A stretch of DNA of 64,000 bases from assembly GCF_900105985.1 (NCBI RefSeq), contig NZ_FNUB01000005.1, positions 2,046,001-2,110,000 of the forward strand, in the 5' to 3' direction. This stretch comes from Tenacibaculum sp. MAR_2010_89 (GTDB lineage Bacteria; Bacteroidota; Bacteroidia; Flavobacteriales; Flavobacteriaceae). How positions within the stretch are numbered: the first letter of the stretch is position 1; each line of letters starts with the position of its first letter. The translations under genes were made by a program, and so were the position numbers. The notes beneath the pieces were generated by a model. It was not told the origin of the DNA. It searched no databases and saw only the letters and a list, made by a program, of their open reading frames with translations. Positions 1 through 64,000 of this stretch are shown piece by piece.

Positions 1-1185
1 TATTATTATCCTACAAACGATTTAGTAACTGGGCCAGATATTTTATTTTTCTGGGTTGCTCGAATGATTGTTGCTGGATATGAGTATAAAGATGAACGTC
101 CGTTTGAAAATGTATATTTAACAGGATTAGTACGTGATAAACAACGTCGTAAAATGTCTAAATCGTTAGGGAATTCACCTGATGCACTTAAGTTAATTGA
201 AGACTTTGGAGCAGATGGGGTTCGTGTTGGTTTGTTATTGAGTTCAGCAGCTGGTAATGATTTAATGTTTGATGAAGCTTTATGTCAACAAGGTAAAGGA
301 TTAGGAAATAAGGTATGGAGTGCTTTTTATTTAACAACTTTATGGGAAGTTTCTGAGACTATCGAGCAACCTGCCTCTAGTAAATTAGGTTTAGAATGGT
401 ATAAAGCTAAATTTCAGCAAGTATTAGTTGAAATTGAAGATCATTATAGTAAATATCGTTTAAGTGATGCTTTAATGGCTATTTACAAATTAATATATGA
501 TGATTTTTGTGGTTGGTTACTTGAAATTGTAAAGCCAGCATATCAACAACCAATTGATATTAAAACATATAAGGAGGTAATAGCAATTTTTGAAGATAAT
601 TTAAAGATTTTACATCCGTTTATGCCATTTATTACAGAAGAAATTTGGCAATCAATAGCAGAAAGAGCACCTGAAGAGGCTTTGATTATCGCTAAATATC
701 CTTCAGTATTAGAGTTTGATAAGGAATTAATAAGCGAGTTTGATTTTGCAGCTAATATCGTTTCAGGAATTAGAACAATTAGGAAAGAAAAAAATATAGC
801 ATTTAAAGAAGCTATAGAATTATCAGTTGTTAATACTGAAAATTATACTCAGAATTTTGATCAGGTTATTCAAAAATTAACGAATACATCTGTAATAAGT
901 TATGTTTCTGAAAAAGTAGAAGGAGCAGCATCTTTTAGAGTAAAGTCGAATGAATATTTTGTGCCAATTTCTTTAGATAATATTGATGTTGAAGCTGAAA
1001 TTATAAAATTAAAGGCTGAACTAAAAAGAGCAGAAGGGTTTTTGTTTGGAATTCAAAAGAAATTATCTAATGAGCGATTTGTAAATAATGCTCCAGAACA
1101 AGTAATTACTTTAGAACGAAAAAAGGAATCAGATACTATAGCTAAAATTGAAACTATAAAAAATAGTTTGGTTAGTTTGCAGTAA
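1..1185 (+). CDS. valS: Valine--tRNA ligase, C-terminal part (5' truncated by window edge)
   Basis: Class I aminoacyl-tRNA synthetase that charges tRNA-Val. The reading frame is open from base 1 (YYYPTNDLVTGPD...), before the first in-window ATG at 64, so the gene starts outside the window. The KMSKS loop (RKMSKSLGNS) lies about 52 codons from the edge, after the conserved FFWVARM segment. An anticodon-binding domain (about 150-290) and a charged C-terminal coiled coil typical of ValS (KLKAELKRAEGFLFGIQKKL) follow. The stop at 1185 is followed by a bidirectional terminator shared with folD. Identification rests on motif order and the coiled-coil tail; I am confident. Confidence 0.96.
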   Translation, partial: YYYPTNDLVTGPDILFFWVARMIVAGYEYKDERPFENVYLTGLVRDKQRRKMSKSLGNSPDALKLIEDFGADGVRVGLLLSSAAGNDLMFDEALCQQGKGLGNKVWSAFYLTTLWEVSETIEQPASSKLGLEWYKAKFQQVLVEIEDHYSKYRLSDALMAIYKLIYDDFCGWLLEIVKPAYQQPIDIKTYKEVIAIFEDNLKILHPFMPFITEEIWQSIAERAPEEALIIAKYPSVLEFDKELISEFDFAANIVSGIRTIRKEKNIAFKEAIELSVVNTENYTQNFDQVIQKLTNTSVISYVSEKVEGAASFRVKSNEYFVPISLDNIDVEAEIIKLKAELKRAEGFLFGIQKKLSNERFVNNAPEQVITLERKKESDTIAKIETIKNSLVSLQ

Positions 1186-1209
1186 AGAAATATCTAGATA
1201 AATATAAAA

Positions 1210-1240
1210 AAAGACTACAATATTTGTTATTGTAGTCTTT
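1210..1240. terminator. Bidirectional terminator between valS and folD
   Basis: Inverted repeat AAAGACTACAA / TTGTAGTCTTT with a 9-nt loop. It has an A-run on the left and a T-run on the right, so it can end both the plus-strand valS transcript and the minus-strand folD transcript. Confidence 0.85.
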
Positions 1241-1264
1241 TTATTTATAATGTATTTTAATAAA

Positions 1265-2143
1265 TTAATTTTCTTGTCTGTACAGAGCAAGTAAGGTGTT
1301 TTTCAAAAGCATTGCTATGGTCATTGGTCCAACACCACCAGGTACAGGAGTAATATGAGAGGCTTTTTCTGACATTTCATTGAAATCAACATCACCCACT
1401 AATCTGAATCCATTCTTTTTTGAAGAGTCAGCAACTCTTGTAATTCCTACATCAATTATAACTACTCCTTTTTTTACCATATCACCTTTTAAAAATTCAG
1501 GAATACCTAAGGCAGCTATAATAATATCAGCTTTTTTAGTTACTTCTGATAGGTTTTTAGTTCTACTATGTGTTAAAGTAACAGTTGCATTTCCAACTTT
1601 TCTTTTTTGAGCTAATAAAATACTCATTGGACTACCAACAATATGACTACGTCCAATTACAACAACATCTTTACCCGAAGTTTCAATATTATAACGTTCT
1701 AACAACTCTAAAATTCCAAATGGAGTAGCAGATATAAAAGTAGGAAGATTTAATGCTAATTTACCAACATTCATTGGGTGAAAACCATCTACATCTTTTT
1801 CTGGATCAATAGCCATTAATATCTTTTGTTCATCAATATGATCTGGTAATGGTAATTGAACAATGAAACCATTTATATCTTTATCTATATTTAAAATTGC
1901 AATTTCATTAAGTAATTCTTCTTCTGTAGTTTCTTTAGGTAAACGAATTAAAGAAGATTCAAAACCAACACGCTCACAAGCTTTTACTTTCGCATTTACA
2001 TAAGTTAAGCTTGCTCCATCACTTCCTACAATAACTGCAGCTAAATGAGGTGCTTTTTTATCTTGTTTTTTTAGTTCTGCTACTTCTAACGCAATTTCTT
2101 CTTTAATATCTGCTGATGTTTTTTTACCGTCTAGTAATATCAT
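1265..2143 (-). CDS. folD: Bifunctional methylenetetrahydrofolate dehydrogenase / methenyltetrahydrofolate cyclohydrolase
   Basis: Cytosolic one-carbon enzyme that interconverts 5,10-methylene-, 5,10-methenyl- and 10-formyl-tetrahydrofolate using NADP. The 292-residue length is normal. Visible FolD signatures are the catalytic region [19 protein letters not shown] (Y and K), [20 protein letters not shown], the NADP-binding [14 protein letters not shown], and the C-terminal [11 protein letters not shown]. The gene lies downstream of ffh on the same strand, but a strong terminator separates them, so it is probably transcribed on its own. Confidence 0.97.
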
Positions 2144-2193
2144 GTAGTGTAATGTTGTTGTGTTGTGTTTATTGTTATTATAAAATTTTATAT

Positions 2194-2234
2194 AAAAGTA
2201 AAAAGAGAAGTCTACAGCTTCTCTTTTTACTTTT
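2194..2234 (-). terminator. Terminator of ffh (overlaps its stop codon)
   Basis: Perfect 17-bp inverted repeat (left arm 2194-2210, right arm 2218-2234) with a 7-nt loop. On the minus strand it starts at the ffh stop codon (2233-2235) and ends in a T-rich tract. The outer arms are A/T runs, so it could act in both directions. Confidence 0.8.
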
Positions 2235-3561
2235 ATTTCATTCCTTTCATCATTTGCATCATTTTTCTTCCGCCACCACCTTGCATCATTTTCATCATTT
2301 TGCTCATTTGATTAAACTGCTTCATTAACTGATTGACTTCTTGAACAGAAGTTCCGGAACCTTTTGCAATTCGTTTTTTACGACTAGCATTAATTACGTT
2401 TGGAGTACTTCTTTCTAAAGGAGTCATGGAGTGTATAATGGATTCAATTCCTTTAAAAGCATCATCATCAATATCAACATCTTTTAAAGCTTTTCCAGCT
2501 CCAGGTATCATTCCTACTAAATCTTTCATGCTACCCATTTTTTTGATTTGTTGAATTTGACTTAAAAAGTCATCAAAACCAAATTGATTTTTAGCAATCT
2601 TCTTTTGTAGTTTTCTAGCTTCTTGTTCATCGTATTGTTCTTGAGCACGTTCTACTAACGATATAACATCTCCCATCCCTAAAATACGATCGGCCATACG
2701 ATCAGGGTGGAAAACATCAATAGCATCCATTTTTTCACCAGTACCAATAAACTTAATTGGTTTATCTACTACTGATTTAATAGATAATGCAGCTCCACCA
2801 CGAGTATCACCATCTAATTTGGTAAGTATTACACCATCAAAATTTAAAAGATCATTAAAGGCTTTAGCTGTATTAACAGCATCTTGACCAGTCATGGAAT
2901 CTACAACAAATAAAGTTTCTTGTGGAGTAACCGCTTTATGAATGTTAGAAATCTCTGTCATCATTTCTTCATCTACAGCTAAACGACCAGCTGTATCAAT
3001 GATCACTACATTTTTACTATTAGCTTTTGCATGTTTAATAGCGTTTAATGATATTTCAACAGGATTTTGATTTCCTACTTCAGCATATACTTCAACACCA
3101 ATTTGTTCACCAACAACTTGTAATTGGTTTATTGCCGCAGGACGATACACATCACAACCAACTAATAAAACTTGTTTAGCTTTCTTAGTTTTTAAATAGC
3201 TAGCAAGTTTACCAGAAAAAGTTGTTTTACCAGAACCTTGTAAACCAGACATTAAAATAACAGTTGGTGAGCCTCCAAGATTAATTCCTACAGTATCACC
3301 TCCCATCAAATCAGTTAATTCATCTTTAACTAATTTAACCATTAACTGTCCAGGGTTAAGCGTTGTTAAAACGTCTTGACCTAAAGCTTTTTCTTTTACT
3401 CTTTTAGTAAATTCTTTCGCTATTTTAAAATTAACATCGGCATCTAATAAAGCTCTACGAACCTCTTTTAGAGTTTCCGCAACATTAACTTCAGTGATTT
3501 TTCCGTGTCCTTTTAGCGTATGTAACGCCTTATCTAATTTTTCGCTTAAATTATTAAACAT
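2233..3561 (-). CDS. ffh: Signal recognition particle GTPase Ffh (SRP54)
   Basis: Binds 4.5S RNA and signal peptides and delivers ribosome-nascent chains to FtsY at the membrane. The N domain is about 1-95. The G domain has the P-loop GLQGSGKTT (about residue 109), [16 protein letters not shown] and GTGEK. A methionine-rich M domain from about 320 ends in [29 protein letters not shown] repeats of M, K and G. The length of 442 is standard. It is monocistronic, with its terminator at the stop codon. Confidence 0.98.
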
Positions 3562-3635
3562 GTATCGGCTCCATTTTTTAGAAGCACAAATATAGGAATT
3601 TTAGTTGGTTGTAGGTAGTTAATAACTAGTAGAAT

Positions 3636-4250
3636 TTAACTTTTATTGGTAATTTTTTTTTGTTTTCGATACCCAATAATCATTCCTAAAAGGCTAATAG
3701 TAAGAAAGCTTAAAAAAATAAGGATAAAACTATTTTTAGAGGTAATTAGTTTTGATATAATAGTAAGAAAGAAAAATATTCCCCCAATTATTGACCATAT
3801 AAAATCATTTTCTAACCTTGGTTTAGTTGAAAAAGTTGGAGTTTTATTGATTAATATTTTTAATGTATTCCAATCCCAAGCAATTAAAATAAAAGTAGCT
3901 ACAAGTATTAGCCCAGTTATAATAGGTGTTCCTTTAAAATCGTAAGAAATAGTGATAACAAAAATATTTAAAATGATTGGTAGAAAAAGGATAACGCCTA
4001 ATTTAGCATACCGTTGAGTCATTAATAAAAAACCAGCTATTAATTGACCATACCCTAAAAATTTCCAGTAAATTCCAGATTGATACATAGTTTCAAAAAA
4101 ATGCCAAGCACTATTTATTGGATTCAGTGCACCACTTTCAGAAGTAAACCTGAGTCCTTGTATTTTAACAATACTAGCATAGACAAACGCACAACCTAAT
4201 AAATAACGTAAATAGATAATAAATATCTGTGGAAGTGTTTTGTTTTTCAT
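3636..4250 (-). CDS. DoxX-like integral membrane protein
   Basis: 204 residues with about six hydrophobic segments (roughly 10-28, 60-78, 85-105, 108-125, 150-168 and 172-192). The N-terminal pattern (YLRYLLGCAFVYASIVKIQG, a glycine in helix 1 followed by K) and the loop before helix 2 resemble the DoxX/DoxD group of quinone-linked inner-membrane proteins. That family link is inferred from layout. Substrate and role are unknown. It is adjacent to minus-strand genes on both sides, and its 46-bp gap from the GNAT gene would allow co-transcription. Confidence 0.5.
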   Translation of the reverse strand: MKNKTLPQIFIIYLRYLLGCAFVYASIVKIQGLRFTSESGALNPINSAWHFFETMYQSGIYWKFLGYGQLIAGFLLMTQRYAKLGVILFLPIILNIFVITISYDFKGTPIITGLILVATFILIAWDWNTLKILINKTPTFSTKPRLENDFIWSIIGGIFFFLTIISKLITSKNSFILIFLSFLTISLLGMIIGYRKQKKITNKS

Positions 4251-4296
4251 TAGAATAAATTTAAAACTTTATTTATCCTATTGACGATAGAAAACT

Positions 4297-4833
4297 TTAT
4301 TTGTTACTTATTTTATATAACACACATTTTTCTAATTCTTGAAAAGCACTTAATAGTGGGTGGTTAAATTTTTTTATTTTTTTCATACCAATTCTTTCCA
4401 TAACTGTAATTGAAGGTGTATTAATTTGGGGAGCAACTGAGATTATTTCAGGTAATTTTAATTGAAAAAAAGCGTAATTTAAACATTGTAAAGCTCCTTC
4501 TTTAGCATATCCTTTTCCCCAAAATTTTGGAGATAATCGCCAACCAATGTCTATAGATGGATTAAAATCAACTTCATATGTTTGTTCTGAAATACCAATA
4601 AAACCAATAAATTGTTTAGTATCTATTACTTCAACAGCAAAGTAGCAAAATTTATTTTTTATATATTGTTGTTGCATTCTATGAATAAACTTTTCACAAT
4701 CTTCTTTTGTTAGAGTAGAAGGAAAGTATTTCATAACTTCAATATTCGAATTTATTTCGAATAAATTGTCAATATCTGAAAGTTTCCAATTTCTAAAACC
4801 TAAACGCTTTGAAGTAAATAGATAATTTTTCAT
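4297..4833 (-). CDS. GNAT family N-acetyltransferase (RimJ/RimL type)
   Basis: 178 residues. The opening 'TSKRLGFRNWKLSDIDNLFEINS' pattern, the central GFIGI/DIGWRLSPKFWGKGYAKEGA acetyl-CoA pyrophosphate loop (about 95-120), and the terminal INTPSITVMERIGMKK are typical of RimJ/RimL-like acetyltransferases. These acetylate protein N-termini or small amines; the substrate here cannot be told. It lies 18 bp from the upstream DUF1572 gene on the same strand, so they are likely co-transcribed. Confidence 0.88.
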   Translation of the reverse strand: MKNYLFTSKRLGFRNWKLSDIDNLFEINSNIEVMKYFPSTLTKEDCEKFIHRMQQQYIKNKFCYFAVEVIDTKQFIGFIGISEQTYEVDFNPSIDIGWRLSPKFWGKGYAKEGALQCLNYAFFQLKLPEIISVAPQINTPSITVMERIGMKKIKKFNHPLLSAFQELEKCVLYKISNK

Positions 4834-4851
4834 AAAGCAAAAATATAGATT

Positions 4852-5406
4852 TTATAAATCGTCCGTAAAATGTTTTCTTGATTTTTCTATGTTAAACTTT
4901 TCTTGATTATATTGCTTTGAGGAGTTTTTAGGAATAGACAATGATTCCCAATTTTCATTTTGGAGCATTTTACCTAAAAATACAATTTGACCAATGTGAT
5001 ATGGATAGTGACAAATTTGTCTATTAATAGCTTCAGTAACTGTATGTCCTTGATTTCTGATATAAATAATACGTTCTAAATCTTTTTCATTAAGAGAATT
5101 TAATGTATTTGAAAAAGTACTCCATCCTTTTTCCCAATATGCAATCATAGCTTCTTTAGAAGTAAAGGTATTAACAAATTCATCATCTCTATTTCTCCAC
5201 GATTTTTCGCCATCTTCAGTAAAAATATTGGTCCATCGTGATAACATATTTCCAGCAATATGTTTAACAATAATAGCTATTGAATTACTTTCATTATTTT
5301 GTTGGAAAAAAAGCTGTTCTTTGGTTAATTGGCAAAAGGTTTTATCACCTAAACTTTTATAATAAGTAATTTGTTTTATTACGCTTTCTAAATAAGAATT
5401 TCTCAT
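4852..5406 (-). CDS. DUF1572 (DinB-like) family protein
   Basis: 184 residues matching the DUF1572 pattern: YLESVIKQITYYKSLGDKTF at the start, then SIAIIVKHIAGNMLSRW, EKSWRNRDDEF and CHYPYHIGQIVFLGK. The histidines (about 48, 132 and 137) sit where DinB-fold four-helix proteins bind a metal. DinB-like proteins are metal-dependent, often thiol-transferase related. Whether this one is an enzyme, and on which substrate, is not known. No signal peptide, so likely cytosolic. Confidence 0.8.
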   Translation of the reverse strand: MRNSYLESVIKQITYYKSLGDKTFCQLTKEQLFFQQNNESNSIAIIVKHIAGNMLSRWTNIFTEDGEKSWRNRDDEFVNTFTSKEAMIAYWEKGWSTFSNTLNSLNEKDLERIIYIRNQGHTVTEAINRQICHYPYHIGQIVFLGKMLQNENWESLSIPKNSSKQYNQEKFNIEKSRKHFTDDL

Positions 5407-5459
5407 AAAAGATAACTAGTTTATTTTATTTCTAAAGTAGTCATTTTTTATGAGAGCTA

Positions 5460-5921
5460 TTATTGAAGAATAAACTCTAAGGCAACCCCGTTAATGCAAT
5501 GACGTTTCCCCGTAGTTTCACTAGGACCATCATTAAAAGAGTGCCCTAAATGCCCTCCACAAGTATTACATTTTAGTTCAGTACGAGCATATCCAATTTT
5601 ATAATCAACATCTAATTCTACATTTTCTTTTATAGCTCTATCAAAAGAAGGCCAACCTGAGCGAGAATCATATTTATGTTCAGATTTATATAAAGGTGTT
5701 TTACAAGCAGCACACACATAGATTCCTTTTTTATAATTTTTATTCAAGGGGCTAGAAGATGGTCTTTCAGTACCCGCTTCTCTTAAAACATAATATTGTT
5801 TTGGAGTTAATAGTTTTTTCCATTCACTATTAGGCTTTGAAACTTTATATTTTTTGTTTTGGGCTGTACCAGTAAAATTAAAAAAAAGACTAATAGTAAT
5901 TATTAAAATGCAGTTTTTCAT
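5460..5921 (-). CDS. msrB: Exported peptide-methionine (R)-S-oxide reductase MsrB
   Basis: Reduces methionine-R-sulfoxide in proteins. An N-terminal signal peptide (residues 1-20, hydrophobic core ILIITISLFFNF then GTAQ) points to the periplasm. Zinc ligands C70/C73 and C118/C121 and the catalytic C142 in GKRHCINGVALEF are all present. The sequence is 153 residues, normal for the mature domain plus leader. Its start overlaps the stop of the upstream alpha/beta hydrolase by four bases (ATGA), which indicates translational coupling. A separate exported MsrA lies at 42152. Confidence 0.95.
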   Translation of the reverse strand: MKNCILIITISLFFNFTGTAQNKKYKVSKPNSEWKKLLTPKQYYVLREAGTERPSSSPLNKNYKKGIYVCAACKTPLYKSEHKYDSRSGWPSFDRAIKENVELDVDYKIGYARTELKCNTCGGHLGHSFNDGPSETTGKRHCINGVALEFILQ

Positions 5922-6790
5922 GAGTTGTTTTGAATGAAATCTATAATTTTAGAAGTAACATTTTTATCACGTAAAATTTTAGTATGTCCTAAACCTTTAG
6001 TAATTAAAAGTTCTCCTTTTTTTATATTTTGACGTATGTTTAAAGCACAACTTACATCTACATCACCATCAAAACTATCATGAATTATTAAAGTTGGTAT
6101 TTGTATGTTTTTGGCAACAACACTTGAAGAATGGTCATCAATATTTTTACCCCATTGTTTATCGTATAGTTGTTTTATTTTTTTAGCGATTAAAGGTTTT
6201 ATTTTTAAGCTTTTTGTGAAATTTAAAAGAACATCAGAAATTTTATCTGCAGCACCTATTGTTACTAATTTTTTTACAGATAAACCATCAGAAACAGCAT
6301 TATACAAACATAAACCTCCAAATGAATGGCCAATTACTACTTCAAAAGGACCTAGTTCTTCATCTATTTGTTTAATTGCTTCTAGAAATTCAGGCATAGA
6401 GGTTGTTTTTCCTGAAGACTTCCCATGTGCCGGACCATCAAAAGAAATAAACATATAGCCTTTTTCTAATAATTTATCAGCTGTCATAAATAATTGAGTA
6501 CTTCTACCAGCCCAACCATGAACAAATAAAACTTTCTTTTTTGAATAGCCATATGATAATACTTCTATTTCTTTGTTAATAGTTTTAATTGTTATGTTCT
6601 TTTTCTGAGCACTTTTATAAAGTGCTTTTTCTCTTTCAGGAACAGAAAAGTTAATTGGAGTAATAAATAATTTAGAACCAAATTTAGTAACTAAATTAGT
6701 AGATAATGTTTGTAAAAAGTTTGCTAAAAGTGTTATACTCTTCGGGATTTTTATGCTTTTAGGATTTTTACGAGTACTTATAAAATTCAT
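5918..6790 (-). CDS. Alpha/beta hydrolase (serine hydrolase, lysophospholipase-like)
   Basis: 290 residues with an alpha/beta-hydrolase core: VLFVHGWAGRSTQ oxyanion loop (about 90), SFDGPAHGKSSG, and the nucleophile elbow GHSFGG (about 160). A late Asp (HDSFDGDVDV) and His (GLGHTKILRD) complete the triad. No signal peptide is evident, and the N-terminal 60 residues are basic and amphipathic. The substrate is unknown. Translationally coupled to msrB. Divergent from the M48 protease gene at 6914, with a repeat-bearing 123-bp intergenic region between them. Confidence 0.88.
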   Translation of the reverse strand: MNFISTRKNPKSIKIPKSITLLANFLQTLSTNLVTKFGSKLFITPINFSVPEREKALYKSAQKKNITIKTINKEIEVLSYGYSKKKVLFVHGWAGRSTQLFMTADKLLEKGYMFISFDGPAHGKSSGKTTSMPEFLEAIKQIDEELGPFEVVIGHSFGGLCLYNAVSDGLSVKKLVTIGAADKISDVLLNFTKSLKIKPLIAKKIKQLYDKQWGKNIDDHSSSVVAKNIQIPTLIIHDSFDGDVDVSCALNIRQNIKKGELLITKGLGHTKILRDKNVTSKIIDFIQNNS

Positions 6791-6848
6791 TAAGATAATT
6801 TTTATGCTAAAGATAGAATTTGTAAATTTAAAGATATAATTTTGATTA

Positions 6849-6882
6849 TATTTTGTGACATATCCTCTTATTTTGTGTCATA
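6849..6882. promoter_or_regulatory. Two 14-bp direct repeats (TATTTTGTGACATA / TATTTTGTGTCATA) 20 bp apart
   Basis: Copies at 6849-6862 and 6869-6882 differ at one base. They lie between divergent genes (hydrolase start 6790, M48 protease start 6914). Each copy contains a TAnnTTG promoter-like core and a TGACA/TGTCA element. They could be promoter elements or a regulator site; I cannot decide from sequence alone. Confidence 0.35.
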
Positions 6883-6913
6883 ATTTATAAAACCCGAACA
6901 AAATCAAATAGTA

Positions 6914-7723
6914 ATGAAAAAAATATTAGCTTTAGTTTTTGTAGCTACTATGTTAGTAGAGTGCAGTACAGTACCAATTACAGGTAGAAAACGTTTAAAT
7001 ATTGTTGGAGATTCACAAGTTTTACCAGCTAGTTTTGCACAGTATAAAGGTTTTTTAGAAAAAAATAAATTATCTAAAGATGTGGCGAAATCTAATCAAA
7101 TAAAAAGGGTAGGAAAAAAAATATCAGCAGCAGTTGATAGGTTTATGCGTGCTAATGGAATGACAGCTGAGGCAAATTCTTATAAATGGGAATTTAATTT
7201 AGTAGATGATAAAACTGTAAATGCTTGGTGCTTACCAGGAGGAAAAGTTGTTTTTTATACTGGAATTATGCCAATATGTGATAATGAGAATGGTGTAGCC
7301 GCAGTAATGGGGCATGAAGTAGCACATGCCTTTGCAAAGCATGGTCAAGAGCGTATGACAAGTGCTTACGGACAACAATTAGGTGGTATTGCTGTTGCTT
7401 TAGGTACTAGGAATAGTAAAAATTCTCAACTTTGGAATATGGCATACGGTATAGGCTCACAAGTAGGAATGCTATCTTTTAGTAGAACACATGAAAATGA
7501 AGCTGATAAATTAGGATTGGTGTTTATGATCATGGCTGGGTATAAAGGAGAAGAAGCAGCTGAAGTGTGGGTTCGTATGAGTCAACGTGCTGGATCAAAA
7601 AAATCACAACCAGAATTTTTAAGCACTCACCCTTCAAATGAAAGTCGTATACAAACATTAAGAGCATATTTACCTGAAGCTACAAGACTAGCAGCAAAAT
7701 ATAATGTGCCAGCCAAAAAGTAA
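6914..7723 (+). CDS. Secreted M48 family zinc metalloprotease (LoiP/YcaL-type)
   Basis: 269 residues. Zinc motif HEVAH (H134, E135, H138 in GHEVAHAFAKHGQERM) with the third ligand in the SRTHENEADKLG motif, as in single-domain M48 proteases that degrade envelope proteins. The leader ends in LVEC(17)STVPITGR. The position and following sequence match the lipoprotein cysteine of relatives, but Glu at -1 is not a canonical lipobox residue, so lipidation is uncertain. The C-terminal THPSNESRI motif is typical of the family. Followed by a terminator. Confidence 0.92.
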   Translation: MKKILALVFVATMLVECSTVPITGRKRLNIVGDSQVLPASFAQYKGFLEKNKLSKDVAKSNQIKRVGKKISAAVDRFMRANGMTAEANSYKWEFNLVDDKTVNAWCLPGGKVVFYTGIMPICDNENGVAAVMGHEVAHAFAKHGQERMTSAYGQQLGGIAVALGTRNSKNSQLWNMAYGIGSQVGMLSFSRTHENEADKLGLVFMIMAGYKGEEAAEVWVRMSQRAGSKKSQPEFLSTHPSNESRIQTLRAYLPEATRLAAKYNVPAKK

Positions 7724-7751
7724 GATATAATTTTTAAATATACTATATTGC

Positions 7752-7777
7752 AAACTGTTCGTTTAATCGAACGGTTT
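7752..7777 (+). terminator. Terminator after M48 protease gene
   Basis: Stem AAACTGTTCG / CGAACGGTTT (one G-T pair), loop TTTAAT, followed by a T-run. It ends 17 bp before the next start codon. Confidence 0.75.
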
Positions 7778-7793
7778 TTTTATTTAATAAATT

Positions 7794-9089
7794 ATGTATA
7801 AAATAGGTAATAAGAAATTAATTAATGCTTGGGCTTTTTACGACTGGGCAAACTCAGTATATTCATTAGTAATAAGTACAGCAGTTTTTCCGTTGTATTA
7901 TAGTGCAGTTACAGATGGTAAGTCAGTTCGTTTTTTAGGAATTGATTGGGAGCATCCAGATAGTTTATATAGTTATGCGTTGTCTTTTTCATTTTTAGTT
8001 GTAGCATTTATTTCTCCTATTTTATCAGGTATTGCAGATTATACAGGAAGTAAGAAAAAGTTTATGAAATTTTTCTGTTGGATGGGATCGTTATCAGTAA
8101 TGAGCTTATATTTTTTTGATAGTATAGATACTGTTTGGGTAGGTATAGTTTTTACAATTTTGGCAAGTATTGGTTTTTGGGCTAGTTTGGTTTTTTACAA
8201 TGCATATTTACCTGAAGTAGCATTGCCTGAACAGCAAGATAGAGCCAGTGCTAAAGGATTTATTTATGGGTATATAGGTTCTGTTATACTATTGATAATA
8301 AACTTAGTATTAATTCAAATGCCAGATTTATTTGGAATTACTTCTGGTATGGCTTCTCGTATATCATTTGTAATGGTTGGTTTATGGTGGCTAGGTTTTG
8401 CACAAATAACTTTTAAACGTTTACCAGATGATATTTATAATAAAAAACCTGAAAAGGATTATATATGGAAAGGTTTTAAAGAATTACAAAACGTGTTAAA
8501 AGAAGTAAAACAGTACCCAACATTAAAACGTTTTTTAATTTCATTTTTTTTATTAAGTATTGGTGTACAAACTATTATTTTAATGGCGGCAATTTTTGGC
8601 TCTACTGAATTAGGACTTGAACCAACCAATATGATTATTACAATTTTATTAGTGCAAATTGTTGCTATTGCAGGTGCTGCATTGTTTTCTCGTTTATCTG
8701 AAAAGTGGGGGAACATAAAAGCTTTAAAAGTAACTTTAGGAATATGGACTCTTGTTTGTTTTTGTGCTTTTTTACTAGATAAAAATCAAGAAAATGTAGG
8801 GCTCTATTTTTATGGATTAGGTGGTTTATTAGGATTGGTACAAGGAGCTATTCAATCATTAACGCGTTCTACATATTCTAAATTATTACCTGAAACTGAA
8901 GATCATGCTACTTATTTTAGTTTTTATGATGTTACTGAAAAAATAGCAATTGTGTTAGGTACATTTGTATATGGTTTCTTATATGCAAAAACAAATTCAA
9001 TGCAATGGAGTGTATTGTGTTTAGCTGTTTTCTTCTTAGCGTCATTTATTATTTTAAGCACTTTAAAGAAAACGAAGTACGTTTCATAA
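7794..9089 (+). CDS. MFS transporter, UMF1 / Atg22-like family
   Basis: 431 residues with about 12 transmembrane segments. The N-terminal WAFYDWANSVYSLVISTAVFP motif is diagnostic of the UMF1 (unknown major facilitator) family related to vacuolar Atg22. Also seen are GAIQSLTRSTYSKLLPE and the FSFYDVTEKIAIVLG helix-10 motif. Relatives in yeast export amino acids, but bacterial substrates are not established. It is placed between two terminator-like hairpins, so probably monocistronic. Confidence 0.88.
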   Translation: MYKIGNKKLINAWAFYDWANSVYSLVISTAVFPLYYSAVTDGKSVRFLGIDWEHPDSLYSYALSFSFLVVAFISPILSGIADYTGSKKKFMKFFCWMGSLSVMSLYFFDSIDTVWVGIVFTILASIGFWASLVFYNAYLPEVALPEQQDRASAKGFIYGYIGSVILLIINLVLIQMPDLFGITSGMASRISFVMVGLWWLGFAQITFKRLPDDIYNKKPEKDYIWKGFKELQNVLKEVKQYPTLKRFLISFFLLSIGVQTIILMAAIFGSTELGLEPTNMIITILLVQIVAIAGAALFSRLSEKWGNIKALKVTLGIWTLVCFCAFLLDKNQENVGLYFYGLGGLLGLVQGAIQSLTRSTYSKLLPETEDHATYFSFYDVTEKIAIVLGTFVYGFLYAKTNSMQWSVLCLAVFFLASFIILSTLKKTKYVS

Positions 9090-9173
9090 TAGTACATATA
9101 TATTTAATGGTTTTTTAAGGTATAGTAGGTTTCCGTAGTATACTTTATTTTGACAAAATCTATTTTTTTAAGT

Positions 9174-9209
9174 AATCAAACTCCTTTATAATATATAAGG
9201 AGTTTGATT
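9174..9209. promoter_or_regulatory. 13-bp inverted repeat upstream of the tandem UvrA gene
   Basis: Arms AATCAAACTCCTT (9174-9186) and AAGGAGTTTGATT (9197-9209) are perfect complements around an A/T loop. No T-run follows on either strand, so it is a poor intrinsic terminator. It ends 30 bp before the start codon at 9240, where an operator or a 5' leader hairpin would be expected. In the leader RNA, AAGGAG would be part of the stem. Confidence 0.4.
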
Positions 9210-9239
9210 CGTAGTTAATACAATTTATTTCATTTTTTT

Positions 9240-12200
9240 ATGAATTCAATTGCACCTTCTGAAATAATAATTAAAGGAGCTAAAACAAATAATCTGAAAA
9301 ATATTTCATTGAGGATTCCACATAACAAATTTATTGTGGTTAGTGGAGTATCTGGGTCAGGTAAATCAAGTCTAATTTCTGAAATAATAGCTAAAGAAGG
9401 TCAACGTAGGTACTTTGAAACATTACCATCTTTTGCAAGGCAGTTTTTAGGAAAGTTGAAAAGACCTGATGTAGATGAAATAGAAGGACTTTCCCCTGTT
9501 ATTTTTATTGGACAGCAAACTGCAGGAATGCATGCACGTTCTACAGTAGGTACTATATCAGATATTTATGATTTGTTACGGTTGTTATTTGCAAGAACTG
9601 GTATTGGAACTGAAAATGTTGTATTGTCTCGTGCTCTTTTTTCGTTTAATTCTGAAGTTGGAAAGTGTAAACGTTGCAACGGAATAGGAAAAGAGGAACA
9701 AATTGATTTAAATAGCTTAATTACTTTTCCAAAAAGAACAATTAGAGAAGGTGCATTAGCTCCAACATTACCAAATGGGTATATTATGTACTCTCAAGTA
9801 ACGATTGATGTACTTAATCATGTATGCAATTCTGAAGGGTTTAATGTAGATATTCCATGGAATGAATTAACAAAAAAACAGCAAGATGTTATTTTATATG
9901 GTAGTACTAAAATAAAAGTACCTTTTGGAAAGCATAGCCTCGAGTCTCGTTTAAAATGGACAGGTATCAAGGCTAAACCTCGTGAAGAAGGTTATTACAA
10001 AGGAATGATTCCGATTATGTCGGATATTTTAAAAAGAGATAGAAATGCTAATATTCTTAAATATGTACATGCTGTAATTTGTGAGGATTGTAATGGTAAT
10101 CGATTAAATAAAACGGCTTTAAATGTATGTGTTCATGGAAAGTCAATTGCAGAAATTGTTACTTTAGAATTGACTAAGCTTAAATCATGGATAAAGACTA
10201 ATTCTTGGGGTGATATAGCTACTGAAATTATAAAAAAAATTGAATCTCAAGTTAGTTTATTGGAAGATTTAGGATTGGGACATTTAACTATTGATCGTTC
10301 ATCATTTTCACTTCGTTCAAGTGAAATTCAACGTATTCGAGTAGCAAATCAAATTTTAACACCTTTGAGTAATGTTCTTTATATTTTTGATGAGCCTTCA
10401 ATTGGATTACACAAAGAAGAAAATGAAAAATTGATTTACCATTTCAAACAATTGGTAAAAAAAGGAAATACAGTTATTGTAGTAGAGCATAATTTAAATA
10501 CAATTACTAATGCTGATCATATTATAGAAGTTGGACCCAAAGCCGGAATTAATGGTGGTGAACTTGTTTTTAATGGTTCATTTTTAGAATTTATAAAGCA
10601 GAAAACATTAAAAGATGTTAGCCCAACATTCAGAGCTATAAATAAGAATTATTTACAGTTAGATTCAAAGAAAAAAACTAGTACAGATTTTATACATCTA
10701 ATAGGGTGTTATGAAAGAAATTTAAAGGACATAGATGTTAAATTTCAATTGGGAAAATTGAATGTTGTTAGTGGTAAGTCGGGTTCAGGAAAAGCTAGTT
10801 TAGTAAAAGAAACTTTAATCAAAGTTATTGAAGGAAAGCTAGGGAATAAAAGTCAAAAATTGCCAAAATTAGAAAGCTATAAAAATATTGATAGTATTGA
10901 TAAACTAGTTTATATTGATCATACTCCAATAGGAAAAACACCACGAAGTAATCCTGCTACTTATTTAGGTCTCTCTGATCATATTCGTGATATCTATGCA
11001 AAGCAGCCTGAATCAAAATTATTAGGATTTACCAAATCTCGTTTTTCATTTAATAACAAAGGGGGGAGGTGTGAAGTTTGTCAAGGTGCAGGAAAAACTC
11101 AAATAGGTATGCATTTTTTAGGTACTATTGATTTAATATGTGGTACCTGTAATGGTGATCGATTTAATAAAGAAACACTTCAAGTAACATATAATGGATT
11201 ATCAATTGCCGATATTTATAGGTTATCGGTTAACGATGCTTTAAAATTTTTTGAAGGCCATAAAAAGATAACTCAAGGACTTGAAACACTAAAAGAAATT
11301 GGGCTTGGATATTTAACTTTAGGACATTCATCAACAACTCTTTCTGGAGGAGAGGCTCAGCGTATTAAAATTGCAAATCAGTTACAGAAAAAAGATACAG
11401 GTAATACATTATATGTTATAATTGAGCCAAGTATTGGTTTACATCAAGATGATATTGAATCACTTCTTAATTTATTTAAAGCTATTCAGAACAAGGGGAA
11501 TACTATAGTTTGTGTTGAACAAAATCAAACAATTATAAGTGTTAGTGATTGGCATATTGAATTAGGACCTATTGGAGGTGTTAATGGTGGGAACATTCTT
11601 CATCAAGGTATTCCAAATCGTAATGAGGAATCACGATATAATACAATCAATAATCAAATAGAAGAAACGGTTATTTCTAATGATATAGTGTTGAAAGGTG
11701 TAACAACTAACGGACTTAAAAATATAGATGTTCGTATTCCTAAAAATCAGTTAACTGTTGTAACTGGAGTTTCTGGAAGTGGAAAGTCATCTTTGGTATA
11801 TGATACATTATTTGCTGAATCAAATGCTCGATTTACGGAATCATTGTCTACATATAATAGAAGTTTTTTAAAACAAAACAGTAATGCTGAGTTGGAATCT
11901 TTTTCAGGTTTAGGTCCAGCAATTGGAGTAAATAGAAGAGGGGGGACTACTACAAAGAGATCTACTGTTGGAACATTGTCAGGAATTCATGACGCATTTA
12001 GATTATTGTACTCTAGAATAGCCCAGTATGAAGAAAAAATATATACAGCTCAACATTTTTCTTTTAATCATCATTTAGGAGCGTGTCCAAGTTGTGAAGG
12101 AATTGGTGTGAAGCTGAAATGTAATCCTGATGAAATAATTATTTTTCCTGAAAAGTCAATATTTGAAGGAGCAATTTCTACCAATAAAGCAATAGCTTAT

Positions 12201-14012
12201 TATTCGGATGTAAATGGTCAGTTTATGGCAATTCTTAATGAAGTTGCCAAACAAAATAAATGGAATTTACAACTTCCTTGGGAAGATTTGGATGCTGAGA
12301 TTAAGAATGTAATTCTTTATGGAACAGGGGAAGAGGTGTGGAGTCTCACTTGGAATTTTAAAACTAAATCAAGATCAGGAACGCAAGAATTAAATGCTAA
12401 ATGGTTAGGGTTATGCAATTATATTGATAGTGAATACCAAAGAAAAATTCATAATAAAAACAAGAAAAATTTAGAAGATTTATTACATGAGGTTGAATGT
12501 TATACATGTAAAGGAAGTCGGTTAAAAAATGAATTATTGCATGTAAAATTCCAAGGTAAAAATATTTATGAAATATCAAAACAGAACATCGTATCTTGTT
12601 ATGAATTGATTGAAAGTATACCTTCTAATCTTGATAAGGTTATACTGGAAATTAGTAAAGTAGTTTTACCAGCTGTAAAAAAATCGTTAAGAACTATTAT
12701 AGATTTAGGATTGGGTTATTTAAGTTTAGATAGATCGGTAACAACACTTTCAGGAGGAGAGCGTCAACGTATTACTTTAGCAGGTCAATTATCGAGCCAT
12801 TTATATGGAGTAACTTATGTGTTGGATGAACCAACAATAGGACTAGATGATAAGCAAGTTACAGTTTTATCAAAAGTATTAAAAAAAATTGTAGCCAATG
12901 GAAATACTGTTGTAGTTGTAGAACATGATATTTCATTCATTAAAAAAACGGATTATATTATAGAAATGGGACCAGGAGCAGGTAGATTTGGAGGTGAAAT
13001 AATATATCAAGGAAAGATTAATGGTATTAATAAAGTAAAGCAATCAATTACTAGAAGGTTATTTGAGTTAGATGAAAATATTATAGAAAAAGTATTTAAT
13101 GAAAAAGGTAAGCCTTTTGAAATAAAAGGAGCTTTTGCTAATAATCTTAAAAAAATAGATGTAAAATTTTATTCAGGACAGGTAATAGCACTTACTGGTG
13201 TTTCTGGAAGTGGAAAATCTAGTCTAGTTAAAGAGGTATTATTTAACTCTTGGTTGAAAAAGAAACCAGTTAATTGTTATTCGTTACACGGGTTAAATCA
13301 ATTTGAAGATGTATTATTAATTGATCAGGAAATTCTGGTGCAAAATAGATTAGGTACCCCAGTAGTATACACTGGGATAATTGAGAGTTTAAAAAAGATA
13401 TATTCAAGTACTGAGTTGGCTAAAAAAGAGGGGGTAAAAAAAGCAGATTTCTCTTATCAAAGTAAAAAAGGAAAATGTGAAACTTGCGCTGGGCATGGTA
13501 AGGTAAAAACCAGTATGGATTTTATGAGTGATATATGGCTTTTATGCGATACTTGTAAAGGTTTACGTTACAATGATGCTATTCTAGCATGTAAGTATAA
13601 AGAGCATTCAATTGGTGAAGTGTTAAAAATGACTGTAGTTGAAGCAATCGATTTTTTTAAAACTGAAGAAATTATTTTGAAGCAATTACATATTTTGAAG
13701 AAAGTAGGAGTAGGGCATATAGTTTTAGGGCAATCTGGAAATACATTATCAGGAGGAGAATCTCAACGGTTAAAACTAGGAGTATCTATGATGCAAAAAA
13801 AGAAAGTAAAAACCTTATATCTTTTTGATGAGCCAAGTACTGGCCTTCATTATTTTGATAATTTACAATTAATAAGTGTTTTTCAATCGTTAATTAATAA
13901 TGGAGATACCGTATTATTTATTGAACATAATAAAACTCTAATTAATTCTGCGGATAAAGTAATTAAATTAGGGCCTGGTAGTGGAGAAAAAGGAGGGATA
14001 GTGATCGATTAA
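9240..14012 (+). CDS. Tandem UvrA-like ABC ATPase (two UvrA2-type halves fused, four nucleotide-binding domains)
   Basis: 1590 residues, almost twice a compact UvrA2/DrrC-type protein. Half 1 (about 1-800): Walker A 36-43, degenerate signature LRSSE 358-362, Walker B D384; then Walker A 512-519 ending GKA, signature LSGGE 701-705, Walker B Asp replaced by I728, H-loop His replaced by Q761. Half 2 (about 810-1590): Walker A ending at K849 and K1326, signatures 1170-1174 and 1503-1507, Walker B D1196 and D1530, H-loop H1229 and H1563, all intact. CxxC zinc pairs occur in all four units (143/146+281/284, 611/614+634/637, 949/952+1088/1091, 1413/1416+1436/1439). Both halves keep the insertion-domain region between CxxC pairs but lack the roughly 120-residue UvrB-binding domain. 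It probably binds DNA but is unlikely to feed UvrBC. A role in damage tolerance or drug self-protection is possible but unproven. Confidence 0.85.
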   Translation: MNSIAPSEIIIKGAKTNNLKNISLRIPHNKFIVVSGVSGSGKSSLISEIIAKEGQRRYFETLPSFARQFLGKLKRPDVDEIEGLSPVIFIGQQTAGMHARSTVGTISDIYDLLRLLFARTGIGTENVVLSRALFSFNSEVGKCKRCNGIGKEEQIDLNSLITFPKRTIREGALAPTLPNGYIMYSQVTIDVLNHVCNSEGFNVDIPWNELTKKQQDVILYGSTKIKVPFGKHSLESRLKWTGIKAKPREEGYYKGMIPIMSDILKRDRNANILKYVHAVICEDCNGNRLNKTALNVCVHGKSIAEIVTLELTKLKSWIKTNSWGDIATEIIKKIESQVSLLEDLGLGHLTIDRSSFSLRSSEIQRIRVANQILTPLSNVLYIFDEPSIGLHKEENEKLIYHFKQLVKKGNTVIVVEHNLNTITNADHIIEVGPKAGINGGELVFNGSFLEFIKQKTLKDVSPTFRAINKNYLQLDSKKKTSTDFIHLIGCYERNLKDIDVKFQLGKLNVVSGKSGSGKASLVKETLIKVIEGKLGNKSQKLPKLESYKNIDSIDKLVYIDHTPIGKTPRSNPATYLGLSDHIRDIYAKQPESKLLGFTKSRFSFNNKGGRCEVCQGAGKTQIGMHFLGTIDLICGTCNGDRFNKETLQVTYNGLSIADIYRLSVNDALKFFEGHKKITQGLETLKEIGLGYLTLGHSSTTLSGGEAQRIKIANQLQKKDTGNTLYVIIEPSIGLHQDDIESLLNLFKAIQNKGNTIVCVEQNQTIISVSDWHIELGPIGGVNGGNILHQGIPNRNEESRYNTINNQIEETVISNDIVLKGVTTNGLKNIDVRIPKNQLTVVTGVSGSGKSSLVYDTLFAESNARFTESLSTYNRSFLKQNSNAELESFSGLGPAIGVNRRGGTTTKRSTVGTLSGIHDAFRLLYSRIAQYEEKIYTAQHFSFNHHLGACPSCEGIGVKLKCNPDEIIIFPEKSIFEGAISTNKAIAYYSDVNGQFMAILNEVAKQNKWNLQLPWEDLDAEIKNVILYGTGEEVWSLTWNFKTKSRSGTQELNAKWLGLCNYIDSEYQRKIHNKNKKNLEDLLHEVECYTCKGSRLKNELLHVKFQGKNIYEISKQNIVSCYELIESIPSNLDKVILEISKVVLPAVKKSLRTIIDLGLGYLSLDRSVTTLSGGERQRITLAGQLSSHLYGVTYVLDEPTIGLDDKQVTVLSKVLKKIVANGNTVVVVEHDISFIKKTDYIIEMGPGAGRFGGEIIYQGKINGINKVKQSITRRLFELDENIIEKVFNEKGKPFEIKGAFANNLKKIDVKFYSGQVIALTGVSGSGKSSLVKEVLFNSWLKKKPVNCYSLHGLNQFEDVLLIDQEILVQNRLGTPVVYTGIIESLKKIYSSTELAKKEGVKKADFSYQSKKGKCETCAGHGKVKTSMDFMSDIWLLCDTCKGLRYNDAILACKYKEHSIGEVLKMTVVEAIDFFKTEEIILKQLHILKKVGVGHIVLGQSGNTLSGGESQRLKLGVSMMQKKKVKTLYLFDEPSTGLHYFDNLQLISVFQSLINNGDTVLFIEHNKTLINSADKVIKLGPGSGEKGGIVID

Positions 14013-14052
14013 TATTTTTTTTAAACTATTAGTATTTAAGTAAGTTACTAGC

Positions 14053-14775
14053 TTAAGATAATGAGCTTCGTTCAATTTTCTCCATACGAGTGTATAAAAT
14101 TTGTTCATTTACATGTAAAAGATTAATAAGGTTAAGCGCTGTAAATATAGCAAGTCCAATAGTTCCTTCTTCATCATTATTAAACTCAATTTGTAGTTCA
14201 ACATTATTGGTGTGATCATCATTTGATACTCCATCAGGATCATTCCAAGTACCTGTAACATTCATTTCTGTTACTGCCTTAAGAAAAGATAATGAGTCAC
14301 TTTTACTTTTGGGTAACATGATTGTTAGTATTTCTTTCTGATTACGTTTTAAATCAACGTTAATAGTAATATCTCCATATAAAGATACATAAAGCATATC
14401 TTCAACTTTTTTAAGTAGCGTTTCTCCTTTTATTGATCTTTGCTGAACAGCTATAGAATTTAATCCCATTTTTGGAGGGTTTAATAGTAATCCAGATTCT
14501 TCTAAATTAGATCTATTGATTTTTTGATACTTACCTATAAAGTCACTTAACGTTTTACTATTATAGCCTATGTTTTTGATTCTAGTTAGGCGTTTTTTAA
14601 TGTTTTCAAAGTTGCTTTTTTGTTCATGTAAACTATGTCTTTCACATGTAAGAAATATGATTTGATCAATTAGCCAATCTTTATCTTTTTTCTCTAATTC
14701 TAATCGAATTTTCGCTTCTAATTCTGGAAATATATCGTTTTGAGCCTTTTTTATAATATTATTTATGCTATCCAT
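14053..14775 (-). CDS. Hypothetical protein, 240 residues, convergent with the tandem UvrA gene
   Basis: Not recognised. The N-terminal third is helical and highly charged (KKAQNDIFPELEAKIRLELE, then DKDWLIDQIIFLTCERH, which looks like a helical interaction segment). The C-terminal half alternates beta-like stretches (GDITINVDLKRNQKEILTIML, NVELQIEFN). No signal peptide, membrane segment or known catalytic motif is seen. It ends 40 bp from the end of the convergent UvrA-like gene. Its CERH motif contains the only cysteine. Confidence 0.7.
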   Translation of the reverse strand: MDSINNIIKKAQNDIFPELEAKIRLELEKKDKDWLIDQIIFLTCERHSLHEQKSNFENIKKRLTRIKNIGYNSKTLSDFIGKYQKINRSNLEESGLLLNPPKMGLNSIAVQQRSIKGETLLKKVEDMLYVSLYGDITINVDLKRNQKEILTIMLPKSKSDSLSFLKAVTEMNVTGTWNDPDGVSNDDHTNNVELQIEFNNDEEGTIGLAIFTALNLINLLHVNEQILYTRMEKIERSSLS

Positions 14776-14955
14776 TTGATCTATTTAGTATTGTTTTAAG
14801 AGTTTTTACTTTAACCTGTATGATACAGAGATTATTAGAATATCAATTATTAATTTATTGAGGTAATAGATTTTATTTGTGTCTAATTCTTTTAAATTCT
14901 GTAAAGGTTTATTAATAACAAACATGTGTATTTGTTAAGAGTTTAATAAGTAATT

Positions 14956-15756
14956 TTACTCGTTTCTTGTGTTTAGATATTCTTTTATTTCTTTTCTTAA
15001 ATTTCCAATTTTTTTCTTTCTATTTTGAGAGGCACGGTATCTATCTGATTTACCAACTCCTATTTTCCATAAATAGCTTTTCAATAAATTCCTTTCTGTT
15101 TTTTTTAGCACTAAAGGTAATTTTATTCCAACTAAGTTATAAGTTGTATCATATTTAAAATTTGGGGCAATAAATTGATTTATCCTATGAAAGTAGTTAG
15201 GCATAAATTTATATTCACTATGCTCTTCGTTAAATTTTCTAGCTAATTCATAGTCGACTTCATATAGATTTATAATTTTACTTCTAAGACTATCACTTTT
15301 AATAGTCTCCAAACCTTTAGATTTTAAAGATTCATATCCAGATTTGTTTTGAACAACTATGCTCTCTCTGGAAAAAAGATAATAGAACATTACTAAAGAA
15401 TCATTTTTAATAGTTTTTCCATCAATGATGTCACTAAAATAGTTTAAGCCTCTAAAGGCAACTTTGAAATATTGCTCATCATTTGCAATATCTATGCTAT
15501 CACGCTCTAAACCGTTATAAATTTCTTTAAGAATTTTATTTTCTGCAATATTATTTTTTCTTTCATCATTCCACCTGTCTAGCAAAAAGGCTAAAGTAAC
15601 AGCTAGAAAAATAGAAAGGAATTCAAATAAGTATTTATTCCATTTTTTGAATTTAATTCGACTTTTCAATTTCAAGATTTGTGTTTTTATATTTGTTACT
15701 CTGGTAATTGTTTTAATAATTTTTATTACCCTATGTTTAGATGTTTTGTATTCCAA
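14956..15756 (-). CDS. DUF6090-like membrane-anchored protein (start uncertain)
   Basis: One transmembrane helix (KYLFEFLSIFLAVTLAFLLD, about 42-61) is followed by RWNDERKN, then a helical extracytoplasmic domain. This matches the layout of the Flavobacteria DUF6090 family (basic N-terminus, helix, 'NNWNEERK'-like turn). No ATG exists upstream of the helix. Possible starts are TTG at 15756 (31-bp overlap with the preceding gene) or TTG codons near 15675, just past that gene's stop. Function is unknown. Probably co-transcribed with the 118-residue gene upstream. Confidence 0.65.
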   Translation of the reverse strand: MEYKTSKHRVIKIIKTITRVTNIKTQILKLKSRIKFKKWNKYLFEFLSIFLAVTLAFLLDRWNDERKNNIAENKILKEIYNGLERDSIDIANDEQYFKVAFRGLNYFSDIIDGKTIKNDSLVMFYYLFSRESIVVQNKSGYESLKSKGLETIKSDSLRSKIINLYEVDYELARKFNEEHSEYKFMPNYFHRINQFIAPNFKYDTTYNLVGIKLPLVLKKTERNLLKSYLWKIGVGKSDRYRASQNRKKKIGNLRKEIKEYLNTRNE

Positions 15757-16082
15757 TCTAAAGACTTATTAAAAATCAATAATTTTAAATTTTCAAGTTT
15801 TTTTGATTTCTTTATATCTGGGGTTTGTTTTTCCAAAACATTGATTAGTTTTTTCATTTCTTTTAATTTAACCATTGTAAAGTGTTCATTCCATATAACT
15901 GCTGTTCCAAATTTTACAATTCCATCAATATGATTATTCTCTATTGCTTTTTTTAAATTTTTCCAATCAGATTCAATTGTCATAAGATGACTTTTCTTTC
16001 TGTTATTAGACCAGAATAAGAATGATATGTATATTCCGATCAATATAATAAAGGTTAATAAAATAACAATATCTCCTTCCAT
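15726..16082 (-). CDS. Small hypothetical membrane-anchored protein, 118 residues
   Basis: An N-terminal helix (IVILLTFIILIGIYISFLFW, residues 5-24) is followed by a charged, helical cytoplasmic-looking tail with SDWKNLKKAIENNHIDGIVKFGTAVIW. No family recognised. It overlaps the following DUF6090-like gene, suggesting a two-gene operon encoding two single-pass proteins. It is divergent from the TonB receptor gene at 16286. Confidence 0.6.
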   Translation of the reverse strand: MEGDIVILLTFIILIGIYISFLFWSNNRKKSHLMTIESDWKNLKKAIENNHIDGIVKFGTAVIWNEHFTMVKLKEMKKLINVLEKQTPDIKKSKKLENLKLLIFNKSLDWNTKHLNIG

Positions 16083-16186
16083 AGTAGCTTTTTATTTTTT
16101 GAATGATTTTTCCAAAATAGTAAATTTAAGTATAAAAATATGTAGTTAAAAAAGAAAACGATTAACTGTTTATTTTAATTACCCTT

Positions 16187-16219
16187 AATTCATTTCATTT
16201 TTTCCTCAATTCATTTCAT
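16187..16219 (+). promoter_or_regulatory. Candidate LytTR-type operator: AATTCATTTCAT direct repeat, 21-bp period
   Basis: Identical 12-mers at 16187-16198 and 16208-16219, exactly 21 bp start to start. LytTR-domain regulators (AgrA, ComE, AlgR classes) bind paired direct repeats spaced by about two helical turns just upstream of the -35 region. The TonB receptor downstream is followed by a LytS/LytTR pair, so autoregulated control of this receptor is a natural inference. Confidence 0.55.
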
Positions 16220-16247
16220 AGCTATTTCAAAAACAACCTTCTGAAGG

Positions 16248-16255
16248 TACTTTTG
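16248..16255 (+). promoter_or_regulatory. Bacteroidetes -7 promoter element upstream of the TonB receptor
   Basis: TACTTTTG fits TAnnTTTG exactly. The position about 20 bp upstream is only TTTC rather than TTTG, consistent with a promoter that needs an activator bound at the adjacent direct repeat. Confidence 0.5.
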
Positions 16256-16285
16256 AAGTGTTATTAATTTTGAATTACTATTATT

Positions 16286-18652
16286 ATGAAAACCATAGCA
16301 ACATTTTTATTCATTTTTATTTGTTCAATTAGTTTTGGACAAACGTTTACAGGAAAAATAGTTGATAAACAAAACTTACCTATTTCATTTGCGAATATTA
16401 TATTAAAAAACAAAGCAGATAATTCACTTATTACAGGTGTGATTTCTAACGAAAATGGAAAGTTTTCTATCAACTCAAAAAAGGAAAATGTGTATTTAGA
16501 AATTAGTTTTGTAGGTTTTATTACAAAAAAAATATATCCTACAAAATCGAGTATCGGAACAGTCGTTTTAAATGAGGAAGGACAACAACTACAAGAAGTA
16601 GTAATAACTGCTCGTAAAAAACTCATTGAACAAAAAGTAGATAGATTGGTTTTTAATATAGAGAATACAGTGGCTGGAACAGGAGGAACTGCCCTTGATG
16701 CATTAAAAACAACACCAAGTGTAAATGTAGATACAGATAAATTAGCTATTGTAGGTAAGGGAAATGTAAGAGTAATGGTAAATGATAGAATTATTCAATT
16801 ATCAGGAAGTGAACTAAATGCTTATTTGGGTACCATTGCGTCAGATGATATTAAAAATATAGAAGTGATTACAACACCTCCGTCGAAATATGATGCAGAA
16901 GGTAATAGTGGACTTATTAACATAGTTTTAAAAAAATCAAAAGAAAATAGCTGGAATAATCAATTAAGAACGTCTTATACGCAAGCAACATACGCTTTAC
17001 TTAATGTTGGAAACACATTTAATTACAATAAAAACAAAGTAAGTTTAATTGCTTCTTTAAATGGAACTAAAGGACATACAGCGCAATTTAATCAATTTGA
17101 TATTATTTATCCTTCAGCTTCAACAGTATCAAATCTTGACATGAAAAATAAAGAAAATGTAATATCAGGTAGGTTAGGTTTAGATTACAGTTTAACAGAT
17201 AATGTTACTGTAGGAGTTTTATACTCAGGCTCGTTTGAAGATAAAGCTATAAAAGATGGTGGAAGAACATTAATAAATGATGGAAATGGAACCTATACAG
17301 TTAATGAAGGTAATGCAGATACGAATAACAAAAACCATTCAATAAATGCTCATTACATCCAAAAATTAGATACTCTAGGTAGAAAGCTATCTATTGATGT
17401 TGATTATTTTAATTATAATAATTCTTCTAATAGAGTTTTTAGCAGTGAACAATTTATTACAAATCAAAGCTATTTTGAAGCGAAAAACAGTATAAATCAA
17501 AATATTAAAAATTATAGCGGGAGAATAGATATAGAGTACCCAAGTAAGTGGGCGAATTTTTCATACGGAGTTAAAACAACATTTACTAAAACAGATAGCG
17601 ATGTAGCTTTTTACAATACTACTACTGGTACACCTGTTTTTGATTCAACGCAAAGCAATACATTTATGTATTCTGAAAACATAAATGCATTATATGCAGA
17701 TATGTCTAAACCATTAAGTGAAAAATGGCAATTAAAAATGGGACTTCGTTTTGAAAATACTAGAACAAAAGGAGTTTCAAAAACAAATAGTCAAACTGAT
17801 ATTAACTCGTATAACAAACTATTTCCATCAGTTTTTTTAGGGTACAATCCTAGTAGAACAAACATGTTTAATTTGAGTTATAGTAGAAGAATTCAACGAC
17901 CTAGTTTTGAGCGTTTAAATCCATTTCGTTTTTATATTAATCCTATTTCATATCAAGAAGGGAATCCATTTTTAAAACCGCAAATTTCTGAAAATTTTGA
18001 ATTAAAGCATATTTACAAAGGAAAATTGATAAGTAAAGCATTTGTAAGCTATGTTGATAACGGTTATTTTAATATTATTAAGGCTGAAGATGGGGTACAG
18101 CAAAGAATAGTTGTAACATTTGATAATTTTTATACAGCTTATAATTACGGGATAACAGAAACTTTTATATACAATCCAACAAAATGGTGGAATACAACAA
18201 CTCAAGCAGCTTTATCAAAAATGGATACCCGTTATAAAGATGGATTTAATTTAGACGCTAAGTTATTAAGTGGATGGAACTTTCAATTTTATAATAGAAA
18301 TACGTTCCATTTAAATGAAGCAAAAACTGTACAAGCAGAAGCTACATTTATTTATGCTTCTCCACAAAAATTAATGTATTTTTCAACAACTGAAATGGTT
18401 AACTTAGATTTAGGATTAAAATTTTCATTACTAGATAAAAAACTAAACTGTACCCTTGCTATAAATGATATTTTAAAACAAAGAGCAACAAGTGTTAACA
18501 CTAAAACAAACGGAATAAATCAAACATATTACAACTATTTTGATACGCAAAGTGTAAAAATTAGTTTAAACTATAGTTTTGGAAATAAAAAAATTAAAGT
18601 TAGGCAACGTAGTTCAGGTAACTCAGAAGAACAAAATAGAGCTAAAAAATAA
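16286..18652 (+). CDS. TonB-dependent outer-membrane receptor (CarboxypepD_reg + outer membrane beta-barrel type)
   Basis: 788 residues. The signal peptide (1-18, ...SISFGQ) is followed by a carboxypeptidase-regulatory-like domain (about 20-105, GKIVDKQNLPISFANIILK), a plug (about 110-215, with LDALKTTPSVNVD and NIEVITTPPSKYDAEGNSGLINIVLKK), and a long beta-barrel ending in a basic tail (VRQRSSGNSEEQNRAKK). This is the PF14905-type barrel found in Bacteroidetes rather than a SusC. The barrel contains FNLSYSRRIQRPSFERLNPF. The ligand is not predictable. The LytS/LytTR genes lie 63 bp downstream on the same strand. Confidence 0.9.
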   Translation: MKTIATFLFIFICSISFGQTFTGKIVDKQNLPISFANIILKNKADNSLITGVISNENGKFSINSKKENVYLEISFVGFITKKIYPTKSSIGTVVLNEEGQQLQEVVITARKKLIEQKVDRLVFNIENTVAGTGGTALDALKTTPSVNVDTDKLAIVGKGNVRVMVNDRIIQLSGSELNAYLGTIASDDIKNIEVITTPPSKYDAEGNSGLINIVLKKSKENSWNNQLRTSYTQATYALLNVGNTFNYNKNKVSLIASLNGTKGHTAQFNQFDIIYPSASTVSNLDMKNKENVISGRLGLDYSLTDNVTVGVLYSGSFEDKAIKDGGRTLINDGNGTYTVNEGNADTNNKNHSINAHYIQKLDTLGRKLSIDVDYFNYNNSSNRVFSSEQFITNQSYFEAKNSINQNIKNYSGRIDIEYPSKWANFSYGVKTTFTKTDSDVAFYNTTTGTPVFDSTQSNTFMYSENINALYADMSKPLSEKWQLKMGLRFENTRTKGVSKTNSQTDINSYNKLFPSVFLGYNPSRTNMFNLSYSRRIQRPSFERLNPFRFYINPISYQEGNPFLKPQISENFELKHIYKGKLISKAFVSYVDNGYFNIIKAEDGVQQRIVVTFDNFYTAYNYGITETFIYNPTKWWNTTTQAALSKMDTRYKDGFNLDAKLLSGWNFQFYNRNTFHLNEAKTVQAEATFIYASPQKLMYFSTTEMVNLDLGLKFSLLDKKLNCTLAINDILKQRATSVNTKTNGINQTYYNYFDTQSVKISLNYSFGNKKIKVRQRSSGNSEEQNRAKK

Positions 18653-18715
18653 TAACTTATAATAAAGCGATTTAAACAATTAAATATTTTTTAAAAGCTT
18701 TTTTTTAAACTAAAA

Positions 18716-19777
18716 ATGTATTTTGTAATTCTAAAAATTCTAAAAGAAGTGAAAATTTTCAATCAAAAAATAAATATAAAACAAGTTTTAGTAGTCATAG
18801 TATTATTGTTATTTGGTAATTCTGGTAAAATTTATTTGTTACATAATGTGCGAGTTAATAGCGATATTGATTTTTATGACTATTTCGATCACGTTTCTGT
18901 TTATCTATTCTCCTTAGTTTCGTTAATTTCTGTAATTGTTTCATGGAAAGTTATTAATAAAATAGACAGAACAAATACAATTTTAAAATTTGTAAAGGTT
19001 TATATTTTATCGTTTTTATTATTTGTTACTGTGGGAGTTATTATTGATTATGTTCTTTTAGGTATTATAATGAATAGTAAAGAGTATAATTTTATAATTA
19101 GATTTATAAATACAATGTCCGTTGCTTTTATACTTGTTGATATTTTTGCACTTACTTCAGCATTTTTATATTTCAGGCAATCTCAAAAAACAACATTAGA
19201 ATTAGAACAAACAGAAAAAGAAAAGGCAGTATTACAATCTCAAATGTTACAAAAGAATCTAGAACCACATTTTTTATTTAATAATTTAAGCGTTTTATCA
19301 GGATTGGCAAGAAAAAATCCAGAACAAATAGAAGGTTTTATTGATGATTTTTCGGATGTGTATCGTTATTATTTAAACCATGGAAAAAAACAATTGGTTG
19401 AGTTAAAAGATGAGTTGTCATTCTTAATAAGTTATATGAATTTAATGGAAAAACGTTTTGGAAATACTTATCAAATTAAAAATAATATAGAAAATACTGA
19501 TGGTTTTATTATTCCGTGTTCATTACAGTTGTGTGTTGAAAATGCAATAAAACATAATAAGGCAAGTGAAAAAAATCCACTATTTATTTATCTTTCATTA
19601 AAAGAAAATAGAATTGTAATAAAAAATAAACTAAATAAAGTTGATTTTACACTTGGTACAGGAACGGGAAATGATTATTTAAAACGCCAATATCAACTAA
19701 ATTTTAACAAAAATGTTATTTTTACAGAAGCTGATAATGAATTTACTGTTAAAATACCGCTAATTTCTGAAGTATGA
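18716..19777 (+). CDS. LytS-type sensor histidine kinase
   Basis: 353 residues. Four membrane helices (about 23-42, 60-80, 93-118 and 130-150), a short coiled coil (LELEQTEKEKAVLQSQMLQK), then the His_kinase (PF06580) motif LEPHFLFNNLSVLSGL with the phospho-accepting His near residue 185. A HATPase domain carries the N-box PCSLQLCVENAIKHN and a GTGTGNDYL G-box. No large extracellular sensor domain is seen, so the signal is probably sensed in the membrane. Stop and start of the next gene overlap (ATGA), so it is co-translated with its response regulator. Confidence 0.92.
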   Translation: MYFVILKILKEVKIFNQKINIKQVLVVIVLLLFGNSGKIYLLHNVRVNSDIDFYDYFDHVSVYLFSLVSLISVIVSWKVINKIDRTNTILKFVKVYILSFLLFVTVGVIIDYVLLGIIMNSKEYNFIIRFINTMSVAFILVDIFALTSAFLYFRQSQKTTLELEQTEKEKAVLQSQMLQKNLEPHFLFNNLSVLSGLARKNPEQIEGFIDDFSDVYRYYLNHGKKQLVELKDELSFLISYMNLMEKRFGNTYQIKNNIENTDGFIIPCSLQLCVENAIKHNKASEKNPLFIYLSLKENRIVIKNKLNKVDFTLGTGTGNDYLKRQYQLNFNKNVIFTEADNEFTVKIPLISEV

Positions 19778-20517
19778 AAGTATTAATTATTGAAGACGAG
19801 TCTATTAATATCGAAATTATTACTGATCATATTCTTCGATACAATGACAAAATTGAAATAGTAACTTCGTTACAAAGTAAAGAAGAAGTAGAAAATTGGT
19901 ATGAAACTAATGGACAAGTTGATTTAGTGTTTTCTGATATTGAGTTGTTAGATGGAAATGTATTTTCTTTATTGAAAACTAGTATTATTAAATGTCCAAT
20001 TATTTTTACAACTGCCTATAATACTTTTTACCAAGATGCTTTTGATGTAAACGGAATAGCTTATTTATTAAAACCTATAAGCTACAATAAGTTTTGTAAA
20101 GCAATGGAAAAGTTTAATAATTTACAAAGTAAAGAAGTTGATTGGACGAAAATATCTGAAGCTATTCATGGATTGAACAATAATTACAAAGAACGTATTA
20201 TTGTAAAAACTAAAACAGAATTAAAAATTTTAAGCACAAAAAATACTGGAGCAATTTTATCTAATTCAGGTAAATGTATTGCAATTGATGAAAACGGAAA
20301 AGAAAATGAATTTCGCTATAAATTATCTGATTTAATAAAAGAGTTAAATCCAAAAGAGTTTTTCCAAATTAATCGGGGAGAAATTGTAAATATCAATTTC
20401 ATTGAGAAAATAGAACCTTACTTTGGAGATAGGCTGGCCGTTTCGATTAAAAAATACAAACAACATTTAATTACAAGTGCATCTTCAACAAGTGAGTTTA
20501 GAAAATGGATTGAGTAA
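19774..20517 (+). CDS. LytTR-family response regulator
   Basis: 247 residues. The receiver domain (1-120) has acidic IIEDE, phospho-acceptor D55 in VFSDIELLDGN, T in FTTAYN and K in YLLKP. The C-terminal LytTR DNA-binding domain (about 145-246) shows ERIIVKTKTELKIL and FFQINRGEIVNINFIEKI. It pairs with the overlapping kinase. A likely target is the 21-bp-phased repeat upstream of the receptor at 16286 (inference). Confidence 0.93.
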   Translation: MKVLIIEDESINIEIITDHILRYNDKIEIVTSLQSKEEVENWYETNGQVDLVFSDIELLDGNVFSLLKTSIIKCPIIFTTAYNTFYQDAFDVNGIAYLLKPISYNKFCKAMEKFNNLQSKEVDWTKISEAIHGLNNNYKERIIVKTKTELKILSTKNTGAILSNSGKCIAIDENGKENEFRYKLSDLIKELNPKEFFQINRGEIVNINFIEKIEPYFGDRLAVSIKKYKQHLITSASSTSEFRKWIE

Positions 20518-20602
20518 AAACTTTTAGTTTAAGAGTTTAATTTCAGATTCATATATAATGACTTTTACTCATACTTAGATTTTTGAATATAAAAGCAAAA
20601 TA

Positions 20603-21394
20603 TTACACAAGAGATTTATAATAAAAGTGGTTTTCAAAATTATCTTCAGTAAAGTATTTAGAAGGTTTAGTACCAGAAAGTAAATAGAAATCTTTTATAA
20701 AATGACTTTGATCATAATACCCGTTATCTAAGGCTATGTGTAAATAATGAGTGTTTTTACTTAAAAGAACTTGTTTAACAGTGTTTTGTAATCGAGTAAT
20801 ACGTTGAAACTTTTTTGAAGTTATGCCAAAATGTTGTTTAAAATTTCGTTCAAATTGACGATAACTTAAATTGGTATTGCAAGCTAATTCTTGTAAATTA
20901 ATAGTGTTGAAGTTTTTATATAAAGAAGTAATAACTCCATCCCAATTAGTGGTCTCCTTAATTTGATATTTTGATAATTTTGATATTAAAAATTGTTCAA
21001 TCAATTGTATTTTATCATTAATTTCTGATGTTTCTTGTAGTTTACTTATAAGTGTTTTACCAGAGTTTTTCCATAAATTTTCAACCGACAAATAACTATT
21101 TATAATTTCTGTGTGCCCTAAAGGACTAAAGTGCCTAAATGCACCACTTTTAAATCTTACAGCAATGTAATTTACCTTAGAATTAGTATTTATTTTTAAG
21201 TGTTCTCTGGGGCAAAGAATATGTGCTTGACTTAAAGTTTGGTTATTAATATTGAATGATTCGTTTATGTGAAAAAGTAATTCTAATCCTGTACCAGGTA
21301 AAATTAATGGAAGTTTTTCAAATTGTTTACAAATAAAATACCTATCAACATAAGATGATAGGTTTTTTGATGGTTTGTAATATTTTTTATTCAC
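20603..21394 (-). CDS. AraC family transcriptional regulator
   Basis: 263 residues beginning at a GTG codon; no ATG is nearby. The N-terminal half resembles the DUF6597 ligand-binding region (ILPGTGLELLFHINESF, IAVRFKSGAFRHF). The C-terminal half is a double helix-turn-helix: INLQELACNTNLSYRQFERNFKQHFG and HYLHIALDNGYYDQSHFIKDF. It follows the ABM monooxygenase gene by 8 bp, so it probably controls its own small operon. Confidence 0.88.
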   Translation of the reverse strand: MNKKYYKPSKNLSSYVDRYFICKQFEKLPLILPGTGLELLFHINESFNINNQTLSQAHILCPREHLKINTNSKVNYIAVRFKSGAFRHFSPLGHTEIINSYLSVENLWKNSGKTLISKLQETSEINDKIQLIEQFLISKLSKYQIKETTNWDGVITSLYKNFNTINLQELACNTNLSYRQFERNFKQHFGITSKKFQRITRLQNTVKQVLLSKNTHYLHIALDNGYYDQSHFIKDFYLLSGTKPSKYFTEDNFENHFYYKSLV

Positions 21395-21402
21395 GTTTAT
21401 TT

Positions 21403-21681
21403 TTAATAAATATTAATGATAGGCTCTTTACTTAGTAAAGAAGAAATATCATTTAAAAAAGCATTAAAATGAAAAGATGTATTGTGTAGTTTTACTGCTT
21501 TTTCATTTTGATATTTCTCATAAAATAAAAAGCTACTTTTATTATAAACGTCATTTAATAATTGATAGGTAATACATCCTTCTTCTTGATTGCTTGTTTT
21601 TACCATTTCACTAGCTAGTTTTAAAAAGGTAGCTATTTGATTTTCTTTTACTGTTATTTGTGCTATTATAATTTTTTCCAT
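21403..21681 (-). CDS. Antibiotic biosynthesis monooxygenase (ABM/YgiN-like) protein
   Basis: 92 residues forming a single ferredoxin-like ABM domain: IIIAQITVKENQIATFLKLASEMVKTSNQEEGC, then FLFYEKYQNEKAVKLHNTSFHF with the conserved E-Y and H-x-x-S-x-H-F motif. Relatives dimerise and oxidise quinols or act on reactive small molecules. First gene of a two-gene unit with the AraC regulator. Confidence 0.85.
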   Translation of the reverse strand: MEKIIIAQITVKENQIATFLKLASEMVKTSNQEEGCITYQLLNDVYNKSSFLFYEKYQNEKAVKLHNTSFHFNAFLNDISSLLSKEPIINIY

Positions 21682-21747
21682 GAGTCAAAAATAATTTAGC
21701 AATAAAAGAAAGCATAGTAAAAAAACGACATTGATTAAAAAAGTTAA

Positions 21748-22755
21748 TTAATTTTCTTTTGCCTTTATAAAATCTGAAATTAAATAACTAATAAATTTAC
21801 CAACTTGTACAGCAGCTGTAGGCTCGTTTTTAACGCTAGGTGCACCTTCACATATATGAATATAAGAAGCATTGTTGTTTTTAGCAAAACTATAAACAAA
21901 CTGCCTTGTTTGCTGAGGCGTAAAACCAGTAGGCGTCATAGCACTACTAGGAAAATGTTGCACGCAATCTAAATCTATTTCAATACCAAAAGGTTTATTG
22001 TCAATAAAACTTTTAGCTCGTTGTAATTCATTTTTAAAATTAGCTATAGCGTATACTTCTAATTCTTCAAATGTATTATATTCTAGTTTCATGTTATTAT
22101 GGATCATGTCAAAAACATATTGAGGTGTATAGTTTTCATGCAAACCAAACATAAAATACTTATCGAGATAATTTTCGTGTAAAGCATATGAAAAACCATT
22201 ACCACTGTGACGTTCTTCTAAACGGCGTAAATCAGTGTGTGCATCTAAATTAATAACATTTACAGCTTGTTTACTAGCTTCTGACAGTCCTTTGATATTC
22301 CCAAATGCATTGTTATGGCCACCTCCAATTATAATAGGTGTCTTACCACATTCAATAATTAACTGTACAATGTTAGATACTTCTTTGTCAATTTTTTTAA
22401 CTAGTAAATCACCTTTTTCTCTATCATCGCTATCAAAATTTATGACATCATCTAAGCAATCTAAATATCCTAAAACGAGTATTTTATTTCCGTCAATAAA
22501 TTGATTTTGCTGAGTGTTTAAAAAAGCTTTTATAGCAGGAATAAACGATGTATGTGCACCACCATTACCATCATTCATACGAACACCAATATCTTCTGGT
22601 ATACCAAGAATAACAAAATTAGTTGGTGAATCATTTAATTCATCTCTTAATGTTTTTTTTGAATTAATTACTGAAACACATTCTCCTAGTTTAGTTTCAC
22701 CATTTCTAGTATTAGTGAAATTAGCAATTGCTTGTTGTGTAAAAAGATGTAACAT
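21748..22755 (-). CDS. hutG: Formimidoylglutamase (arginase/agmatinase fold)
   Basis: Manganese enzyme that cleaves N-formimidoyl-L-glutamate to glutamate and formamide, the last step of one histidine degradation route. Arginase-family metal motifs are visible: GGGHNNAFG (about 140), NLDAHTDLR (about 168), and EIDLDCVQHFPSSAMTPTGF (about 248). 335 residues, typical. It directly follows hutI (2-bp gap), forming a Hut operon. hutH and hutU are not in this window. Confidence 0.92.
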   Translation of the reverse strand: MLHLFTQQAIANFTNTRNGETKLGECVSVINSKKTLRDELNDSPTNFVILGIPEDIGVRMNDGNGGAHTSFIPAIKAFLNTQQNQFIDGNKILVLGYLDCLDDVINFDSDDREKGDLLVKKIDKEVSNIVQLIIECGKTPIIIGGGHNNAFGNIKGLSEASKQAVNVINLDAHTDLRRLEERHSGNGFSYALHENYLDKYFMFGLHENYTPQYVFDMIHNNMKLEYNTFEELEVYAIANFKNELQRAKSFIDNKPFGIEIDLDCVQHFPSSAMTPTGFTPQQTRQFVYSFAKNNNASYIHICEGAPSVKNEPTAAVQVGKFISYLISDFIKAKEN

Positions 22756-22757
22756 TT

Positions 22758-23990
22758 TTATATTTTTTCACCGTTAATATATACAGAATCGATTAAGTTA
22801 GAACCGAAACTATAAGGTATAAAACCATATGAAGGAATTTCTTTAGTAATAATAAAGTTTGCTTTTTTACCTTTAGTAATACTTCCTACTTTATCTGCTA
22901 AATTCATAGCGTAAGCACCATTAATAGTTGCTGCATTAATAGCCTCTTCTGGAGTCATTTTCATTTTAATACATGCTGTAGCTACAACAAAATTCATGTT
23001 TCCAGAAGGTGTTGATCCTGGATTAAAATCAGTAGCTAAAGCTAATGGAAGATTGGCATTTATAATATCACGAGCTGGTGTATAAGGAATACTTAAAAAA
23101 TAAGAACATGAAGGTAGTGCTACTGGCATTGTTTCTGATCCTTGAAGAGCTTCAATATCTTCAGTATTCATTACCTCTAAGTGGTCAACAGATATTGCAT
23201 TCTGTTTTACACTCATTGCTACACCCCCTATTGTTGTAAATTGATTAACATGTACTTTAGGGGTTAATCCGTATATTTTTGCAGCAGTTAAAACTCTATC
23301 GGTATCTTCAACTGAGAAATAACCAGTTTCACAAAAAGCATCAACAAATTCAGCTAAGTTTTCTTCAGCAATTTTAGGTAACATTTCATTAATAATTAAA
23401 TTAATGTAGCCTTCTTTATTGTTTTTATATTCTGATGGAAAAGCATGAGCGCCTAAAAAGGTAGCTTTAATAGGTAGTTTATAATTTTCCTTTAATTTTT
23501 TAATTACACGAAGCATCTTTAGCTCAGCATCAACTGTTAATCCGTAGCCAGATTTTATTTCAACAGCTCCAGTACCTAAAGCGATAACTTCTTCTAAACG
23601 TTTTGAAGATTGTTTGTAAAGGTCTTCTTCTGAAGTAGATTGTAGTTTTTTAGCAGAATTTAAAATACCTCCACCATTATTGGCTATTTCTTCGTAGCTT
23701 AAACCATTAATTCTATCAACAAATTCTTGTTCTCGATTACCTGCATATACAATGTGAGTATGTGAATCACACCAAGTTGGTAAAATCATTTTTCCTTCAC
23801 AATCAATAATATTATCAGCAGAAGAAGGAATATTTTCCATATTTCCATAATCAATAATGATATCATTTTCAATAAGTAAGAAGGCTTTTTTTAAAGTAGG
23901 TAAAACATTCATGTCTTTACCTGCTACTTTTTTTACACTGTTTTCACGTATCTGTATTAATTCCTTGATGTTTATTAATAAAGTTGTCAT
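22758..23990 (-). CDS. hutI: Imidazolonepropionase
   Basis: Hydrolyses 4-imidazolone-5-propionate to formimidoylglutamate in histidine catabolism. It is an amidohydrolase-fold metalloenzyme with the metal ligands in CDSHTHIVYAGNRE, HVNQFTTIGG, SVDHLEVM and LATDFNPGSTPSGNM. The start is taken at the ATG at 23990 (MTTLLINIKEL...). The frame extends four codons upstream only to a TTG at 24002, which is less likely. About 410 residues, normal length. Co-transcribed with hutG. Confidence 0.94.
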   Translation of the reverse strand: MTTLLINIKELIQIRENSVKKVAGKDMNVLPTLKKAFLLIENDIIIDYGNMENIPSSADNIIDCEGKMILPTWCDSHTHIVYAGNREQEFVDRINGLSYEEIANNGGGILNSAKKLQSTSEEDLYKQSSKRLEEVIALGTGAVEIKSGYGLTVDAELKMLRVIKKLKENYKLPIKATFLGAHAFPSEYKNNKEGYINLIINEMLPKIAEENLAEFVDAFCETGYFSVEDTDRVLTAAKIYGLTPKVHVNQFTTIGGVAMSVKQNAISVDHLEVMNTEDIEALQGSETMPVALPSCSYFLSIPYTPARDIINANLPLALATDFNPGSTPSGNMNFVVATACIKMKMTPEEAINAATINGAYAMNLADKVGSITKGKKANFIITKEIPSYGFIPYSFGSNLIDSVYINGEKI

Positions 23991-24122
23991 AGGTAGTTTC
24001 AAATTTTACTAGACAAACTTACATTAAAAAGTACAAATTATGATATGTTTTTTTGATAACTAGACACTATTTTTTGTAATTTTAATTAAAAGTTACTTTC
24101 TGTTTTTTTATAAAAAAAGAAA

Positions 24123-24149
24123 CTTATAAACCCTTAGATGGTTTATAAG
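24123..24149 (-). terminator. Terminator of the SnoaL-like lipoprotein gene
   Basis: Stem CTTATAAACC / GGTTTATAAG. On the minus strand it is followed by TTTCTTTTTTT. It lies 12 bp after the stop of the gene at 24161. Confidence 0.75.
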
Positions 24150-24160
24150 CTTCGGAAAAA

Positions 24161-25042
24161 TTAAAACATACCATTATTATGAGCCATTTTTTTTGGAGTC
24201 TCTTGAATAACATCCCAGTGCTCAACAATTTTAGCATTTTCTAACCTGAATAAATCATAAAAGGCATGAGGTTTATTATGCCATTCTCCTTCACTTATAG
24301 TTAACACAAAATTACCTTCACCTAAAATTTTATGAACTTTCTTGTATACAAACATGTCATTTTGAGAAACTAAATAATCAATAGCTTTTCCAAGCCCGTC
24401 TAATCCGTCTGCAATATTTGTATTATGTTGATAGTATTTTTCAGTACTAATATAGTTAGTTATTTTATTAGGATTATTACCAAATAAAACATCATTAATA
24501 AAATTTTCTACAATTTTTTTGTTATCCTGAGTTTTATTTAGGTCGGTAATTTCAGTCATTCCATCAAATTGACTTCTTCCACTTGTTGTTGTTTTAACAA
24601 TAGGAGACACCGCATCCCAATGTTCGGTAACTTTTTCCTCATCTATTTTCCAAACATCAAAAGTAACTACTTCTTTGGCACCAAAAGCTTCAGCATTATT
24701 ATAAGTATTATGCATTACAATATAGTTGTTGTCTTGTAGCATACGATGTGTTTTACTGGTAGTACCTGCTTTTTTTAGTATCGGTAAAAACTCGAGTACA
24801 GGCCCAATGCCAGTAGGAATATTAGGGTTATGTTGAATGTAATTTTTTGAAAAATATTTTTTAATACCTTCTTCATTATAGGTACTAAAAAAAGCTTCTT
24901 GAGCTTTTTTTGCTGTGTTTTTTAAATTTTTACTCTCCATTTTTTTTGTTTTTTTAGAATTTGAATTTGATTCTTTAACTGTATTGCAACCAATTATAAG
25001 TACTAAGAAAATAGTAGATAAAATTATAGATATAGTTCTCAT
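24161..25042 (-). CDS. Lipoprotein with two SnoaL-like (NTF2-fold) domains
   Basis: 293 residues. The lipobox IIGC(19) predicts an outer-membrane or periplasmic lipoprotein. A lysine-rich linker is followed by two similar domains (about 50-165 and 175-290), each with a SnoaL-like pattern: YIQHNPNIPTGIGPVLEFL / YYQHNTNIADGLDGLGKAI, then VTFDVWKIDEEKVTEHWD / YDLFRLENAKIVEHWD. An internal duplication is clear from these paired motifs. SnoaL-fold proteins include polyketide cyclases and many uncharacterised binding proteins. Neighbouring AraC gene at 25144 may regulate it. Confidence 0.85.
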   Translation of the reverse strand: MRTISIILSTIFLVLIIGCNTVKESNSNSKKTKKMESKNLKNTAKKAQEAFFSTYNEEGIKKYFSKNYIQHNPNIPTGIGPVLEFLPILKKAGTTSKTHRMLQDNNYIVMHNTYNNAEAFGAKEVVTFDVWKIDEEKVTEHWDAVSPIVKTTTSGRSQFDGMTEITDLNKTQDNKKIVENFINDVLFGNNPNKITNYISTEKYYQHNTNIADGLDGLGKAIDYLVSQNDMFVYKKVHKILGEGNFVLTISEGEWHNKPHAFYDLFRLENAKIVEHWDVIQETPKKMAHNNGMF

Positions 25043-25143
25043 TTTGTATAATTATTTATAGTTAATAATTGATTGCAAAGATGAGATGACTTCGTTGTTA
25101 AGAAGCTATAGAAAAACTTCTAAAAACTGTAAAAATGGGAAAG

Positions 25144-26022
25144 TTACTTGTTTTTACTTCTAAAGAGATCAGGTGATAGGTTAGTTTTACGTTTAAAGTA
25201 TTTGTAGAAATTTGTACTTTCTTCAAATCCAGAAAGATAAGCTACTTTTTTTATAGGGTATTCAGTGTTTAATAATAAACGTTTGATTTGTTTAATGTAG
25301 ATATTATCAATGAATTTTTTGGCAGATTGATTAACAATACTTTTTGTGATAGTATTTAAGGTTTTTGTAGAGATACCCATCTCTTGAGCATAATAGTTAA
25401 CTTTAGAATGTTTTATCACACTTTTTTCTACTAATTTTTGTAGTAGAATAAAATCATTTAAGTATTTTTTATTTTTGACTATCTGGTTGTTTTTTGATTT
25501 TATTCTATATAATTGAGTGATAAGAATATGAAGTAAACTTCTAATAATGCTTAAAGAATAACTATCGCTAATAGATAAATATTCATTCTGAATTTTTAAA
25601 ATAATTTCGTTAATATCATTCAATTCCTTCTCTGTTAATTGTATTTTAGGATTACCTAATAATTCATTAAAGAGCTGTATAGTTTTTTGATTCTCTATTT
25701 CTTCAAGATAAGTTACCAGAAAATTATCTGTAAAGAGAAGTAAATTACCTTTTACATTTTCATTAACATGGAATTTATGAATTTGATCTTTTCTAATAGT
25801 TAGTAAAGTTCCTTTTTGATAATCATAATCTGTAAAATCTATGGTGTGTTTTCCTGAATCTTGTTGTACTAGAACTATCATATAAAATTCAACTATTTGT
25901 AATTCTCTAATTGAATTGTCTAAATCTTCTCTTTTAAATAAATCTTCAAGTTGAAGTATATCAAATTCCGAATTAGGATTTTGTTGATTATTAAATTTTA
26001 TATGAATAGGAAGCTTTTCCAT
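25144..26022 (-). CDS. AraC family transcriptional regulator
   Basis: About 292 residues from the ATG at 26022 (MEKLPIHIKF...). A TTG-initiated extension to 26061 is possible but less likely. The N-terminal cupin-like sensor region (about 1-160, TIDFTDYDYQKGTLLTIRKDQIHKF) is followed by a C-terminal AraC domain with NYYAQEMGISTKTLNTITK and YPIKKVAYLSGFEESTNFYKYFKRKTNLSPDLFR-type helices. Same strand and just upstream of the SnoaL-like lipoprotein gene, which is a plausible target. Confidence 0.88.
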   Translation of the reverse strand: MEKLPIHIKFNNQQNPNSEFDILQLEDLFKREDLDNSIRELQIVEFYMIVLVQQDSGKHTIDFTDYDYQKGTLLTIRKDQIHKFHVNENVKGNLLLFTDNFLVTYLEEIENQKTIQLFNELLGNPKIQLTEKELNDINEIILKIQNEYLSISDSYSLSIIRSLLHILITQLYRIKSKNNQIVKNKKYLNDFILLQKLVEKSVIKHSKVNYYAQEMGISTKTLNTITKSIVNQSAKKFIDNIYIKQIKRLLLNTEYPIKKVAYLSGFEESTNFYKYFKRKTNLSPDLFRSKNK

Positions 26023-26132
26023 TACACAATAGTAGTATAATTGTTTTAAAATTAAATACAACTACAATTATTTAATCTTGATTTTTATGATTATAACTTA
26101 TGTGAAAAATACCCATAAGATAGTTTTTATAT

Positions 26133-26930
26133 TTAAATTTTAAATTTTCTTTGCCTTTTGGCCTCAAAAGTTAATATAGCAGCTGCTACAGATACATTCA
26201 TAGAGTCTATTTCTCCTTGCATTGGGATGTTAATATTTTGAGTTGCTACGTCTCTCCAAATTTGAGTAAGTCCTGTTGCTTCGGTTCCAACAGCTATGGC
26301 TGTAGGTTTGGTATAATCATTTTTATGATACTCATTTGAATTTTGAAGAGTAGCGCTATAAATATGTATGTTTTTATTCTTCAAAAAATTAGAAACATCT
26401 TCAGAGCTACCAACCGCTATTTGATTTGTAAATAAACACCCTACACTAGATCGAATAATATTTGGATTAAACATATCAGTTTTAGGATTAGCTATAAAAA
26501 CAGCGTCTAATTTTGCGGCATCTGCAGTTCGTAACATTGCTCCTAAATTTCCAGGTTTTTCAATTCCTTCCAGTACTAAAATAAGTGGAGTAGGAGTGTT
26601 AAATTCAATGTTATCTAACTTAAACTCTTTTGTTTTTACTACTGCGATTACTCCTTCAGTAGAATCTCTATAAGCTAGTTTTTGATATACCTCTTTTGTT
26701 ATTTCTATATATTTTGAAGTAGGTATATTTAATAGTATAGCTTTTTCTTTAGAAAAAACTTCAGCTACAAATAAAATAGAGTCTATTTCATAATTTCCTT
26801 TAAGAACTAAAGAAATTTCACGTTGGCCTTCTACTAAAAAAAGCCCTTTTTTCTTTCGTTCACGTGATTTATCTTGTAATTTTAATAGATCTTTTATGTA
26901 TGAATTCTGTATACTACTAATTATTTTCAT
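26133..26930 (-). CDS. TrmH/SpoU family RNA 2'-O-methyltransferase
   Basis: 265 residues. The N-terminal substrate-binding part (LQDKSRERKKKGLFLVEGQREI) is followed by the knotted SPOUT domain with motif 1 LEGIEKPGNLGAMLRTADAA, motif 2 AVGTEATGLTQIW and motif 3 IPMQGEIDSMNVSVAAAIL. It transfers methyl from S-adenosylmethionine to ribose of rRNA or tRNA. The exact target nucleotide cannot be assigned. Confidence 0.92.
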   Translation of the reverse strand: MKIISSIQNSYIKDLLKLQDKSRERKKKGLFLVEGQREISLVLKGNYEIDSILFVAEVFSKEKAILLNIPTSKYIEITKEVYQKLAYRDSTEGVIAVVKTKEFKLDNIEFNTPTPLILVLEGIEKPGNLGAMLRTADAAKLDAVFIANPKTDMFNPNIIRSSVGCLFTNQIAVGSSEDVSNFLKNKNIHIYSATLQNSNEYHKNDYTKPTAIAVGTEATGLTQIWRDVATQNINIPMQGEIDSMNVSVAAAILTFEAKRQRKFKI

Positions 26931-26961
26931 TTTGCAAAAATACTATTATGTTTTATAAAAA

Positions 26962-26993
26962 AAAACGCTATTTTTTTTAAGAAATAGCGTTTT
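26962..26993 (-). terminator. Terminator of the amidohydrolase operon
   Basis: Stem AAAACGCTATTT / AAATAGCGTTTT. On the minus strand it is followed by a long T-run. It lies about 20 bp beyond the stop codon at 27012. Confidence 0.8.
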
Positions 26994-27011
26994 TAAGGGG
27001 AGGGACAATAG

Positions 27012-28307
27012 TTAATTTTTATATTTATTCGTATAGCGTTTCCAAAGTTTTGTTTGATGTGTTTCCAAACTTAACTTTCTTCCTTGAATAAATGCATTTA
27101 AGAGTATATTTCCTCTCATGTCTAATGCATCACCTTCTGAGATAAATAATGTAGCATCTTTACCAACTTCTAAACTACCAGTAAATTTGTCAATACCTAG
27201 AATTTTAGCATTATTTAATGTAATTAGTTGTAAAGCTTGTTCTTTTGTTAATCCGTAAGCAGCATAAGTACCAGCATAAAAAGGCAAATTTCTTGTACTC
27301 ATGCGTTCCATACTACCATTCATTCCTAAACCTACTAATAAACCAGCATCAGTTAATGTTTTAGCAGAACGAAAAGGTAAATCATAATCTTCGTCTTCAC
27401 TTGAAGGTAAACGATGTGCTCTTTCTATAACAACTGGAATATTATTCGATTTTAATAAAGGAGCTACTTTTTCAGCTTCAGCGCCCCCAACGATAACTAT
27501 GTTTTTTATAGTAAGTTCATGAAATAAATTAATAGCATCAGTTATTCTATTTTTACCGTTTACATGAATAAAAACTTTCTGTGTTCCTTTAAATACATTT
27601 TTAAGGGCTTCATAAGGTAAGTTTTTATTAGTTTTTTTACTGTTTAAATACCTTTTTGCTTTAAAAAAATATTCTTTAATTTTTGTAATGTTTTTTACAT
27701 AATTTTTATTTGGTTTTAAAGCAGGATCTTCTCCTAACCACCAACGACCTCTACTAAAATTACTAGGCCAATTTAAATGGATAGCGTCATCAGTTTTAAT
27801 GCTCGCATCTTCCCAATTCCATGCATCAAATTGTACTACTGACGATGTACCAGATATACTACCACCTCTCGGAGTAACTTGTGCCATTAAAACTCCATTT
27901 GGTCGCATGGTTTCTATAATTTTACTTTCCGTATTATACGCTATGATAGTTCTTATATGTGGTAGCATACTACCAACTTCGTCATAATCTTTAGTAGCAC
28001 GTACAGCATCAATTTCAGCTAACCCTAACGAGCTATTTGCAGCAATAAAGCCAGGGTATACATGCTTTCCTTTTGCTTTAATTACTGTTCCTGTTCTAGC
28101 TATTCTTGTATTGGCACTACCAACAAAAGAAATTTTTCCTTTAGAAAACATAATTAATGAGTTTTCTATTATTTGTCCATTTCCTAAATGAGCTGTAGCA
28201 CCTTCTATAGAGTAGTCATTTGTTTGTTTAGGAGCTGGAGTTTGTTGAGCAAGTATATTCCCTATGAATAAGAAATAAACTAAACTATATAAAATGGTGT
28301 TTTTCAT
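27012..28307 (-). CDS. Exported amidohydrolase-family protein lacking the HxH metal motif
   Basis: About 431 residues from the ATG at 28307, which gives a clean signal peptide (MKNTILYSLVYFLFIGNILAQQ). The frame extends to a GTG at 28340, overlapping the upstream gene. The fold is recognisable from the beta-sandwich start (VYPGFIAANSSLGLAEID) and the C-terminal ITLNNAKILGIDKFTGSLEVGKDATLFI. The strand-1 metal motif (normally PGxIDxHxH) reads PGFIAANSS, with no histidines. It may be non-catalytic or use a different site. Second gene of a pair with the 984-residue amidohydrolase. Confidence 0.85.
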   Translation of the reverse strand: MKNTILYSLVYFLFIGNILAQQTPAPKQTNDYSIEGATAHLGNGQIIENSLIMFSKGKISFVGSANTRIARTGTVIKAKGKHVYPGFIAANSSLGLAEIDAVRATKDYDEVGSMLPHIRTIIAYNTESKIIETMRPNGVLMAQVTPRGGSISGTSSVVQFDAWNWEDASIKTDDAIHLNWPSNFSRGRWWLGEDPALKPNKNYVKNITKIKEYFFKAKRYLNSKKTNKNLPYEALKNVFKGTQKVFIHVNGKNRITDAINLFHELTIKNIVIVGGAEAEKVAPLLKSNNIPVVIERAHRLPSSEDEDYDLPFRSAKTLTDAGLLVGLGMNGSMERMSTRNLPFYAGTYAAYGLTKEQALQLITLNNAKILGIDKFTGSLEVGKDATLFISEGDALDMRGNILLNAFIQGRKLSLETHQTKLWKRYTNKYKN

Positions 28308-28326
28308 GAGTTGTCTTTTAAAATTC

Positions 28327-31281
28327 TTATTCAGTATCACAGTGAAATAATTTTTTAGTTTTTTTAACTGGGGCTTGTGTTTTAGCTCCTTTAATTTTTT
28401 CTTTTAACATCATATTAATAAGTTTAGAGCGCTCTGCTTTTATAGCATTACGTTTTGCTAGGTCTTGTTTAATGTCAAAATAAATAGCTCCGTCAATAAT
28501 TGTTTTTTCAGCTTTAGCATAAATAGATAAAGGATTTCCACTCCACAATACCACATCGGCATCTTTTCCTACTTTAATACTTCCAGTTCGATCATCTAAA
28601 TGTAATAATTTAGCAGGGTTAATGGTAATCATGCTCCAAGCTTCTTGTTCAGTCATACCTCCGTATTTGATAGTTTTTGCAGCTTCTTGATTTAACCTTC
28701 TTGACATTTCTGCATCATCAGAGTTAATTGCAACTGTAATACCTTGTTTATGCATTATTGCTGCATTGTAAGGAATTGCATCGTTAACTTCATATTTATA
28801 TGCCCACCAGTCAGAAAAAGTAGAACCACCAACACCATGTTTTTTCATTTTATCAGCAACTTTATATCCTTCTAAAATATGTGTAAACGTATTAATGTTA
28901 AAATTGAATTTTTCTGCAACTTTCATTAACATATTTATTTCTGATTGTACATATGAATGACAAGAGATAAAACGTTTTTTATTAATAATTTCGGCTAATG
29001 TTTCTAACTCAATATCCTTACGGTAAGGCTTTCCACTTTTCTTTTTAGTATCATATTCTTTAGCTCTTTGAAAATAATCAATATAAACTTGTTCAACTCC
29101 CATTCGTGTTTGAGGAAATCTAACAGTGTTATTATCTCCCCAATTGGATTGCTTTACATTTTCACCTAAGGCAAACTTGATGAATTTTGGAGAATTTTTG
29201 TAAATTAATCCATCTGCATTCTCTCCCCATTTTAATTTTAATATTGCAGAACGTCCGCCAATAGGGTTTGCAGAACCGTGTAATATTTGAATTGATGTTA
29301 CACCACCTGCTAAGTTTCTATAAATATTAACATCACTAGGATCAACAACATCTTCAATCGTAACTTCGGCTGATGAATTGTGTCCTGCTTCATTTATTGC
29401 AGAAGCAGCAATATGAGAATGTTCATCTATAATTCCTGCTGTTAAATACTTACCTGTTCCATCAATTACTTTGGTATTTCTAGCATTAATATTAGTACCA
29501 ATTTTAGTTATTTTTCCATTAGAAATTAAAACATCAGTATTATTTAATACTTTTTGATTATCAGAAGTCCAAACAGTAGTGTTTTTAATTAAAATAGACT
29601 CTTGTTGTGGTATGTTATAGTTTCCATAACCAATATTAGGATAACTAATAGAAACTACTTCATTGGCTTTTTTATCTTTCTTCTTTTTTCCTTCTTTCTT
29701 TTTCTCTTCCTTCTTTACTTTTTTAGAAGCAGACCATTCTATATCATTACCATTATTATCAACTCCATTTCCTTGCATAAGGTTTGCTGAGTTAGTAATT
29801 CTACCAGAAAGCCTAGTGAAATTTCCATTGTCATTTAAAGTAATTTGAATCCAATCATTTTTAAATGAAAACTTACCATTTATTTTAGTTTTTTCTTGTT
29901 TAAATGTAGCTTTTTGTTTTGTACCCTTACCCGTAATTGTCATGGTATAGTTTTTACCATTAGCGTATAACATATATTCACCAGTAATATCTTTAATGTC
30001 CATAGGAGTAACACTATTTTTATTTCCTTGCACCCAATTTTCATAAAGTGTGGTTTTAGAATCAAAAATATCACCAGAAGTAATTAGGAAGTTAGCATAA
30101 CTTCCTTTATTTAAGTTACCTATGCTGTTGTTGTTAAGTATTTTTGAAGGTATTGTAGTTAAAGCTTCTAAAGCTGTTGTTTTATCTAATCCATACAAAA
30201 TAGCTTTTTGTAAGTTCGTAGAAAATCCTTTAATGCTTTTAAGTTTATAAGTAGTTAAGGCAAAGGGAACATTGTTTTTAGCTAAAATGCTTGGGTTAGA
30301 AGGTTCTTGATTCCATTTGCGCATATCACTTAAAGCTATTTTATTAGCTAAAGCAATGTTACTAACATCATACGCTTTTCTAAAGTTAATTGGTATAATA
30401 AATGTAGCGTTTGTCTTTTTTATATCGTTAACGCGTTCATATTCGTCTCCACCACCTACAATAGTGTATTGAATACCAAATTCATCTCCAATTTTGTCAG
30501 CACGTAAACTATTGAGGTAATCTCCAGCTCTAAAAATTTGAGGTAAATCTTTTTTGTTATTTAAAGCTTCTAAGGCTAAGTCAGAGTTTTTTGCATTTCC
30601 ATTAGCGTACCAATTAGCATCTAAATAAGTTTGTCTTAATAAAGCCATAGCTCCCATACGAGAAGATGGATATGATTGACGTGATTTACTACTTTTAGAA
30701 AAAGATAAATAATTAGCTGACTTTTTATTCAGTATTCTATATGCATCAGAACTATTAGAATTTAAAGCTATTAACACCCCATTTCCTTGCATGATTCCAT
30801 CATCACTATGTGAGTTTACAACACCGAAACCTGCATTTAAAAGCTCTTTAGCTTTTTTACTGTCATATTTAAATTGATTAAAAGCATCTGTGTCAGGACG
30901 GATATGATCGTTCCAGTAATAGCCTTTTCTATTAGCATCATATTGTGGACGCCTGCTAAAGTTATTGTTTCTTTTTGCTTTTTTTACACCAAAATTAGCA
31001 TATACATCAATAAATGAAGGGTAAATTGATTTTCCTTTTAAATTAATAATTTGAGCATCTTTAGGTATGCTTACAGATTTACCAACATTTAATACTTTAC
31101 CATCTTTAATAAGTAAAGTTCCTTTTTTTATAACTTGTTTAGGAGTAACATAGATAGTTGCATTTTTTAAGGCGATTAAACTACTTTTTGTAGTTTTAAC
31201 TCCTTTATTGGTAGGGAAGTATTCTTGTGCTTTAATGTGTGAAATACACAAGCAGAATAATAGTATGAAAATTTTTTTCAT
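28327..31281 (-). CDS. Exported double amidohydrolase (degenerate N-terminal module fused to active-type C-terminal module)
   Basis: 984 residues with a signal peptide (1-19). The N-terminal module (about 35-425) has the amidohydrolase frame but YPSFIDVYANFG in place of HxH (residues 88-97). A small beta domain (430-515) and a Lys-rich linker (520-540) follow. The C-terminal module (about 560-984) carries H621-S-H623 in GIIDEHSHIAASA, then ISCHSYVQSE, THILEGYK and INSDDAEMS, an intact metal site. It is probably a periplasmic imidazolonepropionase-like hydrolase or dipeptidase; the substrate is unknown. Overlaps or abuts the next gene, forming an operon of three amidohydrolase modules, two of them degenerate. 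Confidence 0.88.
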   Translation of the reverse strand: MKKIFILLFCLCISHIKAQEYFPTNKGVKTTKSSLIALKNATIYVTPKQVIKKGTLLIKDGKVLNVGKSVSIPKDAQIINLKGKSIYPSFIDVYANFGVKKAKRNNNFSRRPQYDANRKGYYWNDHIRPDTDAFNQFKYDSKKAKELLNAGFGVVNSHSDDGIMQGNGVLIALNSNSSDAYRILNKKSANYLSFSKSSKSRQSYPSSRMGAMALLRQTYLDANWYANGNAKNSDLALEALNNKKDLPQIFRAGDYLNSLRADKIGDEFGIQYTIVGGGDEYERVNDIKKTNATFIIPINFRKAYDVSNIALANKIALSDMRKWNQEPSNPSILAKNNVPFALTTYKLKSIKGFSTNLQKAILYGLDKTTALEALTTIPSKILNNNSIGNLNKGSYANFLITSGDIFDSKTTLYENWVQGNKNSVTPMDIKDITGEYMLYANGKNYTMTITGKGTKQKATFKQEKTKINGKFSFKNDWIQITLNDNGNFTRLSGRITNSANLMQGNGVDNNGNDIEWSASKKVKKEEKKKEGKKKKDKKANEVVSISYPNIGYGNYNIPQQESILIKNTTVWTSDNQKVLNNTDVLISNGKITKIGTNINARNTKVIDGTGKYLTAGIIDEHSHIAASAINEAGHNSSAEVTIEDVVDPSDVNIYRNLAGGVTSIQILHGSANPIGGRSAILKLKWGENADGLIYKNSPKFIKFALGENVKQSNWGDNNTVRFPQTRMGVEQVYIDYFQRAKEYDTKKKSGKPYRKDIELETLAEIINKKRFISCHSYVQSEINMLMKVAEKFNFNINTFTHILEGYKVADKMKKHGVGGSTFSDWWAYKYEVNDAIPYNAAIMHKQGITVAINSDDAEMSRRLNQEAAKTIKYGGMTEQEAWSMITINPAKLLHLDDRTGSIKVGKDADVVLWSGNPLSIYAKAEKTIIDGAIYFDIKQDLAKRNAIKAERSKLINMMLKEKIKGAKTQAPVKKTKKLFHCDTE

Positions 31282-31323
31282 TATGTTAAAGTTGAATTAG
31301 TTCTTAAATGTATTGATTTCTTA

Positions 31324-31358
31324 AATCTTAAAATTTTGTTTAACAAAATATTAAGATT
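31324..31358. repeat. 35-bp near-perfect palindrome between YCF48 and amidohydrolase genes
   Basis: 17-nt arms (31324-31340 and 31342-31358) with a single central mismatch, AATCTTAA...TTAAGATT. It begins 42 bp upstream of the amidohydrolase start (31281) and touches the stop of the gene at 31357. It could be a terminator without a good U-run, or an operator. Confidence 0.4.
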
Positions 31359-32400
31359 ATTTTAAGATTAGTTTTCCCATTTTTTCATGGCCAGATAGCC
31401 ATGCTGTATTTTGATTTACAAATTGGATAGCATAAAAAGATTCATCGCTTAATTTTTTCCAATTTAGGCCTCCATCATTTGAAAAAGAAATACCTGTTTT
31501 TCCTACTGCTATAATTTCTTTACCTTTTGAATTAGGAACGTATTGAATGCAGCTTTTATAATTAGGTTCTTGGTTGTCTGCTACAAGAGTCCATGTTTTA
31601 CCACCATCTGAGGTAATTGCTTTGTTAGCACAATTATCATTTGAATTTGAATAATCTCCACCAATAGTAATTCCATGTAATTCATCATAGAAATCAACAG
31701 AATACATGCCTTGTGGCCCATTACCTTGTACAATAGGCGTATCATATATGTTCCAAGTGTTACCTTTATCTGTAGATTTTAACACACGAGCTTTTTTCCC
31801 CCCAGAAACTATCCATACAGTATTGTTTACAATTTTAATATTTGTATTACTAGCAGCAAAAAATGCTTCACCATCTTCAAAAACTGGAAGTTTTGAGCAT
31901 GGTATTTTTTTCCAGGTAGTTCCTCCATTTGAAGTAATAATTATTGAAGGACAATTTTCTGTAGGATCTCCAACTGCAATTCCGTTTTTACCATCAGGGA
32001 AAAACTGTAATGCATCGTAAAATACTTTTGGATGTTCTTCTTTATATACTATTTTAGTTTCATTAGCATTAATTTTATATAATAACGCAGGATTAGCTAT
32101 AGATAAAGCAAAAATATTTTCTTTATTCACAGCAATACTTCTAAAATGTGGAGTTATAGAATCATTGTAAATAATTTTATTAAAACTCCAATTCTTTCCT
32201 CCATCTTCCGTTTTACCTATGTTTCCTTTTGAATCAGCAAAAATCACATTGTTATTATCAATAGCTTTTATTGCCCTTATACTTGAGCTATCTATTTTAA
32301 AAGTTGTAATATCTGCGTTATTAATTTTTCTAGGTTGGTATTCTTTTTTGCAAGAAATAAATATAATTGCGACTAAAAAAAAGAGTTCGATTCGTTTCAT
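31357..32400 (-). CDS. YCF48-like beta-propeller lipoprotein
   Basis: 347 residues. Lipobox IFISC(17) predicts a lipoprotein. The body consists of beta-propeller repeats of the photosystem-II-stability/BNR type: GNIGKTEDGGKNW, SIIITSNGGTTWKKI, RVLKSTDKGNTWNIY, NKAITSDGGKTWTLV and GISFSNDGGLNWKKL, at intervals of about 50-60 residues. Annotated relatives are often called oxidoreductases, but no catalytic evidence is visible. A structural or binding role in the envelope is the safer reading. Confidence 0.88.
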   Translation of the reverse strand: MKRIELFFLVAIIFISCKKEYQPRKINNADITTFKIDSSSIRAIKAIDNNNVIFADSKGNIGKTEDGGKNWSFNKIIYNDSITPHFRSIAVNKENIFALSIANPALLYKINANETKIVYKEEHPKVFYDALQFFPDGKNGIAVGDPTENCPSIIITSNGGTTWKKIPCSKLPVFEDGEAFFAASNTNIKIVNNTVWIVSGGKKARVLKSTDKGNTWNIYDTPIVQGNGPQGMYSVDFYDELHGITIGGDYSNSNDNCANKAITSDGGKTWTLVADNQEPNYKSCIQYVPNSKGKEIIAVGKTGISFSNDGGLNWKKLSDESFYAIQFVNQNTAWLSGHEKMGKLILK

Positions 32401-32439
32401 TTTTAATATTTTTACAGAACTAAAATAGGCAAAATATCA

Positions 32440-33366
32440 ATGAAAAAGGCATTAGTAATTTCTGGAGGAGGAAGTAAAGGAGCATTTGCTGGCGGTGTAG
32501 TTGAGTATTTGATGAAAGAAAAAAATAAAAAGTATGATTTATTTTTAGGTACATCTACAGGAAGTTTAATGGTTTCTCATTTAGCTTTGCGTAAAGTAGA
32601 TGCTTTAAAAGAACTTTATACGAAAGTAAATCAACAATCTATTTTTAGTAATAGCCCTTTTAAAATAAAAACGATTCATGGAGAAAAAGTAATTTCAATT
32701 CGTCATAGAAATACTTTATGGAACTTTTTAAAGGGAAGAAAAACATTTGGAGAAAGTAAAAATTTACGACGTTTAATAAGGAAAAACGTTACTAAAGAAA
32801 TGTATGACGAAATTAGAGAGAAAAATAAAGAAGTAGTTGTTACTATATCTAATTTAACAGCTAATAAAATAGAATATAAATCTATTTTAGATTGCTCTTA
32901 TGATGATTTTTGTGATTGGATATGGGGATCATGTAATTATGTGCCTTTTATGAGTTTGCTTGAAAAAAATTCTTGCCAATATGCTGATGGAGGCTTTGGT
33001 TGCTTAGTTCCTATTAGAGAAGCTATTTTAAGAGGAGCAAAAGAAATTGACGCTATTATTTTAGAAACTGAAGTAACTCAAATAAATAGAATGCCAGCTA
33101 AAAATCCTTTTTCTTTAATGCTTAACGTTTTTGATTTTATGTTAGAACATGTTGAAAAGCATAATGTGACTATAGGTAAATTATCAGCTAAACATAATGA
33201 CGTTAAATTAAATCTTTATTATACACCTACTGTTTTAACAACTAATTCATTAGTTTTTGATAAAAAATTAATGAAAAAATGGTGGAAGCAAGGATATTAC
33301 CATGCAAAGTATAAAGATGATACTTCAATGAACGATTTTAGAACAGAATTAATTGGAGATAAATGA
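32440..33366 (+). CDS. Patatin-like phospholipase
   Basis: 308 residues. Oxyanion loop SGGGSKGAFAGG (about 8-19), nucleophile elbow GTSTGSL (Ser about 41) and catalytic Asp in YADGGFG (about 185) form the Ser-Asp dyad of patatin lipases. No signal peptide, so it probably acts on lipid acyl esters in the cytosol or at the inner membrane. The stop overlaps the next start (ATGA), so it is translationally coupled to the DUF72 gene. Confidence 0.9.
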   Translation: MKKALVISGGGSKGAFAGGVVEYLMKEKNKKYDLFLGTSTGSLMVSHLALRKVDALKELYTKVNQQSIFSNSPFKIKTIHGEKVISIRHRNTLWNFLKGRKTFGESKNLRRLIRKNVTKEMYDEIREKNKEVVVTISNLTANKIEYKSILDCSYDDFCDWIWGSCNYVPFMSLLEKNSCQYADGGFGCLVPIREAILRGAKEIDAIILETEVTQINRMPAKNPFSLMLNVFDFMLEHVEKHNVTIGKLSAKHNDVKLNLYYTPTVLTTNSLVFDKKLMKKWWKQGYYHAKYKDDTSMNDFRTELIGDK

Positions 33367-34256
33367 AATTTGGAAAAGTTGACCATCCAGAATTAATAGA
33401 TTTTACAATGCCTAATAACACTAAGGCTACTATTGATTTGTTATCTAAAAATAAAATATCTGATAGTCCAAATGTTTATGTAGGGTGTGCAAAATGGAAT
33501 AAAGCAGATTTAAAAGGTTTTTACCCTAAAGGAACAAAAGATGAATTGGGGTATTATTCTAAACAATTTAATTCAATTGAATTAAATGCAACTTTTTATC
33601 GACAATTTTCAGGAGAACAGTTTGCTAAGTGGAAAGATAAAACTCCAAGTGATTTTAAGTTTTTCCCAAAACTGACTCAAGAAATTAGCCATTGGAAACG
33701 ATTAGAAGGAGTACAAAAAGTTGTGAATTATTATATAGACAATGCACTACGATTAGAAGAGAAATTAGGTACTGTTTTTTTACAAATGCATTCTAATTTT
33801 GGATCTAAAAACTTTTCTAAGATAGAAAATTTTGTTAAAAGTTGGCCTAATGAAATTCCTTTAGCAGTTGAGGTTAGGCATCCAGATTGGTATACTGATA
33901 AAAGTATTTTTGAAGAGTATACTCAATTATTAGAAGAAAATAATGTAGCTAATGTATTAGTTGATACAGCAGGAAGGAGAGATATGCTTCACATGCGTTT
34001 AACAAATAATGAAGCATTTATTCGTTATGTAGGTGCAAATCATATATCGGATTACTCTCGTTTAGATGATTGGGTAGTAAGGTTAAAAGAATGGACAGAT
34101 TTGGGTTTAAAAAACATTCACTTTTTTATTCATCAAAATTTAGAAGTTGAGTCTCCTTTATTAGCTTCTTATTTCATTAAAAAATTAAACAAAGAACTAA
34201 GTATTAATTTAAAAATTCCAAACGAAGATACTAATCAACAAATGTCATTACTGTAA
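33363..34256 (+). CDS. DUF72 family protein (TIM-barrel-like)
   Basis: 297 residues. DUF72 hallmarks are YVGCAKWNKADLKGFYPKG, YSKQFNSIELNATFYR, FKFFPKLTQEISHWKRL, FLQMHSNFG, LAVEVRHPDWY and IHFFIHQNLE. The family has a TIM-barrel fold and is widely conserved with no agreed biochemical activity. Coupled to the patatin gene by a 4-bp overlap, followed by a terminator. Confidence 0.92.
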   Translation: MKFGKVDHPELIDFTMPNNTKATIDLLSKNKISDSPNVYVGCAKWNKADLKGFYPKGTKDELGYYSKQFNSIELNATFYRQFSGEQFAKWKDKTPSDFKFFPKLTQEISHWKRLEGVQKVVNYYIDNALRLEEKLGTVFLQMHSNFGSKNFSKIENFVKSWPNEIPLAVEVRHPDWYTDKSIFEEYTQLLEENNVANVLVDTAGRRDMLHMRLTNNEAFIRYVGANHISDYSRLDDWVVRLKEWTDLGLKNIHFFIHQNLEVESPLLASYFIKKLNKELSINLKIPNEDTNQQMSLL

Positions 34257-34260
34257 ATAA

Positions 34261-34290
34261 AAAAGCTCTGTTTTTAATACCAGAGCTTTT
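34261..34290. terminator. Bidirectional terminator between convergent DUF72 and S41 genes
   Basis: Stem AAAAGCTCTG / CAGAGCTTTT with a 10-nt loop, A-rich on the left and T-rich on the right. It sits between convergent stop codons at 34256 and 34311. Confidence 0.85.
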
Positions 34291-34310
34291 TATTTATATT
34301 TTAAGTATGA

Positions 34311-35720
34311 TTATTTTAAATCAACATACATATTATTATAGTTTGGATTATTTGATTTAGAATTACCAATTGATTCTAATTCAATAATTGTTTTGTTATA
34401 AACAGAACCACGTTTACCAGTTGTTATTAATTCAATTGTTCTAGCTAGCAAAGGTTCATTTTTATCGCCTAAAACCCCCATGTTACCATAACTCTCTGGA
34501 AGATTTATAGTTGGGTCAATTCCATCTTTATCGTTATAATTGTTTTTATTTACTATTTCTAATACGATAGGCTGCATTGCCCAATTATGATTTTGGTTTA
34601 CGCCACTTTTTGTAAAATTAGGAGAATCGTATAATGTTACAGATCCGACGTATTTACCATGTGTTTTAGTACCAACAGTTTTTACATTAATGTGGGGAAG
34701 CAATCCGTTAATAATTAATTCAGAAGCAGAAGCAGAACTTCCAGTAGTAATAAAATAAATATTAGTTAAGTTCAAACTATTTATAATTTCACTATTTCCA
34801 ATTTTATCAGGGAATCTATCAATAAGAGCATCAGGTGAAACAATACTCATATATTTTTTGTTCCAAAGTTGTTTTGCAAAAATGTCACCAGTAAATTGTC
34901 CAGTAATCATACTTGCTAGCCTTGTTGCAGTTCGAACAGACCCACCACCATTATATCTTAAGTCAATAATTAAATCTTTAACTCCATCTGTTTTAAATTT
35001 AGAAAAAGCTAAATTTAATTTAGAATCAAAATTGGCTGTAAAACTATTATACATTAAATACCCAATTTTTTTGCCTCCTTCATCAATAGTTTTGGCAATA
35101 TGGATTGGATTTTCAGTAAAACTACTTTTACTTAATGAATATGTTGTTGAGTTTGTTATTGGATCTCCACTATTATAATTAGCTAAATGTATTGTATAAG
35201 AATTTGATTTTGAAAATAACAAATCTCTATAGTTTTTATCTGTAATAGTTGTACCGTTTACTTTAGTAAAAATCATACCCCTTTTTACACCTTTATTAGC
35301 TGCATCTGTACCTGGAACAACATAACGTACATATCCAAAAACATTTGAAGAATTTGTTTTAAATCTTTTTAAACCAAATTCCATTCCAGTAGTTTCTGTT
35401 GTACCTTGAAATGATTGCTCTAAAGCAACATAATCACTAACAATCCATGACCATTTATCAACAATGTTTCTTTGATATAATAAACTTTCAAATAGGTTGT
35501 CAGGATTGTTGTATGTTGCTAAATAGTTGTTTTTTTGTTGATCTGTAGAAAATTTTCTGTCAGATAAATCTGGGATTTTTTCTTGCCATAAATAAAATTT
35601 ATTTAAGCCATTCCAAATAAAAGAATTTACCCCATTATTAATTTGGTTAGGTTCTGTTTTTGAGCATCCACTAATAATAAAAGTAATTAAAAGAAGATTT
35701 AAAACGATACTTTTTTTCAT
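34311..35720 (-). CDS. S41 family C-terminal-processing-type protease, lipoprotein (catalytically intact)
   Basis: 469 residues. Lipobox SGC(19). An N-terminal S41 cap motif (WNGLNKFYLWQEKIPDLSDRKF) is followed by a degenerate PDZ (about 110-185) and a protease core with LIIDLRYNGGGSVRTA (about 250-264), TTGSSASASELIINGL (nucleophile most likely S329) and GTKTHGKYVGS (general-base K356). It faces the periplasm or the cell surface. A paralog with the same architecture lies immediately upstream with a 1-bp gap, so they form an operon. Confidence 0.9.
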   Translation of the reverse strand: MKKSIVLNLLLITFIISGCSKTEPNQINNGVNSFIWNGLNKFYLWQEKIPDLSDRKFSTDQQKNNYLATYNNPDNLFESLLYQRNIVDKWSWIVSDYVALEQSFQGTTETTGMEFGLKRFKTNSSNVFGYVRYVVPGTDAANKGVKRGMIFTKVNGTTITDKNYRDLLFSKSNSYTIHLANYNSGDPITNSTTYSLSKSSFTENPIHIAKTIDEGGKKIGYLMYNSFTANFDSKLNLAFSKFKTDGVKDLIIDLRYNGGGSVRTATRLASMITGQFTGDIFAKQLWNKKYMSIVSPDALIDRFPDKIGNSEIINSLNLTNIYFITTGSSASASELIINGLLPHINVKTVGTKTHGKYVGSVTLYDSPNFTKSGVNQNHNWAMQPIVLEIVNKNNYNDKDGIDPTINLPESYGNMGVLGDKNEPLLARTIELITTGKRGSVYNKTIIELESIGNSKSNNPNYNNMYVDLK

Positions 35721-35721
35721 A

Positions 35722-37170
35722 TTAATTAGTATTAGGTAAATTTTGTGTTATAGTTACGTTTTGATTTAAGTTTCTTTGAGGTGTTATGCTGTTGTATAAA
35801 TATTCAAAATTATTAGCGTTACACCTTGGTGTTGCACCAACAGCTCCTGATGATATATAATTTAAAACCCTATCTAATATAGGATCTGTATTTTCACCTA
35901 AAACTCCCAAGTTCAAAACATCTTCATTTGGGCAAAGTTCCATATTGGGTGTAAATCCGTTTTCATAGGTCACTTTATCTTTATTTAAAAATTTTAAAAC
36001 AATAGGTTTTAAAGCAAAAGTGTGAGTAACATTTCTGTTGTCAAAATCATAATCTTCTGAATTATATAAAAGAATAGTTCCAGTATTATTACCTTCAGTT
36101 TGTCTACCTATAACATGTACATTAATATGAGGTTTCAAACTGTTAATTAATAATTCAGTGGCCGGAGAACCTGTAAATTCATTCCCATTTAAAATAATGT
36201 ATACATCTGTTAAATTCAAACTATTAATAGCTGTGTTTTTATTTAACTTTTCTGTGAACTTAGTGTTCAATGAATCAGGTTGGTTAATTTCAAACCATGA
36301 TTGAGCTTTAGTGTTCCATTGTTTTTTTATAAAAACTTCATCTTTAAATTGCCCAGTAATCATAGATGCAATTTTAGTAATATTTTTAGCAAAACTTCCA
36401 CCTCCAATATTATAGCGAAAATCAATAATTAATTCATTTACCGATTGGTTTTTAAAGTTTAGAAAAGTTGTATTTAAGTCACTAATGTAATTTGTAGAAA
36501 AATCATTGTTATAAATTAGGTAACCTATATTATTAGTCCTATTTGTTATTACTTTTTCATGAAATACAGCAGGAAAGTCATATTGAGCTTTAACTAAAGC
36601 TACCCTTTTTGTATTAGGAGTAACAATAGTACCATTAAAATTAGCCATTTCTAATGTATATGCATTTTGATTAGTAACTAGCAATGATTGAAAATTAGTT
36701 CTTGTTAGTTGTACATTATCAACAGCATGAAAAAATTCACCACGAGTAATATTTTTCGTAGCTGCATCTGAATTAGGCAAAATATGTGTTACATACCCTA
36801 ATACATTCTCAGTACTTCCTGGTTCGGCAATGATTCCAAATTCTAATCCACTGGTAATGGCATTTCTTTTAGGATTTTCTATGGTTGTATAATCATCTAA
36901 AAGTGTAGATCTATCATCATTAGCTATTAATAAGCTTTTAAATAAATTTTGATTATCATTAAATCCATTTAAATAATCATATAATTGCTGATCAGAAGAA
37001 AAACGTCTATCAGATAAGTCAGGAATTTGATCTTGCCATAAGTAATAGGCATTTAATCCTTTCCATACAAAATCTTGTACTTCAATATTCTCAGGAGTAG
37101 GTTCTTTTTCACTACAAGAAGTTATAGTAAAAAAAACAAGTAAGAATAAAGGTATTTTAAAAAATTTCAT
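35722..37170 (-). CDS. S41 protease paralog, lipoprotein, with Ser and Lys of the dyad apparently lost
   Basis: 482 residues. Lipobox TSC(19), and the same layout as the following gene (WKGLNAYYLWQDQIPDLSDRRF; LIIDFRYNIGGGSF). The nucleophile segment reads LNGNEFTGSPATELLINSL: aligned on the conserved Glu (E339), the serine position is G334. The lysine segment reads GRQTEGNNTGT, so K becomes N361. Both catalytic residues are therefore missing by this alignment, suggesting a pseudoprotease that binds peptides or partners the active paralog. First gene of the pair. Confidence 0.85.
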   Translation of the reverse strand: MKFFKIPLFLLVFFTITSCSEKEPTPENIEVQDFVWKGLNAYYLWQDQIPDLSDRRFSSDQQLYDYLNGFNDNQNLFKSLLIANDDRSTLLDDYTTIENPKRNAITSGLEFGIIAEPGSTENVLGYVTHILPNSDAATKNITRGEFFHAVDNVQLTRTNFQSLLVTNQNAYTLEMANFNGTIVTPNTKRVALVKAQYDFPAVFHEKVITNRTNNIGYLIYNNDFSTNYISDLNTTFLNFKNQSVNELIIDFRYNIGGGSFAKNITKIASMITGQFKDEVFIKKQWNTKAQSWFEINQPDSLNTKFTEKLNKNTAINSLNLTDVYIILNGNEFTGSPATELLINSLKPHINVHVIGRQTEGNNTGTILLYNSEDYDFDNRNVTHTFALKPIVLKFLNKDKVTYENGFTPNMELCPNEDVLNLGVLGENTDPILDRVLNYISSGAVGATPRCNANNFEYLYNSITPQRNLNQNVTITQNLPNTN

Positions 37171-37329
37171 ATAGTAGGCTTTTGCTAAAAATTATAACGC
37201 AATTTAATGAATTATATTATTTTTTTTATAATTGATGTAACAAACATTATACTGTGTCGTCGTAATTATGTAAACCTGATAAAAAAGAATAAAATTATTT
37301 ATAAGTTTACCTAACTAATTAACTAAACA

Positions 37330-37839
37330 ATGAATCAATCAAACTTTTTAAAAGTTGTTTTACCATTTAAAGACAAGGTCTTTCGTTTGGCAAAAAGATT
37401 GTTAGTTTCTACAGAAGAAGCTGAAGATGCCACACAAGAGTTGTTTTTAAAGTTATGGAGAAATAAAGGAAAACTTTCAGAGTATAAAAATGTTGAAGCT
37501 TTTGCTATGACTATGACAAAAAATTATTGTTTTGATAGATTAAAATCTAAGCAAGCAGGTAATTTAACATTAGTTCACAGTAATTATAAAGAAAAAGAAA
37601 CACCATTAGAAAAAAAAGTAGAAAATAACGATACAGTAAACCAAGTACACAGGCTAATTGAAAAACTACCAGAACAGCAAAAAATAATAATTCAATTAAG
37701 AGATATTGAAGAGTATGATTTTGATGAAATATGTAAAGTGGTTGATATGAAACCGACAGCAGTAAGGGTAGCACTTTCAAGAGCAAGAAAAACAATAAGA
37801 CAAGAATTAATAAAAAAGCACAACTATGGAGTTAGCTAG
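37330..37839 (+). CDS. ECF-type RNA polymerase sigma-70 factor
   Basis: 169 residues. Region 2 is KDKVFRLAKRLLVSTEEAEDATQELFLKLW (about 14-43), with a DNA-binding part AFAMTMTKNYCFDRLKSK. Region 4 is QVHRLIEKLPEQQKIIIQLRDIEEYDFDEICKVVDMKPTAVRVALSRARKTIRQ (in the order 97-150). It belongs to the group used by Bacteroidetes for envelope or signalling regulons. It overlaps the next gene by 14 bp and heads a four-gene operon with a membrane anti-sigma candidate and two DUF4252 proteins. Confidence 0.94.
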   Translation: MNQSNFLKVVLPFKDKVFRLAKRLLVSTEEAEDATQELFLKLWRNKGKLSEYKNVEAFAMTMTKNYCFDRLKSKQAGNLTLVHSNYKEKETPLEKKVENNDTVNQVHRLIEKLPEQQKIIIQLRDIEEYDFDEICKVVDMKPTAVRVALSRARKTIRQELIKKHNYGVS

Positions 37840-38302
37840 CATAGAAAAGTTATTAGATAAATATTTAAACGCAGAAACAACTTTGCAAGAAGAGAAAGTA
37901 TTACAAAAGTACTTTAGAAGTAATAATGTAGCACCTCACTTGCATGAATATAGTGTAATGTTTAATTATTTTAAAGAAAGTAAAGATGAAGTTTTTACGA
38001 AAACCATTCAGTTAAAACCTGAGATAAAAAGAAAAAAGAACTGGAAATGGTTATCAGTAGCAGCATCAGTAGTTTTATTAATTAGTATTTACACAGGGAA
38101 ACAAAAGTATGATGAGCATTTACAGAGAAAACAGTTTGCACAAATAAAAGAGGCATTGCAAATGGTTTCAATCAACTTAAATAAAGGAAACGAAGCATTA
38201 TATGCAGTTTCAAGTAACATTAATAAAGGAAAAAATGCAATTGGACAGTTGAGTACCTATGAAAATACTGTAAATAAAGTAATAAAAACAGTAAACAATT
38301 AA
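37826..38302 (+). CDS. Putative anti-sigma factor (single-pass membrane protein)
   Basis: 158 residues. The cytosolic N-terminal part (1-72; IEKLLDKYLNAETTLQEEKVLQKYF is the usual opening of Bacteroidetes anti-sigma-like proteins) is followed by one transmembrane helix (about 74-91, WLSVAASVVLLISIYTG) and a helical external tail. Position right after, and overlapping, an ECF sigma gene supports the role. No zinc-binding HxxxCxxC motif is present, so it is not a ZAS-type anti-sigma. Confidence 0.75.
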   Translation: MELASIEKLLDKYLNAETTLQEEKVLQKYFRSNNVAPHLHEYSVMFNYFKESKDEVFTKTIQLKPEIKRKKNWKWLSVAASVVLLISIYTGKQKYDEHLQRKQFAQIKEALQMVSINLNKGNEALYAVSSNINKGKNAIGQLSTYENTVNKVIKTVNN

Positions 38303-38355
38303 TTAAAATACCAAGTAAACTAAAAATAAACCAAGTACATTAAAAATAGAATATC

Positions 38356-38856
38356 ATGAAAAAAATAATATTTATACTAGCATTTATCATAACATCAAGC
38401 ATATCATTTGGACAATCAATGTTCGATAAATTAGAAGATTTAGACGAAGTATCAGCTGTAGTAGTAACAAAAGATATGTTTGTTTTACTAGAGAAGTTTC
38501 CAGATGCAAAATCTGATGATATGGAAATATTTAACATGGCTAAAGGATTAAATGAGTTAAAGATATTTTCTACTGAAGATGGAAGTGTAGCTTCTAAAAT
38601 GGAAAGTATGGTAAATAAGGCTATTAAAAGTTCTAATTTAACTCAATTAATGCGTGTTAAAGATAAAAATTCACGAGTAAAAATTTATATTAAGGCAACA
38701 AAAAACAAAGAAATAGTTAGTGAAGTATTGATGTTTGTAAAAAACATGAATAAAGGAGGTGATAATAAATCAAGTTCTACGGTTATTTCATTATCTGGTG
38801 AAATAGATGTAAATAAGCTGTCAAAAATTGCCAATAAATACTCAAAAAATAAGTAG
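38356..38856 (+). CDS. DUF4252 domain-containing exported protein
   Basis: 166 residues with a signal peptide (1-19, ...SSISFGQ) followed by a DUF4252 domain: MFDKLEDLDEVSAVVVTKDMFVLL, MAKGLNELKIFSTED, and ISLSGEIDVNKLSKIANK at the end. DUF4252 proteins typically sit downstream of ECF sigma and anti-sigma genes in Flavobacteria. Molecular function is unknown. Probably periplasmic. Confidence 0.88.
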   Translation: MKKIIFILAFIITSSISFGQSMFDKLEDLDEVSAVVVTKDMFVLLEKFPDAKSDDMEIFNMAKGLNELKIFSTEDGSVASKMESMVNKAIKSSNLTQLMRVKDKNSRVKIYIKATKNKEIVSEVLMFVKNMNKGGDNKSSSTVISLSGEIDVNKLSKIANKYSKNK

Positions 38857-38922
38857 TAAAGATTAAAGGAGAGTTGAACTCTTAGTTCAACTTTCTTTTT
38901 CATTAATTTAAAAATTAAGAAC

Positions 38923-39462
38923 ATGAAAAAACTATATATATATTCCATAATGCTTTTTGCATTAGTAATTGTTTCTTGTAATAATAAAGAATCTTTACAA
39001 ACTTATTTAGTAGATAGTCAAGATAAAAAAGGTTTTATATCATTAGATATTCCAGCAAGTGTTGTACAATTAACTTCAGATAGTACTAGTGAAGAAGACA
39101 AAAAAGCTTACGAAAGTATTAGAAAAATAAACGTTACTGGATTACCGTATACTAATACTGACGATGCTACTTACGAGGCTGAGAAAAAAAAGATAAAAGA
39201 TATTTTAAGTAAATCATCTTATAAAAAGTTAATGAATTTTAAAAAAGATGGAATGAATGCAGCTATTTATTACTCAGGAGAGACTGATGCAATAGATGAG
39301 ATAGTTGCTTTAGGTTACGGTAAAAAATTAGGTGTTGGTATTGCTCGTATATTAGGAAAAGACATGAATCCTGCTAAAATTATGGACATGATGCAAAAAG
39401 CAAAAATTAATACTGATAATGTTAACCTAGATCAGTTTAAAATGATTTTTAAAGATAAATAA
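38923..39462 (+). CDS. DUF4252 domain-containing lipoprotein
   Basis: 179 residues with lipobox VIVSC(19). It is a divergent paralog of the preceding gene: it keeps the 'ASVVQL...', 'INVTGLPYTNTDD' and 'GVGIARILGKDMNPAKIMDMM' elements in the same order. Last gene of the sigma operon, ended by a strong terminator. One soluble and one lipid-anchored version of the same domain suggests that they work in different envelope compartments (inference). Confidence 0.82.
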   Translation: MKKLYIYSIMLFALVIVSCNNKESLQTYLVDSQDKKGFISLDIPASVVQLTSDSTSEEDKKAYESIRKINVTGLPYTNTDDATYEAEKKKIKDILSKSSYKKLMNFKKDGMNAAIYYSGETDAIDEIVALGYGKKLGVGIARILGKDMNPAKIMDMMQKAKINTDNVNLDQFKMIFKDK

Positions 39463-39483
39463 AAAATAAAACAAACTTTTTTT

Positions 39484-39511
39484 AACCATTATACTTCATT
39501 GTATAATGGTT
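39484..39511 (+). terminator. Terminator of the ECF sigma / DUF4252 operon
   Basis: Perfect 11-bp stem AACCATTATAC / GTATAATGGTT with a 6-nt loop and a T-run right after. Confidence 0.9.
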
Positions 39512-39636
39512 TTTTCTTTTTAACGGCTCATTAACAAGCCTAACGTCATATTTTCTTATTTTTGAAATTCCACAACTTTTTAATTACGGTATAATATTAC
39601 TAAAACGAAAAAGTTTAATTAGTTAAGAAAAAATTT

Positions 39637-42084
39637 ATGAAGTTTCAAAAACCGTTTATCCTCGTATTTTTATTTTTTTTTAAGATAACGCTAGTACAGT
39701 CTCAGGGAGTGTATAGAGCCGAGCATGAAAAAATACATGATATAATTCACACTAAATTAAAAGTTGATTTTAATTTTAAAGAGAAAACATTAAATGGTGA
39801 AGAATGGGTTACTTTAAAACCTCATTTTTATGATACTGATAGATTAATTTTAGATGCCAAAGCAATGATTATTCATTCTGTAATGTTGAATGATAAAAAA
39901 TTAAGTTATAATTATGATAATTATAAGTTAATTATTGATTTGCAACGCATGTATAAACGTGATGAAAAATTTACTGTTTATATAAAATATACAGCACAAC
40001 CAGAAAAAGTTAAACAAAAAGGAAGCGCTGCGATTACATCAGCAAAAGGGTTGTATTTTATAAATCCAACAGGTTTGGATAAAAATAAGCCTACACAGAT
40101 TTGGACACAAGGAGAAACTGAAGCAAGTAGTTGTTGGTTTCCAACCATTGATGCTCCGAATCAAAAAACTTCACAAGAAATTTATATAACTGTTCCTGGA
40201 AAGTTTGTTACACTATCCAATGGTAAATTAGAAAAACAGACAAAAAATAGTAATGGTACTAGAACAGATTATTGGAATTTTACACAAAAACATGCTCCTT
40301 ATTTATTTTTTATAGGGGTAGGGGAATATGAGGTTGTTAAGGATTCATATAAAAACATTCCAGTTAATTATTATGTAGAAAAAAAATACGCCCCATTTGC
40401 AAAACAGATTTTTGGAAATACACCAGAAATGCTGGCTTTTTTCTCAAAAGTTACAGGAATTGAATATCCTTGGAATAAATATGCTCAAATTATAGGAAGA
40501 GACTACGTAAGTGGAGCTATGGAAAATACAACAGCTGTAATTCATGGTGAGCAAGCATATCAAATGCCAGGGCAATTAATTGATGAGAATACACATGAAA
40601 ATACGATTGCTCATGAAGCTTTTCATCATTGGTTTGGAAATTTAGTAACTGCAGAAAGTTGGAGTAATTTAACAGTAAATGAAAGTTTTGCAAACTATAG
40701 TGAATATTTATGGCTGGCTCATAAATATGGTAAGAATGAAGCAGAAGCTCATTTATTAGAGGATAGAGAGGCGTATAAAAATGGACAAAATTTTGATAAA
40801 CATTTAGTGCGTTTTGACTATGATAGTAGAGAAGATATGTTTGATGCTGTTAGTTATAATAAAGGAGGGGCAATTTTACATATGTTAAAAAATTATTTAG
40901 GGAACGATGCTTTTTTTGAAGGGTTGAATAAATATTTATCACAAAATAAATACAAAACTGCAGAAGTACATCAATTACGTTTAGCTTTTGAAGAAGTTAG
41001 CGGAAAAGATTTGAATTGGTTTTTTAATCAATGGTATTTTAATAGTGGACATCCAAAATTAAACATATCTTATGATTATAATAAATTACGTAAAACAGTA
41101 ACTATTAATATTATCCAAGATCAAGCCAATGAGTTTAAATTCCCTTTAGCAATTGATATTTTTGAAGGAAGTAAAAAAACGCGTCATCAGGTTTTTGTTA
41201 CTGGTAAAGATGCCTCTTTTACCTTTCCATTTATAAAGCATCCTAACCTGATACAGATTAATTCTGATGGTGTTTTATTATGCGATATCATAGAGAATAA
41301 AATTTTAAGCGATTATATTCATCAGTTAAAATATGCTGAAAATTATGCTCATAAAAAGGAAGCTTTATTAGAGGTATCTAAAAGGCAAGATGATAAAAAA
41401 GCATTCAGAGCAATAGCAAATGCAATGAACGATGATTTTTATAAGATTAGGATTTTAGCTTTAGAGAATATTAATTTAATTAATAAATATTCAAAGAAAG
41501 CAGTAATAAACAAGATTAAACAAATAGCAATGCAAGACACTAAAACATTAGTGCAAGCGGCTGCTATAGAAACGTTAGGTAAATTAACTGATCTAGAATT
41601 AAAGCCCGCCTTTGAAAAAGGATTACAGAGTAAATCATATGCAGTTTTAGGAAAGTCATTAGTGGCAATGTATTATGTTGATAAGCAACTAGCAATACAA
41701 AAATCAAAAACATTACCATTAGAAGTCAAAAAGATAATAGCAACTCCTTTAACACGTATATATTTAGAAGAAAATGATGAAGATGAATTAAATTTTATTG
41801 CAAGTAATGTAATGTCGGGCATGTTTTTGAGTCAAAATAAAAAGATTCAATCATTATATAAAAAAGCATATGATAAAATAGCTAAGAGTAATAACTTTAA
41901 TGCAATACAAAATTTATCAAATGATATTGTAGCAAAAGGAATACAGTATAAACAATATAGTTTTGATAAGGTAGGAGTTAATTTATTACGTCAAATGGTT
42001 CAGATGCAGAAAAAAGAAAATCATACTAATAAGCATCAAAATATAGAGGTTATTAAAACAGCAATGGCTAAATTATTAGAGTAA
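39637..42084 (+). CDS. M1 family metallo-aminopeptidase, exported
   Basis: 815 residues with a signal peptide (about 1-22). N-terminal beta domain; exopeptidase motif GAMEN (about 291, YVSGAMENTTAVIH); zinc site HEAFHHWFG with the third ligand in NESFANYSEYLW. The catalytic Tyr is probably in AVSYNKGG. The C-terminal 270 residues look like HEAT repeats (KKAVINKIKQIAMQDTKTLVQAAAIETLGKL), as in leukotriene-A4-hydrolase-like M1 enzymes. It probably trims oligopeptides in the periplasm. Confidence 0.94.
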   Translation: MKFQKPFILVFLFFFKITLVQSQGVYRAEHEKIHDIIHTKLKVDFNFKEKTLNGEEWVTLKPHFYDTDRLILDAKAMIIHSVMLNDKKLSYNYDNYKLIIDLQRMYKRDEKFTVYIKYTAQPEKVKQKGSAAITSAKGLYFINPTGLDKNKPTQIWTQGETEASSCWFPTIDAPNQKTSQEIYITVPGKFVTLSNGKLEKQTKNSNGTRTDYWNFTQKHAPYLFFIGVGEYEVVKDSYKNIPVNYYVEKKYAPFAKQIFGNTPEMLAFFSKVTGIEYPWNKYAQIIGRDYVSGAMENTTAVIHGEQAYQMPGQLIDENTHENTIAHEAFHHWFGNLVTAESWSNLTVNESFANYSEYLWLAHKYGKNEAEAHLLEDREAYKNGQNFDKHLVRFDYDSREDMFDAVSYNKGGAILHMLKNYLGNDAFFEGLNKYLSQNKYKTAEVHQLRLAFEEVSGKDLNWFFNQWYFNSGHPKLNISYDYNKLRKTVTINIIQDQANEFKFPLAIDIFEGSKKTRHQVFVTGKDASFTFPFIKHPNLIQINSDGVLLCDIIENKILSDYIHQLKYAENYAHKKEALLEVSKRQDDKKAFRAIANAMNDDFYKIRILALENINLINKYSKKAVINKIKQIAMQDTKTLVQAAAIETLGKLTDLELKPAFEKGLQSKSYAVLGKSLVAMYYVDKQLAIQKSKTLPLEVKKIIATPLTRIYLEENDEDELNFIASNVMSGMFLSQNKKIQSLYKKAYDKIAKSNNFNAIQNLSNDIVAKGIQYKQYSFDKVGVNLLRQMVQMQKKENHTNKHQNIEVIKTAMAKLLE

Positions 42085-42151
42085 TTAAAGTTGTGATTTT
42101 ATAAAAATGAGTATTTGAATCTGAAAAAATTAATAAAATAAAAGTTAATAA

Positions 42152-42775
42152 ATGAAAGGTTTAAAATTAGTTGTAGCATTTTTAGTATTGGCAGTTTTCT
42201 TTAGTTTTAAAGAAAAAGCTCCTAAAAAGGTAATTAAAGAAACTCAAAAATTAGAAGTAGCATATTTTGCTAGTGGTTGTTTTTGGTGTGTTGAGGCAGT
42301 ATTTGAAAGTGTAAAGGGAGTAGAAGAAGCAGTTTCTGGTTATTCAGGAGGTTTTACTAAAAATCCAACATATCAAAAGATAGGAACAGGTAGAACTGGA
42401 CATGCAGAAGCGGTGGCTGTTTATTACAATCCTAAAAAAGTAAGTTTTAAAACTTTAGTAACTGTTTTTTATGGTTCTCATAATCCAACAACCGTTAATG
42501 GACAACATCCTGATTATGGATCACAGTATAGGTCTATTGCTTTTTATAAAAATCAAGGTGAAAAGGAAATAATAGAAAACGCAATTAAAAAATTAAACAA
42601 AGAGGTTTATAATGGTAAAATAGCTACCGAAGTAACAAAATTTAAGAAGTTTTATAAGGCTGAAGAATACCATCAAAATTATGAACGATTACATCCTGAA
42701 AATTCTTATGTAAAGAACGTTTCTATACCAAGGTTAAATCGATTTAAAAGAAAATTTCCTCATTTATTAAAATAA
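42152..42775 (+). CDS. msrA: Exported peptide-methionine (S)-S-oxide reductase MsrA
   Basis: 207 residues with an N-terminal membrane or signal segment (4-18). The active-site motif SGCFWCVEAVFES has catalytic C43, with C46 nearby. TGHAEAVAVYYNP and HNPTTVNGQHPDYGSQYRS are also diagnostic. Complements the exported MsrB at 5460, so methionine-oxide repair outside the cytosol seems to be complete in this organism. Followed by a bidirectional terminator. Confidence 0.95.
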   Translation: MKGLKLVVAFLVLAVFFSFKEKAPKKVIKETQKLEVAYFASGCFWCVEAVFESVKGVEEAVSGYSGGFTKNPTYQKIGTGRTGHAEAVAVYYNPKKVSFKTLVTVFYGSHNPTTVNGQHPDYGSQYRSIAFYKNQGEKEIIENAIKKLNKEVYNGKIATEVTKFKKFYKAEEYHQNYERLHPENSYVKNVSIPRLNRFKRKFPHLLK

Positions 42776-42794
42776 TACCTAAAAGTAAATCATA

Positions 42795-42836
42795 AAAAAC
42801 AGCCATTACAAATATATTTGTAATGGCTGTTTTTTA
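42795..42836. terminator. Bidirectional terminator between msrA and DUF2147 gene
   Basis: Long stem AACAGCCATTACAAA / TTTGTAATGGCTGTT with A-run and T-run on its outer sides, between convergent genes. Confidence 0.88.
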
Positions 42837-42854
42837 ATAATGAATAAAATAGTA

Positions 42855-43280
42855 TTATTTTTTTCTATACCAATAAGCGGTTCTTCCAAGTAAAGAAAAG
42901 CCAATGTACCCTCTAATTTTAAGCTTGTTTTTATCTTCTAGTTTAATGTAACATTTGTATTCTTTTCCATTTTTTGGGTCTAGAATTTTCCCACCATTCC
43001 ATTCTTTTCCATCCTTTTTTAAACCAGATAAAATATTCATGCCTAAAATAGCTTTGTTTTTTTGTTTACCAGTACATTTATCACAAACTGCAGTTTGCCT
43101 GTTTTGATCAGTAATTTCAATAATTTTAGCATATGCTTTTCCATCTTTTTGATAAACCTCAATAACACTATCTACCTTGTTTGTTTCTTCATCTCTATTT
43201 TCCCATTTACCAAAAATAGATTGAGCATTAATGTTTGTGAATATTAAGGTTAAAATAAAAGTAAGAAGTAATTTTTTCAT
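42855..43280 (-). CDS. DUF2147 domain-containing exported protein
   Basis: About 141 residues from the ATG at 43280 (MKKLLLTFILTLIFTNINAQ signal peptide). A TTG-initiated 10-residue extension is unlikely. The domain shows IFGKWENRDEETNKVDSVIEVYQKDGKAYAKI, CDKCTGKQKNKAILGMNILSGLKKDG and GGKILDPKNGKEYKCYIKLEDKNKLKIRGYIG, the DUF2147 lipocalin-like pattern. Cys 63 and Cys 66 form a CxxC. Secreted or periplasmic; role unknown. Confidence 0.9.
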   Translation of the reverse strand: MKKLLLTFILTLIFTNINAQSIFGKWENRDEETNKVDSVIEVYQKDGKAYAKIIEITDQNRQTAVCDKCTGKQKNKAILGMNILSGLKKDGKEWNGGKILDPKNGKEYKCYIKLEDKNKLKIRGYIGFSLLGRTAYWYRKK

Positions 43281-43350
43281 TTTTATATGTTTATTATAAG
43301 TGTTATGCAAATACTATACCTTAAAAGGGCTGTAGTTTTTTATGTTTTAT

Positions 43351-43806
43351 TTAATTTTTCATTAGTAATAGTAATGAGCAGGTAAAAGCTATGAATTCAA
43401 AAAAAATTCTACTCCAATGCCAATTCCCCCATTTTATTAACTCTTTTTGAAGTTTTTTATTATCTATACTTCTTTCTGAAAAACTCTTATTAGTTTTTCG
43501 AAAATACAAAAAATAGGTTAGAAAAAAAGCTATTGTAGAAAAGCCCATTACTCCTAATAAAAGATTGTTTTTATTTGTTTGACAAAAAATATGAACAATA
43601 ATAGTAATTAAAGGAACAAATACTGCTGCGATAGTTAATGGAGCAAAAAAATGATGAATTTTTTTACCATAGACTTTATGTAATTCAAAGAAGTCATTTT
43701 CTTTCAAATTTTTCCAGTAGGGAACTAAAAGAAAGGCTTCTGCAATTTGAGCTCCTAGAAAGATGCCTAATATTCCACTAGATAATAATAGAAGTACTAC
43801 CATCAT
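43351..43806 (-). CDS. DUF1772-like four-helix membrane protein
   Basis: 151 residues with four hydrophobic segments (about 2-26, 50-72, 82-100 and 130-149) and the conserved AQIAEAFLLVPYWKNL and WGNWHWSRIFFEF elements resembling the DUF1772 (anthrone-oxygenase-like) family. Start at 43806, or at 43803 where a second ATG follows directly. Function not established. It may be co-regulated with the nearby Crp-family gene. Confidence 0.6.
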   Translation of the reverse strand: MMVVLLLLSSGILGIFLGAQIAEAFLLVPYWKNLKENDFFELHKVYGKKIHHFFAPLTIAAVFVPLITIIVHIFCQTNKNNLLLGVMGFSTIAFFLTYFLYFRKTNKSFSERSIDNKKLQKELIKWGNWHWSRIFFEFIAFTCSLLLLMKN

Positions 43807-44001
43807 TTAAGATTTTTGGTTTTTAAATTTCTATAAAAAATATGTGTTTTAAAATTAATGAGTTTTGTTTGAGTTACACTTAAATAATATTTATTAAGAT
43901 TAGTAGGTGATAAATACTTCATATTAGTAATTGTTTTTAAATTTATGATAGAACAAAATTGGACCACCTTTTTATCTATTTCAATTACATATGTACATAA
44001 A

Positions 44002-44577
44002 TCACAATTGAAGGATTTTTTTTCTAATCCTACTTAATTGAGTTGCAGATATTCCTAAATATGAAGCAATATAATATTGAGGAATTAAAGCTTCAAGAGA
44101 AGGGAATTCTTTTCTTAGAATTAAGTATCGCTTATCAGCGTCAAGCAGAGCCATTTCTATTTCTTTTTTTTCTTTTTCTAAAAAATAAAGTTCCGCTATT
44201 TTTCTACCCAACCGTTCTATTTCATGGAAGTCGTTGTATAACCCTTCAATTCTTTCATAATCTGCTACGAGAATCTTGCAATCAGTTAATGCTTGTTGGG
44301 CAATAGTATTTGGTTGCTTGAGAAGTAATGATGTGTAAGCACCAATTATAGAAGGCCCAATAAAAAATTGTTTATTATATTCTTTTCCTTTTTCATTAAA
44401 AAAAAATGCTCGTACAATCCCTTCTTGTAAGAAGCCAATTTTACGAGCATACTCTCCCTCACGAACAAAAAAATCCTTTTTTTGTAATTGAAGTGGAGTA
44501 AAACATTTCTCTAGTTCTCGAAATACATTTTCATTTAGGTAACTAATATTGTTTATATACTCTTTAAGTTTATTCAT
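44002..44577 (-). CDS. Crp/Fnr family transcriptional regulator
   Basis: 191 residues. Cyclic-nucleotide-binding-like domain (about 20-130, REGEYARKIGFLQEGIVRAFFFNEKGKEYNKQFF) and C-terminal helix-turn-helix (IPQYYIASYLGISATQLSRIRKKI). It lacks the Arg/Ser pair of true cAMP-binding Crp in the phosphate-binding cassette as far as I can see, so the effector is unknown. Similar in type to the regulator at 60939. Confidence 0.88.
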   Translation of the reverse strand: MNKLKEYINNISYLNENVFRELEKCFTPLQLQKKDFFVREGEYARKIGFLQEGIVRAFFFNEKGKEYNKQFFIGPSIIGAYTSLLLKQPNTIAQQALTDCKILVADYERIEGLYNDFHEIERLGRKIAELYFLEKEKKEIEMALLDADKRYLILRKEFPSLEALIPQYYIASYLGISATQLSRIRKKILQL

Positions 44578-44604
44578 TTTAAGTGATTACTTTAAAAAGT
44601 ACCC

Positions 44605-45132
44605 TTAATCATACTGGGCATCAAAATTGTCGTCCCATTTTTTTTGTACTCTCATTACCTGTTCAATAATGTCTCTAGCACAACCTTCACCACCTTTTTT
44701 ATCTGAAATATATTTAGCTACTTGCTGAATTTCTCTAGCACCATCACTAGGGCTACATGGCATTCCTACAAGTTTCATAACAGGATAATCAGGAATGTCA
44801 TCACCCATGTATAGCACATTTTCAGATTTCAAATGGTATTTATTAACCAATTCGTTGTACTGTTCAGTTTTATTATGAGCACCTAAGTAAATATCAGTAA
44901 TACCAAGATTTGATAACCTGGTTCTAACACCTTCATTTTTTCCTCCAGAAATAATACAAACTCTAAAACCAGCCTTTACTGCTGCTTTTAAAGCATAGCC
45001 ATCTTTTATATTCATATTTCTAATTAATTGCCCATCAGGCATAACGGTAACAATTCCATTAGTTAACACTCCGTCAACATCAAAAATTAATGTATCAATT
45101 TGAGGTAGTATTTCTTTATAACTTTTTTCCAT
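44605..45132 (-). CDS. KdsC-like HAD phosphatase (3-deoxy-D-manno-octulosonate 8-phosphate phosphatase type)
   Basis: 175 residues, a minimal C0-type HAD protein. Motif I is IFDVDGVLTNG (about 17-25), motif II is CIISGGKN, and motif IV is GDDIPDYPVMKLVGMPCSPSDG. This pattern is the KdsC signature, which releases phosphate in Kdo synthesis for lipopolysaccharide. YrbI-like paralogs exist, so specificity is inferred. It overlaps the DUF2520 gene by 17 bp, a common pairing in Flavobacteria. Confidence 0.88.
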   Translation of the reverse strand: MEKSYKEILPQIDTLIFDVDGVLTNGIVTVMPDGQLIRNMNIKDGYALKAAVKAGFRVCIISGGKNEGVRTRLSNLGITDIYLGAHNKTEQYNELVNKYHLKSENVLYMGDDIPDYPVMKLVGMPCSPSDGAREIQQVAKYISDKKGGEGCARDIIEQVMRVQKKWDDNFDAQYD

Positions 45133-45868
45133 TTATAATTGACTCTGTTAATATTGTATAAATTTCTTGTTGTTTATTAGTAAGCAAATCTAAGTGATTT
45201 TTTATTGTTTTGGTATCATTTCTTTTAGCTGGCCCTGTTTGGGCATCTTCAGGAGAAAGCGATTGAATTTTTAAAGCTGTTTCTTTAATTAATGGATATA
45301 AAACTTCAAAAGGAACATCATATTTACTACAAATGTCATTACCTATTGTATATAAGTGGTTAACAAAATTATTTACAAATACAGCTGCTACATGTAAATG
45401 CTTTCTTTGTTCAGAATTTATGAAATATATTTTTTTACCTATAGATAAAGCTAGTGTTTCTAAAGTTTTTAAATCGTCTTTATTTTCAGCTTCTAGGCAA
45501 AAAGGAATAGTATCAAAATCTACTTTTTTATCTTTTGAAAAACTTTGCAATAAATAAAAAACACCTTTTCTTCCACTGTTATTCAATGAGTTTATAGAAA
45601 CACTTCCTGATGTATGTACAACTAAACCTTTTGTTTTTATTTTTGAAGAAATTGTACCAATGGCATTATCAGAAACTGCAATAATGTATATATCAGCTTC
45701 TTTTAACAACTCTATATTATTTGTTATAGAAACATGGTTTTTTAAGTGAGTTATTTTTGTTATATCTCTAGCATATACTTGAATTAATTGAATATCAGTT
45801 TTTGGTAGTAAAATATCTATTAAATGGCTAGCAACATTTCCAGCTCCAAGAATAACAACTTTAATCAT
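45116..45868 (-). CDS. Rossmann-like / DUF2520 domain protein
   Basis: 250 residues. The N-terminal dinucleotide-binding fold has VVILGAGNVASHLIDILL and YIIAVSDNAIGTISSKI. The C-terminal DUF2520 helical domain has HLHVAAVFVNNFVNHLYTIG and LYPLIKETALKIQSLSPEDAQTGPAKRND. It resembles 6-phosphogluconate-dehydrogenase-fold reductases such as the F420-dependent oxidoreductase group. Activity unproven. First gene of a two-gene unit with the KdsC-like gene. Confidence 0.88.
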   Translation of the reverse strand: MIKVVILGAGNVASHLIDILLPKTDIQLIQVYARDITKITHLKNHVSITNNIELLKEADIYIIAVSDNAIGTISSKIKTKGLVVHTSGSVSINSLNNSGRKGVFYLLQSFSKDKKVDFDTIPFCLEAENKDDLKTLETLALSIGKKIYFINSEQRKHLHVAAVFVNNFVNHLYTIGNDICSKYDVPFEVLYPLIKETALKIQSLSPEDAQTGPAKRNDTKTIKNHLDLLTNKQQEIYTILTESIINGKKL

Positions 45869-45971
45869 AAAAGCGAAGATATTGATTTTATCTAAAGACC
45901 TTTGTTATTTTTTTTGCATATTTGCCATATGATTGTTTAAGTTTTACTTCGTACATACCTATTTAAAATAG

Positions 45972-45991
45972 AACCTTGTAAATACAAGGTT
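45972..45991. promoter_or_regulatory. Perfect 9-bp inverted repeat upstream of the MATE gene (candidate operator)
   Basis: AACCTTGTA-AA-TACAAGGTT, 29 bp before the MATE start codon at 46021. No T-run follows, so terminator function is unlikely. It has the size and symmetry of a dimeric repressor site. It also lies downstream of the DUF2520 start on the other strand. Confidence 0.45.
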
Positions 45992-46020
45992 TATAATATT
46001 ACGTTTAAAACAATATTAAA

Positions 46021-47430
46021 ATGACTGAAAACAATCAAACTTCAAAACAGAATATATTTTCACTTTTTAAAGATGCTGTACTAGGAAGACAGCAAGATTT
46101 TACACAAGGAAGCATTAAAAAAGCAGTTTTTATGTTAGCTATCCCTATGATACTTGAAATGCTAATGGAATCTATTTTTGCTTTAGTAGATATTATTTAT
46201 GTATCAAGAGTAAGTGTAAACGCTGTAGCTACTGTTGGTCTTACAGAATCGGTATTAACACTAGTTTATGCAGTAGCAATAGGTTTAAGTATGGCAGCAA
46301 CTGCTTTAATAGCAAGAAGAACTGGAGAAAAAGATAGTGTAGGGGCAAATCAAACTGCTGTTCAAGTTATTTTTTTAGGTATAGGAATATCTATATTAAT
46401 TAGTATTTTAGGAATTGTATACCCAAAAGAAATTTTAGCTTTAATGGGAGGTGAACCAAATTTAATAGAAGAAGGTTTTGGTTATACTAGAGTATTATTA
46501 GGTGGGAATATTACAGTGATGTTACTTTTTTTAATTAATGCCATATTTAGAGGAGCTGGGAATGCTTCTATTGCTATGTGGACGTTGATTTTATCTAATG
46601 GGTTAAATATAATTTTAGATCCTATTTTTATTTTTGGATTAGGCCCTATACCTGCTTATGGGGTTGAAGGAGCTGCAATTGCTACTACAATTGGAAGGGG
46701 AGTAGCAGTAATAACTCAACTGTTAATTTTATTTTATGGAAAGGGAAAAATAAAATTAGTTATAAAAGATTTAGTATTAAATATAGCTTTAATTTTTAAT
46801 ATTATAAAAGTTTCACTTGGAGGTATTGGTCAATTTATTATAGGAACTTCAAGTTGGGTGTTTTTGATGAGAATAATGTCGGAATTTGGAAGTGAAGTGT
46901 TAGCAGGATATACCATTGCTATTAGGATCATGATGTTTACATTAATGCCAGCTTGGGGAATGAGTAATGCAGCTGCAACATTAGTAGGGCAAAATTTAGG
47001 TGCAAATAAACCTGATAGAGCTGAAAAGTCAGTTTGGATTACGAGTAAATATTGTGCTTATTTTATGGGAATTGTATCTGTAGTGTATATACTTTTTGCA
47101 TCTACTTTTTTAGAATGGTTTTCTAATAATCCTGAAGTAGTTAGTAATGGGGCTTTATGTTTACAAGTAATAGCAGCTGGTTATATTGCTTATGCTTATG
47201 GTATGGTAGTAATTCAATCTTTTAATGGTTCAGGAGATACAAAAACACCAACATTAATAAATTTTGGTTGTTTCTGGTTGTTTCAACTTCCATTTGCTTA
47301 TTTAATGGCAATTACATTTGATTTTGGTCCTCAAGGGGTATTTTGGGCAATTACATTGGCTGAGGTTTTAATAGCAATTATAGGTATATTACTTTTCAAA
47401 AAAGGAAAATGGAAAACAGTGAAGGTATAA
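46021..47430 (+). CDS. MATE family efflux transporter
   Basis: 469 residues, about 12 transmembrane helices in two homologous halves. MATE signatures are AIPMILEMLMESIFALVDIIYVSRV, NAIFRGAGNASIAMW, NIILDPIFIFGLGPIPAYGVEGAAIATTIG and the second-half GGIGQFIIGTSSWVFLMRIM, followed by VIQSFNGSGDTKTPT. It exports cationic drugs or metabolites by Na+ or H+ antiport. A palindrome just upstream suggests repressor control. Confidence 0.94.
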   Translation: MTENNQTSKQNIFSLFKDAVLGRQQDFTQGSIKKAVFMLAIPMILEMLMESIFALVDIIYVSRVSVNAVATVGLTESVLTLVYAVAIGLSMAATALIARRTGEKDSVGANQTAVQVIFLGIGISILISILGIVYPKEILALMGGEPNLIEEGFGYTRVLLGGNITVMLLFLINAIFRGAGNASIAMWTLILSNGLNIILDPIFIFGLGPIPAYGVEGAAIATTIGRGVAVITQLLILFYGKGKIKLVIKDLVLNIALIFNIIKVSLGGIGQFIIGTSSWVFLMRIMSEFGSEVLAGYTIAIRIMMFTLMPAWGMSNAAATLVGQNLGANKPDRAEKSVWITSKYCAYFMGIVSVVYILFASTFLEWFSNNPEVVSNGALCLQVIAAGYIAYAYGMVVIQSFNGSGDTKTPTLINFGCFWLFQLPFAYLMAITFDFGPQGVFWAITLAEVLIAIIGILLFKKGKWKTVKV

Positions 47431-47467
47431 GGTAGTTTTTGTAACTTTAGCTACTAAAGTTTTTCAA

Positions 47468-48625
47468 ATGAATAAAAATACTAATTTAGGAATAAATACA
47501 ATTTGTACACATGTAGGTGAATTAAAGGATGAACAGTTTAAAGGAGCTATTTCACCCTTATATATGTCTACCTCATATCAGTTTGATAGTGTTGATGTAA
47601 AGAGGTATCCAAGATATTTTAACACTCCAAATCAAGAAGCCTTATGTAAAAAAATAGCTGCCTTAGAAAAAACTGATGACGCCTTAATTTTTGGATCAGG
47701 TATGGCTGCAGTTAGCACTAGTTTATTAGCTTTTTTAAAACAAGGAGATCATGTAGTTTTACAAGAAACATTGTATGGGGGTACTTATAATTTTGTGGTA
47801 GAAGAGTTTGATAAGTTTGGAATAGAGTATTCATTTACTAAAAGTTTAGCGATTAAAGATTTTGAAAGAGAAGTAAAAAGTAATACTCGTGTAATTTTTA
47901 TAGAAACCCCTTCTAATCCGCTATTAAAAATTGTAGATATGAATGAAGTTTCTCTTTTAGCAAAGAAACATGGAATTATTACGATGATTGATAATACGTT
48001 TGCATCTCCTATAAATCAAACTCCAATAGATTTTGGGATTGATATTATGATACATTCTGCAACAAAGTATATGGGAGGGCACTCTGATATTTTAGCAGGG
48101 GCAGTGGCAGCTTCAGAAGAACATGTGAAAAGAATATGGAATATAGCAAAAAACTTAGGAGGTAGTTTAAGTGATTTTACAGTTTGGATGTTAGAGCGTA
48201 GTTTAAAAACTTTAAACTTACGTGTAAAAAGACAAAGTAAGAATGCACTTAAAATGGCAAAGTATTTAGAGAAAAATAAATATATAGATACTGTATATTA
48301 TCCTGGATTAAAATCACATGAAAACTATAAATTGGCAAAGGCTCAAATGAAATATTTTGGAGGTATGCTGTCTTTTGAATTAATAAAAGAAATAGACACG
48401 ATGAAATTTCAACGTAATTTACAGTTAATAAAACCGTCTATGAGTTTAGCAGGAGTAGAAAGTACTGTATTAAGCCCAGCACAAACATCTCATGCTTTGC
48501 TTTCAAAAGAAGAGAGAGACAGTCAAGGAATAAAAGATGGATTAATTCGTTTTTCTGTGGGAATAGAAGAAACAGAAGATTTAATAGAAGATATAGAACA
48601 AGCTTTATATAATACGATAAAATGA
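47468..48625 (+). CDS. PLP-dependent Cys/Met metabolism enzyme (cystathionine gamma-synthase / methionine gamma-lyase family)
   Basis: 385 residues, fold-type I. The tyrosine/arginine substrate region YPRYFNTPNQEALCKKIAALE, phosphate-binding FGSGMAAVSTSLLAFL, EtPSNPLLKIVD, IDNTFASPINQTP and Schiff-base lysine in MIHSATKYMGGHSD are diagnostic. GVESTVLSPAQTSHA near the end fits gamma-lyase/synthase members. The exact reaction cannot be chosen. Its stop overlaps the bshB1 start (ATGA), linking sulfur amino-acid and low-molecular-weight thiol metabolism. Confidence 0.9.
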   Translation: MNKNTNLGINTICTHVGELKDEQFKGAISPLYMSTSYQFDSVDVKRYPRYFNTPNQEALCKKIAALEKTDDALIFGSGMAAVSTSLLAFLKQGDHVVLQETLYGGTYNFVVEEFDKFGIEYSFTKSLAIKDFEREVKSNTRVIFIETPSNPLLKIVDMNEVSLLAKKHGIITMIDNTFASPINQTPIDFGIDIMIHSATKYMGGHSDILAGAVAASEEHVKRIWNIAKNLGGSLSDFTVWMLERSLKTLNLRVKRQSKNALKMAKYLEKNKYIDTVYYPGLKSHENYKLAKAQMKYFGGMLSFELIKEIDTMKFQRNLQLIKPSMSLAGVESTVLSPAQTSHALLSKEERDSQGIKDGLIRFSVGIEETEDLIEDIEQALYNTIK

Positions 48626-49338
48626 AATTAGACATATTAGCATTTGGAGCACACCCAGATGATGTAGAATTAGGTTGCAGTGCAACTATAGCCAAAGAAA
48701 TTTCTTTAGGTAAAAAAGTAGGAATAGTTGATTTAACTCGTGGAGAATTGGGAACTAGAGGTTCTGCAGAAATAAGAGATCAAGAAGCTGCAAATGCTGC
48801 AAAAATTTTAGGAGTATCTGTTAGAGAGAATTTAAAGTTTGCTGATGGTTTTTTTACGAATGATAAGCAGCATCAGTTAGAAGTGATTAAAATGATTAGG
48901 AAGTATCAACCGGAGATTGTTTTATGTAATGCTGTTGATGATAGGCATATTGATCACCCAAAAGGAAGTAAGTTAGTATCTGATGCTTGTTTTTTAAGTG
49001 GACTATTAAAAATAGAAACAACTATTGAAGGAGTAAACCAAGAAAAATGGAGACCAAAACAAGTGTATCATTATATACAATGGAAAAATATAGAACCAGA
49101 CTTTGTAATTGATGTATCTGGTTATATGGATAAGAAGATTGATGCTGTATTGGCATACTCTTCTCAGTTTTATGATCCTAAAAGTGCAGAGCCTGAAACA
49201 CCAATAACAAGTAAAAATTTCACAGATAGTATTAATTACCGGGCAAGAGACCTAGGAAGGTTAATTGGAGTTGATTTTGCAGAAGGCTTTACATCAGAAC
49301 GTTACGTTGCTGCTGAAAATTTAAGTAAATTTATTTAA
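48622..49338 (+). CDS. bshB1: Bacillithiol biosynthesis deacetylase BshB1
   Basis: 238 residues. LmbE-fold zinc deacetylase with GAHPDDVELGC (zinc ligands H, D, D) and DRHIDHPKGSKLV (third ligand H). The LTRGELGTRGSAEIRDQEA segment is specific to BshB1. It deacetylates GlcNAc-malate to GlcN-malate in bacillithiol synthesis, the thiol used by many Bacteroidetes. Co-translated with the upstream PLP enzyme. Confidence 0.93.
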   Translation: MKLDILAFGAHPDDVELGCSATIAKEISLGKKVGIVDLTRGELGTRGSAEIRDQEAANAAKILGVSVRENLKFADGFFTNDKQHQLEVIKMIRKYQPEIVLCNAVDDRHIDHPKGSKLVSDACFLSGLLKIETTIEGVNQEKWRPKQVYHYIQWKNIEPDFVIDVSGYMDKKIDAVLAYSSQFYDPKSAEPETPITSKNFTDSINYRARDLGRLIGVDFAEGFTSERYVAAENLSKFI

Positions 49339-49346
49339 AAAAAAGT

Positions 49347-49377
49347 TTTGTAGATATCAGAAACAGTCTTATATTTG
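49347..49377 (+). promoter_or_regulatory. Consensus Bacteroidetes promoter of tRNA-His
   Basis: TTTG (49347-49350), 19-bp spacer, TATATTTG (49370-49377): an exact match to TTTG-N19-TAnnTTTG. It lies 17 bp before the tRNA. This is the clearest promoter in the window and supports the phylum assignment. Confidence 0.8.
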
Positions 49378-49393
49378 CACTCGCAATTCAAAT

Positions 49394-49468
49394 GGTGGTT
49401 GTAGCTCAGTTGGTTAGAGCATCGGTTTGTGGTACCGAGGGTCGCGGGTTCGAATCCCGTCTTCCACC
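49394..49468 (+). tRNA. tRNA-His (anticodon GTG)
   Basis: Cloverleaf: acceptor strand from G(-1) at 49394, D-arm AGCTCAGTTGGTTAGAGC, anticodon arm TCGGT-TTGTGGT-ACCGA with anticodon GTG, and T-arm GCGGG-TTCGAAT-CCCGT. The extra 5' G pairs with C73, the tRNA-His hallmark. No complete CCA is encoded after C73. Two acceptor pairs read T-T (positions 5-68 and 6-67), which is unusual. Followed by a terminator. Confidence 0.93.
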
Positions 49469-49477
49469 CAGAAATAG

Positions 49478-49506
49478 AGTCCCTGTATTTACAGGGACTT
49501 TTTTGT
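49478..49506 (+). terminator. Terminator of tRNA-His
   Basis: Perfect 9-bp stem AGTCCCTGT / ACAGGGACT, 4-nt loop, then TTTTTT. Confidence 0.92.
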
Positions 49507-50028
49507 TTTTTACAATCCTGCAAGATTTACATTTTAAACAAACGTGACTGCAAACGGGACAAAAATGTAAGTAAAAAATGAAGAAAATTATTTCACTTTC
49601 AAGTGGCTGTTCAGTCACTTTTTCATCAGTAATTCCTTAAAATTAGAAAACAGGAGGTAGAGAAACACTTTTAAAAGAATGGGTTATTTATTATTATTTT
49701 ACTGATCAGTTGTATAAAGATGAGTAACTAAAAGTAAAATGAATAAATCAATAGGTATATAATTTACTTTGGTTTTGAATTTGATAGAGAGGAAAAAGAA
49801 TTTTTAGTTGAGATATTAATTTCTTGCAATAGATACTTGTGAATTTACCGTAGAATATATTTTAATCAGGAATAAACTATATAGAGTAATGTTTAAACTC
49901 AATTTAGGCTGGTTTTCTTGCCGGAAATCAGTACTTTTAAAACAATTTTAGTCACGGTTCGAAAATTTTGGTGGTTTTCTTCCTAAACTGAAACTTAAAA
50001 ACCCGTTAGGTAAAATCAAAAAGGTAGA
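49507..50028. other. 520-bp intergenic stretch without recognisable genes
   Basis: Between the tRNA-His terminator and the DUF2157 gene. Frames are short and interrupted. No repeat of the tRNA 3' end, no integrase remnant and no terminator-hairpin family member was found. It presumably holds the promoter of the membrane operon at 50029, but I see no convincing consensus. Confidence 0.5.
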
Positions 50029-50979
50029 ATGACAAAGATTGAAAGAGAAGATATTCATATAATTACTAGACACAGTAATTGGTCAGAAAAGAGTATTGAC
50101 AACGTTTTGAAAAAGAATATCTACAACGATAAAAAATCTTGGTATAAATTCCTTAGGCTTTTTTTCATTAGCCTAGGAGTAGGTTTTATAGTTGCGGGAA
50201 TTATTTTCTTCTTTGCATACAATTGGGCTGACTTACATAAATTCATTAAAATTGGATTAATTGAAGGTTTAATTATTATTTTAATTTTGATAATACTACT
50301 CACAAAAATTAGCATAAATATAAAAAATATATTACTTACTGGTACATCAATATTAGTAGGTGTTTTATTTGCTGTTTTTGGACAAGTCTATCAAACTGGG
50401 GCAAATGCCTATGATTTTTTTCTAGGCTGGACAATATTTATCACAATTTGGGTTTTAGTTTCAAATTATGCCCCATTATGGCTTCTCTTAGTAACTTTAA
50501 TAAATACAACAATCTTATTATATTCACAGCAGGTAGCACATAGCTGGTCAGAAGTTTTTGTTTTTACTTTACTTTTCATCATCAATATATTATTCTTATC
50601 AACTATATTATTAGGAAAGAAATTTAATTATGAGATTGAGTCTCCAATTTGGCTTTCAAATATAATAGCATTAGCTTCTGTATTTTTTAGTACAGTAGGC
50701 ATTGTAGTTGGTATTTTTGACAAAAACCAAACATCTTTCTTTCTGTTATTTATAGCTACATCAATACTCTATATTGCTGGAATTAAATATGGATTAAAAG
50801 TAAAAAGTAGTTTTTATCTTTCTATAATTCCTTTTAGTATAATTGTTATTATTTCTGCTTTCTTTATAAATTTATCTGATGATGCAGGTATGTTTTTCTT
50901 TATCTGCTTTTTTATTATTGGAAGTATAACGCTTGTAATTAAAAATTTAATTGATCTTCAAAAGAAATGGATAAATTAA
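50029..50979 (+). CDS. DUF2157 domain-containing membrane protein
   Basis: 316 residues. A cytosolic N-terminal stretch (1-40) has REDIHIITRHSNWSEKSIDNVLKKNIYNDKKSWYKFLRLFF, then about nine membrane helices including the DUF2157 core FISLGVGFIVAGIIFFFAYNWADLHKFIKIGLIE. Function unknown; the family is widespread in Bacteroidetes and Proteobacteria. First of three overlapping genes (13-bp overlap with the next). Confidence 0.85.
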   Translation: MTKIEREDIHIITRHSNWSEKSIDNVLKKNIYNDKKSWYKFLRLFFISLGVGFIVAGIIFFFAYNWADLHKFIKIGLIEGLIIILILIILLTKISINIKNILLTGTSILVGVLFAVFGQVYQTGANAYDFFLGWTIFITIWVLVSNYAPLWLLLVTLINTTILLYSQQVAHSWSEVFVFTLLFIINILFLSTILLGKKFNYEIESPIWLSNIIALASVFFSTVGIVVGIFDKNQTSFFLLFIATSILYIAGIKYGLKVKSSFYLSIIPFSIIVIISAFFINLSDDAGMFFFICFFIIGSITLVIKNLIDLQKKWIN

Positions 50980-52043
50980 CTAGGAAAAAGGCTCTATTAG
51001 ATAATGTTCGACTATCAGAAGGTGCTAAATTTGAATGTAACGAAAATGCTATTTTCGAAGAATACAATACTCAAGAAGAAAACAAATCCAGTTTAGTAAT
51101 TAAAGTACTTTCAGTTTTCGGAGGTTTTTTAGCATCTCTAGCATTCCTTGGTTTTTTAGCAATTTCTGGACTTTATAACTCTGAATTTGGATTGTTAATA
51201 TTTGGTTTAGGTTTTATAATTTCGGCTATTTGGCTTAATAAAGTCTATGATAGACTTATTATAGATACATTTAGTGTTTCAATATATTTAATAGGCTTTG
51301 CTTTGTTTGCTTTTGGTTTATCAGAAATGAAAGTTGATGAAAATATTATTGCATTATTAATAAGTTTTATAGCACTTAGTTCTTTGTTTATTTCACAAAA
51401 TTTTATTTTGTCATTTATTTCAGTACTTGTTATTAGTAGTAGTCTTATATTTCTAATAATATATAATAATTCATATGATTTAATACATTTATATATTTCT
51501 ATTAATACTTTAGTGGTAACATATTTTTTTTTAAATGAAGCAAAAATAATCTCATCAGATAACAGGTTATCTATGCTTTATAACCCAGTTAGAATTGGTT
51601 TGGTTATTTCTTTGTTATTTGGTCTTATTTCAGTTGGTAAAAAACATTTAATACCAATATCTCAAAGTCATATTTGGCTATCGTCAATTGTAATTATTTT
51701 AGTTACTATGTATTTAGTTTATACAATCGTAAAAATAAACGAAATAAAAACTATTAAAAGCAAAATGATGATTTATATATTAAGTGCATTAATACTAGCG
51801 TCAACAATATTTTCTCCCTCAATTTCAGGGGGAATTCTGATTGTATTATTAAGTTTTTTAGTAAATTATAAAAGAGGGTTGGCTATAGGAATAATTTCAA
51901 TCATTTATTTTATCGCACAGTATTATTATGACTTAAATTTCACATTGCTAACCAAGTCAATAATCTTATTTATATCTGGAATTATATTTCTGTTATTCTA
52001 TTTATTCACTATTAAAAATTTAAATCCCAATGAAAAAATATAA
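50967..52043 (+). CDS. DUF4401 domain-containing membrane protein
   Basis: 358 residues with about ten transmembrane segments after a soluble N-terminus (KFECNENAIFEEYNTQEENKSS). Order and neighbours (DUF2157 before, GDYXXLXY after) are the conserved arrangement for DUF4401 proteins. Probably a complex-forming inner-membrane partner; the biochemical role is unknown. Overlaps both neighbours (13 and 14 bp). Confidence 0.85.
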   Translation: MDKLTRKKALLDNVRLSEGAKFECNENAIFEEYNTQEENKSSLVIKVLSVFGGFLASLAFLGFLAISGLYNSEFGLLIFGLGFIISAIWLNKVYDRLIIDTFSVSIYLIGFALFAFGLSEMKVDENIIALLISFIALSSLFISQNFILSFISVLVISSSLIFLIIYNNSYDLIHLYISINTLVVTYFFLNEAKIISSDNRLSMLYNPVRIGLVISLLFGLISVGKKHLIPISQSHIWLSSIVIILVTMYLVYTIVKINEIKTIKSKMMIYILSALILASTIFSPSISGGILIVLLSFLVNYKRGLAIGIISIIYFIAQYYYDLNFTLLTKSIILFISGIIFLLFYLFTIKNLNPNEKI

Positions 52044-52518
52044 GTGGATAATCATTCTAATTAATCTTATCATGTTACTTGGATTTTTTAATAACTCTAT
52101 ATTTCAAAAAGAAGAGTTAATAACTGACGGTCAACTTGTTTTATTAGAATTAGCGCCTGTTGACCCTCGTTCATTAATGCAAGGGGATTATATGAGATTA
52201 AGATATGCTATTTCAAGTAGTATTAATTCTGATAGTATTTCTAAAAGAGGGTTCTGTGTTGTCAAATTGGAAGAGAATGGAGTTGCCAAAAAAGTTCGAA
52301 TTCAAGAAAATAAAATGCCAATCAATGATAATGAGTTTCTTATAGAGTATACTTCAAAGAAATGGAGTAATATAAATATAGGTGCAGAGTCTTATTTTTT
52401 TGAAGAAGGTGAAGCAGACAAGTATGAAAAAGCGAAATATGGAGGGATAAAAGTAGATAGTCAGGGAAATAGTCTTTTGATTGGTTTGTATGATGAACAA
52501 CTAAAAAGAATAGAATAA
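52030..52518 (+). CDS. GDYXXLXY domain-containing protein
   Basis: 162 residues. An N-terminal membrane anchor (about 5-22) is followed by an extracytoplasmic domain with the name-giving motif GDYMRLRY (within DPRSLMQGDYMRLRYAIS). It regularly accompanies DUF2157/DUF4401 membrane proteins. Role unknown, presumably an envelope subunit of the same complex. Last gene before the gene-poor island. Confidence 0.88.
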   Translation: MKKYKWIIILINLIMLLGFFNNSIFQKEELITDGQLVLLELAPVDPRSLMQGDYMRLRYAISSSINSDSISKRGFCVVKLEENGVAKKVRIQENKMPINDNEFLIEYTSKKWSNINIGAESYFFEEGEADKYEKAKYGGIKVDSQGNSLLIGLYDEQLKRIE

Positions 52519-52803
52519 ACTTAGCTTAGCAATGGTTATCCTTAATGTAAGTTTTGTTATTTATTTTAAAGTAAATAAATATTCCCAAATTTAAAGGGAA
52601 ACAGAAAGTGAAGTATATTTTAATCTCTTACTAAACATGGTAAAACCATTGAAAAAAATAACAAATGGTAAATATATACTACAATGAGTTTGAGTAATCG
52701 CTAAACCTGATAACTATTCATTTCAGAGCTAGCTAAAGAAAAAAGTAAATTTATTACTTATAACTTCTCACAACCTTCAAAATTATTAACGATAATTTTC
52801 CAC
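52519..52803. other. Start of the gene-poor island; no gene recognised
   Basis: Very AT-rich with no credible ORF. A partial copy of the AATGGTTT-type motif (palindrome ATGGTAAAACCAT near 52638-52650) is the only element I can name. Confidence 0.4.
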
Positions 52804-52940
52804 AAAAAAAGAAAAGAAGTAACCATAAAGAATACTTCTTTTCTAATAACTAACCAAACGAATTTCAAAAATGAAATTCAAAACTACACTATAAAAATAG
52901 TATAAGATTAGTGTTGTTAATTAGTGTTTTAGATGAAATG
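52804..52940 (-). repeat. Hairpin repeat family 1, copy A (candidate small RNA unit)
   Basis: On the minus strand it reads: upstream TTTCATCTAAAAC box, a TATTTTTA (-7-like), GTGTAGTTTTGAATTTCATTT, GTTTGGTTAGTTA, then a terminator hairpin built on GAAGTATT / AGTTACTTC arms and a long T-run (52804-52845). No start codon or ORF is conserved among copies. Shares this order with copies C, D, E and F. Confidence 0.5.
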
Positions 52941-53118
52941 ATAATAAGTTGCGGTAAGTGGTAAGGTTTTGTCTATGTGTTTATAAAACAGATAGTTATT
53001 TTTTGTGTAATTTACCTTAGTAAATGAGTAATAGATGAGAAATAGATGAGAAATTGTATTGTATGAGTAAACAGTGTTATAAGAAATATATGAAGAAATG
53101 AATAAAAACAAGTAGAAC

Positions 53119-53283
53119 GAAAAAGAAAAGAAGTAGTCCCCCCGGATAACTTCTTTTTCTTGTCCGTCCTATGTTAAAAATATATAGCTAAAATTATTCT
53201 TTTAACCGAATCAAAATAACGGACAATATATTAAAATATGAATACTTAAAATCCCTGAATTCTAACTAATGGAAAACCATTAG
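53119..53283 (-). repeat. Family 2 unit 1: CTAATGGTTT box to terminator hairpin with G-rich loop
   Basis: The minus strand begins with the 37-bp box (53247-53283, containing the palindrome CTAATGG-AAAA-CCATTAG). About 90 bp follow without an ORF, ending in a terminator hairpin GAAGT...ACTTC (53119-53160) whose minus-strand loop contains six G residues. The box is 32/37 identical to that at 57764-57800. Confidence 0.45.
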
Positions 53284-53308
53284 TAAATTACGCAAAAAGT
53301 TAATAGAT

Positions 53309-53470
53309 AAAAGAAAAGAAGTAGTCCCCCACGGAATACTTCTTTTACTTAACCAAACTATTACTAAAAATGAAAAATTAAATTTTTAAACTATACAGTA
53401 AATATACTTTATGATAAAAATAAATTAATTGAATATTTGATGAAGTAAGTATAAGTATCGATAAAAGGAA
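53309..53470 (-). repeat. Hairpin repeat family 1, copy C (candidate small RNA unit)
   Basis: The minus strand contains TATATTTAC(-7-like)TGTATAGTTTAAAAATTT, CATTTTTAGTAATAGTTTGGTT, then terminator hairpin GAAGTATTCCGTGGGGGACTAC with matching ACTTC arm and T-rich tail. Closest to copy F in the body. The loop has five G residues on the minus strand. Confidence 0.5.
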
Positions 53471-53758
53471 TGTTTTTAAAGTTAAAATGAAAAAAGGATT
53501 AATTAAGTGCTTTTACAAAGTTCTAGTTAATTGTTAAACATCTTATAAAGGGAGAGGATTTTTTATCTACCATTTTTTTGAGATATGACTACGGAATTTA
53601 ATGTATGCTAAAACAATTTTTTAATAGTATTTAACTAGGTTTATGATGTAGTTTACATTGTTTAAAGTGAAATATTTTTTATAGTTTGTTATTGTAGTGA
53701 TGTATTGGTAAACAATGTTTCTAATAATATTGAATGAGCTATAATATTATAAAAAAGA

Positions 53759-53925
53759 AAGCTAGTTTAAAATAAACTAGCTTACCGTTCTTTATTAAGG
53801 ATCCCCTTATAAATCCTGAATAATATGAAGTAAAATTAAGTAAAAAGCTAATAATAAAGAATAAGGGATTGCCCTTGAAATTTTACTAGGGTAAACCATT
53901 AAGTTGTCAGGGAAAACCATTAGTG
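53759..53925 (-). repeat. Family 2 unit 2: duplicated box, GGGG-loop hairpin, terminator
   Basis: Two copies of GGGTAAACCATTA / GGGAAAACCATTA at 53889 and 53910 (21-bp period) lie at the right end. A hairpin GGATCCCCTTATAAATCC (53799-53816) has GGGG in its minus-strand loop, and a terminator AAGCTAGTTT-AAAAT-AAACTAGCTT (53759-53783) is followed on the minus strand by a T-run. No ORF. Confidence 0.45.
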
Positions 53926-53969
53926 GAGTATTTAATGGTAAAATAAAATTGAAACAAGAGAAGGTAAAA

Positions 53970-53992
53970 AAAGCGAACACTAAGTTCGCTTT
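53970..53992 (-). terminator. Terminator of double-glycine peptide gene 1
   Basis: Perfect 9-bp stem AAAGCGAAC / GTTCGCTTT with a 5-nt loop. Minus strand continues with seven T. It ends 12 bp after the stop codon of the peptide gene at 54005. Confidence 0.85.
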
Positions 53993-54004
53993 AATAAAAT
54001 ATGG

Positions 54005-54139
54005 TTATTCACATTGACGTAAATTACATCCTAAAGCTCCTTTTCTAGCACAAGGAGGGCAGTATATAACTCCACCGTTAATTGTTTTTTGTTCTGCCTT
54101 ATTTAAAGCTGTTCCTAAAGTTGAAATGTTTTTTAGCAT
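54005..54139 (-). CDS. Double-glycine leader peptide 1 (bacteriocin/RiPP-like precursor, 44 aa)
   Basis: Begins MLKNISTLGTALNK; the leader matches the double-glycine consensus L(-12), E(-8), I(-4), G(-2)G(-1) with INGG at residues 20-23. The predicted core of 21 residues has four cysteines (C27, C30, C38 and C43: YCPPC ... GC ... QCE). Such leaders are removed by C39-peptidase ABC transporters, giving a secreted bacteriocin or signal peptide; none is encoded nearby. The gene has its own terminator (53970) and a candidate operator 76 bp upstream (54215). Product activity is unknown; modification enzymes are absent, and the even Cys number suggests disulfides. Confidence 0.8.
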   Translation of the reverse strand: MLKNISTLGTALNKAEQKTINGGVIYCPPCARKGALGCNLRQCE

Positions 54140-54214
54140 TATAAAATAATTTAAATTAATTTTTTAAAGTTAATTTCTTTAAAATCAAATGTGAATATTT
54201 AAACTATAAACATA

Positions 54215-54231
54215 GTAAGGATAAACCTTAC
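54215..54231 (-). promoter_or_regulatory. Candidate operator of peptide gene 1: GTAAGG-N5-CCTTAC
   Basis: Inverted half-sites GTAAGG (54215-54220) and CCTTAC (54226-54231) with a 5-bp spacer, 76 bp upstream of the start codon. The same element, at nearly the same distance, precedes peptide genes 2 and 4. Confidence 0.6.
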
Positions 54232-54299
54232 TTTTCGGGCTAAATACTATCAAGAGAGCAATTAATCATTATGGGGAATTTATTTAAAAAAAGTATTAA

Positions 54300-54418
54300 T
54301 AAAAAATACCCACCATTATAGTGGGCATTATAAGGGGATGTTAAAATAAAAATAGATATTATTTATCATCCCATTACAAAAATGTAATACCTAAATATAC
54401 AAAATTAAATTTAAATAA
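54300..54418 (-). ncRNA. Candidate small RNA unit with TAATTTTG promoter box and terminator
   Basis: The minus strand starts in a 24-bp box (54395-54418) containing TAATTTTG, an exact TAnnTTTG. It then has a GGGATG...CATCCC stem and ends in the terminator TGCCCACTATAATGGTGGGT plus T-run (54303-54330). About 95 nt of predicted transcript without an ORF. The promoter box is repeated identically at 54514-54537. Confidence 0.4.
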
Positions 54419-54431
54419 GAGAAAAAGTAGT

Positions 54432-54537
54432 ATAAAAAAATGCTGGCCTATTCAAAATGTTAGACCAGCATAAGTTAAAACCGTCCCCACGGATCTAAAA
54501 AATCTTTTTTATAATATACAAAATTAAATTTAAATAA
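54432..54537 (-). ncRNA. Candidate small RNA unit with CCGTGGGGACGG hairpin and terminator
   Basis: Same 24-bp promoter-like box (54514-54537), followed on the minus strand by a GGGG-tetraloop hairpin CCGT-GGGG-ACGG (54481-54492) and a terminator with ATGCTGGTC / GGCCAGCAT arms (54438-54470) and T-run. The hairpin plus terminator recur at 57410-57485. Confidence 0.45.
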
Positions 54538-54579
54538 TTGAGTTAGATAATCAATTTATCTAGGAGTTTTAGAAACATC

Positions 54580-54750
54580 CTAAACCTTATTAGATATTAG
54601 CTTTTTTTCTTTTATATAACCCCAAATTAAACTAGCACCACAAATAAAACCAATAATACTAGTACTTGTTTCGTTGCCTGAAATAACATGATAACCGCAA
54701 AAGATTAAACCTACAATACCGATAAATAGTAAAAAATAATTAGCTTTCAT
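54580..54750 (-). CDS. Small two-helix membrane protein, 56 aa (candidate immunity or accessory protein)
   Basis: ATG at 54750, stop at 54580. MKANYFLLFIGIVGLIFCGY forms helix 1 (about 4-22); helix 2 is about 32-46 (SIIGFICGASLIWGY), followed by a basic tail YIKEKKLISNKV. Lies upstream of peptide gene 1 on the same strand. Small hydrophobic proteins next to bacteriocin genes are often immunity proteins, but no family match is claimed. It could also be an unrelated small membrane protein. Confidence 0.5.
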   Translation of the reverse strand: MKANYFLLFIGIVGLIFCGYHVISGNETSTSIIGFICGASLIWGYIKEKKLISNKV

Positions 54751-55271
54751 ATAACTTATGTTTTAATAATAAGTAGCTAAAAATAATTTTTTGTTACAAA
54801 AAAAATAATATGAGTAAAATTTATAGTGAATATTTTGGTGTAAAATAATATTTAAATAAAAAAATAAGCTTCCGAAGAAGCTTATTTGTGTTAATCTCAT
54901 AAAACTTCTTTACCCCTAAATTTATTTTATGAAGTTGTATAACAGTTTAAAATAAGTTAACCCTAAAAAAAATCTAAAAAAATAAGTAATCACTTTCAGA
55001 ATGCTTTGTTTTAGATCTAATCAATTTATTTCAAAAATAACTTAAGATTGAAGTAAGTATACAGTTTAGTTTTTATTTAGTAGTAAAGTATATAAATTTA
55101 AAAAAGCTCCCGAGGGAGCTTTGCTTTATTAACTACATAAAATTAGATTTATATTCTTAAAACCTTTTATGAATAAGTAGAACAATTAAAGTTTAATATA
55201 CCCTAATAATAACTGTACGAGTATTTGAAATGTACAGTTATAAAAAAGTGAACCGAAAGTTTACTTACATT
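54751..55271. other. Gene-less stretch with two minus-strand terminators
   Basis: Contains hairpin AAATAAGCTTC-CGAA-GAAGCTTATTT (54862-54887) and AAAGCTCCC-GA-GGGAGCTTT (55103-55122), both followed by T on the minus strand. Just upstream of the first on the minus strand is a CATAAAA/TTTTATG stem (about 54898-54936) with a GGGG loop. A 9-bp palindrome TAACTGTAC...GTACAGTTA lies at 55210-55240. No ORF is convincing. Confidence 0.45.
55246..55266 (-). terminator. Probable terminator of double-glycine peptide gene 2
   Basis: Stem AAGTGAAC / GTTTACTT (one G-T pair), loop CGAAA, with minus-strand T-run. It lies 6 bp after the stop codon of the peptide gene at 55272. Confidence 0.65.
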
Positions 55272-55430
55272 TTATAAACAAACAGAGTCCATAGGTAAAG
55301 CACATAATATTCCCCATTCTCCACCACATCTTAAACATTCCTCTTTTGTAGTTGGCCAAAAACCACCGTTAATTGTTTTTTGATCTGATTTTTTTAAGAT
55401 AGAACCTAATTTTGATACATTTTTAAACAT
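55272..55430 (-). CDS. Double-glycine leader peptide 2 (52 aa)
   Basis: Leader MFKNVSKLGSILKK..., INGG at residues 20-23, D16 in place of the usual E(-8). Core of 29 residues starts FWPTTKEECLRCGGEW and has four cysteines (C32, C35, C43 and C51). The core shares no sequence with peptide 1 although the leaders align without gaps. A GTAAGG-type operator lies 77 bp upstream (55507). Likely exported and cleaved after GG; function unknown. Confidence 0.8.
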   Translation of the reverse strand: MFKNVSKLGSILKKSDQKTINGGFWPTTKEECLRCGGEWGILCALPMDSVCL

Positions 55431-55494
55431 AATTAAATAATTTAAAGTTAATTTCTTAAAAATAGTTTCTTAAAAATTAAAAGAATAAAAATGA

Positions 55495-55523
55495 ACCTTA
55501 CAATAAGTAATGCTAAACCTTAC
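55495..55523 (-). promoter_or_regulatory. Candidate operator of peptide gene 2: three alternating half-sites
   Basis: On the minus strand GTAAGG-N5-CATTAC-N5-GTAAGG. The half-sites alternate in orientation with 11-bp spacing (one helical turn). The central half-site has one mismatch. The pair at 55507-55523 lies 77 bp upstream of the start. Confidence 0.55.
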
Positions 55524-55615
55524 TTTTTTCTCTACAAAAAAAAATATTTATTAATAAAGTAAATAGTAACTTTAGATAAAATTTTAAGAAACTTAAATTA
55601 AGTTATAAAGCGTAT

Positions 55616-56158
55616 ATGACACAAGAATTATATCAAAATGCAATCAAATTTGCTGGAGAAAAACACTGTAATCAAAAAGTGCCAGGAACTAATTCTAATT
55701 ATCTTTTACATCTTTCAAATGTAGCGATGGAAATATTAGTTGCTTATAATTTTAAAAGTAATTTTGATATTAATTATGCAATTCAAGTAGCTTTGCTTCA
55801 TGATACGATTGAGGATACAGATACTAAATTTGAAGAATTAAAGGATAAATTTGGAGAGTCAATAGCAAATGCTGTTCAAGCGTTGAGTAAAAATGAAGAT
55901 ATAGCTTTAAAAGAAGATAGAATGCTTGATAGTTTAATGCGTATAAATAAGCAGGAAAAAGAAGTTGGAATGGTTAAGATTGCTGATAGAATAACAAATT
56001 TACAAAAACCACCAATACACTGGAGTAAAGAAAAAATAATTAAATATTGTGAAGAAGCCAAATTGATATCAATTACACTTAATAATAAAAATGATTATTT
56101 AAATAAAAGGTTAGAAAGTAAGATAAAGGAATATGAAAGTTTATTTAATAGTTTTTAA
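55616..56158 (+). CDS. HD-domain hydrolase, MESH1-like small alarmone hydrolase
   Basis: 180 residues. HD signature: H32 in YLLHL, H62-D63 in ALLHDTIEDT, and D124 in KIADRITNL. The opening AGEKHCNQKVPGT is the usual RelA/SpoT-hydrolase start (AxxxHxGQxxxGxPYxxH). No synthetase or TGS domain. The family includes MESH1/SAH enzymes that cleave ppGpp or NADPH, so a role in stress nucleotide turnover is inferred. AT-rich context, isolated on the plus strand inside the island. Confidence 0.82.
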   Translation: MTQELYQNAIKFAGEKHCNQKVPGTNSNYLLHLSNVAMEILVAYNFKSNFDINYAIQVALLHDTIEDTDTKFEELKDKFGESIANAVQALSKNEDIALKEDRMLDSLMRINKQEKEVGMVKIADRITNLQKPPIHWSKEKIIKYCEEAKLISITLNNKNDYLNKRLESKIKEYESLFNSF

Positions 56159-56235
56159 TATTTAAAAAATATATACTTTCTTGTAAGTATGTAAACCAAT
56201 GTTGTATTAGTAAATAATTAAAAATAACACCTATA

Positions 56236-56859
56236 ATGAAAACTTCTTTTTTAGCTAAATGTTTTCCTGTACTTGAAAAAGAACTTTTGAATGAAGTTGA
56301 AGAACATTCAATTTTAAAAAGTTTTAAAGCAGGTGATTTTGTTGTTAAGCAAGGAAGGTTAATACGTTTTTTGCCTATAGTTTTAAGTGGTAATATTAAA
56401 GTGTTTAGTAATGAAGATTCTATACAGTTTCTTTTATATTATATTTCATCAGGAGAAACTTGTATTTATAGTTTTGCTCATATATCAAGTAAAGAACTAG
56501 CAGGGTTTTCAGCTATTGCAGAACTAGATAGTGAATTATTATTACTTCCAATTGATAAGGTTAATAAGTGGTTAAAAAAATATCCATCCTTTGGTAATCT
56601 AGTACTGTCTGATTATAAGAGACATTATAAAGATTTATTAAATACAACAAAACAAGTACTATGTTATAATTTAGAGGAAAGGTTATTAAATTATTTAAAA
56701 AATAAAGTACAAATTAAAGCATCGAATGTTTTAAGTGTTTCCCATCAAGAAGTTGCTGATGATTTAGGTACTTCAAGAGAGGTAATTACAAGGTTATTGA
56801 AAAAATTAAGTATTGCTAATAAAGTACTTCAAGAGGGAAGAAAAATAAAAGTTTTGTAA
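56236..56859 (+). CDS. Crp/Fnr family transcriptional regulator
   Basis: 207 residues. Cyclic-nucleotide-binding-like beta roll (about 20-120) and C-terminal HTH_Crp with SVSHQEVADDLGTSREVITRLLKKL, a true Crp/Fnr recognition helix of the R-E-V-x-R type. Cysteines occur near 74 and 136, but there is no N-terminal Fnr iron-sulfur cluster motif. It directly precedes the haem protein gene; a GTGA-N6-TCAC site lies between them. Confidence 0.9.
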   Translation: MKTSFLAKCFPVLEKELLNEVEEHSILKSFKAGDFVVKQGRLIRFLPIVLSGNIKVFSNEDSIQFLLYYISSGETCIYSFAHISSKELAGFSAIAELDSELLLLPIDKVNKWLKKYPSFGNLVLSDYKRHYKDLLNTTKQVLCYNLEERLLNYLKNKVQIKASNVLSVSHQEVADDLGTSREVITRLLKKLSIANKVLQEGRKIKVL

Positions 56860-56875
56860 AGTGACAGAAGTCACT
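56860..56875 (+). promoter_or_regulatory. CRP/FNR-like operator GTGA-N6-TCAC upstream of the HTHP gene
   Basis: AGTGACAGAAGTCACT: core GTGA-CAGAAG-TCAC (56861-56874), the symmetrical half-sites of the CRP consensus, 53 bp before the HTHP start. A TAnnTTTG -7 element (TAGCTTTG, 56897-56904) follows. The same bases could form a weak 6-bp hairpin before GTTTTT, so partial terminator use is possible. Confidence 0.55.
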
Positions 56876-56926
56876 GTTTTTGGATATTATGAGTTATAGC
56901 TTTGTTTTATATTTAAAAATAAAATA

Positions 56927-57166
56927 ATGTTAGATAAAACACAATTAATACCAGAAAACACGTTAATCACCAATTCACCTGAAGAAGGAAGAGCTTTAGC
57001 TGTAAAAATAGCAAGGTTAACTATTAAAATAACTCAACCTAATGCTGAGGTAAGAGATCAATTACGTCCAGTATATGCAAATGATGCCGCAATGTTAATA
57101 GCTATCGGTCAAACTGTAGCGTTAGAATTTTCTACTATATCTAAAGCAAATAATTATTGGAGATAA
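56927..57166 (+). CDS. Hexameric tyrosine-coordinated haem protein (HTHP)
   Basis: 79 residues. The pattern SPEEGRALAVKIARLTIKITQP, then EVRDQLRPVYANDAAMLIAIGQTVA and ANNYWR at the end, matches the HTHP family, small helical proteins that form a hexamer with one haem per subunit bound by Tyr (probably Y50 here). Family members show peroxidase and catalase-like activity in vitro; the physiological role is unclear. No signal peptide. A Crp/Fnr regulator gene and a CRP-like site lie just upstream, suggesting redox or haem-linked control. Confidence 0.85.
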   Translation: MLDKTQLIPENTLITNSPEEGRALAVKIARLTIKITQPNAEVRDQLRPVYANDAAMLIAIGQTVALEFSTISKANNYWR

Positions 57167-57243
57167 TAAAAAATATTAGATTGATATTATATAATAAAAA
57201 GCAGCACTTATTGAGTGCTGTTTTTTGTAAAAATAAGTTTAAT

Positions 57244-57408
57244 ATAAAAGAAGAAGTACCCCTTCAAAAATACTTCTTCTTTCCAACTAATTTAAACTAA
57301 CTAAAAATGAAATTACTTAAAACTTCATCATAAAGATACTTTAAAACAAAAGTTTAAATTAAAAAAAATAGTTGAATAGAACTTAACTGTAGATGAATGG
57401 TATTTAAT
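57244..57408 (-). repeat. Hairpin repeat family 1, copy D (candidate small RNA unit)
   Basis: Terminator at the left: perfect 12-bp stem AAAGAAGAAGTA / TACTTCTTCTTT (57247-57282), minus-strand loop TTTTTGAAGGGG. The rest aligns almost gap-free with copy E over about 160 bp, including the TATCTTTA (-7-like) and TTCTATTCAACTA boxes. No ORF conserved. Confidence 0.55.
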
Positions 57409-57409
57409 A

Positions 57410-57485
57410 AAAAAGCTGGCCTATTAAATAATATAATAGACCAACAAACCTTAAGCCCGTCCCCACGGGTCTTAAAAACTATCGT
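57410..57485 (-). ncRNA. Second copy of the CCCGTGGGGACGGG hairpin + terminator unit
   Basis: Perfect hairpin CCCGT-CCCC-ACGGG on the plus strand (57456-57469), i.e. GGGG tetraloop on the minus strand, followed on the minus strand by a GCTGGCC-containing terminator and T-run (57410-57450). Same order and near-identical words as 54432-54492. Confidence 0.45.
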
Positions 57486-57644
57486 TAAAGATAAAAACGT
57501 GTTTATCTTCTTTTTATTTGTAAGACTCTAAAAAAATAAAAAAGTCACATAAAGAACTCTATAGTAAGCTAAATAAATCAGAGTAAATTAAGAGGAGAGT
57601 TATTGTTGTTTTTATTAAAAGGTAGGATAACATGTTGCTTTAAA

Positions 57645-57800
57645 AAAAGAAAGGAGCTTATAAAGCTCCCTTCTAAACAATAATTAAAACCCTTCTAAAA
57701 ATTTAACGATTATTGTTTTTAAAGAGTGCAAATATTGTATAAATCAAGAAATTTTAAAATAGGTAAAAACCCTGAATTTTTACTAAGGGTAAACCATTAG
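57645..57800 (-). repeat. Family 2 unit 3: CTAATGGTTT box to terminator
   Basis: Right-end box 57764-57800, 32/37 identical to 53247-53283. On the minus strand, AATATTTGCACTC (-7-like) and an AATAAT...ATTATT stem with AGAAGGG loop follow, then terminator GGAGCTTTATAAGCTCC and TTTCTTTTTTT (57652-57678). Same length (about 156 bp) as the other family 2 units (165 and 167 bp). Confidence 0.45.
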
Positions 57801-57975
57801 AAAACTCAGTGTTTTAGAGAGGTTTAGAAGGTTTTTTGATATTGTAAATAACTTAAAAATGTAAATATTAATAAAAATATTATTTTTTTATTATAAAGCT
57901 AATGAGTAAGATAAAAAACATAGAAATCGCTAATTATTTAATAGAAATAATTGTAATTTAGTAGTGTCTTGTAAA

Positions 57976-58105
57976 ACAAAAAAACTCCTCTGAATATTTC
58001 TTTTCTGGTAACTATTTTTTTCTAAAAATTAAAAACTAACTTTTAAATTATATAACAATTATAACTTAATTCAGTAGAAAGCAATTTATGTATTAGATGA
58101 AGTAT
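57976..58105 (-). repeat. Degenerate family 1 copy G
   Basis: Weak resemblance: the minus strand has CTTCATCTAATACATAAATT (compare TTTCATCTAAAACACTAATT in copy A), GTTTTTAATTTTTAGAAAA and TAGTTA, and ends near CTCCTCTG with a T-run. The terminator stem is eroded. Confidence 0.3.
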
Positions 58106-58140
58106 GTCTATGTTTATTTAAAAAATATTTTAGTGTAAGT

Positions 58141-58169
58141 AAAAAAACAGGTTTTATCCTGCTTTTTTT
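58141..58169. terminator. Terminator of double-glycine peptide gene 3
   Basis: CAGG-TTTTAT-CCTG flanked by seven A on the left and seven T on the right, 12 bp after the peptide stop on the minus strand. Short GC stem but long A/T pairing. Confidence 0.65.
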
Positions 58170-58180
58170 AATATTATTAA

Positions 58181-58321
58181 TTACCTACAAGACCACGAAC
58201 GTGTAGATGGATTATATTTTGCTTTTAATGGATAAGGACAAAGTGGTGCTTTTCCTCCGTTAATTGATGTTTGTTCTGTTTTGTTTAAAGTAGTACCTAA
58301 TTTTGAAATGTTTTTTAACAT
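58181..58321 (-). CDS. Double-glycine leader peptide 3 (46 aa)
   Basis: Leader MLKNISKLGTTLNKTEQ with INGG at residues 20-23. Core of 23 residues begins KAPLCPYPLKAKYNPS and has two cysteines (C28 and C45), compatible with one disulfide closing a loop of 16 residues; the net charge of the core is strongly positive. Unlike the other three genes, no GTAAGG/CCTTAC element is seen upstream. It has its own terminator. Function unknown. Confidence 0.78.
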   Translation of the reverse strand: MLKNISKLGTTLNKTEQTSINGGKAPLCPYPLKAKYNPSTRSWSCR

Positions 58322-58477
58322 AGTATTAAATTTTATATTATTTAATAAGCAAGTTAAAATTGATTTTTGAAAAATAATCTGAAATATTTCCGAGTTCTAT
58401 GAAATAACTTCTAGAGGTAACAAAAAAGAAAAATAACTAGCTAAAACTGTTTCATAACTTCACTAAAGAAGATAAGC

Positions 58478-58627
58478 TTATATAAATTTATATTCTTCAG
58501 GATTATTAGACATTTTGTTGTAGCAATAACGATCAATAGTTATTTCGAATTTAAGTTTAGGAAATTTAACATCATATTTATTTCCGTACGATTTGATAAG
58601 CTTTACTAATGTTGGTTTTGATTTCAT
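58478..58627 (-). CDS. Small basic ORF, 49 aa, between peptide genes 3 and 4
   Basis: MKSKPTLVKLIKSYGNKYDV, then ...FEITIDRYCYNKMSNNPEE and a KFI end. No leader of the GG type, no membrane helix; one cysteine. Basic N-terminal half, acidic tail. Same strand as the peptides and located 156 bp upstream of peptide gene 3. Could be a separate precursor, a small regulator, or chance; I do not recognise a family. Confidence 0.4.
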   Translation of the reverse strand: MKSKPTLVKLIKSYGNKYDVKFPKLKFEITIDRYCYNKMSNNPEEYKFI

Positions 58628-58775
58628 AATTATAGATTTTATTCTTTTAAAATACTTTATAAAATCAATAAAATAATCAAAAATTAGATAATTACATGGA
58701 GAAGTTAAGGTGAGTTGTAAGTAGCTTTAGATATATAGATTGGTTATATATTCTTTTAAGAAAAGAAAGATAGTT

Positions 58776-58819
58776 AAAGTAAACTACAGGAGAACTTTTT
58801 AACCCCAGTAGTTTACTTT
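58776..58819 (-). terminator. Hairpin after double-glycine peptide gene 4
   Basis: 12-bp stem AAAGTAAACTAC / GTAGTTTACTTT with a 20-nt loop containing TGGGG on the minus strand, 8 bp after the stop codon at 58828. The T-tract is interrupted, so termination may be partial. Confidence 0.6.
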
Positions 58820-58827
58820 TATTTACA

Positions 58828-59004
58828 TTATAATAAAATACAACCACCCCAAGAATAACATCTACAAGGTTCTCTTAATACATATCCATTAGGTAATGTT
58901 CTACAACAAGTTGAATTTCCACATTGAGTCCAATTACCACCATTAATAGATTTTTGTTCACTTTTGTTTAAAGTTGTTCCAAGATTTGAAATTTTTTTTA
59001 ACAT
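58828..59004 (-). CDS. Double-glycine leader peptide 4 (58 aa, six-cysteine core)
   Basis: Leader MLKKISNLGTTLNKSEQ with INGG at residues 20-23. Core of 35 residues begins NWTQCGNSTCCRTLPNGY and has six cysteines (C28, C33, C34, C47, C49 and C55), including adjacent CC and CRC, a spacing reminiscent of compact three-disulfide toxins or defensin-like bacteriocins (analogy only). A 49-bp palindrome with four GTAAGG/CCTTAC half-sites lies upstream. Largest and most Cys-rich member of the set. Confidence 0.8.
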   Translation of the reverse strand: MLKKISNLGTTLNKSEQKSINGGNWTQCGNSTCCRTLPNGYVLREPCRCYSWGGCILL

Positions 59005-59058
59005 GATGTTTATTTTAAGTTGTTTAAAATTAATGTTTTAAGATGTTTTTTTTGAAAT

Positions 59059-59107
59059 AGTAACCTTACTAAAAGTAAGGTTATTCCTTACTTTTAGTAA
59101 GGTTACT
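59059..59107 (-). promoter_or_regulatory. Perfect palindrome (22-bp arms) with four alternating GTAAGG/CCTTAC half-sites
   Basis: Arms 59059-59080 and 59086-59107 are perfect complements around TTATT. Within it the order CCTTAC-N5-GTAAGG-N5-CCTTAC-N5-GTAAGG repeats with an 11-bp period. The central pair (59075-59091) lies 71 bp upstream of the peptide 4 start. No T-run follows, so it is more like an operator than a terminator. Confidence 0.6.
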
Positions 59108-59249
59108 TAGATTATGATAGCGCCCTAGTTTAAATAATAAGAAAGTTAGTGAACCTTTCGTTTTAGAAAATAAAAAAGGAATTAAAAAAAGGAGTATAAA
59201 TAATCGTATTCGAGTATTTAATTTAAATTTACATTATAATTGCTTTAAA

Positions 59250-60914
59250 ATGATATTAAACACTATGAACTTTTTTTGTAAAACATTTATGCTTATAAGT
59301 TTTACATGTTTATTTTTCGCCTGTAGTTTTGAGAAAAGAAAAAAAAACACAGAGATAACTTCAGATACTCTTAAACTTCAGAAAGTTGATGATTTTTTTT
59401 TAAATGAAAACAAATCTGTAAATGGAATAAAGTTTAAAGTAGACAATGTATTAAAGAATGACACCCTTCTTGAAACATTTCCAGCTAAAAAAGTTGTAGC
59501 AAATTTTATAAGAAAACAAATTACTTATTTCCCAGATAGTAATGATACTCAATTAAAGTTGGTTCCAATAAGTGGTAATGGGCTTATTAACACTATAAAT
59601 ATATGTTATGGACAGCATAGACCGTTAGTATTATCTCCAGATGTTATATGGATGACAATAGCTCAAGGGGTTTCAACACATATAAATAAAGAATTTAAAC
59701 AATTAGATGTTAAATTATTTAAGAAAAATAAGCCTAAGGTTCTAAAAGTTAGAAACGACTCTTTAGAGTATGGAGTAAAACATTGGAAAAGTTTAATAAC
59801 TAGCTTAACAAATTCAACAAGAAAATACACAAAAGAAGATATGTTTTCTTTTTTAGCTCCCAAATTTTCTACCACAACAGAAAATATTCATATAGCTTAT
59901 CAAGCTAATATTTTATATGGATATAAAAAGGCTTTTACATACTTAGGTGAAGGAGGTTGCGGCATTCCTTATATAACCCTAACGGGAACTAAATCTGATT
60001 GGATAAAAATAAAAGAAAGTTTATCAAACTTAGATGATTTAGAATTAGGTTTTTGGCGTAAAGAACTAGAACTTATTCTAGATGAGTTTATAGCAGTCTA
60101 TACTAATACTATGAACGAAAAATTTTGGAGAAATATTTATAAAGAATATTTAGATTATGGTGAGTTCTCTATTTCTGGATGGATCATTAAACTTTATCCT
60201 TATATAGAAGTTTTAGGAGCAGGTGTTTACGATAAGGAATTAGGAATGATGAAGGTTGAACATAGGTTTTTAAAAAATGAATACGTAGTTGGTGATAAAT
60301 ACTTATACTCAAAATTAAATATTGATGTTTTTCCAAATTATAAAAGTGAAGCGAATATTATTTGGGAAAATCACCTAAAAAATGAAAGAACTAAACTATT
60401 TCTTTACTCTGGAATTATGGGAGCAAAGCAATATGTAGATGGTTCATTAATGCCATGGGTTACTTGGGCTATTTCTAAAGAAAATGAAAAAGAACCTGCC
60501 TTATTAAGGTCACAAAGTAATGAAGTCATTCATAGAGACCCTAAATGGATACCACATATATATGAGAATGATTCTACAGTTATTCAAAAAGCAATATATC
60601 CTATAAAAAAAGATTTTCAGTTTGAAGAGGGACTCACTCATTTTAGGAAACAAGTATCAAAAATAGTTTATCCTAATTATAGTCAGAAAGGTGACACATT
60701 AACTTTTTATATATTATCAAATGGAAAACCAATTATTATAACGGATAATAAAAAATTAGAGTTAAAAGTACAAACTTGGTTAAATGAAAAAGGTGTTAAG
60801 TGGAATCCGGCAAAGGTGAAGCTATCTGAGGCAGTTATGTTTAAAGAAGAAGTAGACTCAACTAAATTAGTTAGCGTAAATAGTAAAATTAAAATAGTAA
60901 TAGAGAAAAATTGA
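59250..60914 (+). CDS. DUF4419 domain-containing lipoprotein
   Basis: 554 residues. Leader with FFACSFEKRKK suggests a lipoprotein (Cys about 25; start could also be the Met at residue 6 or 14). The DUF4419 hallmark ICYGQHRPLVLSPDVIWMTIAQGVSTHIN lies at about 117-145 (shown here in part as HRPLVLSPDVIWMTIAQG). Later GFWRKELELILDEF and SGWIIKLYPY are also family-like. Function of DUF4419 is not known. The last 120 residues have a TonB-C-like pattern (FHxxG absent) that I cannot assign. AT content and codon use match the neighbours. Confidence 0.8.
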   Translation: MILNTMNFFCKTFMLISFTCLFFACSFEKRKKNTEITSDTLKLQKVDDFFLNENKSVNGIKFKVDNVLKNDTLLETFPAKKVVANFIRKQITYFPDSNDTQLKLVPISGNGLINTINICYGQHRPLVLSPDVIWMTIAQGVSTHINKEFKQLDVKLFKKNKPKVLKVRNDSLEYGVKHWKSLITSLTNSTRKYTKEDMFSFLAPKFSTTTENIHIAYQANILYGYKKAFTYLGEGGCGIPYITLTGTKSDWIKIKESLSNLDDLELGFWRKELELILDEFIAVYTNTMNEKFWRNIYKEYLDYGEFSISGWIIKLYPYIEVLGAGVYDKELGMMKVEHRFLKNEYVVGDKYLYSKLNIDVFPNYKSEANIIWENHLKNERTKLFLYSGIMGAKQYVDGSLMPWVTWAISKENEKEPALLRSQSNEVIHRDPKWIPHIYENDSTVIQKAIYPIKKDFQFEEGLTHFRKQVSKIVYPNYSQKGDTLTFYILSNGKPIIITDNKKLELKVQTWLNEKGVKWNPAKVKLSEAVMFKEEVDSTKLVSVNSKIKIVIEKN

Positions 60915-60938
60915 AAATTTTCCAATAGTATATTAAAA

Positions 60939-61523
60939 ATGAATTCAAAAACATCCATATTACTATCTATTTTTAAAGGTATAAATTTTTCTGTTGATGA
61001 AATAAGCACTGTTGAACGTAAATTTGAAAAAATCATTATAAAAAAGGGAGACAGACTTTTAAATTCTGGAAAAACAGTAGGTAATCAATATTATATTTAT
61101 AGCGGTTGTTTAAGAGCTTATTTTATAGGTAAAGATGGTAAAGAGCATACTATACAATTCGCTATTGAAGACTGGTGGATAAGTGATTATACAGCTTTTT
61201 TTACAACTTCAAAAGCAATTATGACTATAGATTGCATCCAGGATGCAGTTGTATATAAGATATCTAAAGAGTCAATGGAAAGTTTATATACAGTTATACC
61301 AAAATTAGAAACTTTTTTTAGAAGGAAAATGGAAGGAGCTTTTTCTAGTTTTCAAAAAAGAATACTTGGTGCTTTATCTCAAACAGCAAAAGAAAGGTAT
61401 ATTACTTTTGTTAAAACATACCCAAATATAGAAATAAGTGTAAAAAATTACCACATAGCTTCCTATTTAGGAATAACAACAGAAAGTTTAAGTAGAATTA
61501 GAAAAGAAATTGCTGAAAAATAG
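60939..61523 (+). CDS. Crp/Fnr family transcriptional regulator
   Basis: 194 residues. The cNMP-binding-like domain (KKGDRLLNSGKTVGNQYYIYSGCLRAYFIGKDGKEHTIQF in the order 33-72) is followed by HTH NYHIASYLGITTESLSRIRKEI at the C-terminus. Same subgroup as the regulator at 44002 (IGISATQLSRIRKK-type helix). 24 bp after the DUF4419 gene, possibly co-transcribed. Precedes the DJ-1 family gene. Confidence 0.88.
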   Translation: MNSKTSILLSIFKGINFSVDEISTVERKFEKIIIKKGDRLLNSGKTVGNQYYIYSGCLRAYFIGKDGKEHTIQFAIEDWWISDYTAFFTTSKAIMTIDCIQDAVVYKISKESMESLYTVIPKLETFFRRKMEGAFSSFQKRILGALSQTAKERYITFVKTYPNIEISVKNYHIASYLGITTESLSRIRKEIAEK

Positions 61524-61662
61524 TTTTCTTACCATACATCAATTATTTTAAGTCTTAAGTATTATAGTTTTGTTTAAGTATCAACTTGAGTATATATAAA
61601 TATTCTCCTGCGATACAATGATCATTAAATAAAATAATTTACTCAGACAAAAAGTAGAAAAA

Positions 61663-62343
61663 ATGAAAAAAGTATTATTTGTATTAACTAGTCATGATGA
61701 ACTTGGGACTACTGGTGAAAAAACTGGATTTTGGATAGAAGAGTTTGCAGCTCCCTATTATTTTTTTAAAGATAATAATGTTGAGGTTATTTTGGCATCA
61801 CCTAAAGGAGGGCAACCACCAATAGATCCAAAAAGTGAATTGCCAGATTTTCAAACTGCATCCACAATTAGGTTTTATAAAGATGAAGAAACAAAAGAGA
61901 TTGTATCAAAAACAATAAAATTAAACACAGTTGATCAAGCAGATTATGATGCTGTATTTTATCCAGGAGGGCATGGTCCTTTATGGGATTTAGTAGAAGA
62001 CAAAGATTCAATTTTACTTATTGAATCATTCATAAAAAATAATAAACCGGTAGGAGCTGTTTGTCATGCACCAGCTATTTTTAAACATACAAAAAATGAA
62101 GAGGGAACTCCGTTAGTAAAAGGGAAAAAGGTTACTGGATTTTCTAATACTGAAGAGGAAGCTGTGCAATTAACAAACGTGGTTCCGTTTTTAGTAGAAA
62201 ATATGCTAAAAGAAAATGGAGCAATATTTTCTAAAGGTGATGATTGGGCACCTTATGTTTTAGAAGATGAATTATTAATTACTGGTCAAAATCCTGCATC
62301 TTCTGAATTAGTGGCTGAAATTTTATTAAAAAAACTGAAATAA
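61663..62343 (+). CDS. Type 1 glutamine amidotransferase-like protein (DJ-1/PfpI, Hsp31-like)
   Basis: 226 residues. FVLTSHDELGTTGEKTGFWIEE with the conserved Glu, YPGGHGPLWDL, and the nucleophile elbow GAVCHAPA (Cys about 138) followed by His give the Cys-His-Glu arrangement of the Hsp31/glyoxalase III branch. Relatives detoxify methylglyoxal or act as chaperones. Cytosolic. Ended by a GC-containing terminator. Confidence 0.9.
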   Translation: MKKVLFVLTSHDELGTTGEKTGFWIEEFAAPYYFFKDNNVEVILASPKGGQPPIDPKSELPDFQTASTIRFYKDEETKEIVSKTIKLNTVDQADYDAVFYPGGHGPLWDLVEDKDSILLIESFIKNNKPVGAVCHAPAIFKHTKNEEGTPLVKGKKVTGFSNTEEEAVQLTNVVPFLVENMLKENGAIFSKGDDWAPYVLEDELLITGQNPASSELVAEILLKKLK

Positions 62344-62364
62344 AACTACATAAAACATGATAAG

Positions 62365-62392
62365 AGCGATTTGAATTTTTATCCAGGTCGCT
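62365..62392 (+). terminator. Terminator of the DJ-1 family gene
   Basis: Stem AGCGATTTG / CAGGTCGCT (two G-T pairs), loop AATTTTTATC, then TTTTTT. Confidence 0.7.
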
Positions 62393-62415
62393 TTTTTATT
62401 AGTATGCTTTTTATA

Positions 62416-62583
62416 AATAAAAAAGAAAAGAAGTAACCCTTCAAAATTACTCCTTCTCTCAAACTAATTTAAACTTACTAAAAATGAAATTATTTAAAAC
62501 TTCTACATAAAAGTAATTTAAAGAAAGAGTTTTGTTGAATTAAATTAGTTGAATAGAATGTATCTATAGATAAACGGTATTTG
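62416..62583 (-). repeat. Hairpin repeat family 1, copy E (candidate small RNA unit)
   Basis: Aligns with copy D (57244-57408) over its full length. On the minus strand: CCGTTTATCTATAG, TTCTATTCAACTAATTT, TTACTTTTATG (-7-like), GTTTTAAATAATTTCATTTTT, then terminator with GGAGTAATTTTGAAGGGTTAC and TTCTTTTTT tail. Confidence 0.55.
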
Positions 62584-62616
62584 AGATTTTATAGTAAAAC
62601 AACTAAAATAAGTTTT

Positions 62617-62788
62617 ATAAAAAAAGAAAGAAGTATTCTTGCGAAGACTTCTTTCCTAACTAACCAAACATTTTCCAAAAAATGAAAAATCAAATTTTAA
62701 ACTACACTGTAAATATAATTTAAGAACTAAGTAAGTTGTCTGATTATTAGTTGAATAGGTGTTATGTTTCGATAAGTAGTATTAAAAC
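62617..62788 (-). repeat. Hairpin repeat family 1, copy F (candidate small RNA unit)
   Basis: On the minus strand: ACTTATCGAAACATAAC, CTATTCAACTAATAATC, TTATATTTACAGTGTAG (-7-like), GTTTGGTTAGTTAGG, then hairpin GAAGTCTTCGCAAGAATACT and seven T. Adjacent to copy E in direct orientation. Confidence 0.55.
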
Positions 62789-62843
62789 ACCATTGAATTG
62801 AAAAAAATAGAAAAAGAAACTTTAAGTTAGGATATCAAAAAAT

Positions 62844-62870
62844 AAAGGAACTCATAGTATGAGTTCCTTT
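62844..62870. terminator. Isolated terminator hairpin
   Basis: Perfect 13-bp stem AAAGGAACTCATA / TATGAGTTCCTTT around one base, flanked by A-rich and T-rich runs. It ends no visible gene, although it could serve the dihydrouridine synthase gene (stop at 62999) at a distance of about 130 bp. Confidence 0.65.
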
Positions 62871-62998
62871 TTATTTAAGTGATAGTAAATTAACCCTTCA
62901 AAAATTAAAATCTATCCTTTCAATTCTAGTATGCTTAGTCGTTAGTTAATAGCAATCATTACAAATAAAAAAAATATTTTTTAAGTTATAAACTTTTT

Positions 62999-63946
62999 TT
63001 ATTTTTCATTATTAAATATTTCTTTAACAGCTACTTGATATTTTTTTTGATTCCCTGCTTTTTTTATTTTCTTGTAAGTTTTTCTTGGGTCAGAAAAAGA
63101 TTTAGAAAAGTATTCCCAAAAACCGAGCATTTTCATTTTAATAGGAGTAGGACCAGACAATGCCTCGTCGTATTGTTGATAAATTTCATTATGAAAAGCT
63201 TCAAAACGTTGCCATCTATCAGTAGGATATTCTGTAGTGTTATCTTTTATCATTTGTGGTAAAAACGGATCAGCAATTAAACCTCGTCCAATCATAAAAT
63301 GAGTAATGCTAGGAAAACGTTCTGTCATTAACTTGAATCCTTCTACAGAAGTAATATCGCCATTATAGTATAATTGATGTTTTGAAGTATCAATACATTT
63401 TTGAAAAGCGTCTAAATCAACTCCACCTTTATATAATTGCTTTCCTATTCGTGCATGAATGGCTACATTTTTAAGAGGATATTTATCTAAAGTAGGGAAT
63501 GCGTGTAGAATTTCTTCGCTATTTTCATATCCCATTCGCATTTTCATAGAAACTAAAATATCAGTTTCATTATGTGCTTTAGATAAAACTTCATCAATTC
63601 TTGCTGGGTTACAAATTAAACCAGATCCCATTCCTGATTTTGTAACCATTGGATAGGGGCACCCCAAATTCCAATTTAATTCTTTGTAACCAAGACTTTG
63701 TACATATTTAGCTACAAATAAAAATTCATCAGGATCATTTGTTATTACCTGTGGTATAACCGTTAAAGTTGTGTTATTTTCAGGTTGTAAATCACGTTCA
63801 TAACTTGATTTTATTTTAAATTTCCCATTTAAACGAATATAAGGGGCATAAAAAGTATCAATACCACCAAAATATTTGTTTTGTGCATTTCTAAAACGGA
63901 AATCTGTAAAACCTTGTAAAGGTGATGAAAGTAAGGTAAAACTCAT
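62999..63946 (-). CDS. tRNA-dihydrouridine synthase
   Basis: 315 residues. FMN TIM-barrel: LLSSPLQGFTDFRFR at the start, LNWNLGCPYPMVTKSGMGSGL with the catalytic Cys (about 95), VSMKMRMGYEN, NVAIHARIGKQLYKGGVD, LYYNGDI and HFMIGRGLIADPFL. These are the Dus signatures, which reduce uridine to dihydrouridine in tRNA D-loops. It is of the DusC-like length; the exact position specificity is not assigned. Monocistronic. Confidence 0.93.
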   Translation of the reverse strand: MSFTLLSSPLQGFTDFRFRNAQNKYFGGIDTFYAPYIRLNGKFKIKSSYERDLQPENNTTLTVIPQVITNDPDEFLFVAKYVQSLGYKELNWNLGCPYPMVTKSGMGSGLICNPARIDEVLSKAHNETDILVSMKMRMGYENSEEILHAFPTLDKYPLKNVAIHARIGKQLYKGGVDLDAFQKCIDTSKHQLYYNGDITSVEGFKLMTERFPSITHFMIGRGLIADPFLPQMIKDNTTEYPTDRWQRFEAFHNEIYQQYDEALSGPTPIKMKMLGFWEYFSKSFSDPRKTYKKIKKAGNQKKYQVAVKEIFNNEK

Positions 63947-64000
63947 AGTAAATTCAAAGCTGCAAATATAGCAGACTTATCTGTGATATTTTAACTATAA

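Follow-up and report, generated by a model that had tools for sequence, protein, structure and literature searches.

Scattered double-glycine cysteine peptide genes of Tenacibaculum sp. MAR_2010_89 as probable orphan substrates of a distant C39 export system

The streptococcal Blp and Com systems combine double-glycine (GG) peptides, a C39 exporter that can serve unlinked substrates, and two-component control. Prochlorosin substrates are likewise dispersed in the genome. In that case many substrates are handled by one promiscuous system, as presented in the account of PMC10783134. Closer in phylogeny are the bacteroidetocins (class IIf), which are described in PMC6671954 as Bacteroidetes GG-leader peptides with Cys pairs that inhibit Bacteroidales, and whose clusters include an ABC transporter with a double-glycine peptidase domain and a thiol oxidoreductase.

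The window, a 64,000-nucleotide stretch of Tenacibaculum sp. MAR_2010_89 DNA, carries four short genes whose system shares with the bacteroidetocins of PMC6671954 a GG leader, Cys pairs, a peptidase-domain ABC transporter and a thiol oxidation gene. However, the same source describes bacteroidetocin leaders of 15-16 residues in compact clusters with their own transporter, whereas the window genes have 23-residue leaders and no local exporter, and thus they fall outside that class. The window system is further distinguished by its many different cores, dispersed genes and VKOR-thioredoxin fusion. It resembles Blp and Com in its GG peptides, its C39 exporter with predicted unlinked substrates and its probable two-component control, a likeness of description and not of operator or regulator sequence, and it differs from them in that the regulator nominated below has no LytTR match. 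The prochlorosins are Nif11-family lanthipeptides modified by ProcM, whereas no synthetase was noticed here and disulfides are expected.

All four genes lie on the minus strand. Precursor 1 (54005..54139) has 44 amino acids, comprising a 23-residue leader and a 21-residue core with 4 Cys; precursor 2 (55272..55430) has 52 amino acids and a 29-residue core with 4 Cys; precursor 3 (58181..58321) has 46 amino acids and a 23-residue core with 2 Cys; and precursor 4 (58828..59004) has 58 amino acids and a 35-residue core with 6 Cys. The translations agree with the initial annotation in these core lengths and Cys counts, and in a single leader that aligns without gaps to INGG at residues 20-23, with 12 of the 23 columns invariant. 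There are five I-N-G-G codon patterns in the window against 0.47 expected, four of which belong to the precursors and the fifth of which is at position 10548 on the plus strand. The reading frames of all four precursors are intact, and these ORFs are genuine genes. A Pfam scan of the four precursors and a PDB sequence search gave no match, and precursor 4 could be modelled only with low confidence, at a pLDDT of 64. The top match for precursors 1 and 4 is the NCBIfam leader model NF047798 (leader_Chryseo, 'bacteriocin-like protein'), which likewise depicts a short GG-ending leader and covers the leader domain only; the scores of 13.7 and 13.5 bits are below its 23.5 cut-off, and precursors 2 and 3 are unmatched.

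A leader profile built from the four window precursors alone retrieves seven more genes of the same class in the genome (E 1.9e-13 to 1.2e-7) and two weaker matches (E 1.7e-4 and 0.0056). There are thus 13 orphans of the MLKNIS class, with four in the window and nine in a second island. Repeats in this second island hint at a possible gene-cassette (integron-like) origin. Another 28 precursors, of the MKKxIL class, are grouped at two exporters with the domain calls C39-ABC, HlyD and C39-VKOR-Thioredoxin_4, for a total of at least 41 double-glycine precursors. The genome encodes three C39 transporters, two of which sit amid precursors with the leader spacing of the window genes. This spacing, L-x3-L-x7-I-x-GG, is found in the window precursors and in most exporter-cluster precursors. 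The GG-ending leader with conserved hydrophobic spacing, in a genome that encodes C39 ABC transporters, places the window genes among predicted C39-processed precursors. The initial annotation saw no C39 transporter nearby, and indeed the whole window lacks a C39 match, the closest one on this contig lying more than 1.2 Mb away.

Among 58 genomes of the genus, including this one, the leader occurs in 13, the exporter fusion in 13, and both in 11 (one-sided Fisher 2.5e-8, a value that ignores kinship). Leaders are present and an exporter match absent in G011, which is 67% complete, and in G016. The exporter match has an internal stop codon in G069 and G075, which lack the leader.

A 28-bp operator-like element (type 1), whose repeat has a 22-bp period, lies upstream of three of the four window precursors, at 57-63 nt. 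The copies, all on the minus strand, are at 54202..54229 (62 nt before the ATG of precursor 1; 3 mismatches), 55494..55521 (63 nt before that of precursor 2; 1 mismatch) and 59062..59089 (57 nt before that of precursor 4; 3 mismatches), the last being readable on the plus strand too. No such element was found before precursor 3. Across the 4.17-Mb genome there are eight distinct sites at up to three mismatches, every one of them before an MLKNIS gene, and a reversed control gave none. The pattern was derived from the same sites that it then finds, and therefore only the results from other genomes and its absence elsewhere serve as tests.

In other genomes there are 31 distinct sites, of which 20 precede GG-peptides, four precede the exporter, and five have no peptide, exporter or small RNA downstream. 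An initial reading of 16 loci, four of which (L079, L082, L083 and L086) fell on an adjacent stronger site, covered 12 distinct sites and had placed seven before peptides, three before the exporter and two (L087 and L078) before neither; L087 was later assigned as a small-RNA site, and L078, in G037, is the sole match outside the genus and has no peptide downstream. Sites in G078, G006 and G009 also lack a downstream peptide. In 15 of 34 named exporter loci, a set that includes near relatives, the element stands 67-79 nt upstream of the exporter gene; a response regulator gene is upstream in all 15 of these versus none of the other 19. In G002 the regulator adjoins the exporter and the element is reduced, as judged by eye, to an inverted-repeat half. 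The element before exporter 1 of the strain itself is degenerate (5 mismatches), and none was found before its exporter 2 at up to five mismatches.

A promoter element common to both in relatives links the orphans to the exporter. The exporter-side response regulator is probably the regulator of the element, a nomination by adjacency. A domain scan of this protein gave no LytTR match. Control of the type-1 element by a LytTR protein of the ComE/BlpR type, to which the 22-bp repeat period pointed, was considered and rejected, since the element in relatives adjoins a different response regulator and the genome holds 37 LytTR domains. A second paralogue of the response regulator has no exporter beside it; its neighbours read as a TPR-like protein and a small lipoprotein-like ORF. 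Given the operator distribution and the regulator co-occurrence, the proposal of the initial annotation that a distant exporter serves scattered substrates is well supported at the level of genome sequence: leader-sharing C39 clusters exist elsewhere, and the element is shared with the exporter in relatives, while the processing itself is predicted.

The cores carry an even number of Cys in 40 of the 41 precursors of this genome, in 64 of 64 distinct M[LIVFA]-class precursors from other genomes and in 231 of 238 distinct MK-class ones, and the leaders of the precursors from other genomes contain no Cys. This parity, together with an oxidising enzyme in the system, places the products among disulfide-bonded peptides, with the bonds predicted. 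The cores could instead be lanthipeptide-type products modified by an enzyme encoded elsewhere, and their leaders do match, below threshold, models for the leaders of pinensin and class I lanthipeptides. However, all these matches miss the curated cut-offs (13.5 vs 24 bits; for one cluster precursor, 14 vs 22 bits), and the exporter clusters contain a VKOR-thioredoxin fusion, with no synthetase-sized gene noticed between the regulator and HlyD. Moreover, each lanthionine ring uses one Cys, so no parity would be expected of lanthipeptides, whereas nearly all cores have even counts. The absence of a nearby modifying enzyme, also claimed previously, holds for the ten neighbour proteins at 50-64 kb of the window, none of which is a peptide-modifying enzyme, including a lanthipeptide synthetase. 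We regard this alternative as very improbable and favour disulfide-bonded peptides.

Each window core has homologues in other records with its own Cys pattern. These are P0009, P0014 and P0018 for precursor 1; P0016, P0020 and P0021 for precursor 2; and P0013, P0015, P0017 (2 Cys) and P0023 (3 Cys) for precursor 3. The homologue P0056 carries a precomputed PF01721 label, which was not recovered when the protein was scanned against Pfam at E<=0.001. Precursor 4 has eight orthologues with DNA in other genomes, its six Cys are invariant in nine of nine genomes, and the element is conserved in seven of these nine. The dN/dS values, computed for the precursor 4 family only, are 0.10 for the leader and 0.17 for the core, and thus this core is under purifying selection. 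The description of the cores as hypervariable in the initial annotation therefore does not apply between orthologues, as the precursor 4 family shows.

These data bear on whether the orphans are decaying cassettes from mobile elements that are no longer processed. The scattering of the genes, the absence of the window neighbours within 1.5 kb of the eight precursor 4 orthologues, the repeated small elements of the second island and the stops in some copies elsewhere (C5:291304 and G021 C2:261202) would all fit decay. This explanation nevertheless strikes us as scarcely credible, given purifying selection on both leader and core of precursor 4, conservation of the promoter element and Cys, four intact frames in the window and the core homologues in other records.

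A different possibility is that the peptides are secreted signals reporting to two-component systems, as do streptococcal double-glycine pheromones. A LytTR response regulator and a His_kinase gene adjoin exporter 2, and a response regulator adjoins exporter 1. However, at least 41 different precursors would seem to exceed what the exporter-side two-component systems suggest, and pheromones are strain-specific, unlike the 6-Cys core, which is conserved in amino acids across species. We consider a signalling role unlikely. The four genes are probably orphan substrates of a C39 export system encoded elsewhere, whose products would be regulated, cleaved and oxidised, and are probably class II bacteriocin-like. 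On this reading a response regulator, probably the one whose gene immediately precedes the exporter operon, would act on the element found before the orphans and before the exporter. The C39 ABC transporter would remove the 23-residue leader after GG and export the core, and the adjacent C39like-VKOR-thioredoxin fusion would oxidise the even-numbered cysteines to disulfides. The released peptides would most likely act against competing bacteria, with signalling as the next most likely function.

There are 12 small-RNA-like genes on the peptide strand of both islands, and five of these contain a 20-nt stretch antisense to MKK-class precursor start codons. The window gene at 62616..62717 (minus strand; E 3.1e-9, outside model R1) has a 20-nt seed antisense to the MKK-class ATG region and a mean duplex energy of -20.7 on 28 MKK starts vs -12.2 on 126 control starts. 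The gene at 52802..52899 (minus strand) has a promoter box, body and intrinsic-type terminator and is a member of model R1 (E 8.6e-8; folding z -5.9); its pairing with MKK starts is weak, with the MKK median reached by 31 of 126 controls. Another R1 member, at 53304..53406 (minus strand; folding z -2.0), has a seed that is near-antisense to MKK-precursor starts, with two mismatches to the strong seed, and also pairs weakly (10 of 126 controls). Two more minus-strand genes are located at 57239..57338 (E 2.1e-5) and 62416..62515 (E 5.6e-4), both outside model R1, as is a weak minus-strand element at 53116..53218 (E 0.0092), in which the terminator part is conserved and the body is not. The window copies at 53116, 57239, 62416 and 57640 showed no pairing with MKK starts (28 MKK vs 126 control starts), and the island copy L039:17573, at -16.2 with MLKNIS-class starts vs -15.6 with MKK-class starts, argues against class specificity.

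The terminator helix is paired in 96.9% of alignment cells. Its covariation is thin, with both-side changes at 3 of 16 pairs, a number equalled when partners are slid by one column, and there is no excess of pair types (reached by 477 of 500 shuffles). With relaxed E-values, Rfam yielded nothing at the elements beyond chance-like matches below the gathering threshold. A separate, first small RNA family has 39 nt free of mismatches in 12 copies from six other genomes and is absent from this genome at up to three mismatches; it was dismissed as a silencer of MKK starts, with which it pairs no better than with controls.

Pneumococcal csRNAs offer a comparison. According to PMC4507080, the mRNA of comC, whose product is a peptide-pheromone precursor, has complementarity to several small RNAs that resemble one another and are controlled by a response regulator. 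They belong to a different phylum, and here there are about 28 bacteriocin-like candidate targets and predicted RNAs that lie among competing substrates; the likeness is one of description. Tentatively, and with somewhat less than even confidence, we suggest from these antisense matches that the islands may carry their own silencers, which would hand the shared exporter and oxidase to MLKNIS peptides. When an island is switched on, its RNAs would block translation of the resident MKKxIL substrates kept at the exporter. In this picture the island peptides start with ATG TTA AAA (MLKNIS), and the RNA seeds are antisense to the ATG AAA AAA (MKKxIL) start. Such an arrangement would let RNA switch the substrates of a single secretion machine.

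The initial annotation mentioned neither the operator-like element nor the second island, nor the small-RNA-like genes interspersed with the peptide genes. Four anonymous small ORFs now belong to an arsenal of more than 40 disulfide-type peptides spread over the genome of a single strain, and the promoter element finds further members without knowledge of their sequences. Two questions become testable: by what means one exporter selects from dozens of substrates encoded at scattered sites, and whether antisense RNAs allow islands to seize a secretion system that is shared. Peptides of this kind might also supply new antibacterial scaffolds from Bacteroidota.

All four ORFs are present as the initial annotation described them, on the minus strand of the window at 54005-54139, 55272-55430, 58181-58321 and 58828-59004 (precursors 1 to 4). 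They share an ungapped leader of 23 aligned residues, wherein INGG occupies residues 20-23 and 12 of the 23 columns are invariant, and their cores of 21, 29, 23 and 35 residues carry 4, 4, 2 and 6 cysteines, respectively. The I-N-G-G codon pattern occurs five times in the window versus 0.47 expected; four of these occurrences are the precursors and the fifth lies at 10548 on the plus strand. A LytTR domain is encoded at 20272-20511 (plus strand), distant from the peptide genes.

The leader recurs elsewhere in the 4.17-Mb genome (five contigs), in which the window spans C5:2046001-2110000. A profile of the four window genes alone returns 40 matches up to E 10, although those with the poorest scores are doubtful. 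Pattern reading of the matched stretches yields 41 precursors, a lower bound given at least one further precursor (MNKQ..., L040:60) outside the pattern. Thirteen are MLKNIS-like orphans with no local exporter, four in the window and nine at C5:3365-3382 kb, and 28 are MKK[QS]IL-like, located at C5:815-827 kb and C4:436-442 kb. The number of core cysteines is even in 40 of the 41. Among 306 distinct precursors gathered by pattern from loci examined outside this genome, four of which belong to neither class, it is even in 64/64 of the M[LIVFA] class and 231/238 of the MK class; because these sequences are distinct but related, no probability is given. Several MKK-class cores at the two exporter loci have a C-C-CC-C-C spacing that appears knottin-like by eye. 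The second island (L039, C5:3365-3385 kb) holds many small ORFs, including near-duplicate 52-aa ORFs, and looks cassette-like. It contains three GTCAAAGAACTTTTC motifs, also present in three G067 loci.

The annotation supposed that a distant exporter would process these peptides, and the genome encodes three C39 ABC transporters. Two sit among MKK-class precursors, their ABC proteins matching at 100% identity, and each adjoins an HlyD-type protein and a protein of ~529 residues with C39-like, VKOR and thioredoxin domains. The even cysteine numbers and this oxidase fusion agree with disulfide formation during export. A thiol oxidoreductase is also reported at bacteroidetocin loci (PMC6671954). 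A LytTR response regulator and a histidine kinase lie beside exporter 2 (L007 4475-7049; C4:431.5-434 kb), and relatives of the former with 85-90% identity lie close to exporters of this type in L143 and L166. The third transporter adjoins two peptides of another leader type, one leader ending in IQGG and the other in IQGEG. Its locus (L008 7785-12400; C5:71.8-76.4 kb), where we also read a thioredoxin-like gene, resembles a bacteriocin locus in its own right.

Across 58 genomes of the genus Tenacibaculum (this one counted), 13 contain a match to the leader profile at E<=0.01 and 13 a match to the exporter protein at E<=1e-20, with 11 containing both (one-sided Fisher 2.5e-8, uncorrected for kinship). 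The leader occurs with no exporter match in G011, which is 67% complete, and in G016, while G069 and G075 lack the leader and have exporter matches with an internal stop.

The cores are not hypervariable in the sense first proposed. A protein search with the four precursors returned 63 proteins, and among the 32 examined every core has homologues with the same cysteine count, several of them assigned by name to Tenacibaculum; a homologue of precursor 3 from Aquimarina carries an extra cysteine. Precursor 4 is conserved in its core as well, with close orthologues in 9 of 166 genus genomes (this one counted), six cysteines invariant in all nine, and dN/dS values of 0.10 for the leader and 0.17 for the core (36 pairs). 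None of ten window neighbour proteins was matched within ~1.5 kb on either side of the eight other loci (E<=1e-5), and therefore the surroundings of precursor 4 differ.

Regions upstream of the orphan genes have AAGGTTTAnCCTTACTTnTTnTAnGGTT in common. With <=3 mismatches, this 28-bp operator-like element (type 1) gives nine matches in the genome, representing eight distinct sites, all located 57-63 nt before MLKNIS start codons, among them those of three window precursors; a reversed-pattern control matches nowhere. A second element precedes three more orphans by 61-63 nt and matches nowhere else when <=3 mismatches are allowed. Both elements are missing upstream of precursor 3 and of the gene at C5:3365614. 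Because the pattern was derived from genes of this genome, it was tested in others. It is present in 5 of 59 genomes (this one counted), where 12 distinct sites examined comprise seven before MLKNIS-type Cys-peptides, three before the exporter fusion gene and two before neither. A relaxed pattern gives 31 distinct sites outside this genome among 58 genus genomes: 20 before GG-peptides (17 by sequence reading, one with a different leader, and three by coordinates against leader-profile matches), four before the exporter gene, two before a small-RNA-like gene and five elsewhere. The element also precedes the precursor 4 gene by 57-59 nt in seven of its nine genomes. In G078, element variants at C1:1961599 and 3997286 (L186, L196) have repeats that change together, the first reading GTACGG/CCGTAC/GTACGG; neither precedes a peptide, and one lies before what we read as a transposase-like ORF.

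At <=5 mismatches, the element is found 67-79 nt before the exporter fusion gene in 15 of 34 named loci encoding it, some of them from close relatives. A response regulator gene adjoins upstream in all 15 (the L146 match being partial), whereas the remaining 19 loci lack it there. The regulator is present at exporter 1 of this genome, where the element is degenerate (five mismatches), and in G002, where by eye only the inverted-repeat half is left. Its match to Response_reg scores 23.4 bits, below the Pfam cut-off, and from its C-terminus we judge that it may be NarL/LuxR-like.

Comparison of precursor 4 orthologue flanks with the window revealed a repeat on the peptide strand with a TATnTTTA promoter box, a predicted ~85-nt RNA and a terminator hairpin. 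A covariance model built from ten copies matches the minus strand at 62616-62717 (E 3.1e-9), 57239-57338 (E 2.1e-5), 62416-62515 (E 5.6e-4) and 53116-53218 (E 0.009). In scans of 22 sources (429 kb) and 77 sources (766 kb), part of 249 loci, matches at E<0.015 are confined to the window (52.8-62.7 kb), the second island and the flanks of three of the eight precursor 4 orthologues, each with two copies, one of which was already in the model. The terminator helix is 96.9% paired. Covariation in it is thin: both partners change in 3 of the 16 pairs, the same number as when partners are shifted by a column, and the variety of pair types does not exceed that in shuffles. Most of 17 upstream regions compared by eye carry a varying direct repeat with 21-bp spacing, unlike the type-1 element; this direct repeat is absent before window copy 53116.

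A second small-RNA-like gene (L218-L229), with 39 nt free of mismatches in 12 copies, seven of them in G067, is found in six genomes (G016, G021, G026, G027, G067 and G077) out of 58, each of which also has the leader. In four of the six it lies near MLKNIS genes with a type-1-like element upstream, and in G077 that element is degenerate. As an antisense candidate for MKK starts this family was rejected, as it pairs no better with them than with controls. Separately, ~30-60 nt before many MKK-class start codons in L006 (C5:815-826 kb) and L007 (C4:436-442 kb) is a conserved 5' element, TCTCGCGAAGAATAGACA...CCTTGA.TGTCT...TCAAGG, which could fold into an H-type pseudoknot. By eye, some of its changes seem compensatory (CGGTGA/TCGCCG, CGGTGA/TCACCG), and Rfam has no match at this element.

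The body of the predicted small RNA is computed to pair with the 28 MKK-class starts at means of -19.1 to -20.7 kcal/mol in 5 of 12 copies in this genome, namely window copy 62616 and four second-island copies. The same five give means of ~-12 on 126 control starts (uncurated ORFs of >=120 aa), 1-5 of which lie at or beyond the MKK median, and ~-11 to -12 kcal/mol on the 13 MLKNIS-class starts. The remaining island copy (L039:17573) shows equal predicted pairing with the two classes, and for the six remaining window copies pairing with MKK starts is weak or absent. Two of six orthologue-side copies show a like trend on starts of this genome (L237:1796, 2/126 controls; L235:1286, 3/126). The antisense 20-mer occurs 28 times at <=3 mismatches in 197 kb of stretches from this genome, with 19 occurrences falling precisely on the start codon of exporter-cluster precursors, seven in the RNA elements themselves and two elsewhere; in two of the stretches, six shuffled versions had no occurrence. 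Alternatively, the seed of the predicted RNAs could have arisen from a precursor start copied in inverted orientation. The antisense reading resembles pneumococcal csRNAs acting on comC (PMC4507080), with the RNAs here being predicted from sequence.

Double-glycine Cys peptides and Bacteroidetes bacteriocins are already known. Among the titles and abstract openings matched in the open-licence literature, none describes a dispersed Tenacibaculum set, such an element or such RNAs. A bold reading, which we hold tentatively and at somewhat less than even chance, is that the predicted island RNAs, through their predicted pairing, would silence the MKK-class precursors, such that the shared exporter would be handed to the orphan peptides.
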